Translations under genes and position numbers: made by a program | Assembly (NCBI RefSeq): GCF_009617585.1 | Contig: NZ_WIXI01000046.1 | Span: 186,001-250,000 of the forward strand | Source: Endobacterium cereale | Lineage (GTDB): Bacteria; Pseudomonadota; Alphaproteobacteria; Rhizobiales; Rhizobiaceae | Length of the DNA: 64,000 nucleotides | Direction of reading: 5' to 3' | Notes under the pieces: generated by a model | The model's input: only the letters and a program-made list of their open reading frames with translations | Database searches by the model: none | Told to the model about the DNA's origin: nothing | In this document: positions 1 through 64,000 of the stretch, in pieces | How positions within the stretch are numbered: position 1 is the stretch's first letter | Layout: the number at the start of each line of letters is the position of its first letter

Positions 1-474
1 AGCGGAAATGCCGGCCAGCGAATAGGCATAGGACGTCTTGGTGCCGCGACCGGACACGGCGCTGACGCTCATGTTCGTTCCGGTTTTCATGGCCGCGACG
101 AGCGCGGGCTCTTCGGCAGCGTTTTCGACCCAGGCAGCCTTGTCCTTGGTGAACATGACAAAGTTCTTGCCGTCGATGGTGACGGTGACCTTCGAATTCG
201 CCTGCAGGGTATAACCCATCATTGCCTGCGGTTCGTAGGAAATGTTCTGGCCGGGGCGCTGCGAGACGATGAAGAAAATATCGCCGTGATCGACCGAAGC
301 CGGTTCCTTCGTTGTCGGGACCGACAGGACGTAGCAAACCGTGCCATTACCCTGCTTGTAGGAATAGGCACCCCATGCCTTGAATTGCTGAATACGATTC
401 GGTGCCTGTGCGGCGGCGATGCTCGTGCCTGCCAGCATGAGGCTCAGCGCGATGGCAATCTGTCGTGCAAACAT
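1..474 (-). CDS. IalB-family (invasion-associated locus B) exported protein, partial
   Basis: The gene runs off the left edge, so only its first 158 codons are visible. The ATG at 472-474 (minus strand) opens a clear signal peptide: MFARQ, a hydrophobic run, and an AAA-QA cleavage region near residue 23, so the product is exported. The mature part (WGAYSYKQGNGTVCYVLS, then a segment with GDIFFIVSQRPG and later TIDGKNFVMFT) has the look of the IalB family, small periplasmic or outer-membrane-associated proteins named after a Bartonella invasion locus but common in free-living rhizobia. Function in such hosts is not established. The family assignment rests on my reading of these motifs, not on a search. 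Confidence 0.7.
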   Translation of the reverse strand, partial: MFARQIAIALSLMLAGTSIAAAQAPNRIQQFKAWGAYSYKQGNGTVCYVLSVPTTKEPASVDHGDIFFIVSQRPGQNISYEPQAMMGYTLQANSKVTVTIDGKNFVMFTKDKAAWVENAAEEPALVAAMKTGTNMSVSAVSGRGTKTSYAYSLAGISA

Positions 475-797
475 GGGTTTCCTGCCAATTTTCTTATGAA
501 CGGCCGACCAGAAAGCTTTGAGGCGCAGTCGGTATCGCTCTATTTTGACCAAATTCTGGTTACCAAACCGTGAATACCGGTTCGTAAAGGGATGGAAATG
601 CACCGCTTACGGCCCCATAAAACACTTGCCTAAACCCGCTCTTAACCACGTTTTTGACTTTGTTTCATTTGAAGTTCGATTGCGGGCCCGCGCGCCCCTG
701 ATATTTTACTGACACAAGGAATGGGGCAACAGTTTGTCCTCTTCCAATACGCTGATTTGACATTAGAATACCTGAATATGAGACGGATTTTTGATTA
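475..797. other. Intergenic region between divergent ialB-like and ECF sigma genes
   Basis: About 320 bases that must hold the promoters of two divergent genes. The region is AT-richer than its flanks. A TTGACA-like hexamer lies near 756 but I could not place a convincing -10 at normal spacing, nor an ECF-type GGAAC/CGT pair. The short open frames here have no plausible ribosome binding site and no recognisable domain, so I call no gene. Confidence 0.5.
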
Positions 798-1385
798 ATG
801 ACTGACGAAATGCTCAGCGACGGTGACCAAAAAGATCGCTTCGCCGCTCTGGCAAAGGCTGTTGCGGACCGCCGCGACCAGCTTGCATTTCGTCAGTTGT
901 TCGATCATTTCGCGCCGCGCCTGAATTACTGGCTGCATCGTCGTGGACTTCCCAATGAGGAAGCAGAGGAAATCGTTCAGGAGGTCATGACGGTTCTCTG
1001 GCACCGCGCCGGACTCTACGATTCCAGCCGATCGTCTCTCTCCACATGGCTGTTTCGTATAGCGCGAAATCGCCATATCGACCTGCAGCGCCGACAGAGG
1101 ACACGCATGATAGACGGCAAGGAGCCGCTGCTGCAGATCGATGATGTTCCAGGCATGGAAACGATGCTGGAAAGCGAGGAACGGGAGGCCAAAGTCCGTG
1201 AGGCATTGACGCGCATTCCTGGCGAACAGATGGAACTGGTGCGCGCCTCGTTTTTTCTCGGTTATTCGCACAGCGAGATTGCAGCCTGCACAGGCTTGCC
1301 GCTCGGTACCGTCAAATCACGCATCAGACTTGCCTTCGAACACCTGCGCAAGGCGCTCGACGGCCACGATCGTCTTTCGCCTTGA
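798..1385 (+). CDS. ECF-subfamily RNA polymerase sigma factor, no adjacent anti-sigma
   Basis: A 195-residue group IV sigma factor. Region 2 is visible around residues 25-95 (FRQLFDHFAPRLNYWL, then EEAEEIVQEVMTVLW and STWLFRIARNRHID) and region 4 around 130-185 (GYSHSEIAACTGLPLGTVKSR, the helix-turn-helix that reads the -35 element). The sequence style resembles the RpoE/ChrR-type ECF group of alphaproteobacteria, which answers singlet oxygen or similar stress, but that is a resemblance only. Unlike the usual arrangement, no anti-sigma gene follows: the next gene is convergent ykvA. Its regulator must be elsewhere, or control is transcriptional. Target genes cannot be told from this window. 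Confidence 0.88.
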   Translation: MTDEMLSDGDQKDRFAALAKAVADRRDQLAFRQLFDHFAPRLNYWLHRRGLPNEEAEEIVQEVMTVLWHRAGLYDSSRSSLSTWLFRIARNRHIDLQRRQRTRMIDGKEPLLQIDDVPGMETMLESEEREAKVREALTRIPGEQMELVRASFFLGYSHSEIAACTGLPLGTVKSRIRLAFEHLRKALDGHDRLSP

Positions 1386-1393
1386 AGGTTCGC

Positions 1394-1792
1394 CTAACTG
1401 GCAGATGACGGTGCGGTCACGTCGGGCTGATCCGCAAGAGCGCGGTCCGCCGCATCATAATGCTCGTCAGTAATATGCACGCTGATCATTTTGAGCGCCG
1501 CAGCAAGAACCGCGACATCATCGGTAAAACCGGCAACGACGAGAAAATCAGGAATGATATCGATCGGCAGAACAAAATAGCCGAGTGCCGCCAACAGCAC
1601 CCCCTTGGCACGCGCCGGTGTTTTCTGATCGGTCGCGCAATAGAAGGCAGCGACGAGATCGCGCGAGAACGGCACGTAACGAGCGGCCTTTCTCAAGGTC
1701 GGCCAGAATTTCGCCCTGACCTGCGTCTCGCGACGGTTCTGAGTTTCCTCGTCGCCGGGCAACAGAATTTCACCGATCTTTACATCATCCAT
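1394..1792 (-). CDS. YkvA-family DUF1232 membrane protein
   Basis: The C-terminal half carries the DUF1232 core: a basic ARAKGVLLAALGYFVLPID segment followed by IIPDFLVVAGFTDDVAVLAAAL, a short hydrophobic hairpin with the family's hallmark LP-D-IPD motif. I chose the ATG at 1792 (132 residues) because GGAG lies about seven bases upstream; a longer frame opens at 1837 but has no ribosome binding site. Members are small, probably membrane-associated proteins of unknown function. The gene is convergent with the ECF sigma factor and only nine bases separate the stops. Confidence 0.8.
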   Translation of the reverse strand: MDDVKIGEILLPGDEETQNRRETQVRAKFWPTLRKAARYVPFSRDLVAAFYCATDQKTPARAKGVLLAALGYFVLPIDIIPDFLVVAGFTDDVAVLAAALKMISVHITDEHYDAADRALADQPDVTAPSSAS

Positions 1793-1875
1793 CAAAGCGT
1801 CTCCGAAGCGAACCCCGTTGTGCCTCTCATATGGCAATTACCGGTCGCGGCTTCAATCTTGCCAAACCGTCAATC

Positions 1876-2169
1876 TTAGGCAGCAACGCTATCCATCAAT
1901 TGCGCCAGCTTGAAGTCCAGTTCGGTCAAACCACCGGCGTCATGTGTCGAAAGTGTCACGTCGACCTTCGAATAGACGTTGAACCATTCGGGATGATGAT
2001 CGAGCTTTTCCGCATGAAGTGCAGATCGTGTCATGAAACCAAAAGCCTCGATGAAATTCCTGAACTTGAAGGTTTTCAGGATGGCCTCGCCATCGTCACG
2101 CAATGACCAGCCGGAAAGCTTGGCCAACTCGCTTTGAATGGATTGAGCAGAGAGTTTCTGGGGTCGCAT
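1876..2169 (-). CDS. phhB: Pterin-4-alpha-carbinolamine dehydratase (PCD/DCoH family)
   Basis: A 97-residue protein with the family signature EKLDHHPEW and, further on, [16 protein letters not shown], covering the whole normal length (about 95-110). The enzyme dehydrates 4a-hydroxytetrahydrobiopterin during recycling of the pterin cofactor of aromatic amino acid hydroxylases; many bacterial copies instead support molybdopterin or pterin metabolism, and no phenylalanine hydroxylase gene is in this window. Two ATG codons are adjacent (2172 and 2169); GGAGG lies three bases before the first and six before the second, so I prefer the second. It lies just downstream of the phosphodiesterase gene on the same strand, with about 27 bases between them. 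Confidence 0.88.
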
Positions 2170-2196
2170 CATGCACCTCCGGAATCGCGAAAAGCC

Positions 2197-2784
2197 TCAG
2201 TACAGGCTCGTTTCGTAGACCTCACCACCCGCATGACCAGCGCCCCAGGTTTCACTCAGCGGAAACACTTCTTCGGTCACGTAAGGTCCACCGCCAACCG
2301 ATTCCTTGGACGACAGAAGAACGAAGCGGCTGGCCGTAAACGGCATGGCGTGGAAATTACCGCGACCGCCGAGATAATGCACGACATCGTCCAGGCGGCA
2401 GGATTTCAAACGCCCCAAGGTGACATGCGGCATGAACTTTCGCGGCTCGGCCGGCAGACCGATGCGCTGGCAAATCCGTTCAATCTCGCCCTGCAGCGCC
2501 GCCATTTCCGGGGACGGCGCAACGCCCGCCCAGACGGAATGTGGTTTCTTCGAACCGAAGGAGCCGATGCCGTTGATGCCGACCTGGAACTCCTGCCGGT
2601 CGATGCGGTCCAGCCGATCAACGATTTCATCGGCCGTCCGGTTATCGACATCACCGATGAAGCGAAGGGTGATGTGGTAGTTCTCCACATCGATCCAGCG
2701 GGCCCCGGGTATTCCACCCCGCAGCAAGGACAGACTCATCGCGACATTGCGCGGTATCTCGAGGGCGGTGAAAAGTCTCGGCAT
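2197..2784 (-). CDS. thpR: RNA 2',3'-cyclic phosphodiesterase (2H family)
   Basis: The 195-residue product has both catalytic HxTL/HxTx motifs of 2H phosphoesterases, YHITLRFIG near residue 36 and PHVTLGRL near residue 124, with spacing typical of ThpR/LigT. The family opens 2',3'-cyclic phosphate ends of RNA to 2'-phosphates in the cytoplasm; the older name 2'-5' RNA ligase reflects a reverse activity in vitro. A strong GAGGAGG precedes the ATG at 2784. It is probably transcribed with the following pterin dehydratase gene. Confidence 0.92.
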   Translation of the reverse strand: MPRLFTALEIPRNVAMSLSLLRGGIPGARWIDVENYHITLRFIGDVDNRTADEIVDRLDRIDRQEFQVGINGIGSFGSKKPHSVWAGVAPSPEMAALQGEIERICQRIGLPAEPRKFMPHVTLGRLKSCRLDDVVHYLGGRGNFHAMPFTASRFVLLSSKESVGGGPYVTEEVFPLSETWGAGHAGGEVYETSLY

Positions 2785-2850
2785 GGGGACCTCCTCGAAT
2801 CTCTCGGATCTGACAACAGCGGAACATGCATGGCGGTTCCGTGCAAGCTA

Positions 2851-3513
2851 CTATTTCTTCTCCATTAGAATAGAGCGAACAAAGTCCTGCATAACCGGCA
2901 GCGAGCGCTCGACCATCAGCTTCACGCCCTCAGCATTGGGGTGCATGCCATCCGCCAATTGCAGCGATTGTTGAGCAGCGACGCCATCGAGAAAGAACGG
3001 GTAGAGCGGCACGTCGTATTTTTCGGCGAGCTTCTTGTAGATCGGATTGAAGCGCTCGGCATATTCGCCGCCCATGTTCGGCGGCGCCAGCATGCCGGCC
3101 AGAACGACCGGAATGTTTCGCTCCTTCAGCCGCGTCAACATGGCATCGAGGTTCTTTTCACTCTGTTCCGGCGAGATGCCGCGCAGCGCATCGTTGGCGC
3201 CGAGCTCGACGATCACGCCCTGCGTTCCATCAGGCACCGACCAGTCGATGCGCGACAGCCCGCCCGATGTCGTATCACCGGAAACGCCGGCATTCGTGAC
3301 CGTGACGTTCAGTCCGTCAGCCTTGAGCGCGGCTTCAAGCTGCGCCGTGTAGGATTCGTTCGGAGGCAGTTGATAACCGGCCATCAGGCTGTCGCCGAAA
3401 CCGACGAGCTGCACCGTTTCGGTCTGCGCCGGGCTTTGCGCGACTGCCGAAAAAGCCGCGAACGACAAACCGGTTATGACGGTGAAGTGAAGTGCGAGCG
3501 CTTTCAATCCCAT
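2851..3513 (-). CDS. tesA: Arylesterase / TesA-like SGNH hydrolase, exported
   Basis: A 220-residue GDSL/SGNH hydrolase. After a signal peptide (MGLKALALHF to AVAQ) come block I GFGDSLMAGYQ with the nucleophile serine, block II glycine (NAGVSGDTT), block III GAND (VELGANDALRG), and block V DGMHPNAEG with the catalytic Asp and His. This is the E. coli TesA layout, a periplasmic thioesterase/lysophospholipase/arylesterase. I chose the ATG at 3513 because AGGAAGG precedes it and the signal peptide starts cleanly there. It is divergent from ybbA-ybbP, the same neighbourhood as in E. coli, which strengthens the assignment. Confidence 0.92.
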   Translation of the reverse strand: MGLKALALHFTVITGLSFAAFSAVAQSPAQTETVQLVGFGDSLMAGYQLPPNESYTAQLEAALKADGLNVTVTNAGVSGDTTSGGLSRIDWSVPDGTQGVIVELGANDALRGISPEQSEKNLDAMLTRLKERNIPVVLAGMLAPPNMGGEYAERFNPIYKKLAEKYDVPLYPFFLDGVAAQQSLQLADGMHPNAEGVKLMVERSLPVMQDFVRSILMEKK

Positions 3514-3602
3514 GAAGACCTTCCTAGATTGCCAACCTGTTCGTCGGTCGCACCGGCATCCCATCACGACCATTGCTACATGCCAATATAGGACGCCTGC
3601 GC

Positions 3603-4316
3603 GTGACTAAAACCATCATCGAGCTGAAGAAGGCTGATCTCACCCTCGGCAGCGCCGCAGCATCCGTGCATGTATTGAAAAACATCGACGTCCAGATCGG
3701 TCGCGGCGAAGCCGTTGGCATTGTTGGCCCATCCGGCTCCGGCAAGTCGACCCTTCTGATGGTTCTCGCCGGACTGGAACGCCTCGACAGCGGCGAAATC
3801 ATCATTCTCAACACGCCCCTTCACCAGCTTTCCGAGGATGGGCTTGCCGATTTCCGCGGGCGCAATATCGGCATCGTTTTCCAGTCTTTTCACCTGATTG
3901 CTAACATGACGGCGATCGAAAACGTCGCCGTTCCGCTGGAGCTGGCGAATGCCGAGAACCCGTTCGAGATCGCGCGTCAGGAACTGATCGCCGTCGGTCT
4001 CGGCGAGCGTCTCAACCATTATCCCGGCCAGTTGTCCGGCGGTGAGCAGCAGCGCGTGGCGATCGCCCGCGCCCTTGCGCCCTCGCCTTCCGTTCTGATC
4101 GCCGACGAACCGACCGGCAATCTCGACACCGAAACCGGCCGCCAGATTGCAGACCTGCTGTTTTCCAAACAGGCGGAACGCGGCATGACCATGCTGCTGG
4201 TGACGCATGACAATGCGCTTGCCGCCCGCTGCTCACGCCAGATCCGCGTGCGTTCCGGCGAAATCGTCGCCGAAGGTGCGGCACCCGGTAGCGTTGGAGA
4301 AGCGATCCGCGCATGA
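3603..4316 (+). CDS. ybbA: ABC transporter ATP-binding protein YbbA (LolD/MacB-like)
   Basis: A canonical nucleotide-binding domain: Walker A GPSGSGKST, Q-loop QSFHL, signature LSGGEQQR, Walker B VLIADEP with the catalytic Glu, and H-loop VTHD. The LolD/MacB subgroup energises FtsX-type permeases rather than classical importers. I favour the GTG at 3603 (237 residues; AGGA about ten bases upstream), although a TTG at 3573 opens the same frame; the latter would overlap the tesA promoter region. The stop overlaps the start of ybbP by four bases (ATGA), so the two are translationally coupled. Divergent from tesA. Confidence 0.9.
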   Translation: MTKTIIELKKADLTLGSAAASVHVLKNIDVQIGRGEAVGIVGPSGSGKSTLLMVLAGLERLDSGEIIILNTPLHQLSEDGLADFRGRNIGIVFQSFHLIANMTAIENVAVPLELANAENPFEIARQELIAVGLGERLNHYPGQLSGGEQQRVAIARALAPSPSVLIADEPTGNLDTETGRQIADLLFSKQAERGMTMLLVTHDNALAARCSRQIRVRSGEIVAEGAAPGSVGEAIRA

Positions 4317-6859
4317 GAAACAGCACGTCCGCCCGCCTGTCGATCGCGTTTCGCCTTGCCATTCGTGAAATGCGTGGCGGCCTTTCCGGTTTTTACATCT
4401 TTCTGGCCTGTATCGCGCTCGGCACCGGCGCCATCGCGTCGGTCAACTCCGTATCGCGCGCCATTACCGGAGCTATTGCGACACAGGGCCAGAGCCTGCT
4501 TGCGGGCGATGTGCGATTTGAGTTGAACAATCGTGAGGCGAGCGAAGAAGAACGGACCTTCCTCAACAGCCTGGGCACGGTATCCGTCTCTACAAATCTG
4601 CGATCCATGGCACGCCTGCCGGACGGTTCGGACCAAACGTTGGCGGAAGTGAAGGCGGTTGACGGTATCTATCCGCTCTACGGTCAGCTCAAGACCGAAC
4701 CGGACATGCCGATCACCAATCTTTTGACCCACGAGGATGGTATTTTCGGCGCGATCGCCGCTCCATTGCTTCTCGATCGCCTGGGCATTTCTGTCGGTGA
4801 TGAGATGTTGCTCGGCAACGCTCGCATCAAGATCAAGGGCACGATCGTTACAGAACCGGATGCCGTTTCCGAAGGCTTTGGTTTCGCCCCGCGCCTGCTG
4901 ATTGCCCGGGATGCGCTCACCGCATCCGGCCTGATCACCACCGGCAGCCTCGTCGAACATGCCTATCGTATCAAGCTGGCAGACCCGACCACCAGCACAG
5001 CGGTCGTCGCAACGGCCAACAAACAGTTTCCGAGCGCCGGCTGGTCCGTCCGCAGCAGCGACCGCGCCGCACCTTCGCTGACGGAGAACGTGGATCGCTT
5101 TTCGCAGTTCCTGACGCTCGTTGGCCTGACGGCACTGATTGTCGGTGGTGTCGGCGTTGCAAACGCGGTTCGTGCTTTCCTGGATTCGAAACGCACCACG
5201 ATCGCAACGCTGAAATGCCTCGGCGCACCGGCTTTCGTCGTAACGATTACCTATCTGTTCCAGATCCTCATTCTCGGCGGCGTCGGAATCCTGATCGGCC
5301 TTACGGTCGGCGCTATTGCTCCATTTGTCGCTCTTAGCTTCCTTGAAGGCGCATTGCCGGTTCCAGCCGAGGTCACGCTTTATCCATCAGCCCTCGGTCT
5401 TGCCGCGCTCTTCGGCCTCCTGACCACCTTCGCTTTCGCCATCCTGCCGCTCGGCCATGCCCGCGAAGTGCCGGCAACCGCACTTTTTCGCGAGCAGGGA
5501 TTTGAACAGGCACGCCTTCCGTCATGGCCTTATCTTGCGGCTGGAGGCGTGGCATTGGCCGCCCTCGCAGCATTGGCCATTTTCGCTGCGGAAGACCGTT
5601 TTATCGCCTCCATCTTTCTGGGCGCGGTTGCTGCCGCATTTATCCTGCTGCGCGTTGTGGCCGGCGGCATCGCCACACTGGCACGCCGTTGCCCGCGTGT
5701 CGCCTCGCCGGCTCTGCGGCTGGCCATCGGCAACATCCATCGCCCCGGCGCACTCACCCCGTCGGTTGTACTTTCCCTCGGTCTCGGCCTGGCATTGCTC
5801 GTCACCCTGACTCTGATCGACGGCAATTTGCGTCGCCAATTGAACGGCACGATGACGCAGAACGCGCCCAACTTCTTCTTCGTCGATATCCAGAGCGGCG
5901 AGCGTCAGGGTTTTGTCGATATTCTCAAACAGCAGTCACCGCAGGGCACGATCACCGAAGTGCCCATGCTTCGCGGACGCATTCTCGCCTTCAACGGTGA
6001 AGACGTCGCCAAGATGAACGTGCCGCCACAGGGGCGCTGGGTTCTGCGCGGCGACCGCGGCATCACTTATGACGCTGATCTGCCCACTGGTTCAAAACTG
6101 GTCGAAGGAGAATGGTGGCCGGAAGATTACAGCGGCGAACCTCTCGTCTCCTTCTCGGCCGAGGAAGCCGGCGAACTGGGGCTGAAGATCGGCGATACGG
6201 TCACTGTGAATGTGCTCGGCCGCAACATCACGGCAAAAATCGCCAATTTCCGTAGGATCGAGTGGGAATCGCTGTCGATCAATTTTGTCATGGTCTTTTC
6301 GCCCAACACGTTTAAAGGCGCACCGCATGCCTGGCTGGCGACTTTGACCGATGCCGGCGCATCTCCGCAGGCCGAGGCGGCAATCCTGAAAGCCGTGACC
6401 AATGCCTTTCCGACCATCACCAGTGTCCGCGTCAAGGACGCGATCGATATCGTCGATCAGCTGGTCGGCCAGCTTGCAACGGCCATCCGGGCGGCTGCTG
6501 CCGTCGCACTGATCGCCTCGGTGCTGGTGCTGGCCGGCGCGCTCGCTGCCGGCAACCGTGCCCGCACCCATGATGCTGTCATCTTGAAAACGCTGGGCGG
6601 CACACGCTCGATGCTGATCCGCGCGTTCAGTTACGAATACATGATCCTCGGCACGGCAACGGCCATCTTCGCGCTGTTTGCCGGCACCGGTGCCGCTTGG
6701 TACGTGGTCGCAAAAATCATGCGCCTGCAATCGACCTTCATGCCGGATGTCGCGGTGCTGACACTGGTCATTGCGCTGGTACTGACCGTCGGCATAGGCC
6801 TTGCAGGCACATGGCGCATTCTGGGGCAGAAAGCGGCACCCGTATTGCGCGAACTTTAA
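4313..6859 (+). CDS. ybbP: FtsX-like permease YbbP
   Basis: An 848-residue permease with the MacB/FtsX architecture duplicated: an N-terminal membrane helix (residues ~20-45), a large periplasmic domain, three helices around 260-380, a linker, a second helix near 465, a second periplasmic domain, and a final three-helix block around 720-845. With YbbA it forms an ABC machine of unclear substrate; in E. coli the ybbAP pair also lies beside tesA. The length matches the family (about 800-850). Proposed roles include moving hydrophobic compounds or driving periplasmic processes, but the substrate is unknown. Confidence 0.9.
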   Translation: MRNSTSARLSIAFRLAIREMRGGLSGFYIFLACIALGTGAIASVNSVSRAITGAIATQGQSLLAGDVRFELNNREASEEERTFLNSLGTVSVSTNLRSMARLPDGSDQTLAEVKAVDGIYPLYGQLKTEPDMPITNLLTHEDGIFGAIAAPLLLDRLGISVGDEMLLGNARIKIKGTIVTEPDAVSEGFGFAPRLLIARDALTASGLITTGSLVEHAYRIKLADPTTSTAVVATANKQFPSAGWSVRSSDRAAPSLTENVDRFSQFLTLVGLTALIVGGVGVANAVRAFLDSKRTTIATLKCLGAPAFVVTITYLFQILILGGVGILIGLTVGAIAPFVALSFLEGALPVPAEVTLYPSALGLAALFGLLTTFAFAILPLGHAREVPATALFREQGFEQARLPSWPYLAAGGVALAALAALAIFAAEDRFIASIFLGAVAAAFILLRVVAGGIATLARRCPRVASPALRLAIGNIHRPGALTPSVVLSLGLGLALLVTLTLIDGNLRRQLNGTMTQNAPNFFFVDIQSGERQGFVDILKQQSPQGTITEVPMLRGRILAFNGEDVAKMNVPPQGRWVLRGDRGITYDADLPTGSKLVEGEWWPEDYSGEPLVSFSAEEAGELGLKIGDTVTVNVLGRNITAKIANFRRIEWESLSINFVMVFSPNTFKGAPHAWLATLTDAGASPQAEAAILKAVTNAFPTITSVRVKDAIDIVDQLVGQLATAIRAAAAVALIASVLVLAGALAAGNRARTHDAVILKTLGGTRSMLIRAFSYEYMILGTATAIFALFAGTGAAWYVVAKIMRLQSTFMPDVAVLTLVIALVLTVGIGLAGTWRILGQKAAPVLREL

Positions 6860-6864
6860 AGAAC

Positions 6865-6884
6865 GACCTGACGATCGTCAGGTC
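6865..6884. repeat. 20-bp perfect palindrome after ybbP
   Basis: Eight-base arms GACCTGAC and GTCAGGTC flank the self-complementary GATC, six bases after the ybbP stop. No T-run follows, so it is not a normal intrinsic terminator; it may be a weak 3' hairpin or an operator. Confidence 0.6.
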
Positions 6885-6954
6885 CGGACATGGGTTGGTG
6901 CATTAAATTCTCTTCACTTTCCAGATTCAGGCCTCAAAGCCTTGAATGATAACG

Positions 6955-7056
6955 CAACTACCAGCATATTCTCCTCATGCTTGCTGAGGCTCCGCAGCGG
7001 CGCCCGGGATTTTTCCCCGCACACCGAAGATATCTCGGAGCTTTTGAGAGGAAACC
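6955..7056 (+). promoter_or_regulatory. Possible ybhL-type structured leader before the BI-1 gene
   Basis: Alphaproteobacteria carry a conserved leader RNA (the ybhL motif) immediately upstream of Bax-inhibitor-1/YbhL genes. The bases here contain compact hairpin potential (CCTCA-N7-TGAGG near 6972-6988, then a CG-rich hairpin with CGGGG/CCCCG arms around 7000-7020) directly before the start codon. I am matching by position and general shape only; I cannot run the covariance model. Confidence 0.35.
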
Positions 7057-7791
7057 ATGGCTGATCCGTACAACTACCAAGACCGCGTGGCACGCGGCGG
7101 CGTACAGTCGGGCGCGATGATCGATCAGGGCCTCCGGTCCTATATGCTGAAGGTTTATAACCTGATGGCGCTCGGTCTTGCGATTACCGGCCTGGCCGCT
7201 TACGGCACCTATACCGCAGCACTCAACAGCCCCGCCTTTGCGCAGGCCATGTATGGCTCGCCGCTTCGCTGGGTGGTTATGCTGGCGCCGATCGCGCTTG
7301 TATTCTTCCTGAGCTTCCGCATCCACAAGATGAGCGTTTCTGCGGCGCAGACGACATTCTGGATCTATGCGGCGCTGATGGGCCTGTCGCTGTCGTCGAT
7401 CTTCCTGGTCTATACCGGCCAGAGCATCGTGCAGACCTTCTTCGTCACGGCTGCTTCCTTTGGCGCGCTGTCGCTTTACGGCTACAGCACCAAGAAGGAC
7501 CTGTCGGCGATGGGTTCGTTCCTGATCATGGGTCTGTTCGGCCTGATCATCGCCTCGATCGTCAACATCTTCCTGGCCTCTTCCGCACTCGGCTTCGCAA
7601 TCTCTGCGATCGGCGTGCTGATCTTCGCAGGTCTCACCGCCTACGACACGCAGAAGATTAAGGAAATGTATTACGAAGGCAATGACGCCGCCACGACCGG
7701 CCGCATGGCCATCATGGGCGCGCTGACCCTTTATCTGGACTTCATCAACCTGTTCCTGTTCCTGCTGCGCTTCATGGGCAACCGCGACTGA
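7057..7791 (+). CDS. Bax inhibitor-1/YccA family membrane protein (first of two)
   Basis: A 244-residue protein with seven hydrophobic segments after a soluble 30-residue N-terminus, ending with the acidic/charged C-terminal helix typical of BI-1 proteins. Family members are inner-membrane proteins linked to calcium leak and to FtsH quality control in E. coli (YccA, YbhL); the exact role here is unknown. GAGAGG lies just before the ATG. A second, clearly related gene lies at 48449-49162: both share DQGL/DEGL-R, KVYNLMALGL versus RIYNYMGLGL, and the NIFL segment. A strong terminator follows at 7814. Confidence 0.93.
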   Translation: MADPYNYQDRVARGGVQSGAMIDQGLRSYMLKVYNLMALGLAITGLAAYGTYTAALNSPAFAQAMYGSPLRWVVMLAPIALVFFLSFRIHKMSVSAAQTTFWIYAALMGLSLSSIFLVYTGQSIVQTFFVTAASFGALSLYGYSTKKDLSAMGSFLIMGLFGLIIASIVNIFLASSALGFAISAIGVLIFAGLTAYDTQKIKEMYYEGNDAATTGRMAIMGALTLYLDFINLFLFLLRFMGNRD

Positions 7792-7813
7792 TAGCGGAAC
7801 AACAAGATACGAA

Positions 7814-7839
7814 AAGGCGGCTTTCGGGCCGCCTTTTTT
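7814..7839 (+). terminator. Intrinsic terminator after BI-1 gene
   Basis: An eight-base perfect stem (AAGGCGGC / GCCGCCTT) with a six-base loop, followed by six T residues, 22 bases after the stop codon. Confidence 0.9.
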
Positions 7840-7900
7840 GTTGCCCGACTTTTGGCTGCGACATACGCTTGATCAAATCAACTCACATCCGGCCTTGCTC

Positions 7901-8458
7901 ATGTCTTTTCACCTGCGCGACGCAATTCCTGCCGACCTTTCTGACATTACCGAAATCTACCGCGACAGCGTTCTCAACGGCACGGCAAGTTACGAGATCA
8001 CGCCACCGGATCAGGCGGAGATGAGTGACCGTTTTCGAAGCATCAAGGAAAAGGGCTATCCATACATTGCCGCCGAAGCGGAAGACGGCACACTGTTCGG
8101 TTATGCCTATGCCTCGGCCTTCCGCACCCGCCCGGCCTATCGCTGGCTGGTAGAGGATTCGATCTATCTCGCACCTCAGGCCCGCGGAAAAGGTGTCGGC
8201 AAGGCGCTGTTGAAAGAACTCATCATTCGCTGCGAAGCGCTTGGTTTTCGTCAGATGGCGGCGGTCATCGGAGGTGCCAGCCCGGCCTCGGTCGCCGTTC
8301 ACAAAAGCCTCGGCTTTGAAATGACCGGCACGATGAAGGGAACCGGCTTCAAGCACGGCAAATGGCTGGATACCGTCTTCATGCAGATTGCATTGGGAGA
8401 TGGAACGGAAACCGTGCCGGACGCCAAAAACTATCCTGGCACGCTGTTTACCGAATAA
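7901..8458 (+). CDS. GNAT N-acetyltransferase, phosphinothricin acetyltransferase-like
   Basis: A 185-residue GNAT enzyme. The N-terminal LRDAIPADLSDITEIY and TASYEITPP segments, the acetyl-CoA loop LAPQARGKGVGKALL (motif Q/R-x-x-G-x-G/A) near residue 95, and ASVAVHKSLGFEMTG are typical of the Pat/Bar/YwnH group, which acetylates phosphinothricin or methionine sulfoximine/sulfone. Real substrates of chromosomal copies are usually unknown, so I do not claim herbicide resistance. I start at the ATG at 7901, where the family's alignment normally begins; a longer frame from 7838 overlaps the upstream terminator. Confidence 0.87.
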   Translation: MSFHLRDAIPADLSDITEIYRDSVLNGTASYEITPPDQAEMSDRFRSIKEKGYPYIAAEAEDGTLFGYAYASAFRTRPAYRWLVEDSIYLAPQARGKGVGKALLKELIIRCEALGFRQMAAVIGGASPASVAVHKSLGFEMTGTMKGTGFKHGKWLDTVFMQIALGDGTETVPDAKNYPGTLFTE

Positions 8459-8473
8459 GTGAAGACCAGGCTG

Positions 8474-8866
8474 TCAGTCGACCAGTTTCAAAACCTTGTC
8501 GAACACTTTCAGCACCTGCTGCAGGTCATGGCCACGCTTCAAAATCATGCCATGCGTGTTGACCACCGAAAACGCGCCCTGCTTGGCAGCCAGTCTCGGA
8601 TTTTTCTCGATACGAAAAAGCGGCATTTCTCCAGACCGCTTGTAGACAGAGAACACTGCTTTTTCCCTGGTGTGGTCGATGGCGTAATCCTTCCATTCGC
8701 CCTCACCCACCATGCGCCCGTAAATCCACAGGATGGCATCGAGTTCGCGCCGGTGAAACGTCACGGGCAGCGGATCGCTTTTCTGTCTGTACTGGTTGAG
8801 ATCGACAACGACGGTACCGTCTTCGGGTTTTGATCCCCTCGGAAAATCCGGCTGATCAGTCATCAC
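8474..8866 (-). CDS. DUF2794 domain-containing protein
   Basis: A 130-residue soluble protein without signal peptide. The central VTFHRRELDAILWIYGRMV and DYAIDH segments match DUF2794, a small family found mainly in Rhizobiales and of unknown function. The start may be this ATG or the next (8863). It stands alone, convergent with the acetyltransferase 16 bases away. Confidence 0.82.
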   Translation of the reverse strand: MMTDQPDFPRGSKPEDGTVVVDLNQYRQKSDPLPVTFHRRELDAILWIYGRMVGEGEWKDYAIDHTREKAVFSVYKRSGEMPLFRIEKNPRLAAKQGAFSVVNTHGMILKRGHDLQQVLKVFDKVLKLVD

Positions 8867-9174
8867 GGCTCCAGATCGTCTATTGCAGAGATATGACAGT
8901 GTGCCTCAGCAGGGATAAAATGCAAGCCGCAGACGGTTGAGGTAGCAAAGCCTTGCAAAATCAAAGGATGTAAATTTTTCTCGCCGCATTTCGGTCAAAA
9001 CAGTGCCCGAATCCGAAGCGAGATTGGCGTCGTTGGTTGACGCCATCGCGTCAAACAAGCCCGGTCCGGAGCGCTGACCCTTACCCCCAGCCCCCCAACG
9101 CCTCGGATCGGGCAACCAACACCCTCCCCGGCATTGAGAATACCTGGTCCACCTACACGATTTGTTTGGGGACG
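8867..9174. other. Intergenic region, no gene seen
   Basis: About 308 bases between DUF2794 and the end of DUF1223. It contains a C-rich stretch near 9085-9100 but no hairpin with a T-run, no tRNA and no plausible gene. It should hold the DUF2794 promoter. Confidence 0.5.
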
Positions 9175-9924
9175 TCAGTCGCGCTTGCGACCAGCCATAA
9201 TAACGGTTGCGCCGACGATTTCGGCCGGTTCGCCGCCGGGCTTGGAGGACTGCAGCATAATGGCGCAGCCATCCTTCTTGCCCTTGCCCATGGTACGGGC
9301 AGGCACCGTGATCTTCATGTCCTTGCCATCCCACATGCCGACGGTCTGCACATCATAGACGCTGTGCCAGTATTCCATCTGCTTGCCGGTGTTTTCGCCC
9401 TTCTGGACCTCGACCTTTTCCTTCTTGGTGAAATAGGCGATCACAATATCGGCCTTGCCGGCTCCGGCGCCGATATTGATCTCGATCTCTTCACCATTCA
9501 TGGCGGCCTTTACCGGCACGGTCAGGCCCTGGCCTGCGCTTTTCATGCCATCCATCTTCTGATTGATAGCGGCAAGGTCCGTTCCGATCAGGTGATCGCG
9601 ACCGTTGACGACGGCCTGCGGCGTGTAGACGCCGCTGCGATTGAAGGCATGGGCATAACCATACTGACGCTCGGTGTTTTCCTTGGAACTCAGTGTGTCG
9701 GTCCAGCCGAGATAATTCCAGTAATCGACATGATAGGACAGCGCGACGACATCGCCCTGCTCCACCAGTTTCTTCAACGTGGCATCGGCGGGCGGGCAGG
9801 ACGCGCAGCCTTGCGAAGTGAAGAGTTCCACGACGCCTTTGGGCTCCGCAATATCGCCGGCGGTTGCCAGACCGGCAGAAAACAGGCCGATCAGGAATGC
9901 GGCACTACGGACAGTCGGAAACAT
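9175..9924 (-). CDS. DUF1223 exported protein with thioredoxin-like CxxC
   Basis: The 249-residue product starts with a signal peptide (to about AGLATAG, residue 23) followed by VVELFTSQGCASCPPADATL, where the CASC motif sits in a thioredoxin-like first strand and helix. Further hallmarks are LSYHVDYWNYLGW and YTPQAVVNGRDHLIG. This is the DUF1223 family of secreted thioredoxin-fold proteins; the reaction is unknown. AGAGGG lies a few bases before the ATG. No cysteine-rich partner or dsb gene is adjacent. Confidence 0.85.
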   Translation of the reverse strand: MFPTVRSAAFLIGLFSAGLATAGDIAEPKGVVELFTSQGCASCPPADATLKKLVEQGDVVALSYHVDYWNYLGWTDTLSSKENTERQYGYAHAFNRSGVYTPQAVVNGRDHLIGTDLAAINQKMDGMKSAGQGLTVPVKAAMNGEEIEINIGAGAGKADIVIAYFTKKEKVEVQKGENTGKQMEYWHSVYDVQTVGMWDGKDMKITVPARTMGKGKKDGCAIMLQSSKPGGEPAEIVGATVIMAGRKRD

Positions 9925-10111
9925 CGAATAAACCCTCTGGCGAACCGGACATCACAGCGGCGACGGAACGGCCACGCACATCTTCCCCTGCAAAATACTC
10001 AATCCATCCGGTCAAACGGAAGTCACAACAGGGTGAGGACCACATACGTGATCAGTTACCCTGTCATGTTTCCTGATGAGTTGCCATGAATTGCTGAAGA
10101 TTCCAAGAACG

Positions 10112-10849
10112 TCAAATCAGTTTTAGCAGGCCCTGGGTCAAGTAAACCGCACCGACAGCGGTCACCACCCAACGCGTCCAGCTGCGGAAATTGGCGTCGG
10201 TTATCCTCTGCAGGATACCGTTACCGGCGCGCGCGCCGAGAATGGCGATCGGAGCAGCAATCAGCACGGCAACGGCATCGACCGTCGGCAGCTGGGACGC
10301 GGCGTCCCAGTAGAAGGCGATTTTCGCCATATGCGAGAGCGTCTGGATCGAAGCCTTGGTGGCGATGACCTTGCGGCGATCCATCTCTGTGCGGATGAAA
10401 AAGATATCGACCGTCGGTCCGGCCACGCCGACGCTGATCGTCATGCCACCGGACAGTACCCCGGCGAGAAACGCATGAGAGGGACGTGAGGCGTCGAGCT
10501 TCAATTTGTTGACCGGCAACCAGACAAGGATTGGCATCAGGCCGACGCCGATCAGCACCACCATCAGATTGGGCGTATAGCTGGTGATGAACAGGATGAG
10601 AGCCGAGACCGCCACCCCGGAGCACAGCACGGCAAGAATTTTCCAGTCGATATAGGCGCGTGAAAACCATGCGCGCGAACCGTTCGACACCATCTGGATG
10701 ACGCCTTGGATCGCGATGGCCGTGCCGACTGGATAGAGGAAAAGCAGCACCCAGAGCAGGATCAGCCCGCCTGCCATGCCAAAAATGCCGGAGAGCAGAG
10801 ACGTCAGGAAGACGGTGACTGCCATTCCGATGAAAATGATGAGGGACAA
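10112..10849 (-). CDS. TauE/SafE family sulfite/organoanion exporter permease
   Basis: A 245-residue protein with eight or so hydrophobic segments and the repeated glycine-rich turns of the TSUP family (GIFGMAGGLILLW in the first half, GVLSGGMTISVGVAGP in the second). Members move sulfite, sulfoacetate or other small anions across the inner membrane; the substrate here is not indicated by its neighbours. The start appears to be TTG at 10849, with an ATG eight codons on (10825) as alternative. It follows acnA on the same strand but a strong terminator separates them. Confidence 0.85.
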   Translation of the reverse strand: MSLIIFIGMAVTVFLTSLLSGIFGMAGGLILLWVLLFLYPVGTAIAIQGVIQMVSNGSRAWFSRAYIDWKILAVLCSGVAVSALILFITSYTPNLMVVLIGVGLMPILVWLPVNKLKLDASRPSHAFLAGVLSGGMTISVGVAGPTVDIFFIRTEMDRRKVIATKASIQTLSHMAKIAFYWDAASQLPTVDAVAVLIAAPIAILGARAGNGILQRITDANFRSWTRWVVTAVGAVYLTQGLLKLI

Positions 10850-10894
10850 GAGCGGGAAACCTGAAAATGCGATGCGAGATTTTGGAAAGAGAAA

Positions 10895-10919
10895 CGCCCG
10901 CCGGATAAACCGGCGGGCG
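10895..10919 (-). terminator. Terminator after acnA
   Basis: A ten-base perfect GC-rich stem (CGCCCGCCGG / CCGGCGGGCG) with a five-base loop, about 15 bases past the acnA stop, followed on the minus strand by a moderately T-rich TTTCTCTTT. Confidence 0.8.
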
Positions 10920-10934
10920 CTTTATCGTTTGGAT

Positions 10935-13508
10935 TTACGCGACGAGATCCCGCAGAACCGTCTGCAGGATGCCACCGTTGTTCATGTAGATGACCTCATC
11001 CAGCGTATCGATACGGCAAAGAATTTTGACATCCTTCTCGGTGCCATCGGCGTAGGTGATCTTGGCGATCTTCCACTCACGCGGCTTGATGTCGCCTTCC
11101 AGCCCCTCGATGGTGACCGTCTCGTCACCCTTCAGGTTGAGCGAAGCCCAGGTCGTGCCCTCTTCGAAAGTGAAGGGGACGACGCCCATGCCGACCAGGT
11201 TCGAGCGATGGATACGTTCGAACGACTGGGCGATGACAGCCTTGACGCCCAGGAGATTGGTGCCTTTTGCGGCCCAGTCACGCGACGAACCGTTACCGTA
11301 TTCGACGCCTGCGAAGATGACGAGCGGCGTACCCTCATCCTTGTACTTCATGGCCGCATCGTAGATCGACATCTCTTCCTTGGACGGGTAGTGGATGGTG
11401 TAGCCACCTTCCTTGCCGTTCGGGCCGAGCATGTGATTGCGGATGCGTATGATCGAACCGGCCGGAGAAATGTGGTCGGTGGTGATCTTGTCGCCGAAGA
11501 GACCGAGAACGCGGGCACCCTTGATATTCTTCAGGCCGGAGCCTGTCTTGCCCATACCGACGAAGTAAGGCGGGTTCTGCACATAGGTCGACGTGTCGTC
11601 CCACGCATAAGTCTCGCCATCCGGTATCTGCACGGCCTGCCAGTTTTCGTCGCCCTTGAAGACGTCCGCATATTTGGTTTCGAACAGCTCGCGGGTGACA
11701 TATTTCTGGATGAATTCCTGCACTTCGGCAGAGGTCGGCCAGACATCCTTGAGGAAGACCGGACTGCCGTCCCGGTCGAGACCGAGTGGTTCCGTGGTCA
11801 GGTCCTTCTGCACCGTGCCGGCCAGCGCATAAGCGACGACGAGCGGCGGTGAGGCGAGGTAGTTGGCCTGAACGTCGGGAGAAATACGACCTTCGAAGTT
11901 ACGGTTGCCCGACAATACGCCTGAAACGATCAGGCCCTTGTCGTTGATCGTCTTCGAAATCGGCGCCGGCAGTGGGCCGGAATTACCGATGCAGGTCGTG
12001 CAGCCGAAACCGACGAGATTGAAGCCAAGCGCATCCAGCGAGTCCTGCAGGCCCGACTTGGCGAGATATTCACCGACAACCTGGGACCCAGGCGCAAGTG
12101 AGGTTTTTACCCACGGTGCGGTCCTCAGACCCTTGGCAACGGCATTGCGGGCGAGAAGACCGGCAGCGATCAGAACCGAGGGGTTGGAGGTATTGGTGCA
12201 GGACGTGATGGCGGCAATCGCCACGTCGCCGTGACCGAGATCGAAATCAGTGCCTTCGACCGCATAGCGGTTTTCCAGCTGGCCCGGCTTCTTGTATTCG
12301 GTATCCATCGAACCGGCGAAACCGGACGCGATGTTTTCAAGCGGAATGCGGCCTTCCGGGCGTTTCGGGCCAGCCATCGACGGCACGACATCGCCGAGAT
12401 CGAGTTCCAGCGTGTCGGTGAACACGAGGTCGGAACCGTCATTGTCGCGCCACATGCCCTGCGCCTTGGAATAGGCTTCAACGAGCGCGATGCGCTCCTT
12501 GGTGCGGCCGGACATGTTGAGGTAGTTGACGGTTTCTGCGTCTACCGGGAAGAAACCGCAGGTAGCGCCGTATTCCGGACCCATATTGCCGATGGTCGCA
12601 CGGTCGGCGACCGGCATGTTGTCCATGCCCGGACCGAAAAATTCGACGAATTTGGAGACAACGCCCTTCTTGCGCAGCATCTGCACGACGGTCAGCACGA
12701 GGTCGGTCGCGGTCACGCCTTCTTTCAGCTTGCCGGTCAGCTTGAAGCCGATGACCTCAGGCAGGAGCATGGAAACCGGCTGGCCGAGCATGGAAGCTTC
12801 CGCTTCGATACCGCCCACACCCCAGCCGAGAACGCCGAGACCGTTGATCATCGTCGTGTGGCTGTCTGTGCCGACGCAGGTGTCCGGGTAAGCGGTGACT
12901 TCGCCATCTTCTTCGTTGGTCCAGACGGTCTGGCCGAGATATTCGAAATTCACCTGGTGGCAGATGCCCGTACCGGGCGGCACCACGCGAAAATTCTTGA
13001 ACGCCTGCTGGCCCCATTTCAGGAAACGGTAACGCTCACCATTGCGCTGGTATTCAAGCTCGACATTGCGGGCAAAGGCTGTCGGCGTGCCGAATTCGTC
13101 AACGATGACCGAGTGGTCGATGACGAGATCGACGGGAACGAGCGGATTGATCTTTTCCGGATCGCCGCCGAGCGACTTGATGCCGTCGCGCATGGCGGCA
13201 AGATCGACGACCGCCGGAACACCGGTAAAGTCCTGCATCAGAACGCGGGCAGGACGATAGGCGATTTCGGCCTCAGCGAGACCCTTGTTGTTCAGCCATT
13301 CGGCGACCGAAAGGATCTGTTCCTTCGTGACGGACTGGCCGTCCTCGAAGCGCAACAGGTTTTCCAAAAGCACCTTCATCGAGAAGGGCAGCCTGGAAAC
13401 GCCCGGAAGACCGTTCGCCTCGGCCTTGGGCAGGCTATAATAAACGTAGTCCTTACCGCCTACGGTAAGGACGGAACGACATTGAAAGCTATCGATAGAT
13501 TTCGTCAC
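10935..13508 (-). CDS. acnA: Aconitate hydratase AcnA with an internal in-frame deletion
   Basis: Aconitase of the AcnA/IRP1 type, the TCA-cycle citrate-isocitrate isomerase with a 4Fe-4S cluster. Cluster cysteines are seen in TSCTNTSNP and GFGCTTCIGNSG; the swivel domain keeps ITTDHISPAGS and the substrate motif GNGSSRDWAAKG. The family normally has about 40 residues between SPAGSI and IRIRNHMLG, ending in a YG(S/T)RRGN...RGTFAN block that includes an active-site arginine; here SPAGSI runs directly into IRIRN near 11450, with the frame intact. From the GTG at 13508 the product is 857 residues against roughly 895 for relatives (from memory). A TTG at 13532 would add eight residues. As written the enzyme is probably inactive, or the sequence has an error. 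Single gene, own terminator. Confidence 0.9.
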   Translation of the reverse strand: MTKSIDSFQCRSVLTVGGKDYVYYSLPKAEANGLPGVSRLPFSMKVLLENLLRFEDGQSVTKEQILSVAEWLNNKGLAEAEIAYRPARVLMQDFTGVPAVVDLAAMRDGIKSLGGDPEKINPLVPVDLVIDHSVIVDEFGTPTAFARNVELEYQRNGERYRFLKWGQQAFKNFRVVPPGTGICHQVNFEYLGQTVWTNEEDGEVTAYPDTCVGTDSHTTMINGLGVLGWGVGGIEAEASMLGQPVSMLLPEVIGFKLTGKLKEGVTATDLVLTVVQMLRKKGVVSKFVEFFGPGMDNMPVADRATIGNMGPEYGATCGFFPVDAETVNYLNMSGRTKERIALVEAYSKAQGMWRDNDGSDLVFTDTLELDLGDVVPSMAGPKRPEGRIPLENIASGFAGSMDTEYKKPGQLENRYAVEGTDFDLGHGDVAIAAITSCTNTSNPSVLIAAGLLARNAVAKGLRTAPWVKTSLAPGSQVVGEYLAKSGLQDSLDALGFNLVGFGCTTCIGNSGPLPAPISKTINDKGLIVSGVLSGNRNFEGRISPDVQANYLASPPLVVAYALAGTVQKDLTTEPLGLDRDGSPVFLKDVWPTSAEVQEFIQKYVTRELFETKYADVFKGDENWQAVQIPDGETYAWDDTSTYVQNPPYFVGMGKTGSGLKNIKGARVLGLFGDKITTDHISPAGSIIRIRNHMLGPNGKEGGYTIHYPSKEEMSIYDAAMKYKDEGTPLVIFAGVEYGNGSSRDWAAKGTNLLGVKAVIAQSFERIHRSNLVGMGVVPFTFEEGTTWASLNLKGDETVTIEGLEGDIKPREWKIAKITYADGTEKDVKILCRIDTLDEVIYMNNGGILQTVLRDLVA

Positions 13509-13777
13509 GGAAAACAACCCCGCTGATATCAAGAGCCAACACGCGCGTGCGGACGCCTATGCACTTTGAAATGCACTATAGGATGCGGGTGCGGCCATTT
13601 CCGCTGTCCGCACGAGAAGATTTGTGGTCTTCAGGTCCGGCGCCAGGTGGAAGTCACGCCGACCGCTGGCGTGGTTGCCTTAAATATAGATAGTTTCTAA
13701 GAAGCTTCCAGACCCTTTGTCGCAGGTCAGGACAGATTTTTTGCGGCTATCATTCTGGAATTGAACAAAGGTCCGCA

Positions 13778-14422
13778 ATGCGACTGATGGTAGAGGCCCT
13801 GAGCGCGAGACGCGGAGAAGACCTGATCTTCAGGGACATCTCCTTCACGCTAGACGGTGGTCAAAGCATGGTTCTGACCGGCCGCAACGGGTCTGGAAAA
13901 TCCACCCTGCTGCGCGCAGTGTCAGGATTGCTTCGGCCGGAAAGCGGACGCGTGATCTGGCATTCCGAAGGAACTGACGCGGATATCCGCGCCGCCGAAG
14001 CCTGTCATTACCTTGGCCACCGCAATGCCATGAAAGCCGAGCTGTCGGTCAGCGAGAACCTTGGCTTCTGGAAAAGCTTCATCGGCGATTTTCCGGGCGG
14101 ACATGGCGTTTCGGTCGGTGAAGCAGCGGAGGCTGTCGGTCTAGGCGATATCGCCCACCTGCCCTTCGGTTATCTTTCCGCCGGCCAGCAGCGCCGCATG
14201 GCCTTTGCCAAACTCCTGGTGGCCTGGAAACCCGTCTGGATTCTCGACGAACCGACTGCGGCCCTTGATGTGAGTGCGGAAAGCGTTTTTACGGCGCTGA
14301 TAAAGACGCATCTTAGCCAAGGCGGTATCGTGCTGGCGGCGACTCATCAGCCGCTCGGTCTGGAAAATGCACGGGAACTGAAAATGACAGGATTTGCCGG
14401 GGGAACGGAGAGCATGTGGTGA
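13778..14422 (+). CDS. ccmA: Haem exporter ATP-binding protein CcmA
   Basis: A short 214-residue ABC ATPase typical of CcmA: Walker A GRNGSGKST, signature YLSAGQQRR (the SAGQ variant characteristic of CcmA), Walker B VWILDEP and H-loop ATHQ. It powers the CcmAB(CD) complex that releases holo-CcmE, delivering haem for cytochrome c assembly in the periplasm. First gene of ccmABCDG; its stop overlaps the GTG start of ccmB. acnA lies divergently upstream with about 270 bases between. Confidence 0.95.
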   Translation: MRLMVEALSARRGEDLIFRDISFTLDGGQSMVLTGRNGSGKSTLLRAVSGLLRPESGRVIWHSEGTDADIRAAEACHYLGHRNAMKAELSVSENLGFWKSFIGDFPGGHGVSVGEAAEAVGLGDIAHLPFGYLSAGQQRRMAFAKLLVAWKPVWILDEPTAALDVSAESVFTALIKTHLSQGGIVLAATHQPLGLENARELKMTGFAGGTESMW

Positions 14423-15078
14423 TCGCCCTCCTTCTTCGCGACCTCAAACTTTCCGTGCGCGCCGGTGGCGGCGCACTGATCGGCGTCCTGTTTTTCACCA
14501 CCGTCGTTGCCGTCATTCCCTTTGGCGTCGGACCCGACCTCAACCTTTTGTCGCGCATCGGCCCCGCCATCGTCTGGATCGGCGCACTGCTTTCGGCTCT
14601 GCTCGGCCTCGACCGCATGTTCCAGACCGATCGCGAGGATGGCTCGCTCGATCTTATTCTCATGCAGGAACATCCGCTGGCGCTGACGGTGCTGGTCAAA
14701 TGCCTTGCGCATTGGCTGGGCAACGGCCTGCCGCTGGTGATTGCCTCGCCGCTTCTCGGCCTGTTCATGAACATGGACGAGGTGGCGATCGGCGCGACCA
14801 TGTTGACGCTGCTGGTCGGCACACCGGCATTGACCTTTATCGGCGCAGTCGGCGCGGCCGTGGCCGTCGCCCTCCCCCGTGGCGGGCTTCTGGTCTCCAT
14901 TCTTGTCCTGCCGCTGGCGATCCCCGTGCTGATCTTTGGCGTCAGCGCATCCTATGCCGCCGTGCAGGACCCCGCTCCCTTCATGCCGCCATTCCTGATA
15001 TTGGTGGCAATCACGATGTTTTTTGCCGTTCTTGGCCCGCTCGGTGCAGCCTTGGCATTGAGAAACGCCGGCGATTGA
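14416..15078 (+). CDS. ccmB: Haem exporter permease CcmB
   Basis: A 220-residue inner-membrane protein with six hydrophobic segments and the CcmB hallmarks LLLRDLKLSVR at the start and GLDRMFQTDREDGSLDLI around residue 63. It pairs with CcmA. The GTG start at 14416 overlaps the end of ccmA by seven bases, and length and first residues agree with the family. Confidence 0.95.
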   Translation: MVIALLLRDLKLSVRAGGGALIGVLFFTTVVAVIPFGVGPDLNLLSRIGPAIVWIGALLSALLGLDRMFQTDREDGSLDLILMQEHPLALTVLVKCLAHWLGNGLPLVIASPLLGLFMNMDEVAIGATMLTLLVGTPALTFIGAVGAAVAVALPRGGLLVSILVLPLAIPVLIFGVSASYAAVQDPAPFMPPFLILVAITMFFAVLGPLGAALALRNAGD

Positions 15079-15121
15079 CTAGAAGCAAAGCTACGGCCCG
15101 CGCCATCAAGTAGAAAGCCCC

Positions 15122-15904
15122 ATGCCCCAGATTGCCGTTTTGACCAAGTTGACAGATCTAGCCAACCCGACACGGTTTTTGGGCCTGGCATCGCGTATTC
15201 TTCCCTGGATGGCCGGCATCACCGCCATCCTGTTCGCGATTGGCCTTTACTTGAGCTTTGCCGGCGAAGGCGATTACCAGCAGGGCATGACGGTGCGCAT
15301 CATGTATGTGCATGTGCCAGCCGCATGGTTGTCGATGATGTGCTATTCGGTGATGGCGGCTTCCGCCATCGGCACACTGGTCTGGCGCCATCCGCTGGCC
15401 GATGTTTCCCACAAGGCTGCAGCCCCGCTCGGCGCCGCCTTCACGCTGATCGCGCTTGCCACCGGCTCGCTTTGGGGAAAACCAATGTGGGGCACATGGT
15501 GGGTGTGGGATGCGCGCCTTACCTCGGTTTTCGTGCTGTTCCTGATGTATCTCGGCCTGATCGCGCTCAACCGCGCCATGGACGATCCGGGCAAGGCCGC
15601 GCGTGTGTCGTCCGTGCTGATCCTCGTCGGTTTCGTCAACATTCCGATCATCAAGTTTTCGGTCGAATGGTGGAACACGCTGCACCAGCCGGCAAGCGTC
15701 ATCCGCATGGGCGGCTCGACGATCGACAGCACGTTTCTCTGGCCGCTGCTGATGATGGCCATTGCCTTCACCATGCTGTTCTTCACGCTGCATATCGCTG
15801 CCATGCGCAACGAAATCTGGCGCCGCCGCGTCAGCGCGCAGCGCCGGATGGCGGCTCGTATGGCCGGCCAGAAAACGGACAATACCGTCGAGAAGGGTGC
15901 GTGA
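15122..15904 (+). CDS. ccmC: Haem-handling membrane protein CcmC
   Basis: A 260-residue protein with six transmembrane segments and the tryptophan-rich haem-binding loop WGKPMWGTWWVWDARLTS near residue 120, plus conserved periplasmic histidines in MYVHVPAAW and in VEWWNTLHQPAS. It loads haem onto CcmE. Forty-three bases separate it from ccmB. The C-terminus is an Arg-rich cytoplasmic tail. Confidence 0.95.
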   Translation: MPQIAVLTKLTDLANPTRFLGLASRILPWMAGITAILFAIGLYLSFAGEGDYQQGMTVRIMYVHVPAAWLSMMCYSVMAASAIGTLVWRHPLADVSHKAAAPLGAAFTLIALATGSLWGKPMWGTWWVWDARLTSVFVLFLMYLGLIALNRAMDDPGKAARVSSVLILVGFVNIPIIKFSVEWWNTLHQPASVIRMGGSTIDSTFLWPLLMMAIAFTMLFFTLHIAAMRNEIWRRRVSAQRRMAARMAGQKTDNTVEKGA

Positions 15905-15905
15905 C

Positions 15906-16079
15906 ATGACCCACGGTTTCTATATCGCCATGTCCTATGGCATCGCAGCGCTGATCAGCCTCTGTCTTATCACCTGGGTCTGGCTGGATGGCCGGGCTCG
16001 GAGCAAGGAGCTGGCGGAGCTCGAAGCGTCGGGCATTCGCCGCCGCTCAGCCCCGAAGCCGGAAGGTGAAAAGGCATGA
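15906..16079 (+). CDS. ccmD: Haem exporter subunit CcmD
   Basis: A 57-residue single-pass membrane protein. The opening THGFYIAMSYG, a hydrophobic helix ending in WVWLDGR and a charged tail are typical of CcmD, which bridges CcmABC and CcmE. The ATG at 15906 starts one base after the ccmC stop codon; the TGA overlaps the ATG of ccmG by four bases. Confidence 0.9.
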   Translation: MTHGFYIAMSYGIAALISLCLITWVWLDGRARSKELAELEASGIRRRSAPKPEGEKA

Positions 16080-16690
16080 CCAAAACGCAACCGGCGGAAC
16101 AGAAACGAGCGGAAGGCGAACGTCGCGGTTTTGGACGTTATGCGCTGGCGCTTATCCCGCTTGCCGTGTTTGCCGGTTTTGCTGCCGTGGCTGGCAAGAT
16201 GCTCTACGATCAGGACGTCAACGGTCGAGATGTGTCTGCCATCCCATCCGCACTGCTGGGTCAGAGGGCCCCGTCACTGGCCATGCCCGCACTTGAAGGC
16301 GTCAACCTGCCGGCGCTGACTGATGATGCGATCCGGGGCAAGCTGACGCTGGTCAACGTGTTTGCCTCCTGGTGTGTGCCCTGCCGGCAGGAACATCCGA
16401 TCCTGAAAAGCCTTGCCGAACAGGGCCAGCTGAACATTGTCGGCATCAACTACAAGGACCGTAACGACAACGCGCTGCGTTTCCTTGGCGAACTCGGCAA
16501 TCCCTATAAGGCGATCGGTGTCGATCCGAACGGCAAGGCGGCAATCGACTGGGGCGTCTATGGCATTCCGGAAAGTTATCTGGTCGGCCCTGACGGCACG
16601 ATCCTTTACAAGAAGGTCGGCCCTTTCGACAGCCAAAGCCTGACCAACGGCCTGTTGCCGGCGATGGAAAAAGCGCTCTCGAAATCCTGA
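16076..16690 (+). CDS. ccmG: Thiol:disulfide interchange protein CcmG (DsbE)
   Basis: A 204-residue membrane-anchored periplasmic thioredoxin. An N-terminal helix (residues ~22-42) is followed by NVFASWCVPCRQEHP, the WCxPC redox centre, and YGIPESYLVGPDG with the cis-proline. It reduces apocytochrome c before haem attachment. Last gene of the operon; ccmE and the ccmFH lyase genes are not in this window, as is usual in rhizobia where they form a separate cluster. Confidence 0.95.
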   Translation: MTKTQPAEQKRAEGERRGFGRYALALIPLAVFAGFAAVAGKMLYDQDVNGRDVSAIPSALLGQRAPSLAMPALEGVNLPALTDDAIRGKLTLVNVFASWCVPCRQEHPILKSLAEQGQLNIVGINYKDRNDNALRFLGELGNPYKAIGVDPNGKAAIDWGVYGIPESYLVGPDGTILYKKVGPFDSQSLTNGLLPAMEKALSKS

Positions 16691-16711
16691 TCGAACAGGC
16701 CAATAGGCGGG

Positions 16712-17890
16712 TTAAGCCGCCGATATGCTATGAACGGTGGCCGACTTTCCCGGCCCTTGCCGACCTTCGATGACCACGCGATTTCGCCCGCTGTCCTTGG
16801 CGGCATAAAGGCAGGAATCGGCGCGCGATATTGCGTCATGCACCGAACGATCGTTGCGCGTCACTACCGAAACGCCAAAACTTGCCGTCACGGTACGGCG
16901 GATCCCCGTCGTTTCCCACCGACGGTTCGCAAACGCGTGGCAGATGACCTCCGCATGCACGCCACCTTCTGTCAGCGACATGCCGGGCAGGAAGGCAACA
17001 AATTCCTCGCCGCCAAACCGGGCGATCAGTGCACCTTCCGGCAACTGGCGCCGAAACAGTTCCACCAGGATGGTGATCACCACATCACCGGCGGCATGGC
17101 CGTATTCGTCGTTGACCCGTTTGAAATGATCGACATCGCTGCAGATGACCACACCGCGTTCGGCACCTTCACCGAGCTCGGCTATCGCACGATCGAAACC
17201 TCGGCGATTGAGTGCATTTGTCAGCGGATCACGATGAGCGGCATCCTGATGGCCGCCGATGATATCGAGAACAGTGGCCGCAAGCGCCGTCAACGCCATC
17301 AGGAAACCGAGGATACTGGCACCGACCTGCATGGCGAACGCGTAGTCCGAAGCCAGAAACCTGTCGAAATCGGTATCGGACGCCGCCAGCGCCGTTGCTC
17401 CGAAACGAATGAGCGTTTCGACAAAGACCAGAAACACCATGGCGAAGAGAAGCAGATCGATGGCCCGGCGCGGATAACGGACGGCGGCGGCAAGCGGCAC
17501 GGCGAGCAGCAAAACGCAAAAGAAATCGCTGGCCAGAAGTTCACCACGCAGGCTGCCCGCGGCCAGAATGAAATAAACGACCGTCACCATGCCCAGAGCC
17601 CAAAGCGCCATGCGCAGCTTGCGCAAACGGGGACGATGGAAACGCAGCAGGAGAGCTTCGCCATATAGATAAAAGGCGGTGAAGAAGAAGGCATTCGCCA
17701 GGACGGCCTGCCCGCGCGGCGGCAGAAAGCCAAGCAGCATGGGCGTGGCAAAACCGAGTGCGGCGGCAATGTAACCAAAACCCCAGGCAGGGGCACTGCG
17801 GTCGCCCAGTCGCGCCACCGCAAGAAACACCAGACCGAAGGTCAGGAAGATGAAGGGCAGCAGATAGGCAAAATTATCCTGGGATTCCAT
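16712..17890 (-). CDS. Membrane-anchored GGDEF diguanylate cyclase
   Basis: A 392-residue protein: about seven or eight transmembrane helices over residues 5-215, then a GGDEF domain. The catalytic signature is RFGGEEF, with the substrate helix DPLTNALNRRGFD and VICSDVDHFKRVND metal site all intact, so it should make cyclic di-GMP. No RxxD inhibitory site lies just upstream of GGEEF, so product inhibition through that site is unlikely. The ATG at 17890 has GAGGA five bases upstream. The sensory membrane part has no family I recognise. It stands downstream of the yciB-DUF2585 genes but with a separate start region. Confidence 0.9.
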   Translation of the reverse strand: MESQDNFAYLLPFIFLTFGLVFLAVARLGDRSAPAWGFGYIAAALGFATPMLLGFLPPRGQAVLANAFFFTAFYLYGEALLLRFHRPRLRKLRMALWALGMVTVVYFILAAGSLRGELLASDFFCVLLLAVPLAAAVRYPRRAIDLLLFAMVFLVFVETLIRFGATALAASDTDFDRFLASDYAFAMQVGASILGFLMALTALAATVLDIIGGHQDAAHRDPLTNALNRRGFDRAIAELGEGAERGVVICSDVDHFKRVNDEYGHAAGDVVITILVELFRRQLPEGALIARFGGEEFVAFLPGMSLTEGGVHAEVICHAFANRRWETTGIRRTVTASFGVSVVTRNDRSVHDAISRADSCLYAAKDSGRNRVVIEGRQGPGKSATVHSISAA

Positions 17891-18002
17891 GTCGTCCTCG
17901 CGACGCGGCAAAAGGGGTACATCCCCCTCCACGAACTGACATTCCGGTTCTATGGCCCGACTGTTAACGAAACCTGATTGAGAGACAGCAGATACACGCC
18001 CT

Positions 18003-18590
18003 TTACAGGGCTGACTGCCACTCGCGCACCGCATCCACAGGGGAAATCAGCATAAGAACGTTGAGCGTCAGATTGTCGCGGATCAGATAACCGGTAAGAA
18101 GCTCGAAGAATATCGCGATCGCCACTGTCATCCATACCGGCAAACGAGCGGCGATGAAAAAGCCGATCGCCATGGACACGGTATCCATGGCCGAGTTCAA
18201 GATGCTGTCGCCGTTATAACCGAGCGCCATGGTGGCGGAGCGATAACGGTCGATGATGATGGGCGAGTTTTCGAGAATTTCCCAGGCCGCCTCGATCAGC
18301 ACCGCCAGCGACAACCGGGCCGACAATGGCGCGCGGCGCAGCACCAGCCAGCCAAGGCCATAAAACAGGAAACCGTGGATGATGTGGGATGGCGTGTACC
18401 AGTCGGCGATGTGCTGCGAATTGCCGGGCGAATTCACGCCCGGTTCGAACAGTTTTACGTAGCCGCATTCGCAGATCGGGATACGGCCCATGAAATGCAG
18501 GATGGCGATCTGCGCGATGAACAGAACCAGCGCGCCCAAAAGCCAGCGGGGCGACTGCGAACCCGGTTCGGAAACGCCAAACGTCGTCAC
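18003..18590 (-). CDS. DUF2585 / UPF0314 membrane protein
   Basis: A 195-residue membrane protein with about five helices. The motif [16 protein letters not shown], the [16 protein letters not shown] segment with paired histidines, and [11 protein letters not shown] are the conserved core of UPF0314, a family restricted largely to Rhizobiales and relatives. Function unknown; VanZ-like similarity has been suggested for related folds but I cannot verify it. The start overlaps the end of yciB by four bases, so they are coupled. Confidence 0.85.
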
Positions 18591-19234
18591 TTGCCGTTAT
18601 CCGTGGCCGGTTCTTCGATCGTGTGACGCATGATCAGCGGCATCTGCGAGAGCGTGAAGGCGATAGTGATCGGCATCGTGCCCCAGACCTTGAAATTGAT
18701 CCAGAACTGATCGGAGAAATTGCGCCAGACGATTTCGTTGATGACGGCCAGGAACAGGAAGAAGATACCCCAGCGCAGCGTCAGCTTTCTCCAGCCTTCT
18801 TCATCGAGCCGGAAGGCCGCGTTGAAAACATAGCCGAGCAGCGACTTGCCGAACAGAAGGCCACCCAAGAGCACGACGCCGAACAGCGTGTTGACGATGG
18901 TCGGCTTCATCTTGATGAAGGTTTCATCCTGCAGCCAGATGGACAACCCGCCGAATACCATGACGACGACGCCCGACACAAAGGGCATAACCGGCAGGTG
19001 CTTGAAGACGATTTTCGAGACGATCAGCGATATGACCGTGGCGACCATGAACAGCGCGGTTGCGATCAGCAGCGGACCGCCGATCGCCGTCAGTGCCGGA
19101 AATTTTTCAGCCAGCCATTCGCCACGCAGGTTGCCGAAAAAGAATACCAGCAAAGGCCCGATTTCCAGCGCCAGCTTGAGGCCGGGATGCTGTTTCTCTT
19201 CCTTGGTCGGGGTGGTGTCGCTTTCGATCTGCAT
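18587..19234 (-). CDS. yciB: Inner-membrane-spanning protein YciB (septation protein A family)
   Basis: A 215-residue protein with five or six hydrophobic segments; [15 protein letters not shown] near residue 25, [13 protein letters not shown] in the middle and [20 protein letters not shown] near residue 165 are the family hallmarks. YciB (IspZ) is needed for normal cell envelope and division in several bacteria. I use the ATG at 19234; a TTG three codons earlier is possible. Same strand as ftsY upstream and overlapping DUF2585 downstream. Confidence 0.92.
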
Positions 19235-19306
19235 GGGATCCAACTTCTTAAGGCTTAAAGCGTCAAATGGGTTGTGCTGGCCAAGCCAAACACGTTCTTC
19301 GTGGCA

Positions 19307-21001
19307 TCAATGCGTCAGGCCGGCAATGGCATGCGCGAAATCCTGCGCCTCGAACGGCTCGAGATCGTCAACACCCTCGCCGACACCGATGAAATAGACC
19401 GGCAGCTTGTGCTTGGCTGCAATGGCGACAAGAATACCGCCACGCGCCGTGCCATCGAGCTTGGTCATGATCAGGCCGCTGACGCCCGCGACATTGCGGA
19501 AAATCTCGACCTGGTTCATGGCGTTCTGGCCGGTGGTGGCGTCGAGCGTCTGCAGCACTGTGTGCGGCGCATCTGGGTCGAGCTTGTTCAGAACGCGCAC
19601 GATCTTTTCCAGTTCCGCCATCAGCTCCGTGCGGTTCTGCAGGCGGCCGGCGGTATCGATGATCAGCACGTCCGACTTGTTGGCGCGCGCCTGTTCGAAC
19701 GCGTCATAGGCGAGACCGGCGGCATCCGCACCGAGCTTGGTGCCGATGAATTGAGAACCGGTGCGGTCCGCCCAGATCTTCAGCTGCTCGATCGCGGCTG
19801 CGCGAAAAGTGTCGCCGGCGGCGAGCATGACTTTCAGGCCCGAACCGGAAAGTTTTGCTGCCAGCTTGCCGATCGTGGTGGTCTTGCCGGTGCCGTTGAC
19901 GCCGACGACGAGGATGACATGCGGCTTGTGATCGAGATCGAGCTGCAGCGGCTTGGCGACCGGCGTCAGGACCTTGGTGATTTCCGCGGACATGATGCGC
20001 GATACGTCTTCACCGGTGACATCCTTGCCGTACCGTTCCGACGACAGCGTGTCGGTGATGCGCATCGCGGTTTCGACGCCGAGATCGGCCTGGATCAGCA
20101 GGTCTTCCAGTTCCTCCAGCGTCTGTTCATCGAGCTTGCGCTTGGTGAACAGGGCAGAAATCTGGCCGGTGAGCTGCGAGGAGGTGCGGGCAAGGCCGGC
20201 ACGCAGGCGCTGGAACCATGTGAGCTTTGCCGGAGCGACGACGGCAACCGGTTCGGCTTCGGGTTTCGCGGTCGAGAAGCCTTTTGGCAGGACGGGGGCG
20301 TCGGCTGTCGGGCCTTCGCTTTGGCTCGGAGCGTTTGCTGCAGCCGGAGGTTCATCGTTGGCCTCGGCGGGTGCGGAAACACCCCCCTCTGTCCTGCCGG
20401 ACATCTCCCCCTCAAGGGGGGAGATCACCAAGGGGCTCGCCTCCTGCTCTACGGCGGGCGTCGCGAGTGCGTGAACGGCACCGCGATCCTTGGCGCTAGT
20501 TTCGGTCTCAGCCTGCTTCACACCTTCGACAGGCGCGTTATCGTCGGCAACTTCAGCGCCTGTTACGCTCTGGTCAGATGGGGCCGAGACAGCTGCATCC
20601 GTGATCTGCCCCCCTGAGGGGGAGATGCCCGGCAGGGCAGAGGGGGGTAGATCATCACCCGCAACGGCTTCGGCTTCCGCTTCCAGCAAGGACAGCGGCA
20701 CAACGCCAAGATCGGACGTGTCAACACCCGGAAGGATGGCAGCAGGTTCATCCTCTGTCGGCTCGGCAGCAGTTTCCCCAACCACCTCCACCACATCGCC
20801 AGACGGTCCACCGGCGGTCTCGATCTCCACCTGCGCCACCGGATCGGCGGCAACCGGAAGATTTTCATCACGCGATTTCGGCTCCAGCTCGGCCTGAACG
20901 GCAGCGACATCCGCCGCCGTATCGGGGGCCGGATGTGTAGCCTGATCCTCGACCGGCTTGTCGCCGAAGGTGAAGACGCGTTTGATGAAGCTCAATGCCA
21001 T
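19307..21001 (-). CDS. ftsY: Signal recognition particle receptor FtsY
   Basis: A 564-residue SRP receptor GTPase. Residues ~1-260 are a long acidic, Ala/Pro/Glu-rich A domain; the NG domain follows, with GVNGTGKTTTIGKLA (G1), DTFRAAAIEQL, DTAGRLQNR (G3), TKLDGTARGG (G4) and a C-terminal amphipathic helix. It docks ribosome-nascent chain-SRP complexes (Ffh encoded at 29778-31322) at the membrane. Two in-frame copies, in opposite orientation, of a 48-bp palindromic repeat lie in the A domain (20381-20428 and 20601-20648). It is the third gene of a dapF-mtaB-ftsY cluster, 18 bases after mtaB. Confidence 0.95.
   Translation of the reverse strand: MALSFIKRVFTFGDKPVEDQATHPAPDTAADVAAVQAELEPKSRDENLPVAADPVAQVEIETAGGPSGDVVEVVGETAAEPTEDEPAAILPGVDTSDLGVVPLSLLEAEAEAVAGDDLPPSALPGISPSGGQITDAAVSAPSDQSVTGAEVADDNAPVEGVKQAETETSAKDRGAVHALATPAVEQEASPLVISPLEGEMSGRTEGGVSAPAEANDEPPAAANAPSQSEGPTADAPVLPKGFSTAKPEAEPVAVVAPAKLTWFQRLRAGLARTSSQLTGQISALFTKRKLDEQTLEELEDLLIQADLGVETAMRITDTLSSERYGKDVTGEDVSRIMSAEITKVLTPVAKPLQLDLDHKPHVILVVGVNGTGKTTTIGKLAAKLSGSGLKVMLAAGDTFRAAAIEQLKIWADRTGSQFIGTKLGADAAGLAYDAFEQARANKSDVLIIDTAGRLQNRTELMAELEKIVRVLNKLDPDAPHTVLQTLDATTGQNAMNQVEIFRNVAGVSGLIMTKLDGTARGGILVAIAAKHKLPVYFIGVGEGVDDLEPFEAQDFAHAIAGLTH
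20381..20428 (+). repeat. 48-bp palindromic repeat inside ftsY, copy A
   Basis: Begins ACCCCCCTCT and ends GAGATCAC. It contains the imperfect palindromic core TCTCCCCCTC / GGGGGGAGA. Nearly identical to the reverse complement of copy B at 20601-20648. Translated on the minus strand it gives ISPLEGEMSGRTEGG within FtsY. Confidence 0.85.
20601..20648 (-). repeat. 48-bp palindromic repeat inside ftsY, copy B (inverted)
   Basis: The reverse complement matches copy A over the whole 48 bases with only a few differences. Because the orientation is opposite, FtsY reads the other strand of the repeat here, giving LPPSALPGISPSGGQ. Confidence 0.85.
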
Positions 21002-21019
21002 AAAAGATATCCGTTCCGG

Positions 21020-22306
21020 TCAGGCCGCCTGCTCATGGCGAGCGTCGGCCACGACGGCCATGTCGAGATGTTTGCCGTTATGCCCCGTTATCATAACGCG
21101 CTTGAAGTCGCGGGGAATAAGTGTCGGAGCTGCAACCAGCGAAAAGTTTTCCGTATGCGCCATGCCGTTGTTTTCAACGATGATGGTCTGCTGCGTGCCG
21201 ACCATGCGATCGAGATGGGCACGTTGCAGCACCGCGCCGCGCGCGCGCAGCCGTGCCGCCCGCTCCTTGACCACGGCGCGATCGACCTGCGGCATGCGCG
21301 CGGCCGGTGTGCCGGGGCGCGGGCTGTAGGGAAAGACGTGCAGGAAGGAGATGCCGGCCTCTTCGGCAAGCGTTGCCGCCCCTTCGAACATCTCTTCCGT
21401 CTCGGTCGGGAAGCCGGCGATCATATCCGCACCAAAGGCGATATCGGGGCGCAGGCGGCGTGCCTGTTCCGTGAAGGCCAATGCTTCGGCGCGGGAATGG
21501 CGGCGCTTCATGCGCTTGAGGATCATGTCGTCGCCATGCTGCAAGGACAGATGCAGATGCGGCATGAAGCGTGGTTCGTCGGCGATCAGGTCCCACAGGT
21601 GGTTGTCGGCCTCGATACTGTCGATCGACGACAGGCGCAGGCGCAGGATGTCCGGCACCTGTTTCAAAAGTGTCTTGGCGAGATAACCGAGCGTCGGATT
21701 GCCCGGCAGATCGCCGCCGTAACTGGTGGCATCGACGCCGGTCAGGACGATTTCGCGATATCCGCTTTCCGTGAGTTTTCGCGCCTGCTCGACCACGGCA
21801 CCCATGGGTACCGAGCGCGAATTGCCGCGCCCATAAGGAATGATGCAGAAGGTGCAGCGATGATCGCAACCGTTCTGCACCTGGATGAAGGCGCGCACAT
21901 GGCCATCGATATGTTTGACCATCTGCGGCGCGGTCGCCTTGACGCTCATGATATCGTTGACGCGCAGCTTTTCTTCCGCCGAGACGCCGAAATCCGGCAG
22001 GGCGCGATAGGATGTGCTTTTCAGCTTTTCCTCGTTGCCGAGCACCATGTCGACTTCGGCCATATCGGCAAAGGTCTGCTTTTCGGTCTGGGCGGCGCAG
22101 CCGGTAACGATGATGCGGGCATGCGGATTTTCGCGGCGGACACGGCGGATGGTCTGGCGCGCCTGGCGCACCGCTTCACCTGTCACGGCGCAGGTATTGA
22201 CCAGAACGGCATTGTTGAGCCCAGCCTTTTCGGCTTCGGCGCGCATCACTTCCGATTCATAGGTGTTCAGCCGACAGCCGAAGGTTATGACCTCGACGCC
22301 GCTCAA
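21020..22306 (-). CDS. mtaB: tRNA t6A37 methylthiotransferase MtaB
   Basis: A 428-residue radical-SAM methylthiotransferase. The N-terminal domain holds three cluster cysteines ([22 protein letters not shown]), and the radical-SAM triad is CDHRCTFC with PYGRG after it. MtaB converts t6A to ms2t6A at position 37 of tRNAs reading ANN codons. Closest alternatives MiaB and RimO have a C-terminal TRAM domain of clear pattern and different N-terminal motifs. The start is a TTG that overlaps the dapF stop (TTGA), indicating coupling. Confidence 0.92.
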
Positions 22307-23205
22307 TTCGCCCTCGCCTCGGGCTCTTCATCGCGATCGAAAATGCCGGTGACGGGATCGACCTTGCCGGACCATTCCCATTCGGCAGGGCCGGTCATGA
22401 CGACGTGATCATCCTCGCGCCATTCGATGACGAGCGGCTGGCGGGTCGGTGCGGTGGCGACATCGATGGTGACCGTGCGGCCGGTCCGGCCGGTGCGGGC
22501 AGCCGATACGCCGGCGGCACAAGCGGCAGAACCGCAGGCAAGCGTCAGTCCGGCGCCGCGTTCCCAGGTGCGGGTGCGCAGGGCGTCGCCCGACGTGACC
22601 TGCGCCAGCGTGATGTTGGCCTTTTCCGGAAACATCGGGTGGTTTTCCAGCATTGGGCCAAAGCGTTCGAGATCGAATGTCATCGGGTCCTGATCGACCC
22701 AGAAAATCGCATGCGGATTACCGATCGACATGGCGGAGGGCGAATGCAGGACGGGCGCGTCGATCGGGCCGATCTGCAACTCGATGCGGCTGGTGTCGAA
22801 AAACTCTTCCGCCAGCGGGATCTTGTCCCAGGCGAAAACCGGCTTGCCCATGTCGACCGAGATCGTGCCGTCTGCGTGCTCCTGCGCATTGAGAATGCCG
22901 GCGACCGTCTGGAAGGTGAACGTCTTGCGGCCGGTCTCGGCGCTCAGCGCCTGCACGACACAGCGGGTGCCGTTGCCGCAGGCTTGCGCCTTGGTGCCAT
23001 CGCAGTTCAAGATATCGATCCAGGCATCGGTGCCATCAGCGCGAGGATCATGGATGGCCATGATCTGGTCGAACTGCGTGGCCGGATCGGCATTGAGCGC
23101 GATCGCGGCATCGGGCGTCACCATGTCGGGACGGCCGCGCATGTCGACAACGAGGATCTTGTTGCCAAGCCCGTTCATCCGCGCGAATTCGACCTGTCCT
23201 GTCAT
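22303..23205 (-). CDS. dapF: Diaminopimelate epimerase
   Basis: A 300-residue enzyme turning LL- into meso-diaminopimelate for lysine and peptidoglycan synthesis. The paired catalytic cysteines are in [11 protein letters not shown] (near residue 76) and [11 protein letters not shown] (near 225), with the proton-shuttle geometry of the family. The N-terminus [15 protein letters not shown] is the alphaproteobacterial form. First gene of the dapF-mtaB-ftsY-yciB-DUF2585 series; mtaB overlaps its end. Confidence 0.95.
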
Positions 23206-23365
23206 GATGCTGATCCTGTTCGGGCGTCTTGCGCCTGTTCTGTGGCGTATATGGCCGAAAGTGGCGGCAATTACCAGTGGTGGGGCGAGGTGTTTGAAGA
23301 CACGCGCCAGCGTTCACGCGACGTCATCCGCCCGTGGCTTGCAGCATTTCAAACCCGGAGAAGCG

Positions 23366-23419
23366 CACGCACATGCGGAACCTCTCTAGTATGTAAACAC
23401 ATGGCTCCGCATGTGCGTG
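23366..23419. repeat. 14-bp perfect inverted repeat with 26-base spacer
   Basis: Arms CACGCACATGCGGA (23366-23379) and TCCGCATGTGCGTG (23406-23419). It starts a series of hairpins running to about 23560. Confidence 0.85.
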
Positions 23420-23830
23420 GCTTTCGGCGTCTTTTCGAGGCTTCCGGCCTCTACGGATGATCCTCTCGCCTCACTGCGTGGCTTCATTCGCGTCCGCCTT
23501 TCGGGCGGACTTGCCACTTGCACGGCTAAACCGAACCCGGCATGGCTGCCGGGGGAAGGCTTGATGAGGCAAGGTTTTTGACACCTCACCCATGAGTTTC
23601 ACCCCTTGCGCCCTTTCCGCACGTTACGGATCAGACACAAGCGCCGGCCCCCGCCTGCCCGCGAACGTCTCGCGAAACACTCCGGCAACGGAAGCAGGTG
23701 AAGTATCGCACATGTTACAAAAGCGGGGATGAACTCGGAGTCAACATGTTGATATCGTTGAATCGAGGCCTCAAAACGTCCACGGGCTTTTGTGAATTTG
23801 GGCGGATGGGGCTGTTGACGGTGGAGGGCT

Positions 23831-23870
23831 TGGGTGTGGATCCTCGGATCAGGCCCGAGGATGACCAAGG
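23831..23870 (+). repeat. GGATCCTCGG-type palindromic repeat, copy 1
   Basis: Core GGATCCTCGG-N6-CCCGAGGATGACC. Shares its core and flanks (TTGGGT on one side, GATGACC on the other) with copies near 24032, 35215, 35317 and 44031. Confidence 0.8.
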
Positions 23871-24031
23871 AGGGGGAGGCGACCAGGCAGTGGAGACCAT
23901 CCGGGAAAGGATGGCGCAAGGGTGCCACGAGCGCTGTTTTTTCTGCACGGAAGTTCTTTAGGTCTTTCCGCTCAATTGGTCCGGCCCGGCCTTTACGTTG
24001 ATGGGGGCACCTTCGCTAAGGCTTTGCTTGA

Positions 24032-24087
24032 GTCATCCTAGTCCTCGGGCTTCAGCCTGAGGATGAGTCATGGATCCAAACACAAGC
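24032..24087 (-). repeat. GGATCCTCGG-type palindromic repeat, copy 2 (inverted, diverged)
   Basis: Opposite orientation to copy 1: starts GTCATCC, has CCTCGGGCTTCAGCCTGAGG, and ends GGATCCAAACACAAGC. It carries a small insertion relative to the other copies. Confidence 0.7.
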
Positions 24088-24157
24088 GGGGTCGAACTGG
24101 CGGAGGAAAGGAAGCCCCAAGATAAAACGAAAAGCAATCAATCGCCAACCGGCGCTT

Positions 24158-24187
24158 GGCGAGGGGCACGAAAACGCGCCCCTCGCC
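24158..24187 (-). terminator. Terminator hairpin after leuC
   Basis: Ten-base perfect stem GGCGAGGGGC / GCCCCTCGCC only seven bases past the leuC stop. No strong T-run follows, so it may act as a 3'-end stabiliser or a weak terminator. Confidence 0.6.
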
Positions 24188-24193
24188 TGCAAC

Positions 24194-25600
24194 TCATTTC
24201 CAGTCGCGGATATCGACAAAATGCCCGGCAATTGCCGCCGCCGCCGCCATGGCAGGCGAGACGAGATGCGTGCGGCCCTTGTAACCCTGACGCCCTTCGA
24301 AATTGCGGTTCGAGGTGGAAGCGCAACGTTCATACGGGTTCAGGCGGTCGTCGTTCATGGCCAAGCACATGGAACAGCCCGGCTCACGCCATTCGAAACC
24401 GGCGTCCTTGAAGATGACGTCGAGGCCTTCGGCTTCCGCCTGTTCCTTGACGAGACCGGAGCCCGGCACGATCATGGCATTGACGGTGGAGGCCACCGTC
24501 TTGCCCTCGACCATCGCAGCTGCAGCGCGCAGATCCTCGATACGGCCGTTGGTGCAGGAGCCGATGAAGACGCGATCGACGGTGATGTCGGTCATCTTCT
24601 GGCCGGGCTTCAGGCCCATATATTCCAGTGCACGCCATTTCGAGGTGCGCTTGTTTTCTTCCTGAATGTCGTCCGGGTTCGGCACAATGCCTTCCACCGA
24701 GATGACGTCTTCCGGCGAGGACCCCCAGGAGACGATCGGCGGCAGGTTGGCGCCGTCGAGCACGATCACCTTGTCGTAATGGGCGCCTTCATCGCTGTGC
24801 AGCGTCTTCCAGTAGTCGATCGCCATGTCGAGCGCTGCACCTTTTGGCGCGCGCGGCTTGCCCTTGATGTATTCGAACGTGGTTTCGTCCGGCGCGATCA
24901 GGCCGGCGCGGGCGCCGCCTTCGATCGTCATGTTGCAGACCGTCATGCGGCCTTCCATGGAGAGCGAACGGATCGCTTCGCCGGCAAATTCGACCACGTG
25001 GCCGGTGCCGCCGGCCGTGCCGATTTCGCCGATGATGGCAAGGATCACGTCCTTGGCGGTCACGCCTTCCGGCAGCTTGCCATCGACACGCACCAGCATG
25101 TTCTTGGCCTTTTTCTGCACCAGCGTCTGGGTGGCGAGGACATGCTCGACCTCGGACGTGCCGATGCCGTGTGCCAGCGCACCGAAAGCGCCGTGCGTGG
25201 ACGTGTGGCTGTCACCGCAGACGATGGTCATGCCCGGCAGGGTAAAGCCCTGTTCCGGGCCGACAATATGCACGATGCCCTGGCGGACATCTTTTTCCGA
25301 ATAATATTCGACGCCGAAATCGGCGGCATTCTGGGCGAGCGCCTCCACCTGGATGCGGCTTTCCTCGTTCTTGATGCCGAGATGGCGGTCGGCGGTGGTC
25401 GGCACGTTGTGGTCGACGACGGCGAGCGTACGCTCCGGCGATCTCACCTTGCGGCCGGCCAGACGCAGGCCTTCAAAAGCCTGCGGCGACGTCACTTCGT
25501 GAACAAGGTGACGGTCGATATAGAGAAGACAGGTTCCGTTTTCTTCCGATACGACATGGTCGTCCCAGATCTTGTCATAGAGGGTACGCGGTGCGCTCAT
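24194..25600 (-). CDS. leuC: 3-isopropylmalate dehydratase large subunit
   Basis: A 468-residue aconitase-superfamily enzyme for the second step of leucine synthesis. Cluster ligands are visible in [11 protein letters not shown] and GCSMCLAMN; the substrate motif [12 protein letters not shown] is intact, as is [12 protein letters not shown]. The small subunit leuD is not in the window. I start at the ATG at 25600 ([12 protein letters not shown] is the usual N-terminus); two earlier in-frame ATG codons add only six residues. Upstream lie a good promoter and a 38-codon open frame that may regulate it. Confidence 0.95.
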
Positions 25601-25683
25601 GGCTGACATCCATTTCAATGTAAATTTTTTGGAGATGGGAATACGGGCGGTAAATACCGCCCAAGCCGGGCATGTCGGCCCGG

Positions 25684-25800
25684 TCAGCTAAGTCGGCTGC
25701 AAAGCGCCCCGGAGACGCGCGCGAAGAAGCGTGCCGGCAGACGCTTGTGGTCCTGCAGCACGACAATCTGTTTCGCGAGACATCCGAATTTCGATCCCAT
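25684..25800 (-). CDS. Possible 38-residue leader ORF upstream of leuC
   Basis: An ATG-to-TGA frame ([16 protein letters not shown] at its start) whose ATG lies eight bases after the -10 hexamer of a good promoter, so the transcript would be leaderless or nearly so, as in the rhizobial trp leader. It has five leucines in 38 residues but no run of Leu codons, so classical attenuation is not evident. Two hairpins (GGGCGGTA/TACCGCCC near 25645-25662 and CCGGGC/GCCCGG near 25664-25683) lie between it and leuC. No Shine-Dalgarno sequence is seen. Coding status is unproven. Confidence 0.3.
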
Positions 25801-25807
25801 GACGGCT

Positions 25808-25836
25808 TATATAGCAGTTCAATGAAATGTCGGCAA
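25808..25836 (-). promoter_or_regulatory. Likely sigma-70 promoter for leuC
   Basis: On the minus strand, TTGCCG (25836-25831), a 17-base spacer and TATATA (25813-25808). Transcription would begin about 200 bases before leuC. Confidence 0.5.
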
Positions 25837-25887
25837 TCGGCTGTGTGACGGTGTGATGACCGGAGCTTGCGCTGTTGCCGATAGGCG

Positions 25888-26643
25888 TCAGTAGCTGCGT
25901 TCTCTTGGCAGACATTGACGACGGGGCCCACCATCGAACGGTTGGTACGAATTGTCTTCGGCCCGATACGAGCGGTATTGCGCAAAACACCAGGAGCTAT
26001 CCACGCCACCGGAGGCGGCAACCATTTGAGGCTCTTCCGCCACCACCGTCTGCCCGGTCATGGTGTCATTAACAGGCTCAAGCGGCAGTGCACCGTCATC
26101 CATGCTAGATGCATCCGCGACGGGCATACCACCTTCATGTGGCGACTGGCACTCACGACGCTCCGGCGCATCGAATGGCTGAAAGCTGTTGTCCTCGATA
26201 CGGTAGGATCGGTACTGGGCAAAACACCAGTCGATATGCGCGGCGCTCAATTCGACTATGCCGCCATTGACCTGGGTGTCCATAGGCGCTTGCGAAGCAT
26301 TGAACATCGGATCGTCATTTTGGGATGAGGCCAACTCAAACCGATCGGCCGACCGTTTCGGCGGCACGGCATTGGCAACACTGTCGATCTCGCCGCCGAG
26401 CGAATTTTCCTGGGCAGGCACATCGGCGCTCGCCACCAACGCCGGCAGCCGTTCAAGCGCCTGCGCGCTGCGATCAACGACAACCGGCTTGTCGGTCCAC
26501 AAAGGCGCATCCATATGGGCAAAGTGATGCGGTGTGTAATCGGTCATGACGAAGGAGGCCGCGTAAACCGCGCCAATCACGCCGGCGACACCCAGGGTGA
26601 GGCAGGTTGCGAGTTTCAGGGGCACGGTGACGATAGGCTTCAC
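25888..26643 (-). CDS. BA14K-family exported protein with two BA14K repeats
   Basis: A 251-residue protein with an N-terminal hydrophobic segment (residues ~8-30, a signal peptide or anchor) and two copies of the BA14K motif: WCFAQYRSYRIEDNSFQPF near residue 145 and WCFAQYRSYRAEDNSYQPF near 228. BA14K is named after a Brucella immunoreactive lectin-like protein; family members usually have one copy. I start at the GTG at 26643 (GGAGC seven bases upstream), because an earlier frame runs into the rplS terminator region. Function in rhizobia is unknown. No partner genes are evident. Confidence 0.8.
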   Translation of the reverse strand: MKPIVTVPLKLATCLTLGVAGVIGAVYAASFVMTDYTPHHFAHMDAPLWTDKPVVVDRSAQALERLPALVASADVPAQENSLGGEIDSVANAVPPKRSADRFELASSQNDDPMFNASQAPMDTQVNGGIVELSAAHIDWCFAQYRSYRIEDNSFQPFDAPERRECQSPHEGGMPVADASSMDDGALPLEPVNDTMTGQTVVAEEPQMVAASGGVDSSWCFAQYRSYRAEDNSYQPFDGGPRRQCLPRERSY

Positions 26644-26750
26644 GGGAAATGCTCCGGTTTGCAATCCAGAGCATAAAATGCGGCTGGCGCCCGAGAGTTC
26701 CCCCGCTGGCGATCCACCAGGCAATTTTCCGGAAACTGTCGTCACGACAA

Positions 26751-26780
26751 CAAAAAAGGCGGCCCGAAGACCGCCTTTTC
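26751..26780 (-). terminator. Terminator after rplS
   Basis: Stem AAAGGCGG / CCGCCTTT with an eight-base loop and a T-run on the minus strand, 24 bases after the rplS stop. Confidence 0.88.
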
Positions 26781-26801
26781 ATCATGCCTTGTCGGCAGAT
26801 C

Positions 26802-27344
26802 TTATTCAGCAGAAGCTTCTGCTGCCTTTGCAGCTGCTGCTTCTTCGGCAGCCTTGGCTTCAGCGGCTTCCTGAGCTGCCTTTTCGGCGGCCAGTGCCTG
26901 TGCTGCTGCTACCTTTTCAGCTTCCAGACGTGCCTTTTCCTCGGCAGCTGCGGCGCGTTCAGCGTCGTTCAGCTTGCGAGCGCGCGTACCGGTGTTTTCA
27001 ACGATACGAGCCGACTTGCCGCGACGATCGCGCAGGTAATACAGCTTGGCGCGACGGACCTTACCGCGGCGAACGATTTCGACGCCTTCGACCAGCGGCG
27101 AGTAAACCGGGAATACGCGCTCGACGCCTTCACCGTAAGAAATCTTGCGAACCGTGAAGCTCTCGTTGATGCCGCCGCCCGAACGAGCGATGCAGACGCC
27201 TTCGTAAGCCTGTACACGGGTACGGGTACCTTCCGTCACGCGAACGTTGACGCGGACGGTGTCGCCCGGTGCGAATTCAGGAAGCGTACGCTTTGCTTCG
27301 ATCTTGGCGGCCTGTTCGGCCTCAAGCTGCTGGATGATGTTCAT
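26802..27344 (-). CDS. rplS: 50S ribosomal protein L19 with long C-terminal tail
   Basis: The first ~115 residues are standard L19 ([54 protein letters not shown]), which sits at the 30S-50S interface. The remaining ~65 residues are an Ala/Glu/Lys-rich, probably helical tail ending [12 protein letters not shown], making 180 residues against about 115 in E. coli. Such tails are common in Rhizobiales. Last gene of the ffh-rpsP-rimM-trmD-rplS cluster, 259 bases after trmD, with its own terminator. Confidence 0.95.
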
Positions 27345-27544
27345 CGATGTAACTCTCTCGTTTTTCTGAAACAGCCAGAGCGCTCGATGATCATCCTCTG
27401 GTCCAGACTTTCAAAAGTCATCGCCTCGGGATCAGCCTTGTCGGCAGAGCGGGTTCGCCATTCTTTGCTTGTCGGTTACGGGCGTTTGCCCATATCCGAG
27501 CGGGCCAATACACCAAAGGGCACCGCTTGTCATCCCGTCGGTTG

Positions 27545-27578
27545 CATTTTTATGACGGAAAGGCCGCGTTTTCGGCCC
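27545..27578 (-). terminator. Possible terminator after trmD
   Basis: GGCCG/CGGCC hairpin followed on the minus strand by TTTCC and a short T-rich stretch, about 25 bases past the trmD stop. Modest stem. Confidence 0.45.
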
Positions 27579-27603
27579 GTACTGCGCCGCCTGGAGCGCA
27601 GCG

Positions 27604-28290
27604 TCAGTCCAGAAGATCCGGCCGGCGTTCCTTCGTCAGCTTTCGCGCCTGTTCCTGCCGCCATTTTTCGATGGCCGCATGGTTGCCGGAGGTCAGAACC
27701 GCCGGGATTTCCTGCCCTTCGAAAACCTGCGGCCGGGTATAATGCGGGTGTTCCAGCATGCCGGTCTCGAAACTTTCATGGGTGCCGGACAGAACATTGC
27801 CCATTACGCCCGGCAGGATACGCACCACGGCATCGAGAAGGATCAGCGCCGCCGGCTCACCGCCGGAGAGAATGTAGTCGCCGATCGACACTTCCTCGAG
27901 TTCGCGGCCATCGATGACCCGCTGGTCCACACCTTCGAAACGGCCGCAGACGATCACCACGCCTTCACCGGCAGCAAGCTCGCGCACGCGCGCCTGCGTC
28001 AGCGGCTTTCCACGCGGGCTCATCAGCAGGCGGGGGCGATTGTCACCCTTGTCTTTGGCCGCGACCGAGTCGATCGCCTTGGCGAGAATATCCGGTTTCA
28101 GCACCATGCCGGCGCCACCGCCGGCCGGCGTGTCATCGACGGTGCGGTGTCTATCCTCCGCAAAATCGCGGATCTGCACGGCCTCAACCGACCATTCACC
28201 GCGTGCTGCGGCCTTGCCGGCCAGCGACGTGGAGAGATGGCCCGGAAACATTTCGGGATAAAGCGTCAGGATGGTGGCGCGAAAGGTCAT
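27604..28290 (-). CDS. trmD: tRNA (guanine-N1-)-methyltransferase TrmD
   Basis: A 228-residue SPOUT methyltransferase making m1G37 in tRNAs. The trefoil-knot motifs [23 protein letters not shown] and [15 protein letters not shown] are intact, as is [15 protein letters not shown] start at the ATG at 28290 because family members begin with [17 protein letters not shown]; an earlier in-frame codon would run into rimM. Four bases separate it from the rimM stop. Confidence 0.95.
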
Positions 28291-28294
28291 GAAA

Positions 28295-28858
28295 TCAGTT
28301 GCCGCCGGGAAAGCCATCCTGGCCCTTGCCCTCATTGGGGTCCTCGATGAGGCCGGCCGCCATCGGATCGATGAGAAGGCGACCGTTTTCGAGATCGATT
28401 TCCAGCACGGCGGCTTCGGAGAAAGGGATCAAAGCCGGGCGACGGCCCGGGCCCTTCAGCTCCAAAAGGTCGCCGGCGCCGAAATCATGAACCGAGGTCA
28501 CCTTGCCGTAGCTTTTGCCTTCGGCATCGACGGCTTCGAGGCCCTCGAGATCGGCATAATAAAATTCGTCTTCTTCCAGTTCGTCGTCCGGCAGGTTGTC
28601 GCGGTCGATGAACAGTTCCAGACCGTTCAGTGCTTCGGCCGCATTGCGGTCGTTGATACCGCGAAAACGGACGATCACGACGGTCTTGGCTTCGCGCAGG
28701 TCGAGGATCTCGAACACGCGGCCGTCGGCGCTGTGCAGGTTGCCGTAATCGCCGATCGACATCGGATCTTCGGTAAAGGTGCGCACGCGCACTTCGCCGC
28801 GCAGGCCTTGGGCCGCGCCGATCGTGGCCATCAGGATTGGGTTTTCAAGCTTAGCCAT
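28295..28858 (-). CDS. rimM: 16S rRNA processing protein RimM
   Basis: A 187-residue protein: N-terminal RimM barrel ([20 protein letters not shown]) and C-terminal PRC-barrel ([29 protein letters not shown]). RimM aids 30S maturation and binds S19. The C-terminus is slightly extended with acidic residues. Between rpsP and trmD as in most bacteria. Confidence 0.95.
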
Positions 28859-28953
28859 ACGGGCGTGCCGATCCTTAGTGTCGTTTCCGGTCTTTTACGG
28901 CGGCAGAGATTGTCGGGCAAGCGCCGTTATCGTGTGCCGATCTGCAAAGGGAA

Positions 28954-28981
28954 ACGGGTGGCATGTTGCCATGCCACCCGT
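28954..28981 (-). terminator. Hairpin between rpsP and rimM
   Basis: An eleven-base perfect stem (ACGGGTGGCAT / ATGCCACCCGT) with a six-base loop, 29 bases after rpsP. The minus-strand sequence after it (TTTCCCTTTG) is only moderately T-rich, so read-through into rimM is likely. Confidence 0.6.
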
Positions 28982-29009
28982 GACTTTCAGACCTTACGGT
29001 CGGAAAAGA

Positions 29010-29390
29010 TTATTCAGCAGAAGCGGCGGCTTCGGCAGCAGCTGCCTTGGCGTCTTCGATCTTCTGTGCCTTTTCAGCAGCGCGCTCGGTTGCCTTCTTG
29101 CCCGGCTTTGCCTTTTCCGGGTTGTTCTTGGCATCGCGGGTAGCGATGTTGGCGTCGGCCAGGAAGCGCAGAACGCGGTCGGTCGGCTGTGCACCGTTTT
29201 CGATCCAATGCTGGATGCGCTCGGCGTTCAGTTCGATACGGGCCGGGTTGTCCTTGGCCAGCATCGGGTTCCAGGAACCGAGCTTCTCCAGGAAGCGGCC
29301 GTCGCGCGGCGAACGGGCGTCAGCCAGAACAACCGTGTAGTAAGGACGCTTCTTGGAACCACCGCGGGCCAGACGAATCTTCAGGGACAT
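29010..29390 (-). CDS. rpsP: 30S ribosomal protein S16 with C-terminal tail
   Basis: Residues 1-85 are standard S16 ([47 protein letters not shown]). A further ~40 residues form a Lys/Ala/Glu-rich tail ending [11 protein letters not shown], close in style to the L19 tail in the same cluster. S16 is needed for 30S assembly. Preceded by the chorismate mutase gene with a 54-base gap. Confidence 0.95.
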
Positions 29391-29444
29391 TTTTATTCTC
29401 CTAGGTTTGGGCCGCCATCCGGCGGGCCGTGTCTCAATAGTTGG

Positions 29445-29762
29445 TTATGCAGTCTCTTTGGTGCCGCCATGTTCGGCGGCAATCGCTTCATGGTGCCTGA
29501 TGACTTCCTTGATGACGAAGTTCAGGAACTTTTCCGCGAAATCCGGGTCCAGATTGGCATCCTTCGCCAGCTGGCGAAGGCGTTCGATCTGGAATTCTTC
29601 ACGCGCCGGGTCGGCCGGCGGCAAATCGTATTGAGCCTTGAGGTGGCCCACTTCCTTGGTGCAGCGAAAACGTTCGGCCAGCATATGCACCAGCGCCGCG
29701 TCGATATTGTCGATCGACTGGCGGTAGCTGAGAAGCTTTGCCTTCACTTGCGGGTCAACCAT
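29445..29762 (-). CDS. Chorismate mutase (AroQ class)
   Basis: A 105-residue all-helical chorismate mutase. Key residues follow the AroQ pattern: RQSIDNIDAALVHMLAERF in helix 1 (catalytic Arg), CTKEVGHLK with the second Arg/Lys pair, and FLNFVIKEVIRHHE. It converts chorismate to prephenate for Phe/Tyr synthesis. It has no fused dehydratase or dehydrogenase. Its position between ffh and rpsP is a rhizobial trait; 15 bases separate it from ffh, so it is probably co-transcribed with SRP and ribosome genes. Confidence 0.9.
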   Translation of the reverse strand: MVDPQVKAKLLSYRQSIDNIDAALVHMLAERFRCTKEVGHLKAQYDLPPADPAREEFQIERLRQLAKDANLDPDFAEKFLNFVIKEVIRHHEAIAAEHGGTKETA

Positions 29763-29777
29763 TCTTCGCGCTCCCTC

Positions 29778-31322
29778 TTATTTCTTCTTGCCCGGCAGAC
29801 CCGGAAGGCCGGGGAAACCACCGAGACCCGGCAGGCTACCGCCACCGAGACCGGGCATGCCGCCCGGCTTCAAGCCGGCAGCTTCGGCCTGCTTCTGCAG
29901 GGCTTCGAGCTGTTTCGGGTCAAGCTTGGAAAGGTCGGGCATGCCGCCCATACCACCCATGCCGCCCATGCCCATCTTGGAGGCAAGGCCGCCCATCATC
30001 TGCTTCATCACGCCGCCCTTGCCCTTGCCGCCCATCATTTTCATCATGTCGGCCATCTGGCGGTGCATTTTCAGAAGCTTGTTGATTTCCGCCGCATCCG
30101 AGCCGGAACCGGCCGCGATACGCTTCTTGCGGGAATGTTTCAGCATGTCAGGGTTGGCGCGCTCGGCCTTGGTCATCGAGGAGATGATGGCGATCTGGCG
30201 ATCAAAGGTCTTGTCGCTCATGCCGGATGCGGCGAGCTTGTCCTTCATGCCGGCCATGCCCGGCATCATGCCCATGATGCCACCCATGCCGCCGAGCGAT
30301 TTCATCTGGCGCAGCTGGTCGGCAAGGTCGTTGAGGTCGAACTTGCCCGACTGCATCTTCTTGGCCATCGCCGCGGCTTTTTCCGCATCGATGTTTTCGG
30401 CAGCCTTTTCGACCAGCGAAACGATGTCGCCCATGCCGAGAATACGGTCGGCGATACGGCGGGGATGGAATTCCTCCATCTCCGTCATCTTTTCGCCGAC
30501 ACCGATCAGCTTGATCGGCTTGCCGGTAACGGCGCGCATCGAAAGTGCTGCACCGCCACGGCCATCGCCGTCCATGCGGGTCAGAACGAGGCCGGTAATG
30601 CCGACGCGTTCATCGAAATTGCGGGCCAGATTGACGGCGTCCTGACCGGTCAGGCTGTCGGCCACCAGCAGGATTTCATGCGGATTGGACTTGCGCTTGA
30701 TCTCGGCCATTTCGGCCATCAGCGGCTCGTCGATATGCGTGCGGCCGGCGGTGTCGAGGATGACGACGTCATGGCCGCCGAGCTTTGCTGCCTGCACGGC
30801 GCGCGCGGCGATATCGGTCGGCGACTGGCCGGCGATGACCGGCAGCGTATCGACGCCGGTCTGTACGCCCAACTGGCGCAACTGTTCCTGGGCTGCCGGA
30901 CGACGCGTGTCGAGCGACGCCATCAGCACTTTTTTCTTTTCGCGCTCGGTCAGGCGCTTGGCGATCTTGCCGGTCGTGGTCGTTTTACCAGAACCCTGCA
31001 GACCGACCATCATGATGACGACGGGGGCAGCTGCATGAAGGCTGATGCCCACGCCTTCCGAACCGAGCATCTCGACCAGTTCGTCATGAACGATCTTGAC
31101 GACCATCTGGCCGGGCTTGATCGACTTCAGGACTTCGGCGCCGACGGCCTTTTCACGCACCTTGTCGGTGAAGGCGCGGACCACTTCGAGCGCTACGTCG
31201 GCTTCCAGAAGCGCACGGCGAACCTCGCGGAGCGCAGCGGTTACATCCGCCTCGCTCAACGCGCCACGGCCGGTCAGCCCATTCAGAATGGAGCCAAGAC
31301 GGTCCTGCAGGTTCTCAAACAT
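29778..31322 (-). CDS. ffh: Signal recognition particle protein Ffh
   Basis: A 514-residue SRP54 GTPase: N domain, G domain with GLQGSGKTTTTGKIA (G1), DTRRPAAQEQL, DTAGRTHIDE (G3) and TRMDGDGRGG (G4), and a methionine-rich M domain with SGSGSDAAEINKLLKMH for 4.5S RNA binding. The C-terminus is a Gly/Leu/Pro-rich tail (PGLGGFPGLPGLPGKKK). It works with FtsY. I chose the ATG at 31322 with GGAAG upstream. First gene of the cluster. Confidence 0.96.
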   Translation of the reverse strand: MFENLQDRLGSILNGLTGRGALSEADVTAALREVRRALLEADVALEVVRAFTDKVREKAVGAEVLKSIKPGQMVVKIVHDELVEMLGSEGVGISLHAAAPVVIMMVGLQGSGKTTTTGKIAKRLTEREKKKVLMASLDTRRPAAQEQLRQLGVQTGVDTLPVIAGQSPTDIAARAVQAAKLGGHDVVILDTAGRTHIDEPLMAEMAEIKRKSNPHEILLVADSLTGQDAVNLARNFDERVGITGLVLTRMDGDGRGGAALSMRAVTGKPIKLIGVGEKMTEMEEFHPRRIADRILGMGDIVSLVEKAAENIDAEKAAAMAKKMQSGKFDLNDLADQLRQMKSLGGMGGIMGMMPGMAGMKDKLAASGMSDKTFDRQIAIISSMTKAERANPDMLKHSRKKRIAAGSGSDAAEINKLLKMHRQMADMMKMMGGKGKGGVMKQMMGGLASKMGMGGMGGMGGMPDLSKLDPKQLEALQKQAEAAGLKPGGMPGLGGGSLPGLGGFPGLPGLPGKKK

Positions 31323-31603
31323 CACAACTTCCTTCTTCGTTTCCGGGTGCCCGGAAACGTCGGGTCTTTGACCGCTGAAAACAAGACGCCAAGGCGCGCG
31401 CAAAGCCAAAAAGCACCCGAGGGCGCAACGCGCTGTCGGATGTTGACCTCCGGGCTCAATATGTCGGCCCCGGTCGGCGGCTCCAAGTCGTGACTTGTCA
31501 GCAGATTTTGGGGCTTAAACAGGAAATGGAGCGCAGAGTCAAGGTGTGGCGGGTGTCCGCCATGTTCGGCGACGCTTGAAGCCTGTGCTGCGGCTTCTTA
31601 TAG

Positions 31604-32707
31604 ATGACGAATGAACCGTCGCAATTTTTTCAAATGACCGGTCTTGCTGCCATCGCCGCGCTTGCCGGCGGGTTCACGGCTAGGAGCGCCATGGCTGGCA
31701 ACAAGTATTATACGGGTCCCGTCTCGGATCATTTCGACGGCACCCACTTTTTCAATCCGAATGGCGAGGAACCGGCAGGCACGCTTGATCTCCTGCGCTG
31801 GAAGCTCGGCAACGGCAATATTCCCTGGCCTGACACATTTGCCAGCCCGTTTCCGCAGGCCATGCCGGAAACCCGCGTCAGCGGCGATCGCATCGTCGTC
31901 ACCATGGTCGGGCATGCCTCGATGCTCATCCAGGTCGCCGGTCTCAACATCCTCACCGATCCCGTCTGGTCGGAGCGCACCAGCCCATTCAACTGGACCG
32001 GCCCGAAACGCGTCAACCCGCCCGGCATCCGCATCGGCGATCTGCCGCCCATCGATATCGTGCTCGTCACCCACAATCACTACGACCATCTCGATCTCGA
32101 AACCCTGTGGGTGTTGCAGGGGCGCGACCAGCCGCATTTCATCACCCCTCTTGGCAATGACGCGATCATTCGCACACGCGTGCCGGATGCGAAAATCACG
32201 GTGATGGATTGGGGCGGAAATGAAAGTGTTGCGCCCGGCGTTATCTTCCATTGCGAGCCCTGCCACCACTGGTCGGCACGTGGCTTGAACGACCGCCGGC
32301 AGGCGCTCTGGGCCGCTTTCGCGTTCGAAACGCCGGCCGGCAAGATCTATCATATCGGCGATACCGGCTTTCACAGCGGCATCAATTATCGCGCGGCGAA
32401 GGAAAAACATGGCGGTTTTCGCCTCGCCAACCTGCCGTTCGGCGCCTATGAGCCGCGCTGGTTCATGAAAGCCCAGCATCAAAACCCGGAAGAGGCGGTG
32501 GAGGGTATGGCGCTTTGCGGCGCCGCCTTCGTTGCCGGCCATCATTGGGGCACCGTGAAACTTACCAATGAAGGCATCGAACAGCCGGTGGAAGCACTGC
32601 ATGCCGCGCTCGACAGCCGCAAAATTTCCCGCCATCGTTTCCGTCCGATGCGACCGGGCGAAGTTTTCGATGTGCCGGCGTCCGCTTCCGCAAACACTCC
32701 CACTTGA
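31604..32707 (+). CDS. Metallo-beta-lactamase-fold hydrolase (UlaG/NAPE-PLD-like), Tat signal probably broken by frameshift
   Basis: The 367-residue frame has the MBL-fold metal motif THNHYDHLD near residue 151, a later metal histidine in CEPCHHWSAR, the bridging aspartate in HIGDTGF and a final metal histidine in AGHHWGT; LTDPVWSERTSPFNW is characteristic of the NAPE-PLD/UlaG-like group. Substrate unknown. As written it begins MTNEPSQFFQMTGLAAIAALAGG. In another frame, the ATG at 31611 reads MNRRNFFK and then stops, exactly where this frame continues with MTGLAAIAALAGG. Joining the two gives a textbook twin-arginine signal peptide (to ARSAMA), so one base seems to have been lost near 31625-31634. 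The haem oxygenase gene follows after 52 bases. Confidence 0.85.
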   Translation: MTNEPSQFFQMTGLAAIAALAGGFTARSAMAGNKYYTGPVSDHFDGTHFFNPNGEEPAGTLDLLRWKLGNGNIPWPDTFASPFPQAMPETRVSGDRIVVTMVGHASMLIQVAGLNILTDPVWSERTSPFNWTGPKRVNPPGIRIGDLPPIDIVLVTHNHYDHLDLETLWVLQGRDQPHFITPLGNDAIIRTRVPDAKITVMDWGGNESVAPGVIFHCEPCHHWSARGLNDRRQALWAAFAFETPAGKIYHIGDTGFHSGINYRAAKEKHGGFRLANLPFGAYEPRWFMKAQHQNPEEAVEGMALCGAAFVAGHHWGTVKLTNEGIEQPVEALHAALDSRKISRHRFRPMRPGEVFDVPASASANTPT

Positions 32708-32759
32708 CGACACCCATGGCGATTTGCTTGATGCGAAACATGAGTGTTAAGGACAAGAA

Positions 32760-33347
32760 ATGCTGATCGAACTCGAACGCCCGGCCGAATCCACCCGTAT
32801 CCAGCGACTGAAGGCACTGACCACGGGGACCCACGACACGCTGGATAAGCGCATCATGCGGGCAGAACCGTTTGCCAGCCGCGAGCGTTACGCCCTGTTT
32901 CTCGCGGTCCAGCATCATTTTCACGGCGATGTCGCGCCGCTTTATGCATCGGCAGACCTCAATGCAAAACTCCCGGGCCTCGCCGATCGTTGCCGTCTGG
33001 AAGCGCTGCGTCAGGATATCGTCGATCTCGGCGGGACAGCAGAAACGCTTGCCTCCACGACCGGGCCTTTGAGCCCGGCTGCAGCACTCGGTTGGGTTTA
33101 CGTCGCCGAAGGCTCCAACCTCGGCGCCGCCTTTCTGCGCAAGGAAGCGATGAAACTTGACCTGTCCGACGATTTTGGCGCGCGTCACCTTGCCGGTCAT
33201 CCGGAAGGCCGTGGCCTTCACTGGCGCAATTTCGTGGCCGCCTATAACGACCTGCCGCTTTCGGAAGCAGAAGAGATCGACGCTGCCGAGGGCGCCAAGG
33301 CCGCGTTCCGGCGTGTGCATGGGCTGGTGGAGAAGATTTTCGGGTAA
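32760..33347 (+). CDS. Biliverdin-producing haem oxygenase
   Basis: A 195-residue haem oxygenase-fold protein. The proximal histidine lies in TTGTHDTLDK near residue 25 and the distal helix has GWVYVAEGSNLGAAF. It opens haem to biliverdin, CO and iron. Relatives include BphO (chromophore supply for bacteriophytochromes) and HmuO/HemO (iron release). No phytochrome, haem transporter or Fur-box-like site is obvious beside it, so which role applies is open. Confidence 0.87.
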   Translation: MLIELERPAESTRIQRLKALTTGTHDTLDKRIMRAEPFASRERYALFLAVQHHFHGDVAPLYASADLNAKLPGLADRCRLEALRQDIVDLGGTAETLASTTGPLSPAAALGWVYVAEGSNLGAAFLRKEAMKLDLSDDFGARHLAGHPEGRGLHWRNFVAAYNDLPLSEAEEIDAAEGAKAAFRRVHGLVEKIFG

Positions 33348-33352
33348 GTCTC

Positions 33353-33901
33353 CTAGCCGATCACCTTCACCACGGTTCCTTTCTGGATGACTTTCATCAG
33401 CCGCCGCATATCTCGCAGCTCGACGGCGACGCAGCCGGCAGTCGGCTCAAATCCCGGCCGGATGAGGTGAAAGAAGATCGCCGATCCGCGGTTTCGCCGG
33501 CGTGACGAGATATTCCAGTCGAGAACGAGGCAGACATCGTAAAGTCCGTCTGCCCGTTTCATCTCCTCGTGGCTGGGCTTGAACGGCGCCTTGACCAGGC
33601 GGTTATAGCTCGGATGGCCGGGCTCATCGCACCACAACATGTCAGAGCGGATGCGGCGCATGGGCAGTGCCGTCGGCAGTGCGCGCACGCGGTCGCCACG
33701 GACAAAACCGGAAAGTACGGACATGGCGGCGATCGGCGTTGCGCCGTCCCCTTCCCGCTTGCGCGCGGTTCGCCCGGAGCGACCGATGGCAGCGGGAATG
33801 GTGATTGGACCGCATTGGACAAGCGCTCGCGAACGCTTTCCAGGCGCCTGCCGCACCACAATTGTTGGTGGACCCCTTTTCTTTTCGGCCTTTGCTCGCA
33901 T
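33353..33901 (-). CDS. L,D-transpeptidase (YkuD family)
   Basis: The product carries a YkuD domain. The catalytic block is FFHLIRPGFEPTAGCVAV near residue 155, with the invariant His and the nucleophile Cys; ATPIAAMSVLSG earlier corresponds to the T/S-P-x-G segment. It is close to the short YnhG-like form that begins with a basic stretch and lacks a clear signal peptide here. Such enzymes form 3-3 peptidoglycan cross-links, abundant in Rhizobiales, or attach proteins to peptidoglycan. GTG at 33910 is an alternative start to the ATG at 33901. Convergent with haem oxygenase, five bases apart. Confidence 0.82.
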   Translation of the reverse strand: MRAKAEKKRGPPTIVVRQAPGKRSRALVQCGPITIPAAIGRSGRTARKREGDGATPIAAMSVLSGFVRGDRVRALPTALPMRRIRSDMLWCDEPGHPSYNRLVKAPFKPSHEEMKRADGLYDVCLVLDWNISSRRRNRGSAIFFHLIRPGFEPTAGCVAVELRDMRRLMKVIQKGTVVKVIG

Positions 33902-34034
33902 TTTCCTCACAAGTTTTTGCTTTGCTCATGATTTTATTTGAATTCATAGCAAGCTAGCACTTACATCAAGTGCCCGAAACAGTCGGCCGCGCACCATCCG
34001 TGATGGCCCGCGACAACAAAGAGGCAAGTTCTAC

Positions 34035-34718
34035 ATGGCAGCACGCACCATCCTTCTGGTCGACGACGATAACGACCTGCGCGAAACGCTGGTCGAGCAG
34101 CTTTCCTTTTATGAAGAATTCAACATTCTGCAGGAGAGCAACGCCACCAAGGCGATGCAGGCTGCCAAGGCGGGCCAGATCGACCTGTTGATCATGGATG
34201 TCGGCCTGCCGGACATGGATGGACGAGAGGCGGTGAAACTGCTGCGCAAGAGCGGCTTCAAGGCGCCGATCATCATGCTGACCGGCCATGATACCGACAG
34301 CGACACCATTCTCGGCCTCGAAGCCGGCGCCAACGATTATGTGACCAAGCCGTTCCGTTTCGCGGTTCTCTTGGCGCGTATCCGCGGCCAGTTGCGTCAG
34401 TACGAGCAGAGCGAAGACGCGACGTTTACCGTCGGGCCTTACGTGTTCAAGCCGAGCCAGAAGCTCTTGACCACCGACGACGGCAAAAAGATCCGTTTGA
34501 CGGAAAAGGAAGCGGCGATCATCCGTTATCTCTATCGCGCCGGCCAGAAGGTTGTTACGCGCGATGTGTTGCTGGAAGAGGTCTGGGGTTATAATTCGGG
34601 CGTCACAACCCACACGCTGGAAACCCATGTGTACCGCCTGCGCCAGAAGATCGAGCGCGACCCGTCCAACGCGGAAATCCTCGTGACGGAAAACGGTGGT
34701 TACAAGATCGTACCGTAA
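34035..34718 (+). CDS. OmpR-family response regulator, orphan
   Basis: A 227-residue regulator: receiver domain with acidic pocket VDDDND, phosphoacceptor Asp in LLIMDVGLPDMDG, Thr in MLTGHD and Lys in YVTKPF; then a winged helix with KIRLTEKEAAIIRYL and TTHTLETHVYRLRQKIE, the DNA-recognition helix. No histidine kinase gene is adjacent. The sequence resembles the CenR-type regulators of alphaproteobacteria that control envelope functions, but I make that link from memory and with low weight. A CNB-domain gene follows 12 bases downstream and is probably co-transcribed. Confidence 0.92.
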   Translation: MAARTILLVDDDNDLRETLVEQLSFYEEFNILQESNATKAMQAAKAGQIDLLIMDVGLPDMDGREAVKLLRKSGFKAPIIMLTGHDTDSDTILGLEAGANDYVTKPFRFAVLLARIRGQLRQYEQSEDATFTVGPYVFKPSQKLLTTDDGKKIRLTEKEAAIIRYLYRAGQKVVTRDVLLEEVWGYNSGVTTHTLETHVYRLRQKIERDPSNAEILVTENGGYKIVP

Positions 34719-34730
34719 GGACTTTTAACA

Positions 34731-35186
34731 ATGGCACTTGCCGACGACATTCGCCTGCTCTCGCAGGTGCCATTGTTTTCCGACATGGATGGCGACCAGT
34801 TGCGGCTGATCGCTTTTGGTGCAGAACGGCGAACGGTCGCTCACGGCCAGGCGCTGTTTCGCGAACATTCGCCAGCCGAATGCGCCTTCGTGGTGGCAAG
34901 CGGGCGCTTCCAGCTATCGACGCTTGGGCGTGATGGCCATATGCAGGTGGAGAAAGAGGTGGGCTCCGGCGCACTTTTGTCCGAACTCGCGCTGATCACG
35001 ATGGTGGAGCGCAAATACACGGCCGTGGCGCTACAAGACAGCGATGTGCTGAAGGTAACCCGCACCCTGTTCCACCGCCTGCTGGAAGAATATCCGCGCG
35101 CCGCACAGATTTTGCAGGCGCGCATCCGTGATAATCTGGTGCGCATGGCGCAGGCGGCAGCCGCGATGGAAAGCCGGTTCCAATAG
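34731..35186 (+). CDS. Cyclic-nucleotide-binding (CNB) domain protein without DNA-binding domain
   Basis: A 151-residue protein that is one cNMP-binding fold: LLSQVPLFSDMDGDQLRLIA, FREHSPAECAFVVASGRFQL and LLSELALITMVERKYTAVAL. The phosphate-binding cassette is degenerate (GALLSELALI, without the usual R-T/S-A), so true cAMP binding is uncertain. It ends before any helix-turn-helix. It follows the response regulator by 12 bases. Role unknown; possible partner of that regulator. Confidence 0.8.
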   Translation: MALADDIRLLSQVPLFSDMDGDQLRLIAFGAERRTVAHGQALFREHSPAECAFVVASGRFQLSTLGRDGHMQVEKEVGSGALLSELALITMVERKYTAVALQDSDVLKVTRTLFHRLLEEYPRAAQILQARIRDNLVRMAQAAAAMESRFQ

Positions 35187-35214
35187 GGAACGCTGGCCTC
35201 GGCGCGTTTGTTAA

Positions 35215-35250
35215 TGGATCCTCCGGTCAAGCCCGAGGATGACCAAAGAG
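35215..35250 (+). repeat. GGATCCTCGG-type palindromic repeat, copy 3
   Basis: TGGATCCTCCGG-N5-GCCCGAGGATGACC, same orientation as copy 1. Confidence 0.75.
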
Positions 35251-35316
35251 AGAATTTGCGAGGTGCCTCAAGTGGGGATCCAGCAGAAGGCTCATTGGCG
35301 GAAAATCCCTCCCACC

Positions 35317-35360
35317 GTCGTCATCCCCGGCCTCGAGCCGAGGATCCAAACCCAAGCAGC
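35317..35360 (-). repeat. GGATCCTCGG-type palindromic repeat, copy 4 (inverted)
   Basis: GTCGTCATCCCCGG, CTCGAGCCGAGGATCC and AAACCCAAGCAGC: opposite orientation to copy 3, 66 bases away. Confidence 0.75.
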
Positions 35361-35373
35361 ATAATACCACGCA

Positions 35374-36174
35374 TCAGAACTTGAACGTCGCCGTCACCGG
35401 CACGTGGTCTGACGGCTGGTTCCAGCCGCGCGCTTCCTTCAGAACCTCGATCTTGTCGAGGAAAGGACCAAGCTCCGGCGACGACCAGATATGGTCGAGG
35501 CGGCGTCCCTTGTTGGCGGCTTCCCAATCCTTGGCGCGGTAGCTCCACCACGTGTAGATCTTTTCCGGCTCCGGTGTGTGCTGGCGCATCAGGTCGAGCC
35601 AGCCGCCCTTGGCGATGACTTCCTTCATGCCATCGGTTTCGACCGGCGTATGGCTGACGATCTTTAGAAGCTGCTTGTGCGACCAGACATCGTGCTCCAG
35701 CGGCGCGATGTTGAGATCGCCGACGAGGATGGAGGACACACCCGGCATATCCGCCTTCAGCACCTTCATCTCTTCGAGAAAATCTAGTTTGTGACCAAAT
35801 TTCGGATTGATCGTGCGGTCCGGCTCGTCGCCACCGGCGGGGACATAAAAATTATGCAGGCGGATGCGGCGCGAGCCGCGCTCGAAGATCGCCGAGATGT
35901 GGCGGGCATCACCGACATTGCAGTAATTCTGGCGATGATCTTCGGAGAGCGGCACCCGCGAGGCGATCGCCACCCCGTGATAACCCTTCTGGCCGTGAAT
36001 GATGATGTGCTCGTAACCGAGCGCTTTCAGCGGAGCGAGCGGAAATTCCGGCTCCTGGCACTTGATCTCCTGCAGGCAGAGAATATCCGGCTGATGTCGG
36101 GCAATAAACTGCTCGACGATCGGCATGCGCAGCCGCACCGAATTGATGTTCCAGGTGGTGACGGAAAATGACAT
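35374..36174 (-). CDS. xthA: Exodeoxyribonuclease III
   Basis: A 266-residue AP endonuclease/3'-exonuclease of base-excision repair. Motifs in order: TWNINSVR, LCLQEIKCQ (metal Glu), HNFYVPAGGD (Tyr), LVGDLNIAP (catalytic Asp and Asn), WW(S)YRA and SDHVPV (Asp-His). All catalytic residues are present and length is normal. It reads away from lolA on the same strand with about 110 bases between. Confidence 0.95.
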   Translation of the reverse strand: MSFSVTTWNINSVRLRMPIVEQFIARHQPDILCLQEIKCQEPEFPLAPLKALGYEHIIIHGQKGYHGVAIASRVPLSEDHRQNYCNVGDARHISAIFERGSRRIRLHNFYVPAGGDEPDRTINPKFGHKLDFLEEMKVLKADMPGVSSILVGDLNIAPLEHDVWSHKQLLKIVSHTPVETDGMKEVIAKGGWLDLMRQHTPEPEKIYTWWSYRAKDWEAANKGRRLDHIWSSPELGPFLDKIEVLKEARGWNQPSDHVPVTATFKF

Positions 36175-36233
36175 TCGAAAAATCCCCTGCTGTTGCGCAA
36201 GGGTCTATGAAATTTAACATGCCCTGAAAAGCA

Positions 36234-36260
36234 GAAAGGCCGCCATTTCGGCGACCCTTC
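36234..36260 (-). terminator. Possible terminator after lolA
   Basis: Imperfect hairpin AAGGGTCGCC / GGCGGCCTT with a GAAAT loop, followed by TTCTGCTTTTC on the minus strand, about 25 bases after lolA. Confidence 0.55.
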
Positions 36261-36285
36261 GAATTCTTGTCCGGCTGTAAACAGC

Positions 36286-36930
36286 TTATCGGCGGTGAAC
36301 CGCCTGGTAGTCGATCTGGAAAACCTTGTCGTCGAACTGCGTACCGTTCTGGACATTGTAGATCATTACCGAGGTTTCCTTGTTCTGGAGATCGGTAATG
36401 GTCCACTGACGCAGGTCGTATGTTTTCGGATCGAACATCATGGTGATGGTGGAATCACCAAAAATGCTCTTGTTACCGAGCACGATGGTGATCAGATCCG
36501 ACTCTTCCTTGACGTCGCGCACCGTCTGGTTCTGCAGGTCGATCTTGTCCGACAGAAGCAGGCTGAGCGGTGTCTTGGACAGCGGATAGATATCCCAGGT
36601 CTTCAGCTTCAGGTTACCAATGACGACGTTCTTGCCGTCGGCGATGACGCGGATCGGCGACGGATCCTCGAAATTGAAGCGCAGCTTACCGGGACGTTCG
36701 ATGAAGAACTTTCCGCCTGTCTGTTCACCGCGCGGGCCGAACTGCACAAATTCGCCCATCATGGTTTTGACGGAGGAAAAATGGTCGGCGATCTTCTGCG
36801 CCGAGGCGGTGCCTTGCGCGAGTGCGGGCAGGCCGATGAGACTTCCAACCGCCGTGGCCGTGACGCCGGTGACAAAAGCGCGGCGGCTGAGGGAGGGCGT
36901 CAGGATCTGCGGCATGGTCTTCAGTGTCAT
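36286..36930 (-). CDS. lolA: Outer-membrane lipoprotein carrier protein LolA-like
   Basis: A 214-residue periplasmic protein. After a signal peptide with SRRAFVTG and a hydrophobic stretch to PALAQ (residue ~39; twin-arginine-like but also usable by Sec) come HFSSVKTMMGEFVQFGPRGEQTGGKFFIERPGK-type LolA features, RFNFEDPSP and NKSIFGDSTITMMFD. It would ferry lipoproteins across the periplasm. LolA homologues in Rhizobiales are divergent, as here. GGAG lies just before the ATG. ftsK ends 74 bases upstream on the same strand, so co-transcription is likely. Confidence 0.87.
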   Translation of the reverse strand: MTLKTMPQILTPSLSRRAFVTGVTATAVGSLIGLPALAQGTASAQKIADHFSSVKTMMGEFVQFGPRGEQTGGKFFIERPGKLRFNFEDPSPIRVIADGKNVVIGNLKLKTWDIYPLSKTPLSLLLSDKIDLQNQTVRDVKEESDLITIVLGNKSIFGDSTITMMFDPKTYDLRQWTITDLQNKETSVMIYNVQNGTQFDDKVFQIDYQAVHRR

Positions 36931-37003
36931 TCAGTATTCTCCTTCAGTCTCTTCCTCACCATAAAAGGCGGCGGCTTGATGGCCGCGCCTTATCACAGCG
37001 CGG

Positions 37004-39646
37004 TTACCGATCGAGAATATCGTTCTCTGTCGGCACCAGTATCTCGCGTTTTCCGGCATGGTTGGCCGGGCCGATCAGTCCCTCCTGCTCCATTCGCTCG
37101 ATCAGCGATGCAGCGCGGTTGTAACCGATGCCCAGCCGACGCTGGATGTAGGACGTAGACGCCTTGCCGTCACGCAGCACGATTGCCACTGCCTGATCGT
37201 AAGGATCATCCGAATCCGAGAGATTGGATGTGCCCGCCGGGCCGCCTTCGTCGTCATCCTCGTCGTCTGCCGTAATTGCTTCGAGATATTGGGGCGCACC
37301 CTGGCTTTTCAAGTAGGAGACGATTTCCTCGACTTCGTTATCCGAGACGAACGGCCCATGGACACGCTGGATGCGGCCACCACCGGCCATGTAAAGCATG
37401 TCGCCCATGCCCAGCAGCTGTTCGGCACCCTGCTCACCAAGGATGGTGCGGCTGTCGATCTTGGACGTAACCTGGAAGGAGATACGCGTCGGGAAGTTTG
37501 CCTTGATCGTGCCGGTGATGACGTCGACCGACGGACGCTGGGTCGCCATGATGACATGGATGCCGGCGGCACGCGCCATCTGCGCCAGACGCTGGACCGC
37601 GCCTTCGATATCCTTGCCGGCCACCATCATCAGGTCGGCCATTTCGTCGATGACGACGACGATATAGGGCAGCGGCTTGAGATCGAATTCTTCCGTCTCG
37701 TACATCGCTTCGCCGGTCTGGCGATCGAACCCTGTCTGCACGGTGCGGGTCAACACTTCACCCTTGGCGATCGCCTGTTCGACACGGGTGTTGAAGCCGT
37801 CAATGTTACGGACGCCGATCTTCGACATCTTCTTGTAACGCTCTTCCATCTCGCGGACGGTCCACTTGAGCGCAACGACCGCCTTTTTCGGATCCGTGAC
37901 GACAGGTGAGAGCAGATGCGGAATGCCGTCATAGATCGACAGTTCCAGCATTTTTGGATCGATCATGATCAGGCGGCATTTTTCCGGGCTGTGACGGTAA
38001 AGCAGCGACAGGATCATGGTGTTGATGGCAACGGATTTACCAGAACCGGTGGTACCAGCAACGAGAAGATGCGGCATCTTGGCAATATCGACGATGACGG
38101 GTTCACCGCCGATCGTCTTGCCGAGCGCCATGGCAAGTTTTGCCTTGCTGCCCTCGAAATCGCGGCTGCCGATCATTTCGCGCAGGTAGACGGTTTCGCG
38201 GGTGGAATTGGGCAGTTCGATACCGATGGCATTGCGGCCGGGAACGACGGCGACGCGAGCGGCGATCGCGCTCATCGAGCGGGCGATATCGTCGGCGAGA
38301 CCGATGACGCGCGACGACTTGATGCCGGGGGCCGGCTCCAGTTCGTAAAGCGTGACGACGGGGCCCGGACGGACATGGATGATCTCGCCCTTGACGCCAA
38401 AGTCTTCCAGCACGCCTTCGAGCATGCGGGCATTCTGTTCCAGCGCGTCAGCAGATAGAGACGCATCGCGGGCAACGGCTTTCGGCTCCGTCAACAGATG
38501 CACGGAGGGTAGCTGGAAACCTTCAGCATCGATGAACGAGGACTGAGCTTCGCGACCGACACGCGCACTCGGTTTTGGCGCCGCTGCTGCCGGCGTGACA
38601 CGCGAACTGCCACGGGCACGCGGGCTGGAGACGAACTCATCGTCATCCGGCAGGATACCGGCCGGACGGCGCATGCCGACATCGTCATCATATTCGTCGC
38701 CATCATCCTGCGACATGGACGGCGCGGCAACGGCACGGCGGGCCATGGTGCGGTTGGCAAACTCTCCGCCATCCATGGACGGTTCGCGACGGTCGCCACG
38801 GTTCATCGCCTTGGCACGCACCGGTTCGTTGAGGCCGCCGAATTCGTCATCGTTGAAATCATAAGGCTGTTCGTGGTGACCGCCCATACGGCTGCGGGAC
38901 TTGATTCCGAACAGACGGCGGACCTGAGCATGGCCCATATACCAATAGTGGGCGAGCGCACCGAAGGCGAGGAAACCGCCAAAGCCGCCTTCGTCCTCGT
39001 CGTCGTCATCCTGCGCGGCATTGCGGCGTGGGGGTGCCGGAACGTCATCCTCGTCGACTTCGACTGCTTCGCGGTGACCGATCAGACCGGAAGAAAAGAA
39101 CATCAGCCACGCGGTCGGCACGGCAAAAATGCAACCGAGAACGGTGGCAAGCATGCCGGTGGGATAAGCGCCGACAAAAAGAGCTGGGAAACGTAGGATC
39201 ATATCGCCCAGGACACCGCCGATACCATTGGGAATGGGCCAGGTGAGTGGTGCCGGAAAACAGCCGAGAGTGGCGGCACCGGCAAGGGCTGCACCCGCCC
39301 AGGCCGCGATACGGGCCGGCATGCGGTCGATATGACGACCGGTGATCAGTGCCATCGCCCAGGCAAGCACCGGCAGAAGCGCAAGCACGCTGGCAAGGCC
39401 CAGAAACTGCATCATCAGGTCGGCAAAGGCCGCACCGGCCGACCCGAGAAGGTTCGTCGGCTGATTATCAGTGGCGTAGGAGAAGCTCGGATCGGCAACG
39501 TTCCACGTTGCCAGCGCGGCAATGCCAAGCGCGAGCCCGAGAAAGATCCCGAAACCAAGAAGCGCCAGAACCTGACGCATGACGAAAGCGGTAAGCACAA
39601 GGCGCGTCGAACGATGCGCCATGGCTGCCGAATTGCTTCTGCTCAT
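37004..39646 (-). CDS. ftsK: DNA translocase FtsK
   Basis: An 880-residue protein: four or five N-terminal membrane helices (residues ~20-200), a charged linker rich in Asp and Arg (~200-400), then the alpha/beta motor with Walker [11 protein letters not shown] and Walker [12 protein letters not shown], and a C-terminal gamma winged helix ([23 protein letters not shown]) that reads KOPS sites. It couples cell division with chromosome dimer resolution. I start at the ATG at 39646; the frame opens slightly earlier without a better ribosome site. Confidence 0.95.
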
Positions 39647-39782
39647 TATCACCAGCCTGTAACCAGTTTTGGGCATGGCGGTCGGTCCGGCGGCCCGACA
39701 CGCAATGCGCCCAGTTGAGACAGAGGCTACCGAAAGCAGGTTAACGCAACTTTAACCACGCCTGTAAGGGCAAAATTTACCC

Positions 39783-39818
39783 AACAAAAAGGCCCGAAAC
39801 GGGCTGTTTCGGGCCTTT
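39783..39818 (-). terminator. Terminator after amtB
   Basis: Thirteen-base stem AAAGGCCCGAAAC / GTTTCGGGCCTTT, five-base loop, then TTTTTGTTGG on the minus strand. About 60 bases beyond the amtB stop. Confidence 0.88.
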
Positions 39819-39877
39819 CAGAAGGATTTCGAGATGTCAGGTTCGCGCGACAGTAGCGGCCGCCGCGCGAAAACCGA

Positions 39878-41239
39878 TTAATTGTGGTAGGCGGCTTCGC
39901 CATGCGAGGCGAGGTCGAGACCTTCGCGTTCTGCTTCGACCGTGACGCGCAGACCGACGATCAGATCGACGATCTTGTAAAGGACGAAGGAGCCGATACC
40001 GCACCATGCGATGGTGACGAGGACGGCGTAGAGCTGGGTCATGAACTGGCCGCCCATGGTGACGCCATCGGCATAACCGATGCCGCCGAGCGACGAGGAG
40101 GCAAAGATGCCGGTGGCAAGCGCACCGAAAAGACCGCCGATACCGTGGACGCCAAAGACGTCAGCCGTGTCATCGTAACCAAACTTGTTCTTCACGACCG
40201 CCACGAAGAAGTAGCACAGCGGCGAAACGATGAGGCCCATGATGATGGCGCCCATCGGGCCGGCAATGCCGGCAGCCGGTGTAATGGCAACGAGACCGGC
40301 GATCATGCCCGAAACGGCACCGAGCAGCGAAGCCTTGCCGCGGGTAAACGTTTCGACGATGCACCACGACAGGATGGCAGCGGCGGTGGCAACGAAGGTG
40401 TTGACGGTTGCGAGCATCGCGCCGCCGGAAGCCTCGAGGTTGGAACCGGCGTTAAAGCCGAACCAGCCGAACCACAGCATGGCGGCACCGACGAGCGTCA
40501 GCGTCATCGAGTGCGGAGCCATCATGTCCTTGCCGAAGCCGGTACGCTTGCCGACCATGATCGCACCGATGAGGCCTGCAAGACCGGCATTGATGTGAAC
40601 GACCGTGCCGCCTGCGAAATCAAGCGCGCCCCAGCCGAAGATCAGGCCGTTTGCATCCCAGACCATGTGGGCGATCGGGAAATAGACGAAGGTGACCCAC
40701 AGAATGCAGAACAGAACTGCGGCCGAGAACTTGATGCGCTCGGCAAAGGCGCCGACGATCAGGGCTGGCGTGAGGGCTGCAAAGGTCATCTGGAACATCA
40801 CGAAGATGAATTCCGGAATGACGACGCCATCGGAGAAGGTGGCAGCGGTCGAATCGACCGTGACGCCCGAGAGGAACATCTTTGCCGTGCCGCCCCAGAA
40901 AGCAGAGGTACTGCCACCAAAGGCGAAGGAGTAACCGTAGGTCACCCAGATCAGCATGACAGCGGCCGCGACGACCGTGCACTGCATCAGCACCGACAGC
41001 ATGTTCTTGGTGCGCACGAGGCCGCCGTAAAACAGCGCAATGCCCGGCATGATCATGAAGAACACGAGAAGCGTGCAGATGAACATGAAGGCGGTATCGG
41101 CCTTGTCCGGAACCGGGGTTGCCGCAGCAGCAGTGGCAGCTGGTGCTGCCGCTTCCTGGGCAAAGGCGACGGCCGGAGCGAGAAGCGCCGAAGCGGCTGC
41201 TCCCACGCGTCCAAGGGTGGAAAACGTTTTGAATTGCAT
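39878..41239 (-). CDS. amtB: Ammonium transporter AmtB
   Basis: A 453-residue channel: a signal-like N-terminal helix, an Ala/Pro linker, then eleven membrane helices. Twin pore histidines lie in GGTVVHINAGLAGL and VFGVHGIGG; FYGGLVRTKN and MLWFGWFGFNAGS are family signatures. It imports ammonium and is closed by GlnK, encoded just upstream (27 bases). I use the ATG at 41239 with GGGGAG upstream; earlier frame is implausible and overlaps glnK. Confidence 0.95.
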   Translation of the reverse strand: MQFKTFSTLGRVGAAASALLAPAVAFAQEAAAPAATAAAATPVPDKADTAFMFICTLLVFFMIMPGIALFYGGLVRTKNMLSVLMQCTVVAAAVMLIWVTYGYSFAFGGSTSAFWGGTAKMFLSGVTVDSTAATFSDGVVIPEFIFVMFQMTFAALTPALIVGAFAERIKFSAAVLFCILWVTFVYFPIAHMVWDANGLIFGWGALDFAGGTVVHINAGLAGLIGAIMVGKRTGFGKDMMAPHSMTLTLVGAAMLWFGWFGFNAGSNLEASGGAMLATVNTFVATAAAILSWCIVETFTRGKASLLGAVSGMIAGLVAITPAAGIAGPMGAIIMGLIVSPLCYFFVAVVKNKFGYDDTADVFGVHGIGGLFGALATGIFASSSLGGIGYADGVTMGGQFMTQLYAVLVTIAWCGIGSFVLYKIVDLIVGLRVTVEAEREGLDLASHGEAAYHN

Positions 41240-41267
41240 AGCTCTAAATCTCCCCTGAACGCCCTGC

Positions 41268-41624
<357 letters not shown>

Positions 41625-41691
41625 TTATGTCGGCGAATGGCCGATGTTCCCTGATCGATGGCTGATCAGGCACATCGACTACGCCCTACCA

Positions 41692-41708
41692 TTCAAGGCG
41701 CGTGCCAG
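41692..41708 (-). promoter_or_regulatory. Sigma-54-like promoter for glnK-amtB
   Basis: Reads CTGGCACG-N4-TTGAA on the minus strand. The -24 GG and spacing match the TGGCACG-N4-TTGCA consensus; the -12 GC is GA here. Expected for NtrC-controlled glnK. Confidence 0.6.
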
Positions 41709-41749
41709 ATTCAAAATGGAGATCAAGTTATTGAAATAAAAAACAAAAA

Positions 41750-41785
41750 TAAAAGGCCGCCAAACTTGCGAAGCTTGGCGGCCTA
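41750..41785 (-). terminator. Terminator after tesB
   Basis: Ten-base stem AGGCCGCCAA / TTGGCGGCCT with an 11-base loop and TTTTATTTTTG after it on the minus strand, 45 bases past the tesB stop. Confidence 0.88.
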
Positions 41786-41829
41786 AAAATTGACCAATTT
41801 TTCAGCGTAATTTTCTAAATGACTACAAT

Positions 41830-42717
41830 TTAGTCATTTGCCCGTTTGCGAATCAATCCTTCTTGCGCCACCGACGCGACCAGCACACCGGAACGCGTAA
41901 AAATGCTGCCACGGGTCATTCCGCGGGCATTGCGGGCATTCGGACTATCCTGCGTGTAGAGCAGCCAGTCATCGAACGCGGGCGGACGGTGAAACCACAT
42001 GGCGTGATCGATGCTGGCCGCCTGAATGCTCGGATCAAAAATCGTCGAGCCGTGCGCGTAAAGCGACGTATCCAGCAATGTCATGTCGGACAGGTAGGCC
42101 AGCACCGCCGCCTGCATGCCGCGATCATCCGGCACCGGGCCTGTGGTGCGCACCCAGATCTGCTGTTCCGGATCGAGTTTTTCACGCGTCATGTAATGGC
42201 GCAGCGAGACCGGGCGGAACTCCACCGGACGCTTCTGGCCCCAGTATTTCCGGATCGCCTCGGGAGCATGCGACAGAACCTGCGCCTGAAAATCGTCCTC
42301 GCCCAGCAACTGTTCCGGCGGCGGCACCTTTGGCATGTCGATCTGGTGGTCGAAGCCGAGCTCATCGATCTGAAACGACGCCGTCATCGTAAAGATCGGG
42401 CGACCGTGCTGGACGGCGACGACGCTGCGGGTGGTGAAACTGGAGCCATCCCGCATGCGCTCCACCTGATAGACGATCGGCACCGCCGGATCGCCGGGAC
42501 GCAGAAAATAGGCGTGCAGCGAATGGGTGAAACGATCCGCATCCACGGTGCGTTGCGCGGCGACAAGCGCCTGCGCGATCACCTGCCCGCCAAAAACGCG
42601 CTGCCAGCCTACCTTTGGGCTTTTGCCGCGAAACAGGTTTTCCTCGAGCTTTTCCAGATCGAGCGTGGCCAACAGGCCATCCATGGCGGAGCGTGTGGAA
42701 TCGTCATTATGCGGCAT
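41830..42717 (-). CDS. tesB: Acyl-CoA thioesterase II
   Basis: A 295-residue double-hotdog thioesterase. VGWQRVFGGQVIAQAL and HSLHAYFLRPGDP in the first half, and SIDHAMWFHRPPAFDDWLLY in the second, include the Asp-Thr/Ser-Gln catalytic network; TRSVVAVQHGRPIFTM is also typical. It hydrolyses medium to long acyl-CoA in the cytoplasm. Divergent from the FAD hydroxylase gene, with only about 80 bases between them. Confidence 0.93.
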   Translation of the reverse strand: MPHNDDSTRSAMDGLLATLDLEKLEENLFRGKSPKVGWQRVFGGQVIAQALVAAQRTVDADRFTHSLHAYFLRPGDPAVPIVYQVERMRDGSSFTTRSVVAVQHGRPIFTMTASFQIDELGFDHQIDMPKVPPPEQLLGEDDFQAQVLSHAPEAIRKYWGQKRPVEFRPVSLRHYMTREKLDPEQQIWVRTTGPVPDDRGMQAAVLAYLSDMTLLDTSLYAHGSTIFDPSIQAASIDHAMWFHRPPAFDDWLLYTQDSPNARNARGMTRGSIFTRSGVLVASVAQEGLIRKRAND

Positions 42718-42797
42718 TTTGATCAGTCCCGGTGATAGGAAGCCGAAGAGGCATGCTCTATATAGACCATGAAATGCAATAGCGAACGGAGCGTCAA

Positions 42798-44012
42798 ATG
42801 CTGGACATGCTGATCGTCGGAGGCGGCTATGTGGGCCTCAGCGCCGCGGTGGCCGTCAAGCAGGCAGCACCACACCTTGCTGTGGAAGTGATCGAAGCAG
42901 CACCCGAAGGCGTGTGGGAAAAGGACGAGCGCGCCTCCGCCGTGATCGCCGCCGCCAGCCGCATGCTCGACGTTTTTGGCGCATGGCAGGAGATCCTGCC
43001 GGACGCACAGCCGATCAACCGCATGATCGTCACCGATTCGCGAACCTCCGATCCCGTCCGACCCGTTTTCCTGACTTTTGACGGTGACGTCGAGGACGGA
43101 AAGCCTTTTGCGCACATGATCCCCAATGTCTCGATGGTACGGGCGCTGCGCAATGCTTGTGCGCGCCTCGGCATCACCATCCGCCACGGTGTTTCCGGCA
43201 CCGGCTTTGTCGCCGGCAACACGGCGACGACACTGTCTCTTTCGGACGGCTCGACGGTCGAGACCCGCCTGCTTGTCGCATGCGACGGCGTTCGGTCAAA
43301 GCTGCGCGACATGGCCGGCATCAAGACGGTGAGCTGGAAGTACGACCAGTCCGGCATCGTTGCGACCGTGGAACATGAACGACCGCATGACGGCGTGGCC
43401 GAAGAACACTTTTTGCCGTCCGGCCCGTTTGCCATCCTGCCATTGACCGGCAATCGCTCATCGCTGGTCTGGACCGAGCGCACGGCCGATGCCGAAAGGC
43501 TGGTCGCCTCCGACGATCTAGTTTTTGAAGAAGAATTGCAGCGCCGGTTTGGCCACAAGCTGGGGGAATTGCGTGTACTGGGTGGCCGCAAGGCGTTTCC
43601 GCTCGGCCTCACCCTGTCGCGTTCCTTCGTGGCGCAGCGGTTTGCATTGGCGGGCGATGCCGCGCACGGCATTCACCCGATTTCCGGACAGGGCCTCAAT
43701 CTTGGCTTCAAGGATGTGGCGGCCCTCGCCGAAACCGTGGTTGAAGCCGACCGGCTTGGCCTCGACATCGGCTCGCTGAACGTGTTGGAGCGTTACCAGT
43801 CCTGGCGCCGCTTCGACACCTTTAGAATGGGCGTGACGACCGACGTGCTGAACCGGCTGTTCTCCAATGATATCGGCCCGATCCGCATCGCCCGCGATCT
43901 GGGACTCGGCATCGTCGAACGCCTGCCGGGTGTGAAATCCTACTTTATCGGCGAAGCGGCCGGCACATCGGAGAAGGGCGGACCACGCCTTTTGGCCGGT
44001 CAGGCGATTTAA
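42798..44012 (+). CDS. UbiH/UbiF/VisC-family FAD-dependent hydroxylase
   Basis: A 404-residue class A flavoprotein monooxygenase: GGGYVGLSAAVAV (dinucleotide fold) at the start, LVACDGVRSKLR (the DG motif) near residue 156, and GDAAHGIHPISGQGLNLGF near residue 285. These fit hydroxylases of ubiquinone synthesis. Alphaproteobacteria use one or a few of these (UbiL, UbiM, UbiH types) with different site specificities and I cannot assign which ring carbon this one oxidises, so I give no symbol. Confidence 0.88.
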   Translation: MLDMLIVGGGYVGLSAAVAVKQAAPHLAVEVIEAAPEGVWEKDERASAVIAAASRMLDVFGAWQEILPDAQPINRMIVTDSRTSDPVRPVFLTFDGDVEDGKPFAHMIPNVSMVRALRNACARLGITIRHGVSGTGFVAGNTATTLSLSDGSTVETRLLVACDGVRSKLRDMAGIKTVSWKYDQSGIVATVEHERPHDGVAEEHFLPSGPFAILPLTGNRSSLVWTERTADAERLVASDDLVFEEELQRRFGHKLGELRVLGGRKAFPLGLTLSRSFVAQRFALAGDAAHGIHPISGQGLNLGFKDVAALAETVVEADRLGLDIGSLNVLERYQSWRRFDTFRMGVTTDVLNRLFSNDIGPIRIARDLGLGIVERLPGVKSYFIGEAAGTSEKGGPRLLAGQAI

Positions 44013-44030
44013 GGTCAGAGGTTTGCACAC

Positions 44031-44062
44031 GATCCTCGGGCCAATGCCCGAGGTGACGGCGA
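44031..44062 (-). repeat. GGATCCTCGG-type palindromic repeat, partial copy 5
   Basis: GATCCTCGGG-N6-CCCGAGGTGACGG, a shorter copy between two convergent genes. Confidence 0.65.
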
Positions 44063-44066
44063 GCCT

Positions 44067-44255
44067 TCAGTCTTCCAGCTTGCGGGCTTCGGATACGAGC
44101 ATGATCGGGATGCCGTCACGGATCGGATAGGCGAGCCGCACGCCTTCCGACACGAGCTCGTTGGTATCGCGCTTGAAAACCAGCCGCCCCTTGGAAAGCG
44201 GGCAGACCAGCAGTTCCAACAGCTTTGGATCAACCTTGCTCAGTCTTTCGTCCAT
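44067..44255 (-). CDS. Trm112-family small protein (UPF0434)
   Basis: A 62-residue protein: [38 protein letters not shown]. One of the two Zn-type cysteine positions is present (VCP). Bacterial Trm112-like proteins are thought to partner methyltransferases or assist folding, but no function is settled. I use the ATG at 44255; a GTG one codon earlier is possible. Downstream of the LON-N gene with eight bases between, so co-transcribed. Confidence 0.87.
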
Positions 44256-44263
44256 CACCTTGC

Positions 44264-44938
44264 CTATTGCAGCCTTGTCGTATCAGCCTCGCCAAAGCCA
44301 CGCGCGAGCAGGATCTCGGTGATCGCAATCAGCGTATCGGCACGCGACTTGAGGTCCGGGGCTTCCAGCAATGCCTGTTTTTCGGCCGGACCGAAAGGGG
44401 ACATCATCGACAGCGAGTTGACCAGCGTACGATTTCCGGCACGCTCCACACTTTCCCAGTCGGCTTCCAGCTTGTTGGCATCGAGATAATCGCGAAAGAC
44501 GCGCAGCAGCGCCTCACGATCAACCGACGCCTCGTCATCGTCCGTCAGGTCCGAGAGAAACGGCGAGATCTTGAATGTGCGGAAGGGATGGCCGTCGCCG
44601 ATCTCGTCAAGAAGGCGAAAACGGCAAATGCCACTAAGCGAAGTGATGTAACGACCGTCGCCTGTCTCACCGAAAGAAGTGATGCGCCCGACACAGCCGA
44701 TATGGCTGAGGGCAGACCGCGTGCCCTCTTCGCCATCATGTTCGCCCATCGCGGGCTGCACCATACCGATCAGGCGGTTGCCGGAAATGGCCGCATCGAA
44801 CATGGCCAGATACCGTGGTTCGAAAATATTGAGGGGGAGTTGCCCACCGGGCAGGAGAAGCGCGCCCGTGAGGGGAAAAACGGGGATTTTTTCGGGAATA
44901 TCCTCGAGTTTCAGATATCGCGCGTTGCCAACATGCAT
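44264..44938 (-). CDS. LON substrate-binding-domain protein (no protease domain)
   Basis: A 224-residue protein consisting of the LON N-terminal (PUA-like) domain: [26 protein letters not shown] and [17 protein letters not shown], then a helical tail. ATPase and protease domains of Lon are absent. Such proteins are widespread; function unknown. I start at the ATG at 44938. With the Trm112-like gene it forms a short operon conserved in Rhizobiales; the thioredoxin-TPR gene lies upstream. Confidence 0.88.
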
Positions 44939-45049
44939 GCCTAACCTCCGGAAGTTCCGGCGGTCCCTCCCGCGGCCGTGTTTCATGCCGGCTGACCGCC
45001 TCACGAGTAATGTGGGGCGGTCATGCCGAAACGCAAGTGCAAGATTTGA

Positions 45050-46084
45050 TCAGGAAAACAGAATGGACGAAAGCCGGCGGCGGGCCGAGATAGTCGCAGG
45101 ATCTTTTGGACCCCAGACTTCGAAAAACTGCAGAAGCTGACGACGCGCACCATCCTCGTCAAATGTGCGATCCTTGCGCATGATGGTGAGCAGATGTTCG
45201 GCAGCAGCCTCGCGATCGCCCTGCACGTTGAGAATCTTTGCAAGGTTCATACGGGCTTCGTGATCATCCGGATTGGCGGCAAGCGCCTGTTCAAGCGCCA
45301 CAGGATCACCCAGCTTGCGGGCTTCTTCGATCTGTTCGAGCTTCGTCTTCACCGTCTGGATCGCGGGATCAGCAGCCATTTCTTCCGGCAACGAGGCGAG
45401 CATCTGCGACGCACGCGCAGTTTCACCGAGCGTGATCAGGCACTGCATCATGCCGGCGGCCGCGTTGGCGTTTTCCTGATCCGCCTGCAACACCGCGCCG
45501 TAAAGCTGGGCCGCTTCCTGCACCTGGCCGGAAGCCAGCAGGCCTTCAGCTTCGGTCAGCGCTGCCTCGATTTCGGCAGCCTGATCGGCACCGGGAGGGC
45601 CCGCGAGCTTTTCGACAAATTCACGCACCTGGCTTTCCGGTACGGCGCCCATGAAACCATCAACCGGGCGGCCATCGACAAAGGCGATGACGGCCGGGAT
45701 GGACTGGATGCCGAGCTGGCCGGGAATGGACGGATGATCATCGATGTTCATCTTGGCCAGACGGACGGCACCACCGGCGTCATTGACCACTTTTTCGATG
45801 ACAGGCGTCAACTGCTTGCAGGGACCGCACCACGGCGCCCAGAAATCGACCAGCACCGGACGGATACGAGACTCTTCCAGAACATCCCTGGTGAAACCGG
45901 CCGTGGTCGTATCAACGATCACGTCACCGGCCGAAGCCGGAGACTCGGCGGAAGCCGGGGTCGGCTCGGCAGGCGCCGGAGCTGCGGGGGCACCACCATA
46001 GGAAACCGAGGTGCCGCCACCATAAGACTGGCCGTAGGAACCGCCATACTGGCTGCCGCCATAAGGATTGTTCGTGTCGCTCAT
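45050..46084 (-). CDS. Thioredoxin-TPR protein (CnoX/YbbN-like) with Gly/Tyr-rich N-terminus
   Basis: A 344-residue protein: residues ~1-35 are a low-complexity Gly/Tyr/Ser stretch (YGGSQYGGSYGQSYGGG), ~35-52 Pro/Ala, then a thioredoxin domain with WAPWCGPCKQLTP near residue 83 and SIPAVIAFVDG, then TPR-like helices (AEIEAALTEAEGLL onward). E. coli CnoX lacks the CxxC, alphaproteobacterial relatives keep it; both guard substrates of GroEL and DnaK against oxidation. The N-terminal region is unusual. No thioredoxin reductase is adjacent. Confidence 0.9.
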   Translation of the reverse strand: MSDTNNPYGGSQYGGSYGQSYGGGTSVSYGGAPAAPAPAEPTPASAESPASAGDVIVDTTTAGFTRDVLEESRIRPVLVDFWAPWCGPCKQLTPVIEKVVNDAGGAVRLAKMNIDDHPSIPGQLGIQSIPAVIAFVDGRPVDGFMGAVPESQVREFVEKLAGPPGADQAAEIEAALTEAEGLLASGQVQEAAQLYGAVLQADQENANAAAGMMQCLITLGETARASQMLASLPEEMAADPAIQTVKTKLEQIEEARKLGDPVALEQALAANPDDHEARMNLAKILNVQGDREAAAEHLLTIMRKDRTFDEDGARRQLLQFFEVWGPKDPATISARRRLSSILFS

Positions 46085-46142
46085 GATGGTCTCCCCGGAA
46101 AGTGTCTGATTGCCTTTATATGTAGGCTAAAAAGATCGTATG

Positions 46143-46667
46143 TCAGCCCGTTACTTTCAAGACAAGCGGTTCATGCCCGGTGGCGTTGAAGAAGCGGACC
46201 AGATCATCGGTTGAAACCGAGGTCGTTGCATCATTGGACAGCGGGTGGCCGTTAATGATCTCGTGCTCCATCAATGCCTCGTCCAAGACAAAGGTGACAT
46301 TCTTGTCCTTGTCATTGAAAGCTGCAAACACCGTTACGGAGCCTGGGATGACGCCCAGAAACTCGATCATCTTTTCCGGACGGCCGAACGAGACGCGACT
46401 GGAAGCGCCAATGACCTTGTGTATGGTTTTCAGGTCCACCTCGGCGCGCTCCTCGACGGTGACGACGAAATACTGGTCCTTCTTGTCCTTCACGAACAGG
46501 TTCTTGGTGTGGGCGCCGGGGATTTCGTCGCGCAGGCTCTCGGACTCCGAAACGGTGAAGACGGGCGCGTGGGTTTTCGTCTTATGCGGGATGCCGAGAC
46601 TATCCAGAAACTTGAAAAGGTCGTCGGCAGTGGCGGGCAGCGTTACGGGCTGGGTGGTCTCGGTCAT
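46143..46667 (-). CDS. proX: Prolyl-tRNA editing protein ProX
   Basis: A 174-residue YbaK/ProX-type trans-editing protein. HAPVFTVSESESL, GAHTKNLFVKDKKDQ (the essential Lys) and VIPGSVTVFAAFND are typical of ProX, which clears Ala-tRNAPro. Length fits (about 165-180). A single gene facing the thioredoxin-TPR gene on the same strand, 59 bases away. Confidence 0.88.
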   Translation of the reverse strand: MTETTQPVTLPATADDLFKFLDSLGIPHKTKTHAPVFTVSESESLRDEIPGAHTKNLFVKDKKDQYFVVTVEERAEVDLKTIHKVIGASSRVSFGRPEKMIEFLGVIPGSVTVFAAFNDKDKNVTFVLDEALMEHEIINGHPLSNDATTSVSTDDLVRFFNATGHEPLVLKVTG

Positions 46668-46921
46668 ATCATGCGCTTCCGTTCTGATGTTTCCGCGACA
46701 TTAGACAGCGCTTTTGAACGCAACAAGGTCTGCAAGCGACATGATAGGACCAGCAAACCCGCCTGCCCTGTCCGCATATCCATTTTTCCAGCCGCCAAAG
46801 ATTTTCTTCGCGCCCACGCAATTTCCCTGTTGCATTTGAAAATGGTTTGAGCGATACACCGCCTCGTCGCAGCGATGCGGCCCACGGTTCAGCATAACTA
46901 CCCCGGACCGGTGGATTATGA

Positions 46922-46996
46922 GCGGGTGTAGCTCAGGGGTAGAGCATAACCTTGCCAAGGTTAGGGTCGAGCGTTCGAATCGCTTCACCCGCTCCA
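46922..46996 (+). tRNA. tRNA-Gly (GCC)
   Basis: A 75-base cloverleaf including encoded CCA. Acceptor GCGGGTG/CACCCGC, D-arm GCTC-AGGGGTA-GAGC, anticodon loop with GCC at 46954-46956, T-arm with GTTCGAATC. It decodes GGC/GGU. No other tRNA is beside it. Confidence 0.98.
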
Positions 46997-47086
46997 TTTT
47001 CTCTTCAAAACAGTTCTCATGACATGACGATATGGCCGAGCCGGAAACGGCTTCGCGCGGTCTGCCGAAAAAATTTCGCGTCCGGC

Positions 47087-47114
47087 GGAATAAACCGCGT
47101 TCGGCTTGCGTATA
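47087..47114 (+). promoter_or_regulatory. Possible ECF-type promoter for the sigma/anti-sigma pair
   Basis: GGAATA, a 16-base spacer and CGTATA. GGAA and CGT are the hallmark positions of ECF promoters, which suggests autoregulation. The start codon lies only eight bases beyond, so the transcript may be leaderless. Confidence 0.4.
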
Positions 47115-47121
47115 TTCGGTC

Positions 47122-47667
47122 ATGAGCAACAAACGACAGCCCTTTGACGTTCTGGCACAGCTTTCGAGCTTGCGCCGTTACGCGCGTTCGCTTGTTCGCC
47201 ACCCGGACGATGCGGAAGACCTTGTGCATGACGCGCTGGTGCGCGCCTATGAGCGCAAGGCGACATTCCGCACCGGCGGCAACCTGCGCAATTGGCTGCT
47301 GTCGATCGTGCACAATACCCATATCGACCGTCTGCGCCGGGCAAAATCGCTCGACCGCCGCCATGACGATGCGGCCTATCTGATCGATACCGTCGAGCAG
47401 GCGGACCCCAGTCATTCGATCCGCCTGAAACAGCTGCGCGACGCCTTTCACGGCCTGCCCGACGAACAGCGCGATGCCCTGCATCTGGTGGCGATCGAAG
47501 GTCTTTCCTATCAGGAAGCCGCAACCGCACTTTCAATTCCTGTCGGCACGCTGATGTCGCGCATTTCGCGTGCGCGCGAAAAACTGCGCGCTTTCGAGGA
47601 AGGCCGGCGCAATGCCACACCCAGTCACCTGAAGATCATTGGAGGCGGACGCGATGAAACCCGTTGA
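47122..47667 (+). CDS. ECF-subfamily sigma factor
   Basis: A 181-residue group IV sigma factor: region 2 in LRRYARSLVRHPDDAEDLVHDALVRAYE and NLRNWLLSIVHNTHIDRLRR; region 4 in LVAIEGLSYQEAATALSIPVGTLMSRISRAR. Its anti-sigma gene overlaps its end by 14 bases. This group is a different ECF type from the sigma at 798-1385. The ATG at 47122 has no Shine-Dalgarno, matching a possible leaderless transcript. Confidence 0.9.
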   Translation: MSNKRQPFDVLAQLSSLRRYARSLVRHPDDAEDLVHDALVRAYERKATFRTGGNLRNWLLSIVHNTHIDRLRRAKSLDRRHDDAAYLIDTVEQADPSHSIRLKQLRDAFHGLPDEQRDALHLVAIEGLSYQEAATALSIPVGTLMSRISRAREKLRAFEEGRRNATPSHLKIIGGGRDETR

Positions 47668-48427
47668 CCCGATCCTGCCCACCGATATCGACGCCTATGT
47701 GGACGACCAGCTCGACACCGCGCGCCGGATCGAGGTGGAGGCTCATCTTTCCGAACACCCGGAGATCGCCGCCAAGGTGATGGCCGATCTTTCGATCCGT
47801 GGCGAACTGCGTCTGGCGCTGGCGAAGGCGCCGACGCATGGAAGGCCGGAAACCCGCGAGGCCGCCCGCCGTCTGCAGGGCGCACTGTCGCGAAACCGCT
47901 TGTTCCATTCGATCCAGCGGGTGGCTGCCATCGGCCTGCTGCTGTGCGCCGGCTGGTTTGCCAACAGCACCGTCGGTCCGTTCACCCCAAGCACGGTGGA
48001 AGCCTCGACGCCGGTTCCGAGTTTTGTCGATGCGGCCATCAGCGCGCACACAACGTCGAAACTGCGCGAAACCATGCCTTCGCAGATGGAGGCAGCCAAT
48101 TACGATGCCGCCGGCATCCGCTCCGCCACCGCCATCGTCATGCCGGACATCCCGGCTGACTGGCAGGTGAAGGACGTGCAGATCTTTCCATCCGCCTTCG
48201 GCCCAAGCGTCGAGGTGACCATCCTGCGCGATGGTCGCGAGCGGCTGTCGCTGTTTGCCGTACGCCCCGGCAGTTTTGCCGTGCAGCAGGCGACACTGAC
48301 GAAGTCTGCCGGCGTGCAGGCTTCCTATTGGCAGATCGGCGACGTCGCTTATGCGCTCGTCTCTGAAACCCAGAATCCAAACCAGTTGAAGGACGAGGCA
48401 CAGACCCTCGCCGACACGCTTTATTAA
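47654..48427 (+). CDS. Membrane-anchored anti-sigma factor
   Basis: A 257-residue protein. Residues ~8-50 are the zinc-free anti-sigma fold (DIDAYVDDQLDTARRIEVEAHLSEHPE), residues ~92-110 a single transmembrane helix (VAAIGLLLCAGWFANS), the rest periplasmic. It should hold the upstream sigma factor at the membrane until a periplasmic signal releases it. The periplasmic part has no family I recognise. ATG at 47654 overlaps the sigma gene; the BI-1 paralogue starts 21 bases after its stop. Confidence 0.87.
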   Translation: MKPVDPILPTDIDAYVDDQLDTARRIEVEAHLSEHPEIAAKVMADLSIRGELRLALAKAPTHGRPETREAARRLQGALSRNRLFHSIQRVAAIGLLLCAGWFANSTVGPFTPSTVEASTPVPSFVDAAISAHTTSKLRETMPSQMEAANYDAAGIRSATAIVMPDIPADWQVKDVQIFPSAFGPSVEVTILRDGRERLSLFAVRPGSFAVQQATLTKSAGVQASYWQIGDVAYALVSETQNPNQLKDEAQTLADTLY

Positions 48428-48448
48428 AATCACAAGAGGAGCAATTTG

Positions 48449-49162
48449 ATGAATACGCCTCGCTTCGGCTACAATTCCTCCGTCCAGTCCCGCGCGGATT
48501 TCGACGAGGGCCTGCGCCAGCATATGCTGCGCATCTACAACTACATGGGTCTCGGCCTTGTCATCACCGGCCTCATCGCCTTCGTCGTCGGCTCGACGCC
48601 GGCGCTGTACGTGCCGATCTTCTCCACCCCGCTCAAGTGGGTGGTGATGCTGGCGCCGCTCGCCTTCGTGTTCTTCTTTTCGTTCAAGATCCAGTCCATG
48701 TCGGCGGCCTCCGCCCAGATGACCTTCTGGATCTTCTGCGCCGTGATGGGTCTGTCGCTCGCTTCCGTGTTCCTCGTGTTCACCGGCGCCAGCATTGCCC
48801 GCACCTTCTTCATCGCCGCCACCATGTTCGGCGCGACCAGCCTCTACGGTTACGTCACCAAGCGTGACCTCACCAAGCTGGGCTCGTTCATGATCATGGG
48901 TCTGATCGGTGTGATGATCGCCTCGGTCGTCAACATCTTCCTCGGCTCCAGCGCCCTGCAGTTCGCTGTCTCGGTCATCGGTATCGTGGTCTTCCTCGGC
49001 CTGACCATGTGGGACACGCAGAACATCAAGCAGCAGTATGCCGAAAACTTTGACCAGGAGAGCCAGCAGAAGATGGCCGTCATGGGCGCGCTCTCGCTCT
49101 ACCTGAACTTCGTCAACATCTTCCAGCTGCTGCTGAACTTCACCGGCCAGCGCGAAGAATAA
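48449..49162 (+). CDS. Bax inhibitor-1/YccA family membrane protein (second of two)
   Basis: A 237-residue, seven-helix BI-1 protein. It aligns along its whole length with the gene at 7057-7791, sharing the KWVVMLAPLAFVFFFSF versus RWVVMLAPIALVFFLSF helix and the NIFL...SSAL segment. An ATG at 48449 follows GAGGAG. It is directly downstream of the anti-sigma gene, so it may be part of that regulon and act at the membrane in stress. No ybhL-type leader is possible here because the gap is only 21 bases. Confidence 0.93.
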   Translation: MNTPRFGYNSSVQSRADFDEGLRQHMLRIYNYMGLGLVITGLIAFVVGSTPALYVPIFSTPLKWVVMLAPLAFVFFFSFKIQSMSAASAQMTFWIFCAVMGLSLASVFLVFTGASIARTFFIAATMFGATSLYGYVTKRDLTKLGSFMIMGLIGVMIASVVNIFLGSSALQFAVSVIGIVVFLGLTMWDTQNIKQQYAENFDQESQQKMAVMGALSLYLNFVNIFQLLLNFTGQREE

Positions 49163-49189
49163 GACCGAGCGAAACAAGGAGTATCCTTC

Positions 49190-49855
49190 ATGGACCAGAA
49201 CGACCGCCATGCAATCGACGGCCTGTTCGGTAAACTGAAGCAGGTGGAAGGCCAGACCGGACCACGGGATGGCGAGGCCGAAACCTTCATCAACCAGCGC
49301 GTCGCATCACAGCCGGCAGCGCCCTATTTCATGGCACAGACGATCGTCGTGCAGGAACAGGCGCTTGAAGCTGCCCAGCGTCGGATCGAGGAACTGGAAC
49401 ACCAGGCCTCGGCACGACCGGCCGGCGGCGGCGGGTTTTTCTCCAGCATGTTCGGCAGCAATAGCCAGCCGCGTCAGCAGCCCGCCAATACCGCTGCCTA
49501 TCGCGGTGGCGCACCGGCGACAGCTGGAGCCTACGGCAATCAGGGTCATGCCCAGAACGCCTATGCTGATCCCAATGGTCAAGCGGACGGGCAGCAGGGC
49601 GGACAGTCGAGCGGCCCATGGGGTCGCCAGGGTGCCGCGCAGCGCGGCCCCATGGGCGGTGGCGGCGGCTTTCTGGCCGGTGCCGCACAGACAGCCATGG
49701 GCGTCGCCGGCGGCGTGCTCATCGGCAATGCCATCATGGGCATGATGGGCGGCAACGAGGCGCAGGCGGCGGAAACGCCGGCCCCTGAACCGGCACAGCC
49801 GGCCGAAGATGCCGATACCGGAATGGATGACGGCGGCGACGACATGGATTTCTGA
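49190..49855 (+). CDS. DUF2076 domain-containing protein
   Basis: A 221-residue protein. The first ~70 residues are helical and coiled-coil-like (DRHAIDGLFGKLKQVEGQ, QTIVVQEQALEAAQRRIEELE); residues ~75-165 are Gly/Gln/Ala-rich and disordered; then GGGFLAGAAQTAMGVAGGVLIGNAI, a glycine-zipper-like helix, and an acidic tail DDGGDDMDF. These parts are the DUF2076 layout; function unknown, though glycine-zipper segments suggest membrane or envelope contact. It follows the BI-1 gene by 27 bases and is probably co-transcribed. Confidence 0.85.
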   Translation: MDQNDRHAIDGLFGKLKQVEGQTGPRDGEAETFINQRVASQPAAPYFMAQTIVVQEQALEAAQRRIEELEHQASARPAGGGGFFSSMFGSNSQPRQQPANTAAYRGGAPATAGAYGNQGHAQNAYADPNGQADGQQGGQSSGPWGRQGAAQRGPMGGGGGFLAGAAQTAMGVAGGVLIGNAIMGMMGGNEAQAAETPAPEPAQPAEDADTGMDDGGDDMDF

Positions 49856-49877
49856 TCCTTATCGCCTTCACCATCCG

Positions 49878-49912
49878 AAATGGCCGCGCCTGCCCGCGGC
49901 CATTTCTTTTTT
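49878..49912 (+). terminator. Terminator after the ECF/BI-1/DUF2076 genes
   Basis: Eleven-base perfect stem AAATGGCCGCG / CGCGGCCATTT with a CCTGCC loop, then a T-run, 22 bases past the DUF2076 stop. Confidence 0.92.
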
Positions 49913-49972
49913 CTGTCACCTCTTTCCCCTACAAGCCACGCATCGGCCGCAATAAACATATCTCTGGACTCG

Positions 49973-50626
49973 ATGGCTTCAGACGAAACATTCATGCGCG
50001 CCGACAAGGGTGATGCAGGGCGAAGCGACCTGCGCTTTTCAGAAATCCTCGCAAACCTTGCCGGTGACGAAAGCCGTGAGCGCATATCAGTCGGCGACAT
50101 TCTTGCCAGCATGGATGATCGCGCCATCGCCGCGCTGATCTTTGTATTTTCGGTACCGAACTGCTTTCCGACGCCGCCCGGCACATCCTCCGTCCTCGGT
50201 ATTCCGCTGATCTTTCTGACAGCGCAACTGATGCTGGGCATGAAACCCTGGTTGCCACGGCTGATCGCCGATCGCTCGATGACCAGGGTCGACTTTGCCG
50301 CGATGATGGCAAGAACCCAGCCATGGATCATCAAGGCGGAGCGGATGCTGAAACCGCGGCTGCAGGCTTTTGCGACACCTCTCGCCGAACGGCTTTTAGG
50401 TGGCCTCTGCCTGATCCTCGCGCTCGTGCTGGCACTGCCGATCCCGCTCGGCAACATGCTGCCGGCCTTAGCGCTGTGCATCATCGCCTTCGGCATTCTG
50501 GAAAAGGATGGTGTCTGGACGATCGCAGGAACTGCGACCGGTGTGGTTTCACTCGGTGTTGTGGCAGGCGTCGTTTACGCCATGGTCAAGAGCGCCATCT
50601 ACCTGCTCCTGACCTTCTTCCAATAG
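49973..50626 (+). CDS. ExoD-like exopolysaccharide-linked membrane protein
   Basis: A 217-residue protein with four or five hydrophobic segments. RISVGDILASMDDRAIAALIFVFSVPNCFPTPPGTSS is split here as GDILASMDDRAIAALI and PNCFPTPPGTSSVLGIPL; these are the ExoD-family core. ExoD of Sinorhizobium affects exopolysaccharide and alkali tolerance. I choose the ATG at 49973; an earlier frame from 49880 would begin inside a strong terminator, and 49994 is a further option. Convergent with galM, stops adjacent. Confidence 0.85.
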   Translation: MASDETFMRADKGDAGRSDLRFSEILANLAGDESRERISVGDILASMDDRAIAALIFVFSVPNCFPTPPGTSSVLGIPLIFLTAQLMLGMKPWLPRLIADRSMTRVDFAAMMARTQPWIIKAERMLKPRLQAFATPLAERLLGGLCLILALVLALPIPLGNMLPALALCIIAFGILEKDGVWTIAGTATGVVSLGVVAGVVYAMVKSAIYLLLTFFQ

Positions 50627-51646
50627 TCAGCTGCGCGAAAACACATAGTCGGTTTCCTGCCGCAACGTCTCACCGGGTCGCAGCACGGCGGTCGGAAAAC
50701 GCGGATGGTTGGCAGCATCCGGCCAGACCTGGGTTTCCAAGCAGAAACCGCTGTAATTGTCGTAAGGCCGGCCACCGATGCCGGATACCGGCACGTGCAG
50801 TTTCACCCCGGCATAAAACTGCACACCTGGCTCGGTGGTACGCACTTCCATGGCGACGCCGGAATTGAGGCTGCGCACCAGCGCCACGCTGCGCTTTTCG
50901 ACACGTTCGGTCGAAAGGCAGAAATTGTGGTCGTAAGGCACCTGCACACCTTCGACCTCGCGGCGGATCGGCCGCATCTCGCGAAAATCGAAATCGGTTT
51001 CCGTCACCGGAATCAGTGAGCCGGTCGGCATCAGCATGTCATCGACCTGCAGATAGTGATCGGCGGCCAGCATGATCTGGTGATCAAGGATCGTGTCGCT
51101 GCCATCGAGATTGAAATAGGAATGCTGGCAGACATTGCATATGGTCGGCTTGTCGGTGGTCGCCTCGTAGACCACCGAAAGAACGCCTTCATCCTTCAGG
51201 TGATAGGTGGCGGTGATCGTGCAATTGCCCGGGTAACCGCCACGGCCATCCGCATCGATGATCGACAGCACGACACGGTCGGCGGAAAGATCAACGATCG
51301 TCCAGTTGCGCCTGGCGATGCCGTCGCTGCCGCCATGCAGGTGGCCGAGACCGTTTTCGTTGAGTTCCAGCTGGTACTCGACGCCATCGAGTTCAAAACT
51401 GCCGGCGCTGATGCGATTGGCAACCCGCCCGGGCGTGGCGCCGAAATAGGGTGAGTGGCGCAGATATTCATCGAGCGTGTTGAGGCCGAGCACCAGCGGC
51501 GCATCGTGACCTTCGAGCCGAAGGTCCTGAATGACCGACCCCCAGGTCAGCACCGTTGCCGTCAGTCCGCCACCGGATATCGTTACCCGATGCACGGTTT
51601 CTCCCTTCGGCGTGTGACCGAAAACCTCGCGTTCCCCTGCAACCAT
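50627..51646 (-). CDS. galM: Aldose 1-epimerase (mutarotase)
   Basis: A 339-residue galactose mutarotase-like enzyme. Substrate residues: PYFGATPGRVANRI (Arg), ENGLGHLHGG (first His), CQHSYFNLDGS (catalytic His) and GFCLETQVWPDAANHP (catalytic Glu). It interconverts alpha and beta sugar anomers. ATG at 51646 has GGGAG eight bases upstream. No sugar operon is next to it, so its main substrate is open. Confidence 0.93.
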   Translation of the reverse strand: MVAGEREVFGHTPKGETVHRVTISGGGLTATVLTWGSVIQDLRLEGHDAPLVLGLNTLDEYLRHSPYFGATPGRVANRISAGSFELDGVEYQLELNENGLGHLHGGSDGIARRNWTIVDLSADRVVLSIIDADGRGGYPGNCTITATYHLKDEGVLSVVYEATTDKPTICNVCQHSYFNLDGSDTILDHQIMLAADHYLQVDDMLMPTGSLIPVTETDFDFREMRPIRREVEGVQVPYDHNFCLSTERVEKRSVALVRSLNSGVAMEVRTTEPGVQFYAGVKLHVPVSGIGGRPYDNYSGFCLETQVWPDAANHPRFPTAVLRPGETLRQETDYVFSRS

Positions 51647-51769
51647 AAAAGCAGCTCCCTCAACCTGAGACAGCAACCTCTCTTATTTCGACTGCCTTAG
51701 CAATGGCTTACGCATCGTCGCGATGATGAAAATCATGCGACGCAATATTCTGGTCGCAAACCCTGCCGA

Positions 51770-52696
51770 TCAGTTGCGGCCCTTGCCGATCTCCTCGAGA
51801 TCATAGGCCGTTGTCTGATACATCTCGTTGATCCAGTTGCCGAAGAACAGATGCGCATGGCTGCGCCAGCGGTTCTGCGGCGTCAGCTCGGCATCGTTAT
51901 GCGGAAAATAGTCATGCGGCATCTTGATCGGGATACCGGCATCGACATCGCGGAAATATTCATCGGCGAGCGAAGTGGAATCATATTCCACATGGTTGAA
52001 CATGAAGAGGCGATTGCCCTTCTTTTCATGCACGAGGCAGACGCCCATTTCTTCGGATTCCATCAGGATTTCCAGATCCGGGATTTTGGCGATGTCTTCG
52101 CGGCGCACCTCTGTCCAGCGTGACACCGGCACCTGAAAATCGTCGGAAAAACCATTGAGATAAACCGAAGCCGGCGCCAGATTGCGGTGGCGATAGACGC
52201 CAAACGCCTTTTCATCGAGCTGGTGTTTGGGCACGCCGTGGAAATGATAGATGGCCGCCATCGCGCCCCAGCAGACATTCAGCGTCGAATGGACATTGGT
52301 GTGCGTCCAGTCGAGGATCTGCTTCAGTTCGTCCCAATAGGTGACGTCCTCGTAAGGCAGCAGTTCCACGGGTGCACCGGTGATGATGAAACCGTCGAAC
52401 TTGCGGTCCTTCACCTCTTCCCAGGTCTCGTAGAAGGACAGGAGATGTTCTTCGGACGTGTTCTTGGCCTTGTGGCCGCCGATACGGATGAGCGAGAACT
52501 GAACCTGCAGAGGCGAGGCGCCAACGAGGCGCGCCATCTGGATCTCTGTCTTGATCTTGTTGGGCATGAGGTTGAGCAAGCCGATCTGCAACGGGCGGAT
52601 GTCCTGCCGCACGGCGGCGGTCTCGGTCATCACGCGCACGCCTTCTTCAACCAGGGTCGTGAAGGCAGGCAGGGTATCGGGAATCTTGATCGGCAT
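51770..52696 (-). CDS. metA: Homoserine O-acyltransferase MetA
   Basis: A 308-residue glutamine-amidotransferase-like enzyme of methionine synthesis. Nucleophile Cys in [16 protein letters not shown], catalytic His and Glu in [17 protein letters not shown]. Acetyl- versus succinyl-CoA use depends on active-site residue 111 (E. coli-type numbering) and most non-enteric MetA proteins use acetyl-CoA; [12 protein letters not shown] is the relevant stretch here. A SAM-II riboswitch and terminator precede it. ATG at 52696. Confidence 0.95.
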
Positions 52697-52712
52697 GTCG
52701 GAACCCACAAAA

Positions 52713-52745
52713 CAAAAAACCGGCCGCAAAAAATCGCAGACCGGT
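52713..52745 (-). terminator. Riboswitch-linked terminator before metA
   Basis: Minus-strand stem ACCGGTCTGCG with TGCGGCCGGT (one small bulge), followed by six T residues. It sits between the SAM-II aptamer and the metA start codon, so it looks like the expression platform. Confidence 0.75.
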
Positions 52746-52774
52746 CCGTGGGGAGTACCTATTCCTCGCGGCCC

Positions 52775-52825
52775 TTTAGCGACTTTTTTAACGTGGCTGC
52801 AAGCCGGCCGGCCAAATCACCACGA
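52775..52825 (-). promoter_or_regulatory. SAM-II riboswitch aptamer controlling metA
   Basis: The minus strand reads TCGTGGTGATTTGG, then CCGGCTTGCAGCCACGTTAA and AAGTCGCTAAA: the conserved core of SAM-II. Stem P1 (CGTGG/CCACG) and the pseudoknot elements are present. It binds S-adenosylmethionine and lowers metA expression. Confidence 0.95.
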
Positions 52826-52987
52826 AGTTCGGTATATCAGATAATCCTTGCCAGAGCCGGCGTCAATGGGAGCATGATTTTGCGCCGGACAGACGGATTG
52901 CCCGCACTCTCCCCTGTTCGATGAAATTTGCGGAATGCGGGCGTCACGCTTTCCCTTTTTCGCCAGTTTGCGCTATGGGCAGTGCCG

Positions 52988-53638
52988 ATGACATCAACGA
53001 CCTTCACCATCCTTCTCGGCGGCCCGCTTAATGTAACCGACCGCGTGCGCGAAATGCTGGCCGGCAGCCGCATCATTGCGGCCGATAGCGGCATGCGGCA
53101 TGCGCAAGCGCTTGGGCTTGAGCCGGAATTGTGGGTAGGCGATTTCGATTCCTCAGACGAGGCGTTGCTGGCGCGCTGGCCGCAGGTGGAGCGCCAGCCA
53201 TTTCCGCCGGCCAAGAACGAGACCGATGGCGAGATCGCCACGTCGGAAGCGATCGCCCGTGGCGCGACACGGCTGATTTTTGCGGGCGCGCTGGCAGGAG
53301 AACGCTCCGATCACGCCCTGCAGCACCTGCTTTCGGCCGTGAGCCTTGCCGAACGCGGGCTGGATGTGTTTTTGACCTCCGGCGACGAGGAAGCCGCGCC
53401 GCTTCTGCCCGGAACGCGGGTTCTGGACCTGCCGAAAGGCTCGCTGTTTTCGGTTCTCGGCTTTTCCGATCTGGAAGGTCTCGATCTTCGCAACGTGCGT
53501 TACCCGCTCAACGACTTTTCGCTTCCCTTCGGCTCCTCGCGCACCGTTTCCAATGTCGCGGAAGGCCAAGTGGAATTTTCCCTTAAAGCCGGCAGGGCAA
53601 TCGTGCTCGCCCGACCCTATGACCTGACCGGAGCCTGA
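52988..53638 (+). CDS. Thiamine pyrophosphokinase (TPK)
   Basis: A 216-residue TPK. ILLGGPLN at the N-terminus, ADSGMRHA, WVGDFDSSDE (the catalytic DxDS), PPAKNETDGEIA (the KNxTD motif) and GERSDHALQHL are complete. It turns thiamine into thiamine diphosphate. It is divergent from metA across a 290-base gap that includes the metA riboswitch. ATG at 52988 chosen because the protein family begins there. It complements the thiBPQ importer 3 kb downstream. Confidence 0.92.
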   Translation: MTSTTFTILLGGPLNVTDRVREMLAGSRIIAADSGMRHAQALGLEPELWVGDFDSSDEALLARWPQVERQPFPPAKNETDGEIATSEAIARGATRLIFAGALAGERSDHALQHLLSAVSLAERGLDVFLTSGDEEAAPLLPGTRVLDLPKGSLFSVLGFSDLEGLDLRNVRYPLNDFSLPFGSSRTVSNVAEGQVEFSLKAGRAIVLARPYDLTGA

Positions 53639-53641
53639 ACC

Positions 53642-55465
<1,824 letters not shown>

Positions 55466-55627
55466 CACTTACAAAACGTTAGCATTAACAACATCTTGCC
55501 ACCAAAAAAAGTCTGTTGCACGGCGGAACATTAGCGTTTGCTGGACGTTCGACATGTAATCCGGTTGCCTGCCCATGCTGTGGCGTGGCCCCGGAGATGT
55601 GTTTCGAGTTCAACAAGGGGACGTTCC

Positions 55628-56080
55628 ATGTCGGCGGGTTCTGCGTTTCGCCGGATGGTGAGCAAGCCAATGATTCAACGGGTTATGATCGTTGAGGATG
55701 AATTCCTCATAGCACTCGATGTGGCCGAAACCATTGAAAGCATGGGGCTGGAAGTCTCCGGTTTTGCGAGCGGACGCAAACATGCGATGGCACTTGCGGC
55801 CTCTTCCGACATCGCGCTCGTGGACATCAACCTTTCAGACGGCCCGACCGGACCGGATATCGCCCGGCAGTTGGCCGAGGAATTCGGAATCACCGTCATC
55901 TTCATGACCGCCAACCCGGAAGACGTGAACGATGGCGTTGAAGGCACGCTCGGTGTTCTGACCAAACCGGCCATGCCGGAAGTGCTGGAACAGTCGATCA
56001 ATTACGCGATCGCCAGCCGCATTGGCGGCATCGCCTCTGTTCCGCGTGAACTGCACGTGTTCCGCCAGACCCAGCATTGA
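55628..56080 (+). CDS. Stand-alone receiver (CheY-like) protein
   Basis: A 150-residue protein consisting of one receiver domain after a 19-residue N-terminal stretch. Pocket VEDEF, phosphoacceptor Asp in IALVDINLSDG, Thr in IFMTAN and Lys in LTKPA are present. There is no output domain and no kinase nearby. ATG at 55628 with GGGGAC upstream. It resembles the alphaproteobacterial DivK-like or FrrA/LovR-like class of single receivers, but the partner is unknown. Confidence 0.9.
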   Translation: MSAGSAFRRMVSKPMIQRVMIVEDEFLIALDVAETIESMGLEVSGFASGRKHAMALAASSDIALVDINLSDGPTGPDIARQLAEEFGITVIFMTANPEDVNDGVEGTLGVLTKPAMPEVLEQSINYAIASRIGGIASVPRELHVFRQTQH

Positions 56081-56172
56081 AGCCCAACTTTGAGAGTCCG
56101 GCACTGACGATCATCACGACGCAGTTGCAACCGCTTGCCAAGATCGCAGGCGACGACTAAATCTTTCACCGC

Positions 56173-56259
56173 TCTAACGGGGTGCTGCATGCAAATGCGG
56201 CTGAGAGGCTTTGCCAACCCGCGGAACCTGATCCGGCTAACACCGGCGGAGGGATTAGA
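56173..56259 (+). promoter_or_regulatory. TPP riboswitch controlling thiBPQ
   Basis: Carries the Thi-box hallmarks: GGGGTGC, GCGGCTGAGAGG, AACCTGATCCGG and TAACACCGGCGGAGGGA. P1 arms TCTAA (56173) and TTAGA (56259) close the element. It ends 50 bases before thiB. No terminator follows, so translation control is likely. Confidence 0.95.
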
Positions 56260-56309
56260 CGGCTCATCACCAGCGCCCTATTCCCAAATATCGAATTGAG
56301 GAGGCGCCG

Positions 56310-57326
56310 ATGCGCATGACAAACACTTTTCTGGCCACGGCCATGGCAGCCGCATTTTCCTTCGTCCTGCCCGCCATGGCGCAGGAGAAGAAGACACTCA
56401 CCGTCTATACCTATGAAAGTTTTGTCGCCGAATGGGGCCCGGGGCCCAAAGTGAAGGCAGCATTCGAGGCGACCTGCGGCTGCACAGTAAATTTTGTCGC
56501 CGTCGCCGATGGCGTGGCGCTTTTGACCCGTCTGAAGCTGGAGGGCACCGGCACCAAAGCCGACATCGCCCTCGGCCTCGATACCAATCTCGTCAAGGAA
56601 GCCATCGATACCGGCCTGTTCGAAAAAAGCGGCGTCGACATGAGCAAGCTGACGGTACCGGGCGGTTATCGCGACGATATTTTTGTGCCTTATGACTACG
56701 GGCATTTTGCTGTCGTCTACGATACACAGACACTCAAAAATCCGCCGAAAAGCCTGAAGGAACTGGTCGAGGGCGATCCGTCCCAAAAGATCGTCATCGA
56801 GGATCCGCGCACATCCACCCCCGGTCTAGGTCTGCTGCTCTGGGTGAAATCGGTTTACGGCGACAAGGCCCCTGAAGCTTGGGCGCAGTTGAAGAAGCGC
56901 GTGCTGACGGTCACGCCCGGCTGGTCGGAAGCTTATGGCATGTTCACCAAGGGCGAAGTGCCGATGGTACTGTCCTACACGACCTCGCCCGCCTATCATA
57001 TGGTGGAGGAAAACAGCGACCGGTATCAGGCCGCCGCCTTTGAGGAAGGGCATTACATCCAGATCGAAGTGGCCGGCCTTTTGAAAAATACGCCGAACAA
57101 AGAACTCGCTCAGCAATTTCTCGCCTTTATGGTGACGCCGGCTTTTCAGGATGAAATCGCCACCACCAACTGGATGATGCCGGCCGCGCCGATCGAAAAG
57201 CCGCTGCCAAAAGCGTTCGACACGCTGGTGAAACCGGCAAAGACATTCCTGATGGACCCTGCCCAAGTGGCGAAAAACCGTCGTGCCTGGATCGACGAAT
57301 GGCTGGCCGCCATGAGCCTGAACTGA
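56310..57326 (+). CDS. thiB: Thiamine ABC transporter substrate-binding protein
   Basis: A 338-residue periplasmic protein. Signal peptide to AMAQ (residue ~25), then [31 protein letters not shown], and [15 protein letters not shown], which are the thiamine/TPP-binding ThiB pattern. GGAGG precedes the ATG. First gene of thiBPQ under the TPP riboswitch. Confidence 0.95.
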
Positions 57327-57330
57327 TCCC

Positions 57331-58956
57331 ATGCTGACAAGCGCTGAGCGACAACGCGGTTATGCCGGCGGCGGCGTGGTTTTCGCCGGCATCGTCCTGT
57401 TCATCGCTCTCGCCGTGTTTGCCCTTCTCTCCTTTGATAGTGGCGAGACCGACCGGCCGCTGTTCGACGCCTATGTCTGGCGCATCCTGCGTTTCACACT
57501 TTGGCAGGCGGGCCTCTCCACACTGCTGTCGCTGGCGCTGGCCCTGCCGGTGGCCTTGGCGCTTGCCCGTCAGCCAAAATTTCCCGGCCGCATCTGGATC
57601 ATCCGGCTGATGGCCGTGCCGATGGGCCTGCCGGTGCTGATCGGCGCGCTTGGCCTGATCGGCATATGGGGTCGAACCGGCATTCTGAACTCGGCGCTTG
57701 CCGCAATCGGGCTGAGCGAGCCGATCAGCATTTATGGCTTGAGCGGCATTCTGATCGCGCACGTGTTCTTCAATCTCCCGCTGGCTTGCCGGCTTTTGCT
57801 GGCCGGGTTGGAGCGGCTGCCGCCGGATTATTGGCGGCTATCCGCCAGCCTCGGCCTGCCCGCTCTCTCCGTCTTCCGTTTCGTCGAATGGCCGGCGGTA
57901 AAACCTCTGCTCGCCGGTGTCGCCGGGCTGGTCTTCATGCTCTGCGCCACCAGTTTTACGCTGGTTCTGGTGCTGGGTGGCGGGCCGGCAGCGACCACGC
58001 TGGAAGTGGCCATCTACCAGTCGCTGCGTTTCGATTTCGATCCTGCACGGGCGATCTCGCTGGCGCTGCTGCAGATCGCGGTGACGGCAACCATACTGGC
58101 ACTGATGGCACTGTTGCCGACACCAAGCGCTGACAGCACCGCAACCGGTCGTGCGGCACGACGCTTTGATGGCACCGGTTTTGGCGCGCGAGCCTGGGAT
58201 AGGATCATCGTGGTCCTCGCTGTGCTTTTTCTCTGCCTCCCCTTAGCCTCCATCCTTTTGGCCGGGCTGAAAGCCGATTTCGCGCGACTATTGACCGCTC
58301 CCGTCTTTTGGAAAGCGGCATGGACGAGTTTGTGGATCGCATTCCTCGCCGGACTGATATCGCTGACAACATCCATCGCCATCATCAATGCCCGCGCCGC
58401 CATTACCGATGCCCGCAAACCCGGCCTCACGGCGCGCGGTTTTTCCGCCCTTCTCGCCAGCCTTTCGTCGCTCGTGCTGCTCGTGCCGCCGGTGGTGATC
58501 GGCACCGGCTGGTTCCTTCTGCTTCGGCCTTATGGAGACGTAGCGAGTTTTGCGCCGCTGCTCGTGGTGATGATCAACGCCATGACAGCCCTTCCCTTCG
58601 TCATACGCGTCCTGTCGCCTGCCTTTGCGACCCACCGACAGTACACAGCGCGGCAGACGGCCAATCTCGGCATTTTCGGTTTTTCCCGGCTACGGCTGAT
58701 CGACCTGCCGGTTCTGACGGCGCCGCTCGCCACCGCCTTTTCTTTCGCCATGGCACTGTCGCTGGGTGATCTCGGGGCGGTCGCCCTGTTCGGATCGGAA
58801 GATCTCGTCACCCTGCCCTGGCTGGTCTATAGCCGTTTGGGCAGTTACCGTACGGCCGACGCCGACGGGTTTGCGCTGATTTTGGCCCTCCTGTGCCTCG
58901 GCCTGACGATTGCCGGCACGGTGGGACAACGCGGCAGGAAAGACGACGGATCATGA
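57331..58956 (+). CDS. thiP: Thiamine ABC transporter permease
   Basis: A 541-residue permease with two fused halves of about six helices each and two inner-membrane EAA-like loops (RLPPDYWRLSASLGLPALSVFRFV in the first; DTNLG-type RQTANLGIFGFSRLRLIDLP in the second). This is the ThiP layout. Four bases after thiB, and its stop overlaps thiQ by four bases. Confidence 0.93.
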   Translation: MLTSAERQRGYAGGGVVFAGIVLFIALAVFALLSFDSGETDRPLFDAYVWRILRFTLWQAGLSTLLSLALALPVALALARQPKFPGRIWIIRLMAVPMGLPVLIGALGLIGIWGRTGILNSALAAIGLSEPISIYGLSGILIAHVFFNLPLACRLLLAGLERLPPDYWRLSASLGLPALSVFRFVEWPAVKPLLAGVAGLVFMLCATSFTLVLVLGGGPAATTLEVAIYQSLRFDFDPARAISLALLQIAVTATILALMALLPTPSADSTATGRAARRFDGTGFGARAWDRIIVVLAVLFLCLPLASILLAGLKADFARLLTAPVFWKAAWTSLWIAFLAGLISLTTSIAIINARAAITDARKPGLTARGFSALLASLSSLVLLVPPVVIGTGWFLLLRPYGDVASFAPLLVVMINAMTALPFVIRVLSPAFATHRQYTARQTANLGIFGFSRLRLIDLPVLTAPLATAFSFAMALSLGDLGAVALFGSEDLVTLPWLVYSRLGSYRTADADGFALILALLCLGLTIAGTVGQRGRKDDGS

Positions 58957-59672
58957 CATCGAACCAACCATCCGGTATTCGATTGCAGAACGTCAGCCTG
59001 ACGCTGGGCACGAAAAATTTCCGCTTCGACTGTGAATTGCCGGCCGGTGCGATCACGGCCATTACCGGCCCGTCCGGATCCGGTAAATCGACGCTTCTCA
59101 ACCTTATTGCCGGTTTCGAAACGTCAGAGAGCGGCAGGGTGATAATTGGCGCCACCAATGTCACAGCGCTGCATCCTTCGCAGCGTCCCGTTTCGCTGGT
59201 GTTTCAGGATAATAATCTCTTTGCCCATCTCGACCTCGCCACCAATATCGGCCTCGGCATTCATCCTTCGCTAAAATTGTCCGCGCCCGACGGGAAACGC
59301 ATTAGCACCGCTCTGGAGCGCGTGGGGCTTGCAGGATACGAAAAACGCAAACCTGGCACGTTGTCCGGCGGCGAACGGCAACGCGCCGCCTTTGCGCGTG
59401 CGCTGGTGCGGGAACGTCCCGTTTTGCTGCTCGATGAACCTTTTGCCGCACTCGATCCTGGCCTGCGGCAATCGATGGCAGCTCTATTGCTGGAGCTTCA
59501 TCGCGAAACGAGGAATACGGTGGCTATCGTGACACACGATGCCGGCGAACTGCGCCAGCTGGCGGATCACGCACTCTTCATCGACCACGGCGAGATCACC
59601 TTGCAGGCGGAAATAGCGGTGTTTCTGATGCGTCGCGATGTGCCGGGCCTCACGGAATTCCTCGACTTGTGA
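58953..59672 (+). CDS. thiQ: Thiamine ABC transporter ATP-binding protein
   Basis: A 239-residue ATPase: Walker A GPSGSGKST, LSGGERQRAAFARAL, Walker B VLLLDEPFAALD and H-loop VTHDAGE. The very close coupling to thiP (ATGA overlap at 58953) confirms the start. It completes the ThiBPQ importer, which takes up thiamine, TMP and TPP. No terminator is obvious after it. Confidence 0.95.
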   Translation: MTSNQPSGIRLQNVSLTLGTKNFRFDCELPAGAITAITGPSGSGKSTLLNLIAGFETSESGRVIIGATNVTALHPSQRPVSLVFQDNNLFAHLDLATNIGLGIHPSLKLSAPDGKRISTALERVGLAGYEKRKPGTLSGGERQRAAFARALVRERPVLLLDEPFAALDPGLRQSMAALLLELHRETRNTVAIVTHDAGELRQLADHALFIDHGEITLQAEIAVFLMRRDVPGLTEFLDL

Positions 59673-59904
59673 AAAAGCGTCACCGGCCGTGCCACAATTT
59701 GGACGTGGGCTGATGCAAAGTCCGCTATCCGAACCATAACGGATTGATAATTACTTGCAAAAGCTGGGTTTCTTTCTATTTCCTTGGATATCGGTGCATG
59801 CGGCATCCAAAATCAGCTAAGTGGAATATGACGTTTGGCAGGTTTCATATGTTGGGTCATTATAAGGGCCCTGCAGAGAAGCTTGCCATAACAGGCTTGA
59901 GCAA

Positions 59905-61455
59905 ATGACGGTTGGCAACGCGGCGAGAGAGATGACGGAAGGCTGGACCAGAAAAGCATGCAGTGACGCGCCCGCGACGACACCACGTCGCCTGCGGTCT
60001 GCCGCGCTATGTCTGCTGCTTGCCGGCGCCACGGCTCTTTCCAGCTGCCAGTCGATCCTCGACCAGACCTATCAGGCCAATGTCTCGCCATCGTCCAATC
60101 CGCAGATCGTCGATGAAGTGCAGAAGAACGATCCCCGCGCCCAGATGGGAGCACGCGAACATCCGCGCATCGTTGCAAGTTATGGCGGCGAATATCACGA
60201 TGCCAAGACGGAACGTCTTGTTGCCCGCATTGCCGGTGCGCTGACGGCGGTTTCGGAAAACCCCAACCAGTCTTTCCGCATCACCATTCTGAATTCTCCG
60301 GCCATCAACGCCTTCGCCCTGCCCGGCGGTTATCTTTACGTGACCCGCGGCCTTCTGGCGCTCGCCAATGATGCCTCGGAAGTTGCGGCCGTGCTCTCGC
60401 ACGAAATGGGCCACGTTACCGCCAATCATGGCATCGAGCGACAGAAACGCGAAGAAGCGGAAGTGATCGCCAGCCGGGTGGTGGCCGAAGTGCTCTCCAG
60501 CGATCTCGCCGGCAAAGCAGCGCTTGCCCGCGGCAAACTGAGGCTCGCAGCCTTCTCACGCCAGCAGGAGCTGCAGGCAGACGTGATCGGCGTGCGCATG
60601 CTGGGTGAAGCCGGTTACGACCCCTATGCATCGCCGCGTTTCCTCGATTCCATGGCGGCCTATGCGCGTTATTCGGCGGTCGATCCGGACAACGACCAGA
60701 GCCTCGACTTCCTGTCCAGCCATCCGAACGCGCCGCAACGTGTCGAATTGGCGCGCCAGCATGCCCGCAACTTTGGCCAGGAAGGCGCGGTTGGGGATCG
60801 TGGCCGCGACTATTACCTCGCCGGCATCGATGGACTGCTTTATGGCGACAGCCCCGAAGAAGGTTATGTCCGCAACGAGACATTCCTGCATGGCGGGCTC
60901 GGCATCCGTTTCGACGTGCCGGAAGGGTTTCGTATCGACAACAAGGTCGAAGCGGTACTGGCAACCGGCCCGAACGAAACTGCGATCCGTTTCGACGGCG
61001 TTGCCGCCGGTGATACCGGCAGCCTGACCAATTACATGACCAGCGGCTGGGTGGCCGGACTGCTGCCCGATACCGTTCGCGAAATCTCCGTCAACGGTCT
61101 GCCCGCGGCAACCGCTCGCGCCAGCGCCGAGCGCTGGGATTTCGACGTCACCGTCATCCGCATCGACAAGCAGATCTTTCGTTTCCTGACGGCCGTGCCG
61201 AAGGGCAGCGCCATTCTGCAGCCGACGGCGGATATACTGCGCCAGAGCTTTCGCCGTATGACCCCGCAGGAGATCGCCAGCCTGAAGCCGCTGCGCGTAC
61301 GCGTGGTGACAGTGAGCGCCAACGACACCATCGCCAGCCTTGCGGCGCGGATGATGGGTACCGATCGCAAGCTCGACCTGTTCAAGCTGATCAACGCCAT
61401 GCCCGCCAGCGCGACAGTATCGCCGGGACAGAAGGTCAAGATCATTTCCGAATAA
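59905..61455 (+). CDS. M48-family metalloprotease lipoprotein (BepA-like)
   Basis: A 516-residue protein. Lipobox ALSSC near residue 48 places it in the periplasm as a lipoprotein. Zinc motif SHEMGHVTANHG near residue 170, and QQELQADVIGVRML for the third ligand. The rest lacks classical TPR repeats but ends with a LysM-like segment (VVTVSANDTIASLAARM to SPGQKVKIIS). Most likely an envelope quality-control protease that processes outer-membrane proteins. Start may be ATG at 59905 or 59932; the second has GAGAGAG just before it. Followed by a strong terminator. Confidence 0.87.
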   Translation: MTVGNAAREMTEGWTRKACSDAPATTPRRLRSAALCLLLAGATALSSCQSILDQTYQANVSPSSNPQIVDEVQKNDPRAQMGAREHPRIVASYGGEYHDAKTERLVARIAGALTAVSENPNQSFRITILNSPAINAFALPGGYLYVTRGLLALANDASEVAAVLSHEMGHVTANHGIERQKREEAEVIASRVVAEVLSSDLAGKAALARGKLRLAAFSRQQELQADVIGVRMLGEAGYDPYASPRFLDSMAAYARYSAVDPDNDQSLDFLSSHPNAPQRVELARQHARNFGQEGAVGDRGRDYYLAGIDGLLYGDSPEEGYVRNETFLHGGLGIRFDVPEGFRIDNKVEAVLATGPNETAIRFDGVAAGDTGSLTNYMTSGWVAGLLPDTVREISVNGLPAATARASAERWDFDVTVIRIDKQIFRFLTAVPKGSAILQPTADILRQSFRRMTPQEIASLKPLRVRVVTVSANDTIASLAARMMGTDRKLDLFKLINAMPASATVSPGQKVKIISE

Positions 61456-61478
61456 TCGGCTTTCCAAATAGCGGATAC

Positions 61479-61516
61479 GAAAAAGCCTCCGAACATTCCG
61501 GTTCGGAGGCTTTTTC
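61479..61516. terminator. Bidirectional terminator between the M48 protease and rpoH
   Basis: Sixteen-base perfect stem GAAAAAGCCTCCGAAC / GTTCGGAGGCTTTTTC with a six-base loop; T-runs appear on both strands. Serves both converging genes. Confidence 0.95.
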
Positions 61517-61571
61517 AATTGGCATGGCCGGACACGAACCGTGCCGGCTCAATTCCCAAAATTGCCGTCGC

Positions 61572-62435
61572 TCAGGACACGGCTGCCATCTGGGGGTTCA
61601 TGGTCACCAGAGCCGATTTCAGCTTCTCGATGGCGCGGCTTTCGATCTGGCGCACGCGCTCCTTGGAAATACCGAGCTCCGCACCGAGGGCTTCAAGCGT
61701 CGCGCCTTCATCGGTGAGGCGACGGGCGCGAATGATCTTCTTTTCACGATCGTTGAGCTTGGTCAGTGCGCCTTGCAGCCATTTCATGCGGCGTTCGCCG
61801 TCGATCATGCCGGAAACCTGTTCGTCCGGAAGCGGCTCTGCGCTCTCCAACATGTCGAGACGTTCGCCACTGTCGGAATCGCCGGCAATCGAAGGTGCCT
61901 GCAGCGAGGCATCATTGCCGGAAAGGCGCGCATCCATGGTCTGCACATCGGCAACACTGACGCCTAGCGCCACTGCGATTTCCTCGTGAATGGCCTGGGC
62001 GGTGAGGTTGTTATCACCACGGGCAAGCTTTGCGCGCAGCCGGCGCAGATTGAAGAACAGCGCCTTCTGCGCGGAACTGGTACCGCCACGTACGATTGAC
62101 CAGTTACGCAGGATGTAATCCTGCATCGATGCGCGGATCCACCAGCTGGCATAGGTGGAGAAACGAACATCGCGTGCAGGCTCAAACCTTGCCGCCGCCT
62201 CGAGAAGCCCTACATAGCCTTCTTGTACGAGGTCGCTCATGGGAAGTCCGAAGCCGCGAAACTTCGATGCCATCGCGATCACGAGACGCATATGGGCAAG
62301 CGCAATCTGGTTGCGAGCGTCCTGGTCCTGATCGTCCTTCCAGCGCACGGCGAGGTCTTTTTCCTCCTCCCGGGCCAAGTAAGGTGCCGACATGGCGATC
62401 TTGATCATATTACGGTCTGCGGACATGGCATTCAT
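61572..62435 (-). CDS. rpoH: Sigma-32 (RpoH2-type) heat-shock sigma factor
   Basis: A 287-residue sigma factor with region 2 (LVQEGYVGLLEAAARFEPARDVRFSTYASWW), the RpoH-box RNWSIVRGGTSSAQKALFFN, and region 4 with LGAELGISKERVRQIESRAIEKL. The RpoH-box identifies sigma-32 rather than RpoD or EcfG. Its start, MNAMSADRNMIKIAMSAPYL, is the RpoH2-type of rhizobia, active in oxidative and general stress more than heat. AGGAG precedes the ATG at 62435. carD lies upstream on the same strand but a terminator separates them. Confidence 0.93.
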   Translation of the reverse strand: MNAMSADRNMIKIAMSAPYLAREEEKDLAVRWKDDQDQDARNQIALAHMRLVIAMASKFRGFGLPMSDLVQEGYVGLLEAAARFEPARDVRFSTYASWWIRASMQDYILRNWSIVRGGTSSAQKALFFNLRRLRAKLARGDNNLTAQAIHEEIAVALGVSVADVQTMDARLSGNDASLQAPSIAGDSDSGERLDMLESAEPLPDEQVSGMIDGERRMKWLQGALTKLNDREKKIIRARRLTDEGATLEALGAELGISKERVRQIESRAIEKLKSALVTMNPQMAAVS

Positions 62436-62742
62436 CACGGTCTCCTTGAAACAAGTTGATCCGGCAAAGACATCGCAATTCCACAGACCAAGACGTAAAG
62501 CATGGTTAAACCATTGAAATACGGCATTTCTGTCGTGAAATTGTGGTGTCGTTGCGCCCCTCGTTGCGTCGCTCGTCGTAAGGGATACGCAGCTTGCGCC
62601 ATGTCCCCCGTGAGTGGAAAAACGTCCGGTCCCATCAGACATCAGAACGCCGTTCCGGCGGGGTAACGCTTAGAACCAGAAATGGTTCCAATAAAAAACC
62701 CGGCAAAGCCGGGTTTTTTAATTCAGGTCAATGCGGCCTCGA
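62436..62742. other. Region between rpoH and carD
   Basis: About 307 bases. It must hold the rpoH promoter. It contains one strong terminator (62693-62719) and a small GAACC/GGTTC hairpin at 62672-62689. Nothing else is seen. Confidence 0.5.
62693..62719 (-). terminator. Terminator after carD
   Basis: Twelve-base perfect stem AAAAAACCCGGC / GCCGGGTTTTTT with a three-base loop; T-runs on both strands. Confidence 0.93.
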
Positions 62743-63315
62743 TCAGGCCGCTTCTTCCTCTTGAGCGTCGTCTTCCTCGACCGACTTGCCACGCTTAGGA
62801 CCCTTGGCAAGATTGGTCTCGATAAGACGGACAGCTTCCGTATCCGACATCTTGTTGACGGCGGCGAGTTCGCGCGCCATGCGATCGAGAGCAGCTTCAT
62901 AAAGCTGACGCTCGGAATAGGACTGCTCCGGCTGGTTTTCAGCGCGATAAAGATCGCGAACAACTTCCGCAATCGAGATCAGGTCGCCGGAATTGATCTT
63001 CGCATCATATTCTTGAGCGCGACGCGACCACATGGTGCGCTTCACACGAGCCTTGCCCTGTACGACCTTCAATGCACGTTCGACGAAATCGGTTTCGGCG
63101 AGCTTGCGCATGCCGATGCTGACAGCCTTGGCGACCGGCACTTTGAGGCGCATCTTGTCCTTTTCGAAATCGATGACGAAAAGTTCGAGCTTCATGCCCG
63201 CAACTTCCTGCTCTTCGATTGTGGATATCGTGCCCACTCCATGCGCAGGATAGACAATGGATTCACCAGTCTTGAAGCCGTGGCGCGCTGAAGGTTTTTT
63301 CTGCTGGGTCGTCAT
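62743..63315 (-). CDS. carD: CarD-family transcriptional regulator
   Basis: A 190-residue CarD/CdnL-like factor. TGESIVYPAHGVGTISTIEEQEV is the RNA-polymerase-interaction (Tudor-like) start, followed by MRLKVPVAKAVSIGMRKL and a helical C-terminal DNA-binding domain with SRRAQEYDAKINSGD. CdnL-like proteins stabilise open complexes, particularly at rRNA promoters. The C-terminus is acidic (EEDDAQEEEAA). The gene is beside fdxA as in most Rhizobiales; a TTATTC-free 417-base gap lies upstream. Confidence 0.93.
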   Translation of the reverse strand: MTTQQKKPSARHGFKTGESIVYPAHGVGTISTIEEQEVAGMKLELFVIDFEKDKMRLKVPVAKAVSIGMRKLAETDFVERALKVVQGKARVKRTMWSRRAQEYDAKINSGDLISIAEVVRDLYRAENQPEQSYSERQLYEAALDRMARELAAVNKMSDTEAVRLIETNLAKGPKRGKSVEEDDAQEEEAA

Positions 63316-63732
63316 TCTTACAATACACTCCCTGTTACGCTCCCGGCATTATGCCGGGGCCGGGTCAGTCAGGCCCGGATGAGACGGGGGAAACCGTCGG
63401 GTGACTCCATTACTGTGCCGCGCAAGCGCGTACGAAAAAAACAACAGGATCACAATTAGCGATCGACCCGGACTTATTCAAAACTCGCGGGATCGTGCGA
63501 AAGGGACGTGTTGTTTTCGTGATGTTTTTAGGGCACACGCATGCCGCTTTGTGGAACAGTATTGGTTGTCTACCACAAAAATAGGCGGAAATCAATGATT
63601 TGGTTTCGCCGTTGCGAAGAAACAACGCCCGAATCACTGCGCAAGGGTTAGGCAATGCCGAATGGCATTGTTTGCTTTCGTTGAAAAGGCCGTACCAGCG
63701 GCAGAAAAATTCACCGCCAAACTGCCTGTCAA
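63316..63732. other. Gap between carD and fdxA, no gene seen
   Basis: About 417 bases. There is one GC-rich hairpin (CCGGCATTATGCCGG) near 63342-63356 and a short GCCGAATGGC hairpin near 63657. I see no tRNA or terminator with a clear T-run. It should hold the carD promoter; the fdxA 3' end lies at the right. Confidence 0.5.
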
Positions 63733-64000
63733 TTAGTCGCCGGAGCCTGGTTCAGCCGAGAAGAACTGCTCGAACTTGTCCGTCACGCCGTCCATTTCCT
63801 TGGCTTCCGGCATGGCATCACGCTTGATTGTGATATTCGGCCAGACCTGCGCATATTCGGCGTTTACCTTCAGCCACTTGTCGAGACCCGGCTCCGTATC
63901 GGGCTTGATCGCCTCCGCGGGACATTCCGGTTCGCAGACGCCGCAATCGATGCATTCGTCCGGATGGATGACGAGAAAGTTCTCACCCTCATAGAAGCAG
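63733..64000 (-). CDS. fdxA: Seven-iron ferredoxin FdxA, partial
   Basis: The gene runs off the right edge; only the last 88 codons are in the window. The visible 4Fe-4S motif [12 protein letters not shown] is complete, as is the FdxA tail ([21 protein letters not shown] and [13 protein letters not shown]). The 3Fe-4S half lies outside, except its trailing [15 protein letters not shown]. FdxA-type ferredoxins are around 112 residues and transfer electrons in the cytoplasm. Confidence 0.93.

What the first reader, a model, noticed from the sequence alone, without database searches (positions are those of the whole stretch)
31604..31670. One-base shift hides a twin-arginine signal in the MBL-fold hydrolase
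In the frame beginning at 31611 the sequence encodes MNRRNFFK and then a stop. The hydrolase frame continues at 31634 with MTGLAAIAALAGG and ends its hydrophobic run in ARSAMA. Adding one base in the T6-C-A3 run would join them into NRRNFFK-MTGL..., a classic Tat signal. As written the protein starts with the non-signal peptide MTNEPSQFFQ. That points to a recent single-base deletion in a homopolymer, or a sequencing error.
Basis: partly seen in the sequence, partly recalled or inferred. Interest (0 to 1): 0.6.

Follow-up and report, generated by a model that had tools for sequence, protein, structure and literature searches.

The report
Frameshifted export signal, spare internal start
In this rhizobium-like bacterium a one-base difference from its relatives breaks the export tag of a lipid-hydrolase-like enzyme, but a second start site hidden inside the tag's gene, which the relatives keep too, probably still makes the enzyme inside the cell.

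Summary
In detail: MNRRNFFK-stop begins at 31611 and the hydrolase frame (31604-32707) starts with MTNEPSQFFQ. In 52 other genomes of the genus, 47 homologues carry an in-frame Tat signal M(N/K)RR; the window sits in a supported group with three of them. Mutation or sequencing error cannot be settled without reads; of eight single-base gaps that separate the window from all three closest relatives, this is the only one inside a gene as far as I could judge.

The unexpected part is an internal start. ATG 31691, at the signal/mature junction (AMA-GNKYY), is preceded by AGGAG. All 47 Tat-bearing relatives keep that ATG and a purine-rich Shine-Dalgarno-like stretch through several codon pairs; rare AGA/AGG encodes this Arg in 46 of 47, against 31 of 960 at other conserved Arg sites. 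Three Tat-less relatives have their ATG there. I infer that the gene normally makes an exported and a cytosolic form, and that the window has lost only the exported one. PA2699 of Pseudomonas aeruginosa is a precedent. No expression data were available.

The parts
31576..31604 (+). sigma70-like promoter TTGAAG (31576-31581), 17 nt, TATAGA (31599-31604), 6 nt before ATG 31611
   Evidence: same hexamers, spacer and distance in L124, L126, L128, L129 (in some as second-best scan hit), similar in L015, L022, L117; one search's stricter scan did not list it; the close relatives L003 and L004 lack a clear -10 there
31604..31633 (+). MTNEPSQFFQ, N-terminus of the longest ORF; probably not translated
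   Evidence: none of 52 genus loci has it; its ATG overlaps the -10-like hexamer
31611..31637 (+). Tat n-region MNRRNFFK followed by TGA; remnant of the Tat signal peptide
31635..31637 (+). site of the one-base gap relative to relatives (Trp codon in 46 of 47 Tat-bearing homologues); also creates an ATGA stop/start overlap at 31634-31637
31637..31690 (+). hydrophobic and c-region of the former Tat signal, now in frame with the downstream ORF only
   Evidence: no window-specific substitution in this region
31682..31686 (+). AGGAG, internal Shine-Dalgarno-like sequence, 4 nt before ATG 31691
31691..32707 (+). 338-aa mature enzyme from internal ATG (MAGNKYY...), NAPE-PLD-like metallo-beta-lactamase-fold hydrolase
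   Evidence: Pfam PF12706 E 4.9e-32; PDB 4qn9 NAPE-PLD E 2.6e-46; 38 synonymous versus 7 nonsynonymous window-specific changes
32072..32089 (+). HNHYDH, metal-binding HxHxDH motif, intact

Best explanation
The gene encodes a NAPE-PLD-like metallo-beta-lactamase-fold hydrolase that in this genus normally has two starts. An upstream AUG without a Shine-Dalgarno sequence, probably at or near the mRNA 5' end (leaderless), gives a Tat precursor for export. An internal AUG at the signal/mature junction, with a Shine-Dalgarno sequence written into the codons of the signal peptide's c-region, gives a cytosolic enzyme. In this genome one base is missing in the Trp codon after the RR motif, so the upstream start yields only MNRRNFFK while the internal start and the enzyme frame are untouched. 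The cell, if the sequence is right, has lost the exported form and kept the cytosolic one. Shown from sequence: the split signal, its derived state, conservation of the internal ATG and SD-like stretch at nucleotide level, an intact enzyme frame with few amino-acid changes. Inferred: use of the internal start, the leaderless mRNA, export of the relatives' proteins, and that the base change is real.
For: In-frame Tat signal in 47 of 52 other genus loci; window in a set of 4 rows with 3 Tat-bearing sisters, SH-aLRT 98. Internal ATG in 47 of 47, with codon pairs AGG-AGC/T 20, AGG-GGA 13, GGG-AGA 10, AGA-GGC/T 3, CGA-GGA 1: the amino acids change, the purine-rich SD-like stretch stays. AGA/AGG at this Arg in 46 of 47 versus 31 of 960 at 23 other conserved Arg columns. 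Mean anti-SD energy -7.5 kcal/mol versus -3.3 for synonymous recodings and -0.4 at the upstream ATG. Among 5 conserved Met columns only this one departs from synonymous expectation (z -2.1; others -0.6 to +0.6). Codons ARSAM rank 4th of 362 windows for synonymous constraint. Tat-less relatives L120, L121, L122 have their ATG at the homologous position with a similar purine stretch. Enzyme part: 38 synonymous versus 7 nonsynonymous window-specific changes (sisters 33:12, 38:20, 37:13). TatC is present in the genome.
Against: No expression, proteomic or TSS data. SD-like stretches before internal ATGs are not rare in these genes: 55 of 354 other ATGs reach the median energy of this site, and one conserved column (VEGM) is stronger. 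Tested gene by gene, only 30 of 47 reach p<0.05 against synonymous recoding, and all rows are related; in the Tat-less L120, L121, L122 the same test gives p 0.07 to 0.17. The 4-nt spacing is short. The site is not predicted to be very open (unpaired fraction 0.29 in the window; 0.34 versus 0.27 for recodings in relatives). Shinella relatives keep a Tat signal but lack the SD (L036) or the Met (L040). In S. meliloti metA, an in-frame AUG2 with SD-like triplets did not initiate outside its native context (PMC9373788, abstract and passages). The closest relatives lack a clear -10 at the proposed leaderless promoter. A sequencing error is not excluded.
Confidence: 0.6

Rival explanations
1. Assembly or sequencing error: the organism has the intact Tat signal and nothing is lost. 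The conserved internal start would still stand. (Not exclusive with the main reading of the genus.)
For: Draft assembly of 51 contigs; a single base; no window-specific substitution in the signal region (0 against 4, 2 and 4 in the sisters), as expected if it is still coding or only just lost. The window also differs from all three relatives by single-base gaps in short T runs near 9928 and 56209, which are non-coding but would also fit occasional miscalls.
Against: The gap is in a pair of identical bases, not a long homopolymer. Of 8 sites where the window has the same single-base gap against all three relatives, the other 7 lie between or upstream of ORFs as far as I could judge; random miscalls should mostly hit genes. 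Tat signals have been lost in other members of this family.
Confidence: 0.35
2. The gene is starting to decay: with its export signal gone the enzyme is useless and the frame will be lost.
For: Loss of a signal normally kept; one match only in the genome.
Against: The enzyme frame is full length with the metal motif intact, and window-specific changes are 38 synonymous to 7 nonsynonymous. If the event is very recent this test has little power. Naturally Tat-less homologues persist (36 of 129 tree rows).
Confidence: 0.15
3. A -1 ribosomal frameshift on the in-frame heptamer T_TTT_TTC (31625-31631) rescues a fraction of the Tat precursor, giving MNRRNFFQ-MTGL.
For: The heptamer lies in the right frame just before the stop, and the -1 product would be a plausible Tat signal.
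Against: The heptamer follows from Phe-Phe codons after a codon ending in T: it is also in L003, L004, L005 and L018, whose signals need no shift, and in only 4 of 47 relatives. No stimulatory element was looked for.
Confidence: 0.05
4. The SD-like stretch in the signal codons slows elongation (a pause that helps targeting or folding) and is not a start.
For: Nucleotide-level conservation beyond the peptide fits any contact of the mRNA with 16S rRNA.
Against: The ATG at fixed distance is kept in 47 of 47 although that position of the signal varies in Tat-bearing homologues outside the genus (F in L040 and L087, N in L043, Q in L044), and Tat-less relatives L120-L122 have their ATG exactly there.
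Confidence: 0.15

Closest known systems
PA2699 of Pseudomonas aeruginosa (PMC4899797; passages read)
   Same: One gene, two in-frame AUGs: the upstream one gives a functional Tat signal, the downstream one a form without it; the Tat signal has been lost in some related species.
   Different: PA2699 is an amidohydrolase-3 (YtcJ-like) protein with a canonical RBS at the upstream AUG and two forms detected from a plasmid. Here it is an MBL-fold enzyme, the upstream AUG has no SD, the internal AUG lies at the signal/mature junction with codon-level evidence of selection, and the loss is a one-base shift.
[quoted passage not shown] the human enzyme, species recalled)
   Same: Sequence homology over 261 residues, E 2.6e-46; HNHYDH, HW, GDTG and HWGT motifs aligned.
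   Different: Bacterial; substrate unknown; Tat-type N-terminus in most genus relatives.
metA of Sinorhizobium meliloti, AUG1/AUG2 (PMC9373788; abstract and passages read)
   Same: Rhizobial gene with two in-frame AUGs close to the 5' end, in which the internal one is used in the native context.
   Different: Riboswitch-controlled; no change of localisation is described in the passages read.

Membership tests
Tat signal peptide | twin-arginine n-region in one frame with a moderately hydrophobic h-region and an AxA site | tested here: not met
   Window: RR motif and h-region are in different frames. 47 of 52 genus relatives have RR and h-region in one frame. No Tat predictor was available.
Tat signal peptide | Tat-dependent export | not testable with these tools
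   Only the presence of TatC in the genome was checked.
NAPE-PLD-like MBL-fold hydrolase | homology to NAPE-PLD with HxHxDH and further metal ligands | tested here: met
   NCBIfam equivalog cut-offs for PRK00685 and L-ascorbate 6-phosphate lactonase not reached
NAPE-PLD-like MBL-fold hydrolase | phospholipase D activity on N-acyl phosphatidylethanolamine | not testable with these tools
   needs an enzyme assay
Alternative-start dual-localised protein (PA2699 type) | two in-frame starts, one with and one without the signal, in intact relatives | tested here: met
   sequence level only:
Alternative-start dual-localised protein (PA2699 type) | both forms made in the cell | not testable with these tools
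   no expression data
Programmed -1 frameshifting gene | slippery heptamer conserved where a shift is needed | tested here: not met
   heptamer in 4 of 47 relatives, which need no shift
Pseudogene | disrupted frame and relaxed constraint | tested here: inconclusive
   N-terminal frame split, but enzyme frame intact with 38 synonymous to 7 nonsynonymous window-specific changes

The most novel reading that the evidence does not exclude
A rhizobial genus keeps a Shine-Dalgarno sequence inside the codons of a Tat signal peptide so that one leaderless mRNA gives both an exported and a cytosolic lipid hydrolase; this built-in second start lets lineages drop export in a single step, and the window genome has been caught just after that step.
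Probability: 0.35. Interest if true: 0.65.

Novelty: new variant of a known kind. Interest (0 to 1): 0.42.

Why it matters
Bacterial proteins given two cellular addresses by two start codons were little documented when PA2699 was described; its authors thought it could be the first (PMC4899797, discussion passage). Here the second start can be read from codon choice across 47 species, so it can be looked for in other exported proteins by sequence alone. The window also gives a concrete test of how a protein changes compartment during evolution: an internal start makes loss of the signal survivable.

Tried and rejected
Homopolymer slippage as the cause: rejected, T6 and A3 are identical in L003-L005 and L018. 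Programmed -1 frameshift: heptamer present but not conserved. A second copy in the genome: none at E<=0.001.

General assembly trouble, three screens. One search listed 25 apparent frame breaks among 803 ORFs with a hit, many of them overlapping ORFs on opposite strands; I did not resolve them one by one. One search kept ORFs conserved in three relatives (348; 297 with a window hit; about 47 non-overlapping intervals): 6 had under 93% coverage, three through an N-terminal or window-edge difference, two C-terminal, and one (G030_222, window 48926-49293) is an ORF whose gap lies between two + strand ORFs. That screen is blind to short N-terminal breaks: it did not flag the hydrolase itself. So one search listed all frame-changing gaps at DNA level against the three relatives: 23 sites with a gap against all three; at 8 (7899, 9928, 13704, 13777, 25616, 31636, 39721, 56209) the same single-base gap against each. 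By the ORF table and alignments of 7899, 9928, 523 and 56209, all of these but 31636 lie between or upstream of ORFs; 13704, 13777, 25616 and 39721 were judged from the ORF table alone. Among the other 15 sites, 23238 and 26702-26714 fall where ORFs on both strands overlap and were not resolved.

Exact DNA pattern of the internal start searched in 297 family genomes, of which 5 are of this genus: 2 matches, G000 and G005, both in this gene, so it is no widespread motif (the pattern covers one codon-pair type only). Papers: searches listed nothing that I followed up; one search gave one general paper (PMC11955535, passages); one search gave 89 papers, 20 listed, none opened; one search gave PMC3616915 and PMC9373788 (abstract and passages); one search gave PMC4899797 (passages).

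Rows dropped or set by hand: L147 (second, distant copy in G003) was not counted among genus loci. For the tree, L051 had no anchor motif, 129 of 133 rows were used (short or identical ones left out), the Tat state of L054 and L069 was set to absent by hand and nine rows were set to unknown. In one search pairs over 93% codon-identical were left out. The 16S 3' end used for the Shine-Dalgarno energies is recalled, not taken from this genome. The tree is a quick one without bootstraps.

Full report
WHAT IS THERE. The window lies in a 6.1-Mb draft genome (51 contigs). The longest frame, 31604-32707, encodes 367 aa beginning MTNEPSQFFQMTGLAAIAALAGGFTARSAMAGNKYY; in another frame ATG 31611 reads MNRRNFFK and stops at TGA 31635-31637. 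The body is an MBL-fold enzyme: Pfam Lactamase_B_2 E 4.9e-32 and NAPE-PLD of the PDB at E 2.6e-46, with HNHYDH and the later HW, GDTG and HWGT motifs aligned. It is divergent from an SRP54 (ffh) gene and followed after 52 bp by a heme oxygenase gene. The best named homologues are from Neorhizobium.

THE FRAMESHIFT IS DERIVED. The protein was sought in 57 genomes of the genus (own included): 53 have it. Of the 52 others, 47 encode, in one frame, M(N/K)RR, then Trp in 46 of 47, and the hydrophobic run ending in AMA. L120, L121, L122, L123 and L146 have no Tat signal. None of the 52 has the MTNEPSQFFQ start. A quick tree of 129 homologues (enzyme part only) puts the window in one set with L003, L004 and L005, all Tat-bearing, at SH-aLRT 98.

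MUTATION OR ERROR. No reads are available. My first screen for frame breaks in the window was too blunt at gene ends to flag even this gene. At DNA level, 23 sites have a frame-changing gap against all three of G030, G046 and G013, and 8 have the same single-base gap against each. Of these 8, 31636 is the only one inside a gene as far as the ORF table and alignments tell; the others lie between or upstream of ORFs, one of them in a TPP riboswitch (two further regions, 23238 and 26702-26714, were not resolved). Random miscalls should mostly hit coding DNA, so this favours real indels; but two of the non-coding gaps are in short T runs, which miscalls would also hit. The signal region shows no window-specific substitution (sisters: 4, 2, 4), the enzyme part 38 synonymous and 7 nonsynonymous (sisters 33:12, 38:20, 37:13). 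This fits a very recent loss, or an error; I favour a real change only moderately.

THE INTERNAL START. At the signal/mature junction the window reads GCT AGG AGC GCC ATG GCT GGC AAC: AGGAG, 4 nt, ATG 31691. In all 47 Tat-bearing genus relatives the ATG is kept, and the codon pair two before the ATG is AGG-AGC/T (20), AGG-GGA (13), GGG-AGA (10), AGA-GGC/T (3) or CGA-GGA (1). The peptide changes (RS, RG, GR) but a Shine-Dalgarno-like purine stretch remains. Controls: AGA/AGG makes up 46 of 47 here and 31 of 960 at 23 other conserved Arg columns; anti-SD pairing averages -7.5 kcal/mol against -3.3 for synonymous recodings, -0.4 at the upstream ATG and -3.9 at 354 other internal ATGs, of which 55 are as strong as the median here; of five conserved Met columns only this one departs from synonymous expectation; ARSAM ranks 4th of 362 five-codon windows for synonymous constraint, the first three being overlapping windows at PRWFM. 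Gene by gene 30 of 47 are below p 0.05, and the rows are related, so the strength lies in the repeated codon solutions, not in the count.

TAT-LESS RELATIVES. In L120, L121 and L122 the ATG near the conserved NxYY is the homologous one, with CGAGG or AAGAGG before it; L123 and L146 have other ATGs nearby. On the whole tree the Tat state needs at least 11 changes, in the genus 3 including the window (gain and loss cannot be told apart by count). The residue at this place varies in Tat-bearing relatives outside the genus (F, N, Q), so Tat cleavage alone does not demand Met; Shinella L036 keeps the Met without the SD and L040 has Phe.

THE UPSTREAM START. ATG 31611 lies behind TTGAAG-17-TATAGA-6, and the same arrangement precedes the ATG in L124, L126, L128 and L129, with variants in others; L003, L004 and several near relatives have no clear -10 there, and the stricter scan did not list the window's site. 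The relatives' upstream ATGs have on average no SD; that of the window was not scored and none is seen by eye. Leaderless mRNAs are established in S. meliloti (171 mapped start sites; PMC3616915, abstract and passages). If this is the promoter, ATG 31604 is upstream of the transcript and MTNEPSQFFQ would be a gene-caller's artefact.

HOW IT WORKS, AND HOW SURE. Most likely the genus makes a Tat precursor from the upstream AUG and a cytosolic enzyme from the internal AUG; the window keeps only the second (0.6 for the whole reading; my estimates for its parts: derived gap about 0.97, functional internal start about 0.7, real mutation about 0.6). A further possible start, ATG 31634 in the ATGA overlap created by the gap, would keep the hydrophobic stretch without RR; not tested. 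Predicted openness of the internal site is unremarkable.

KNOWN AND NEW. PA2699 of P. aeruginosa is the same principle with experimental evidence of two forms and loss of the Tat signal in some species (PMC4899797, passages). New here are a different enzyme family, an SD written into signal-peptide codons across a genus, and a natural frameshift that separates the two products. That I found no report of this case rests on searches of one open-access library only.

Noticed in passing
   Followed up: no
window 31634-31637: The one-base gap creates an ATGA overlap of the MNRRNFFK stop with an in-frame ATG, an arrangement typical of translational coupling (recalled).
   Followed up: no
hydrolase protein alignment columns 284-289 (EPRWFM): Strongest synonymous constraint in the gene across the genus (rank 1 of 362 windows), cause unknown.
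   Followed up: no
window 56168-56271, + strand; gap near 56209: TPP riboswitch (Rfam RF00059, 65.6 bits) in which the window lacks one T of a T4 run that G030, G046 and G013 share.
   Followed up: partly
window 48926-49293, - strand: Apparent frame break of an ORF conserved in three relatives; the gap lies between two + strand ORFs (48446-49162 and 49190-49855), so probably not a gene break.
   Followed up: yes
window 32760-33347: Heme oxygenase gene (PF01126, E 1.4e-19) 52 bp downstream of the hydrolase, possibly co-transcribed.
   Followed up: partly
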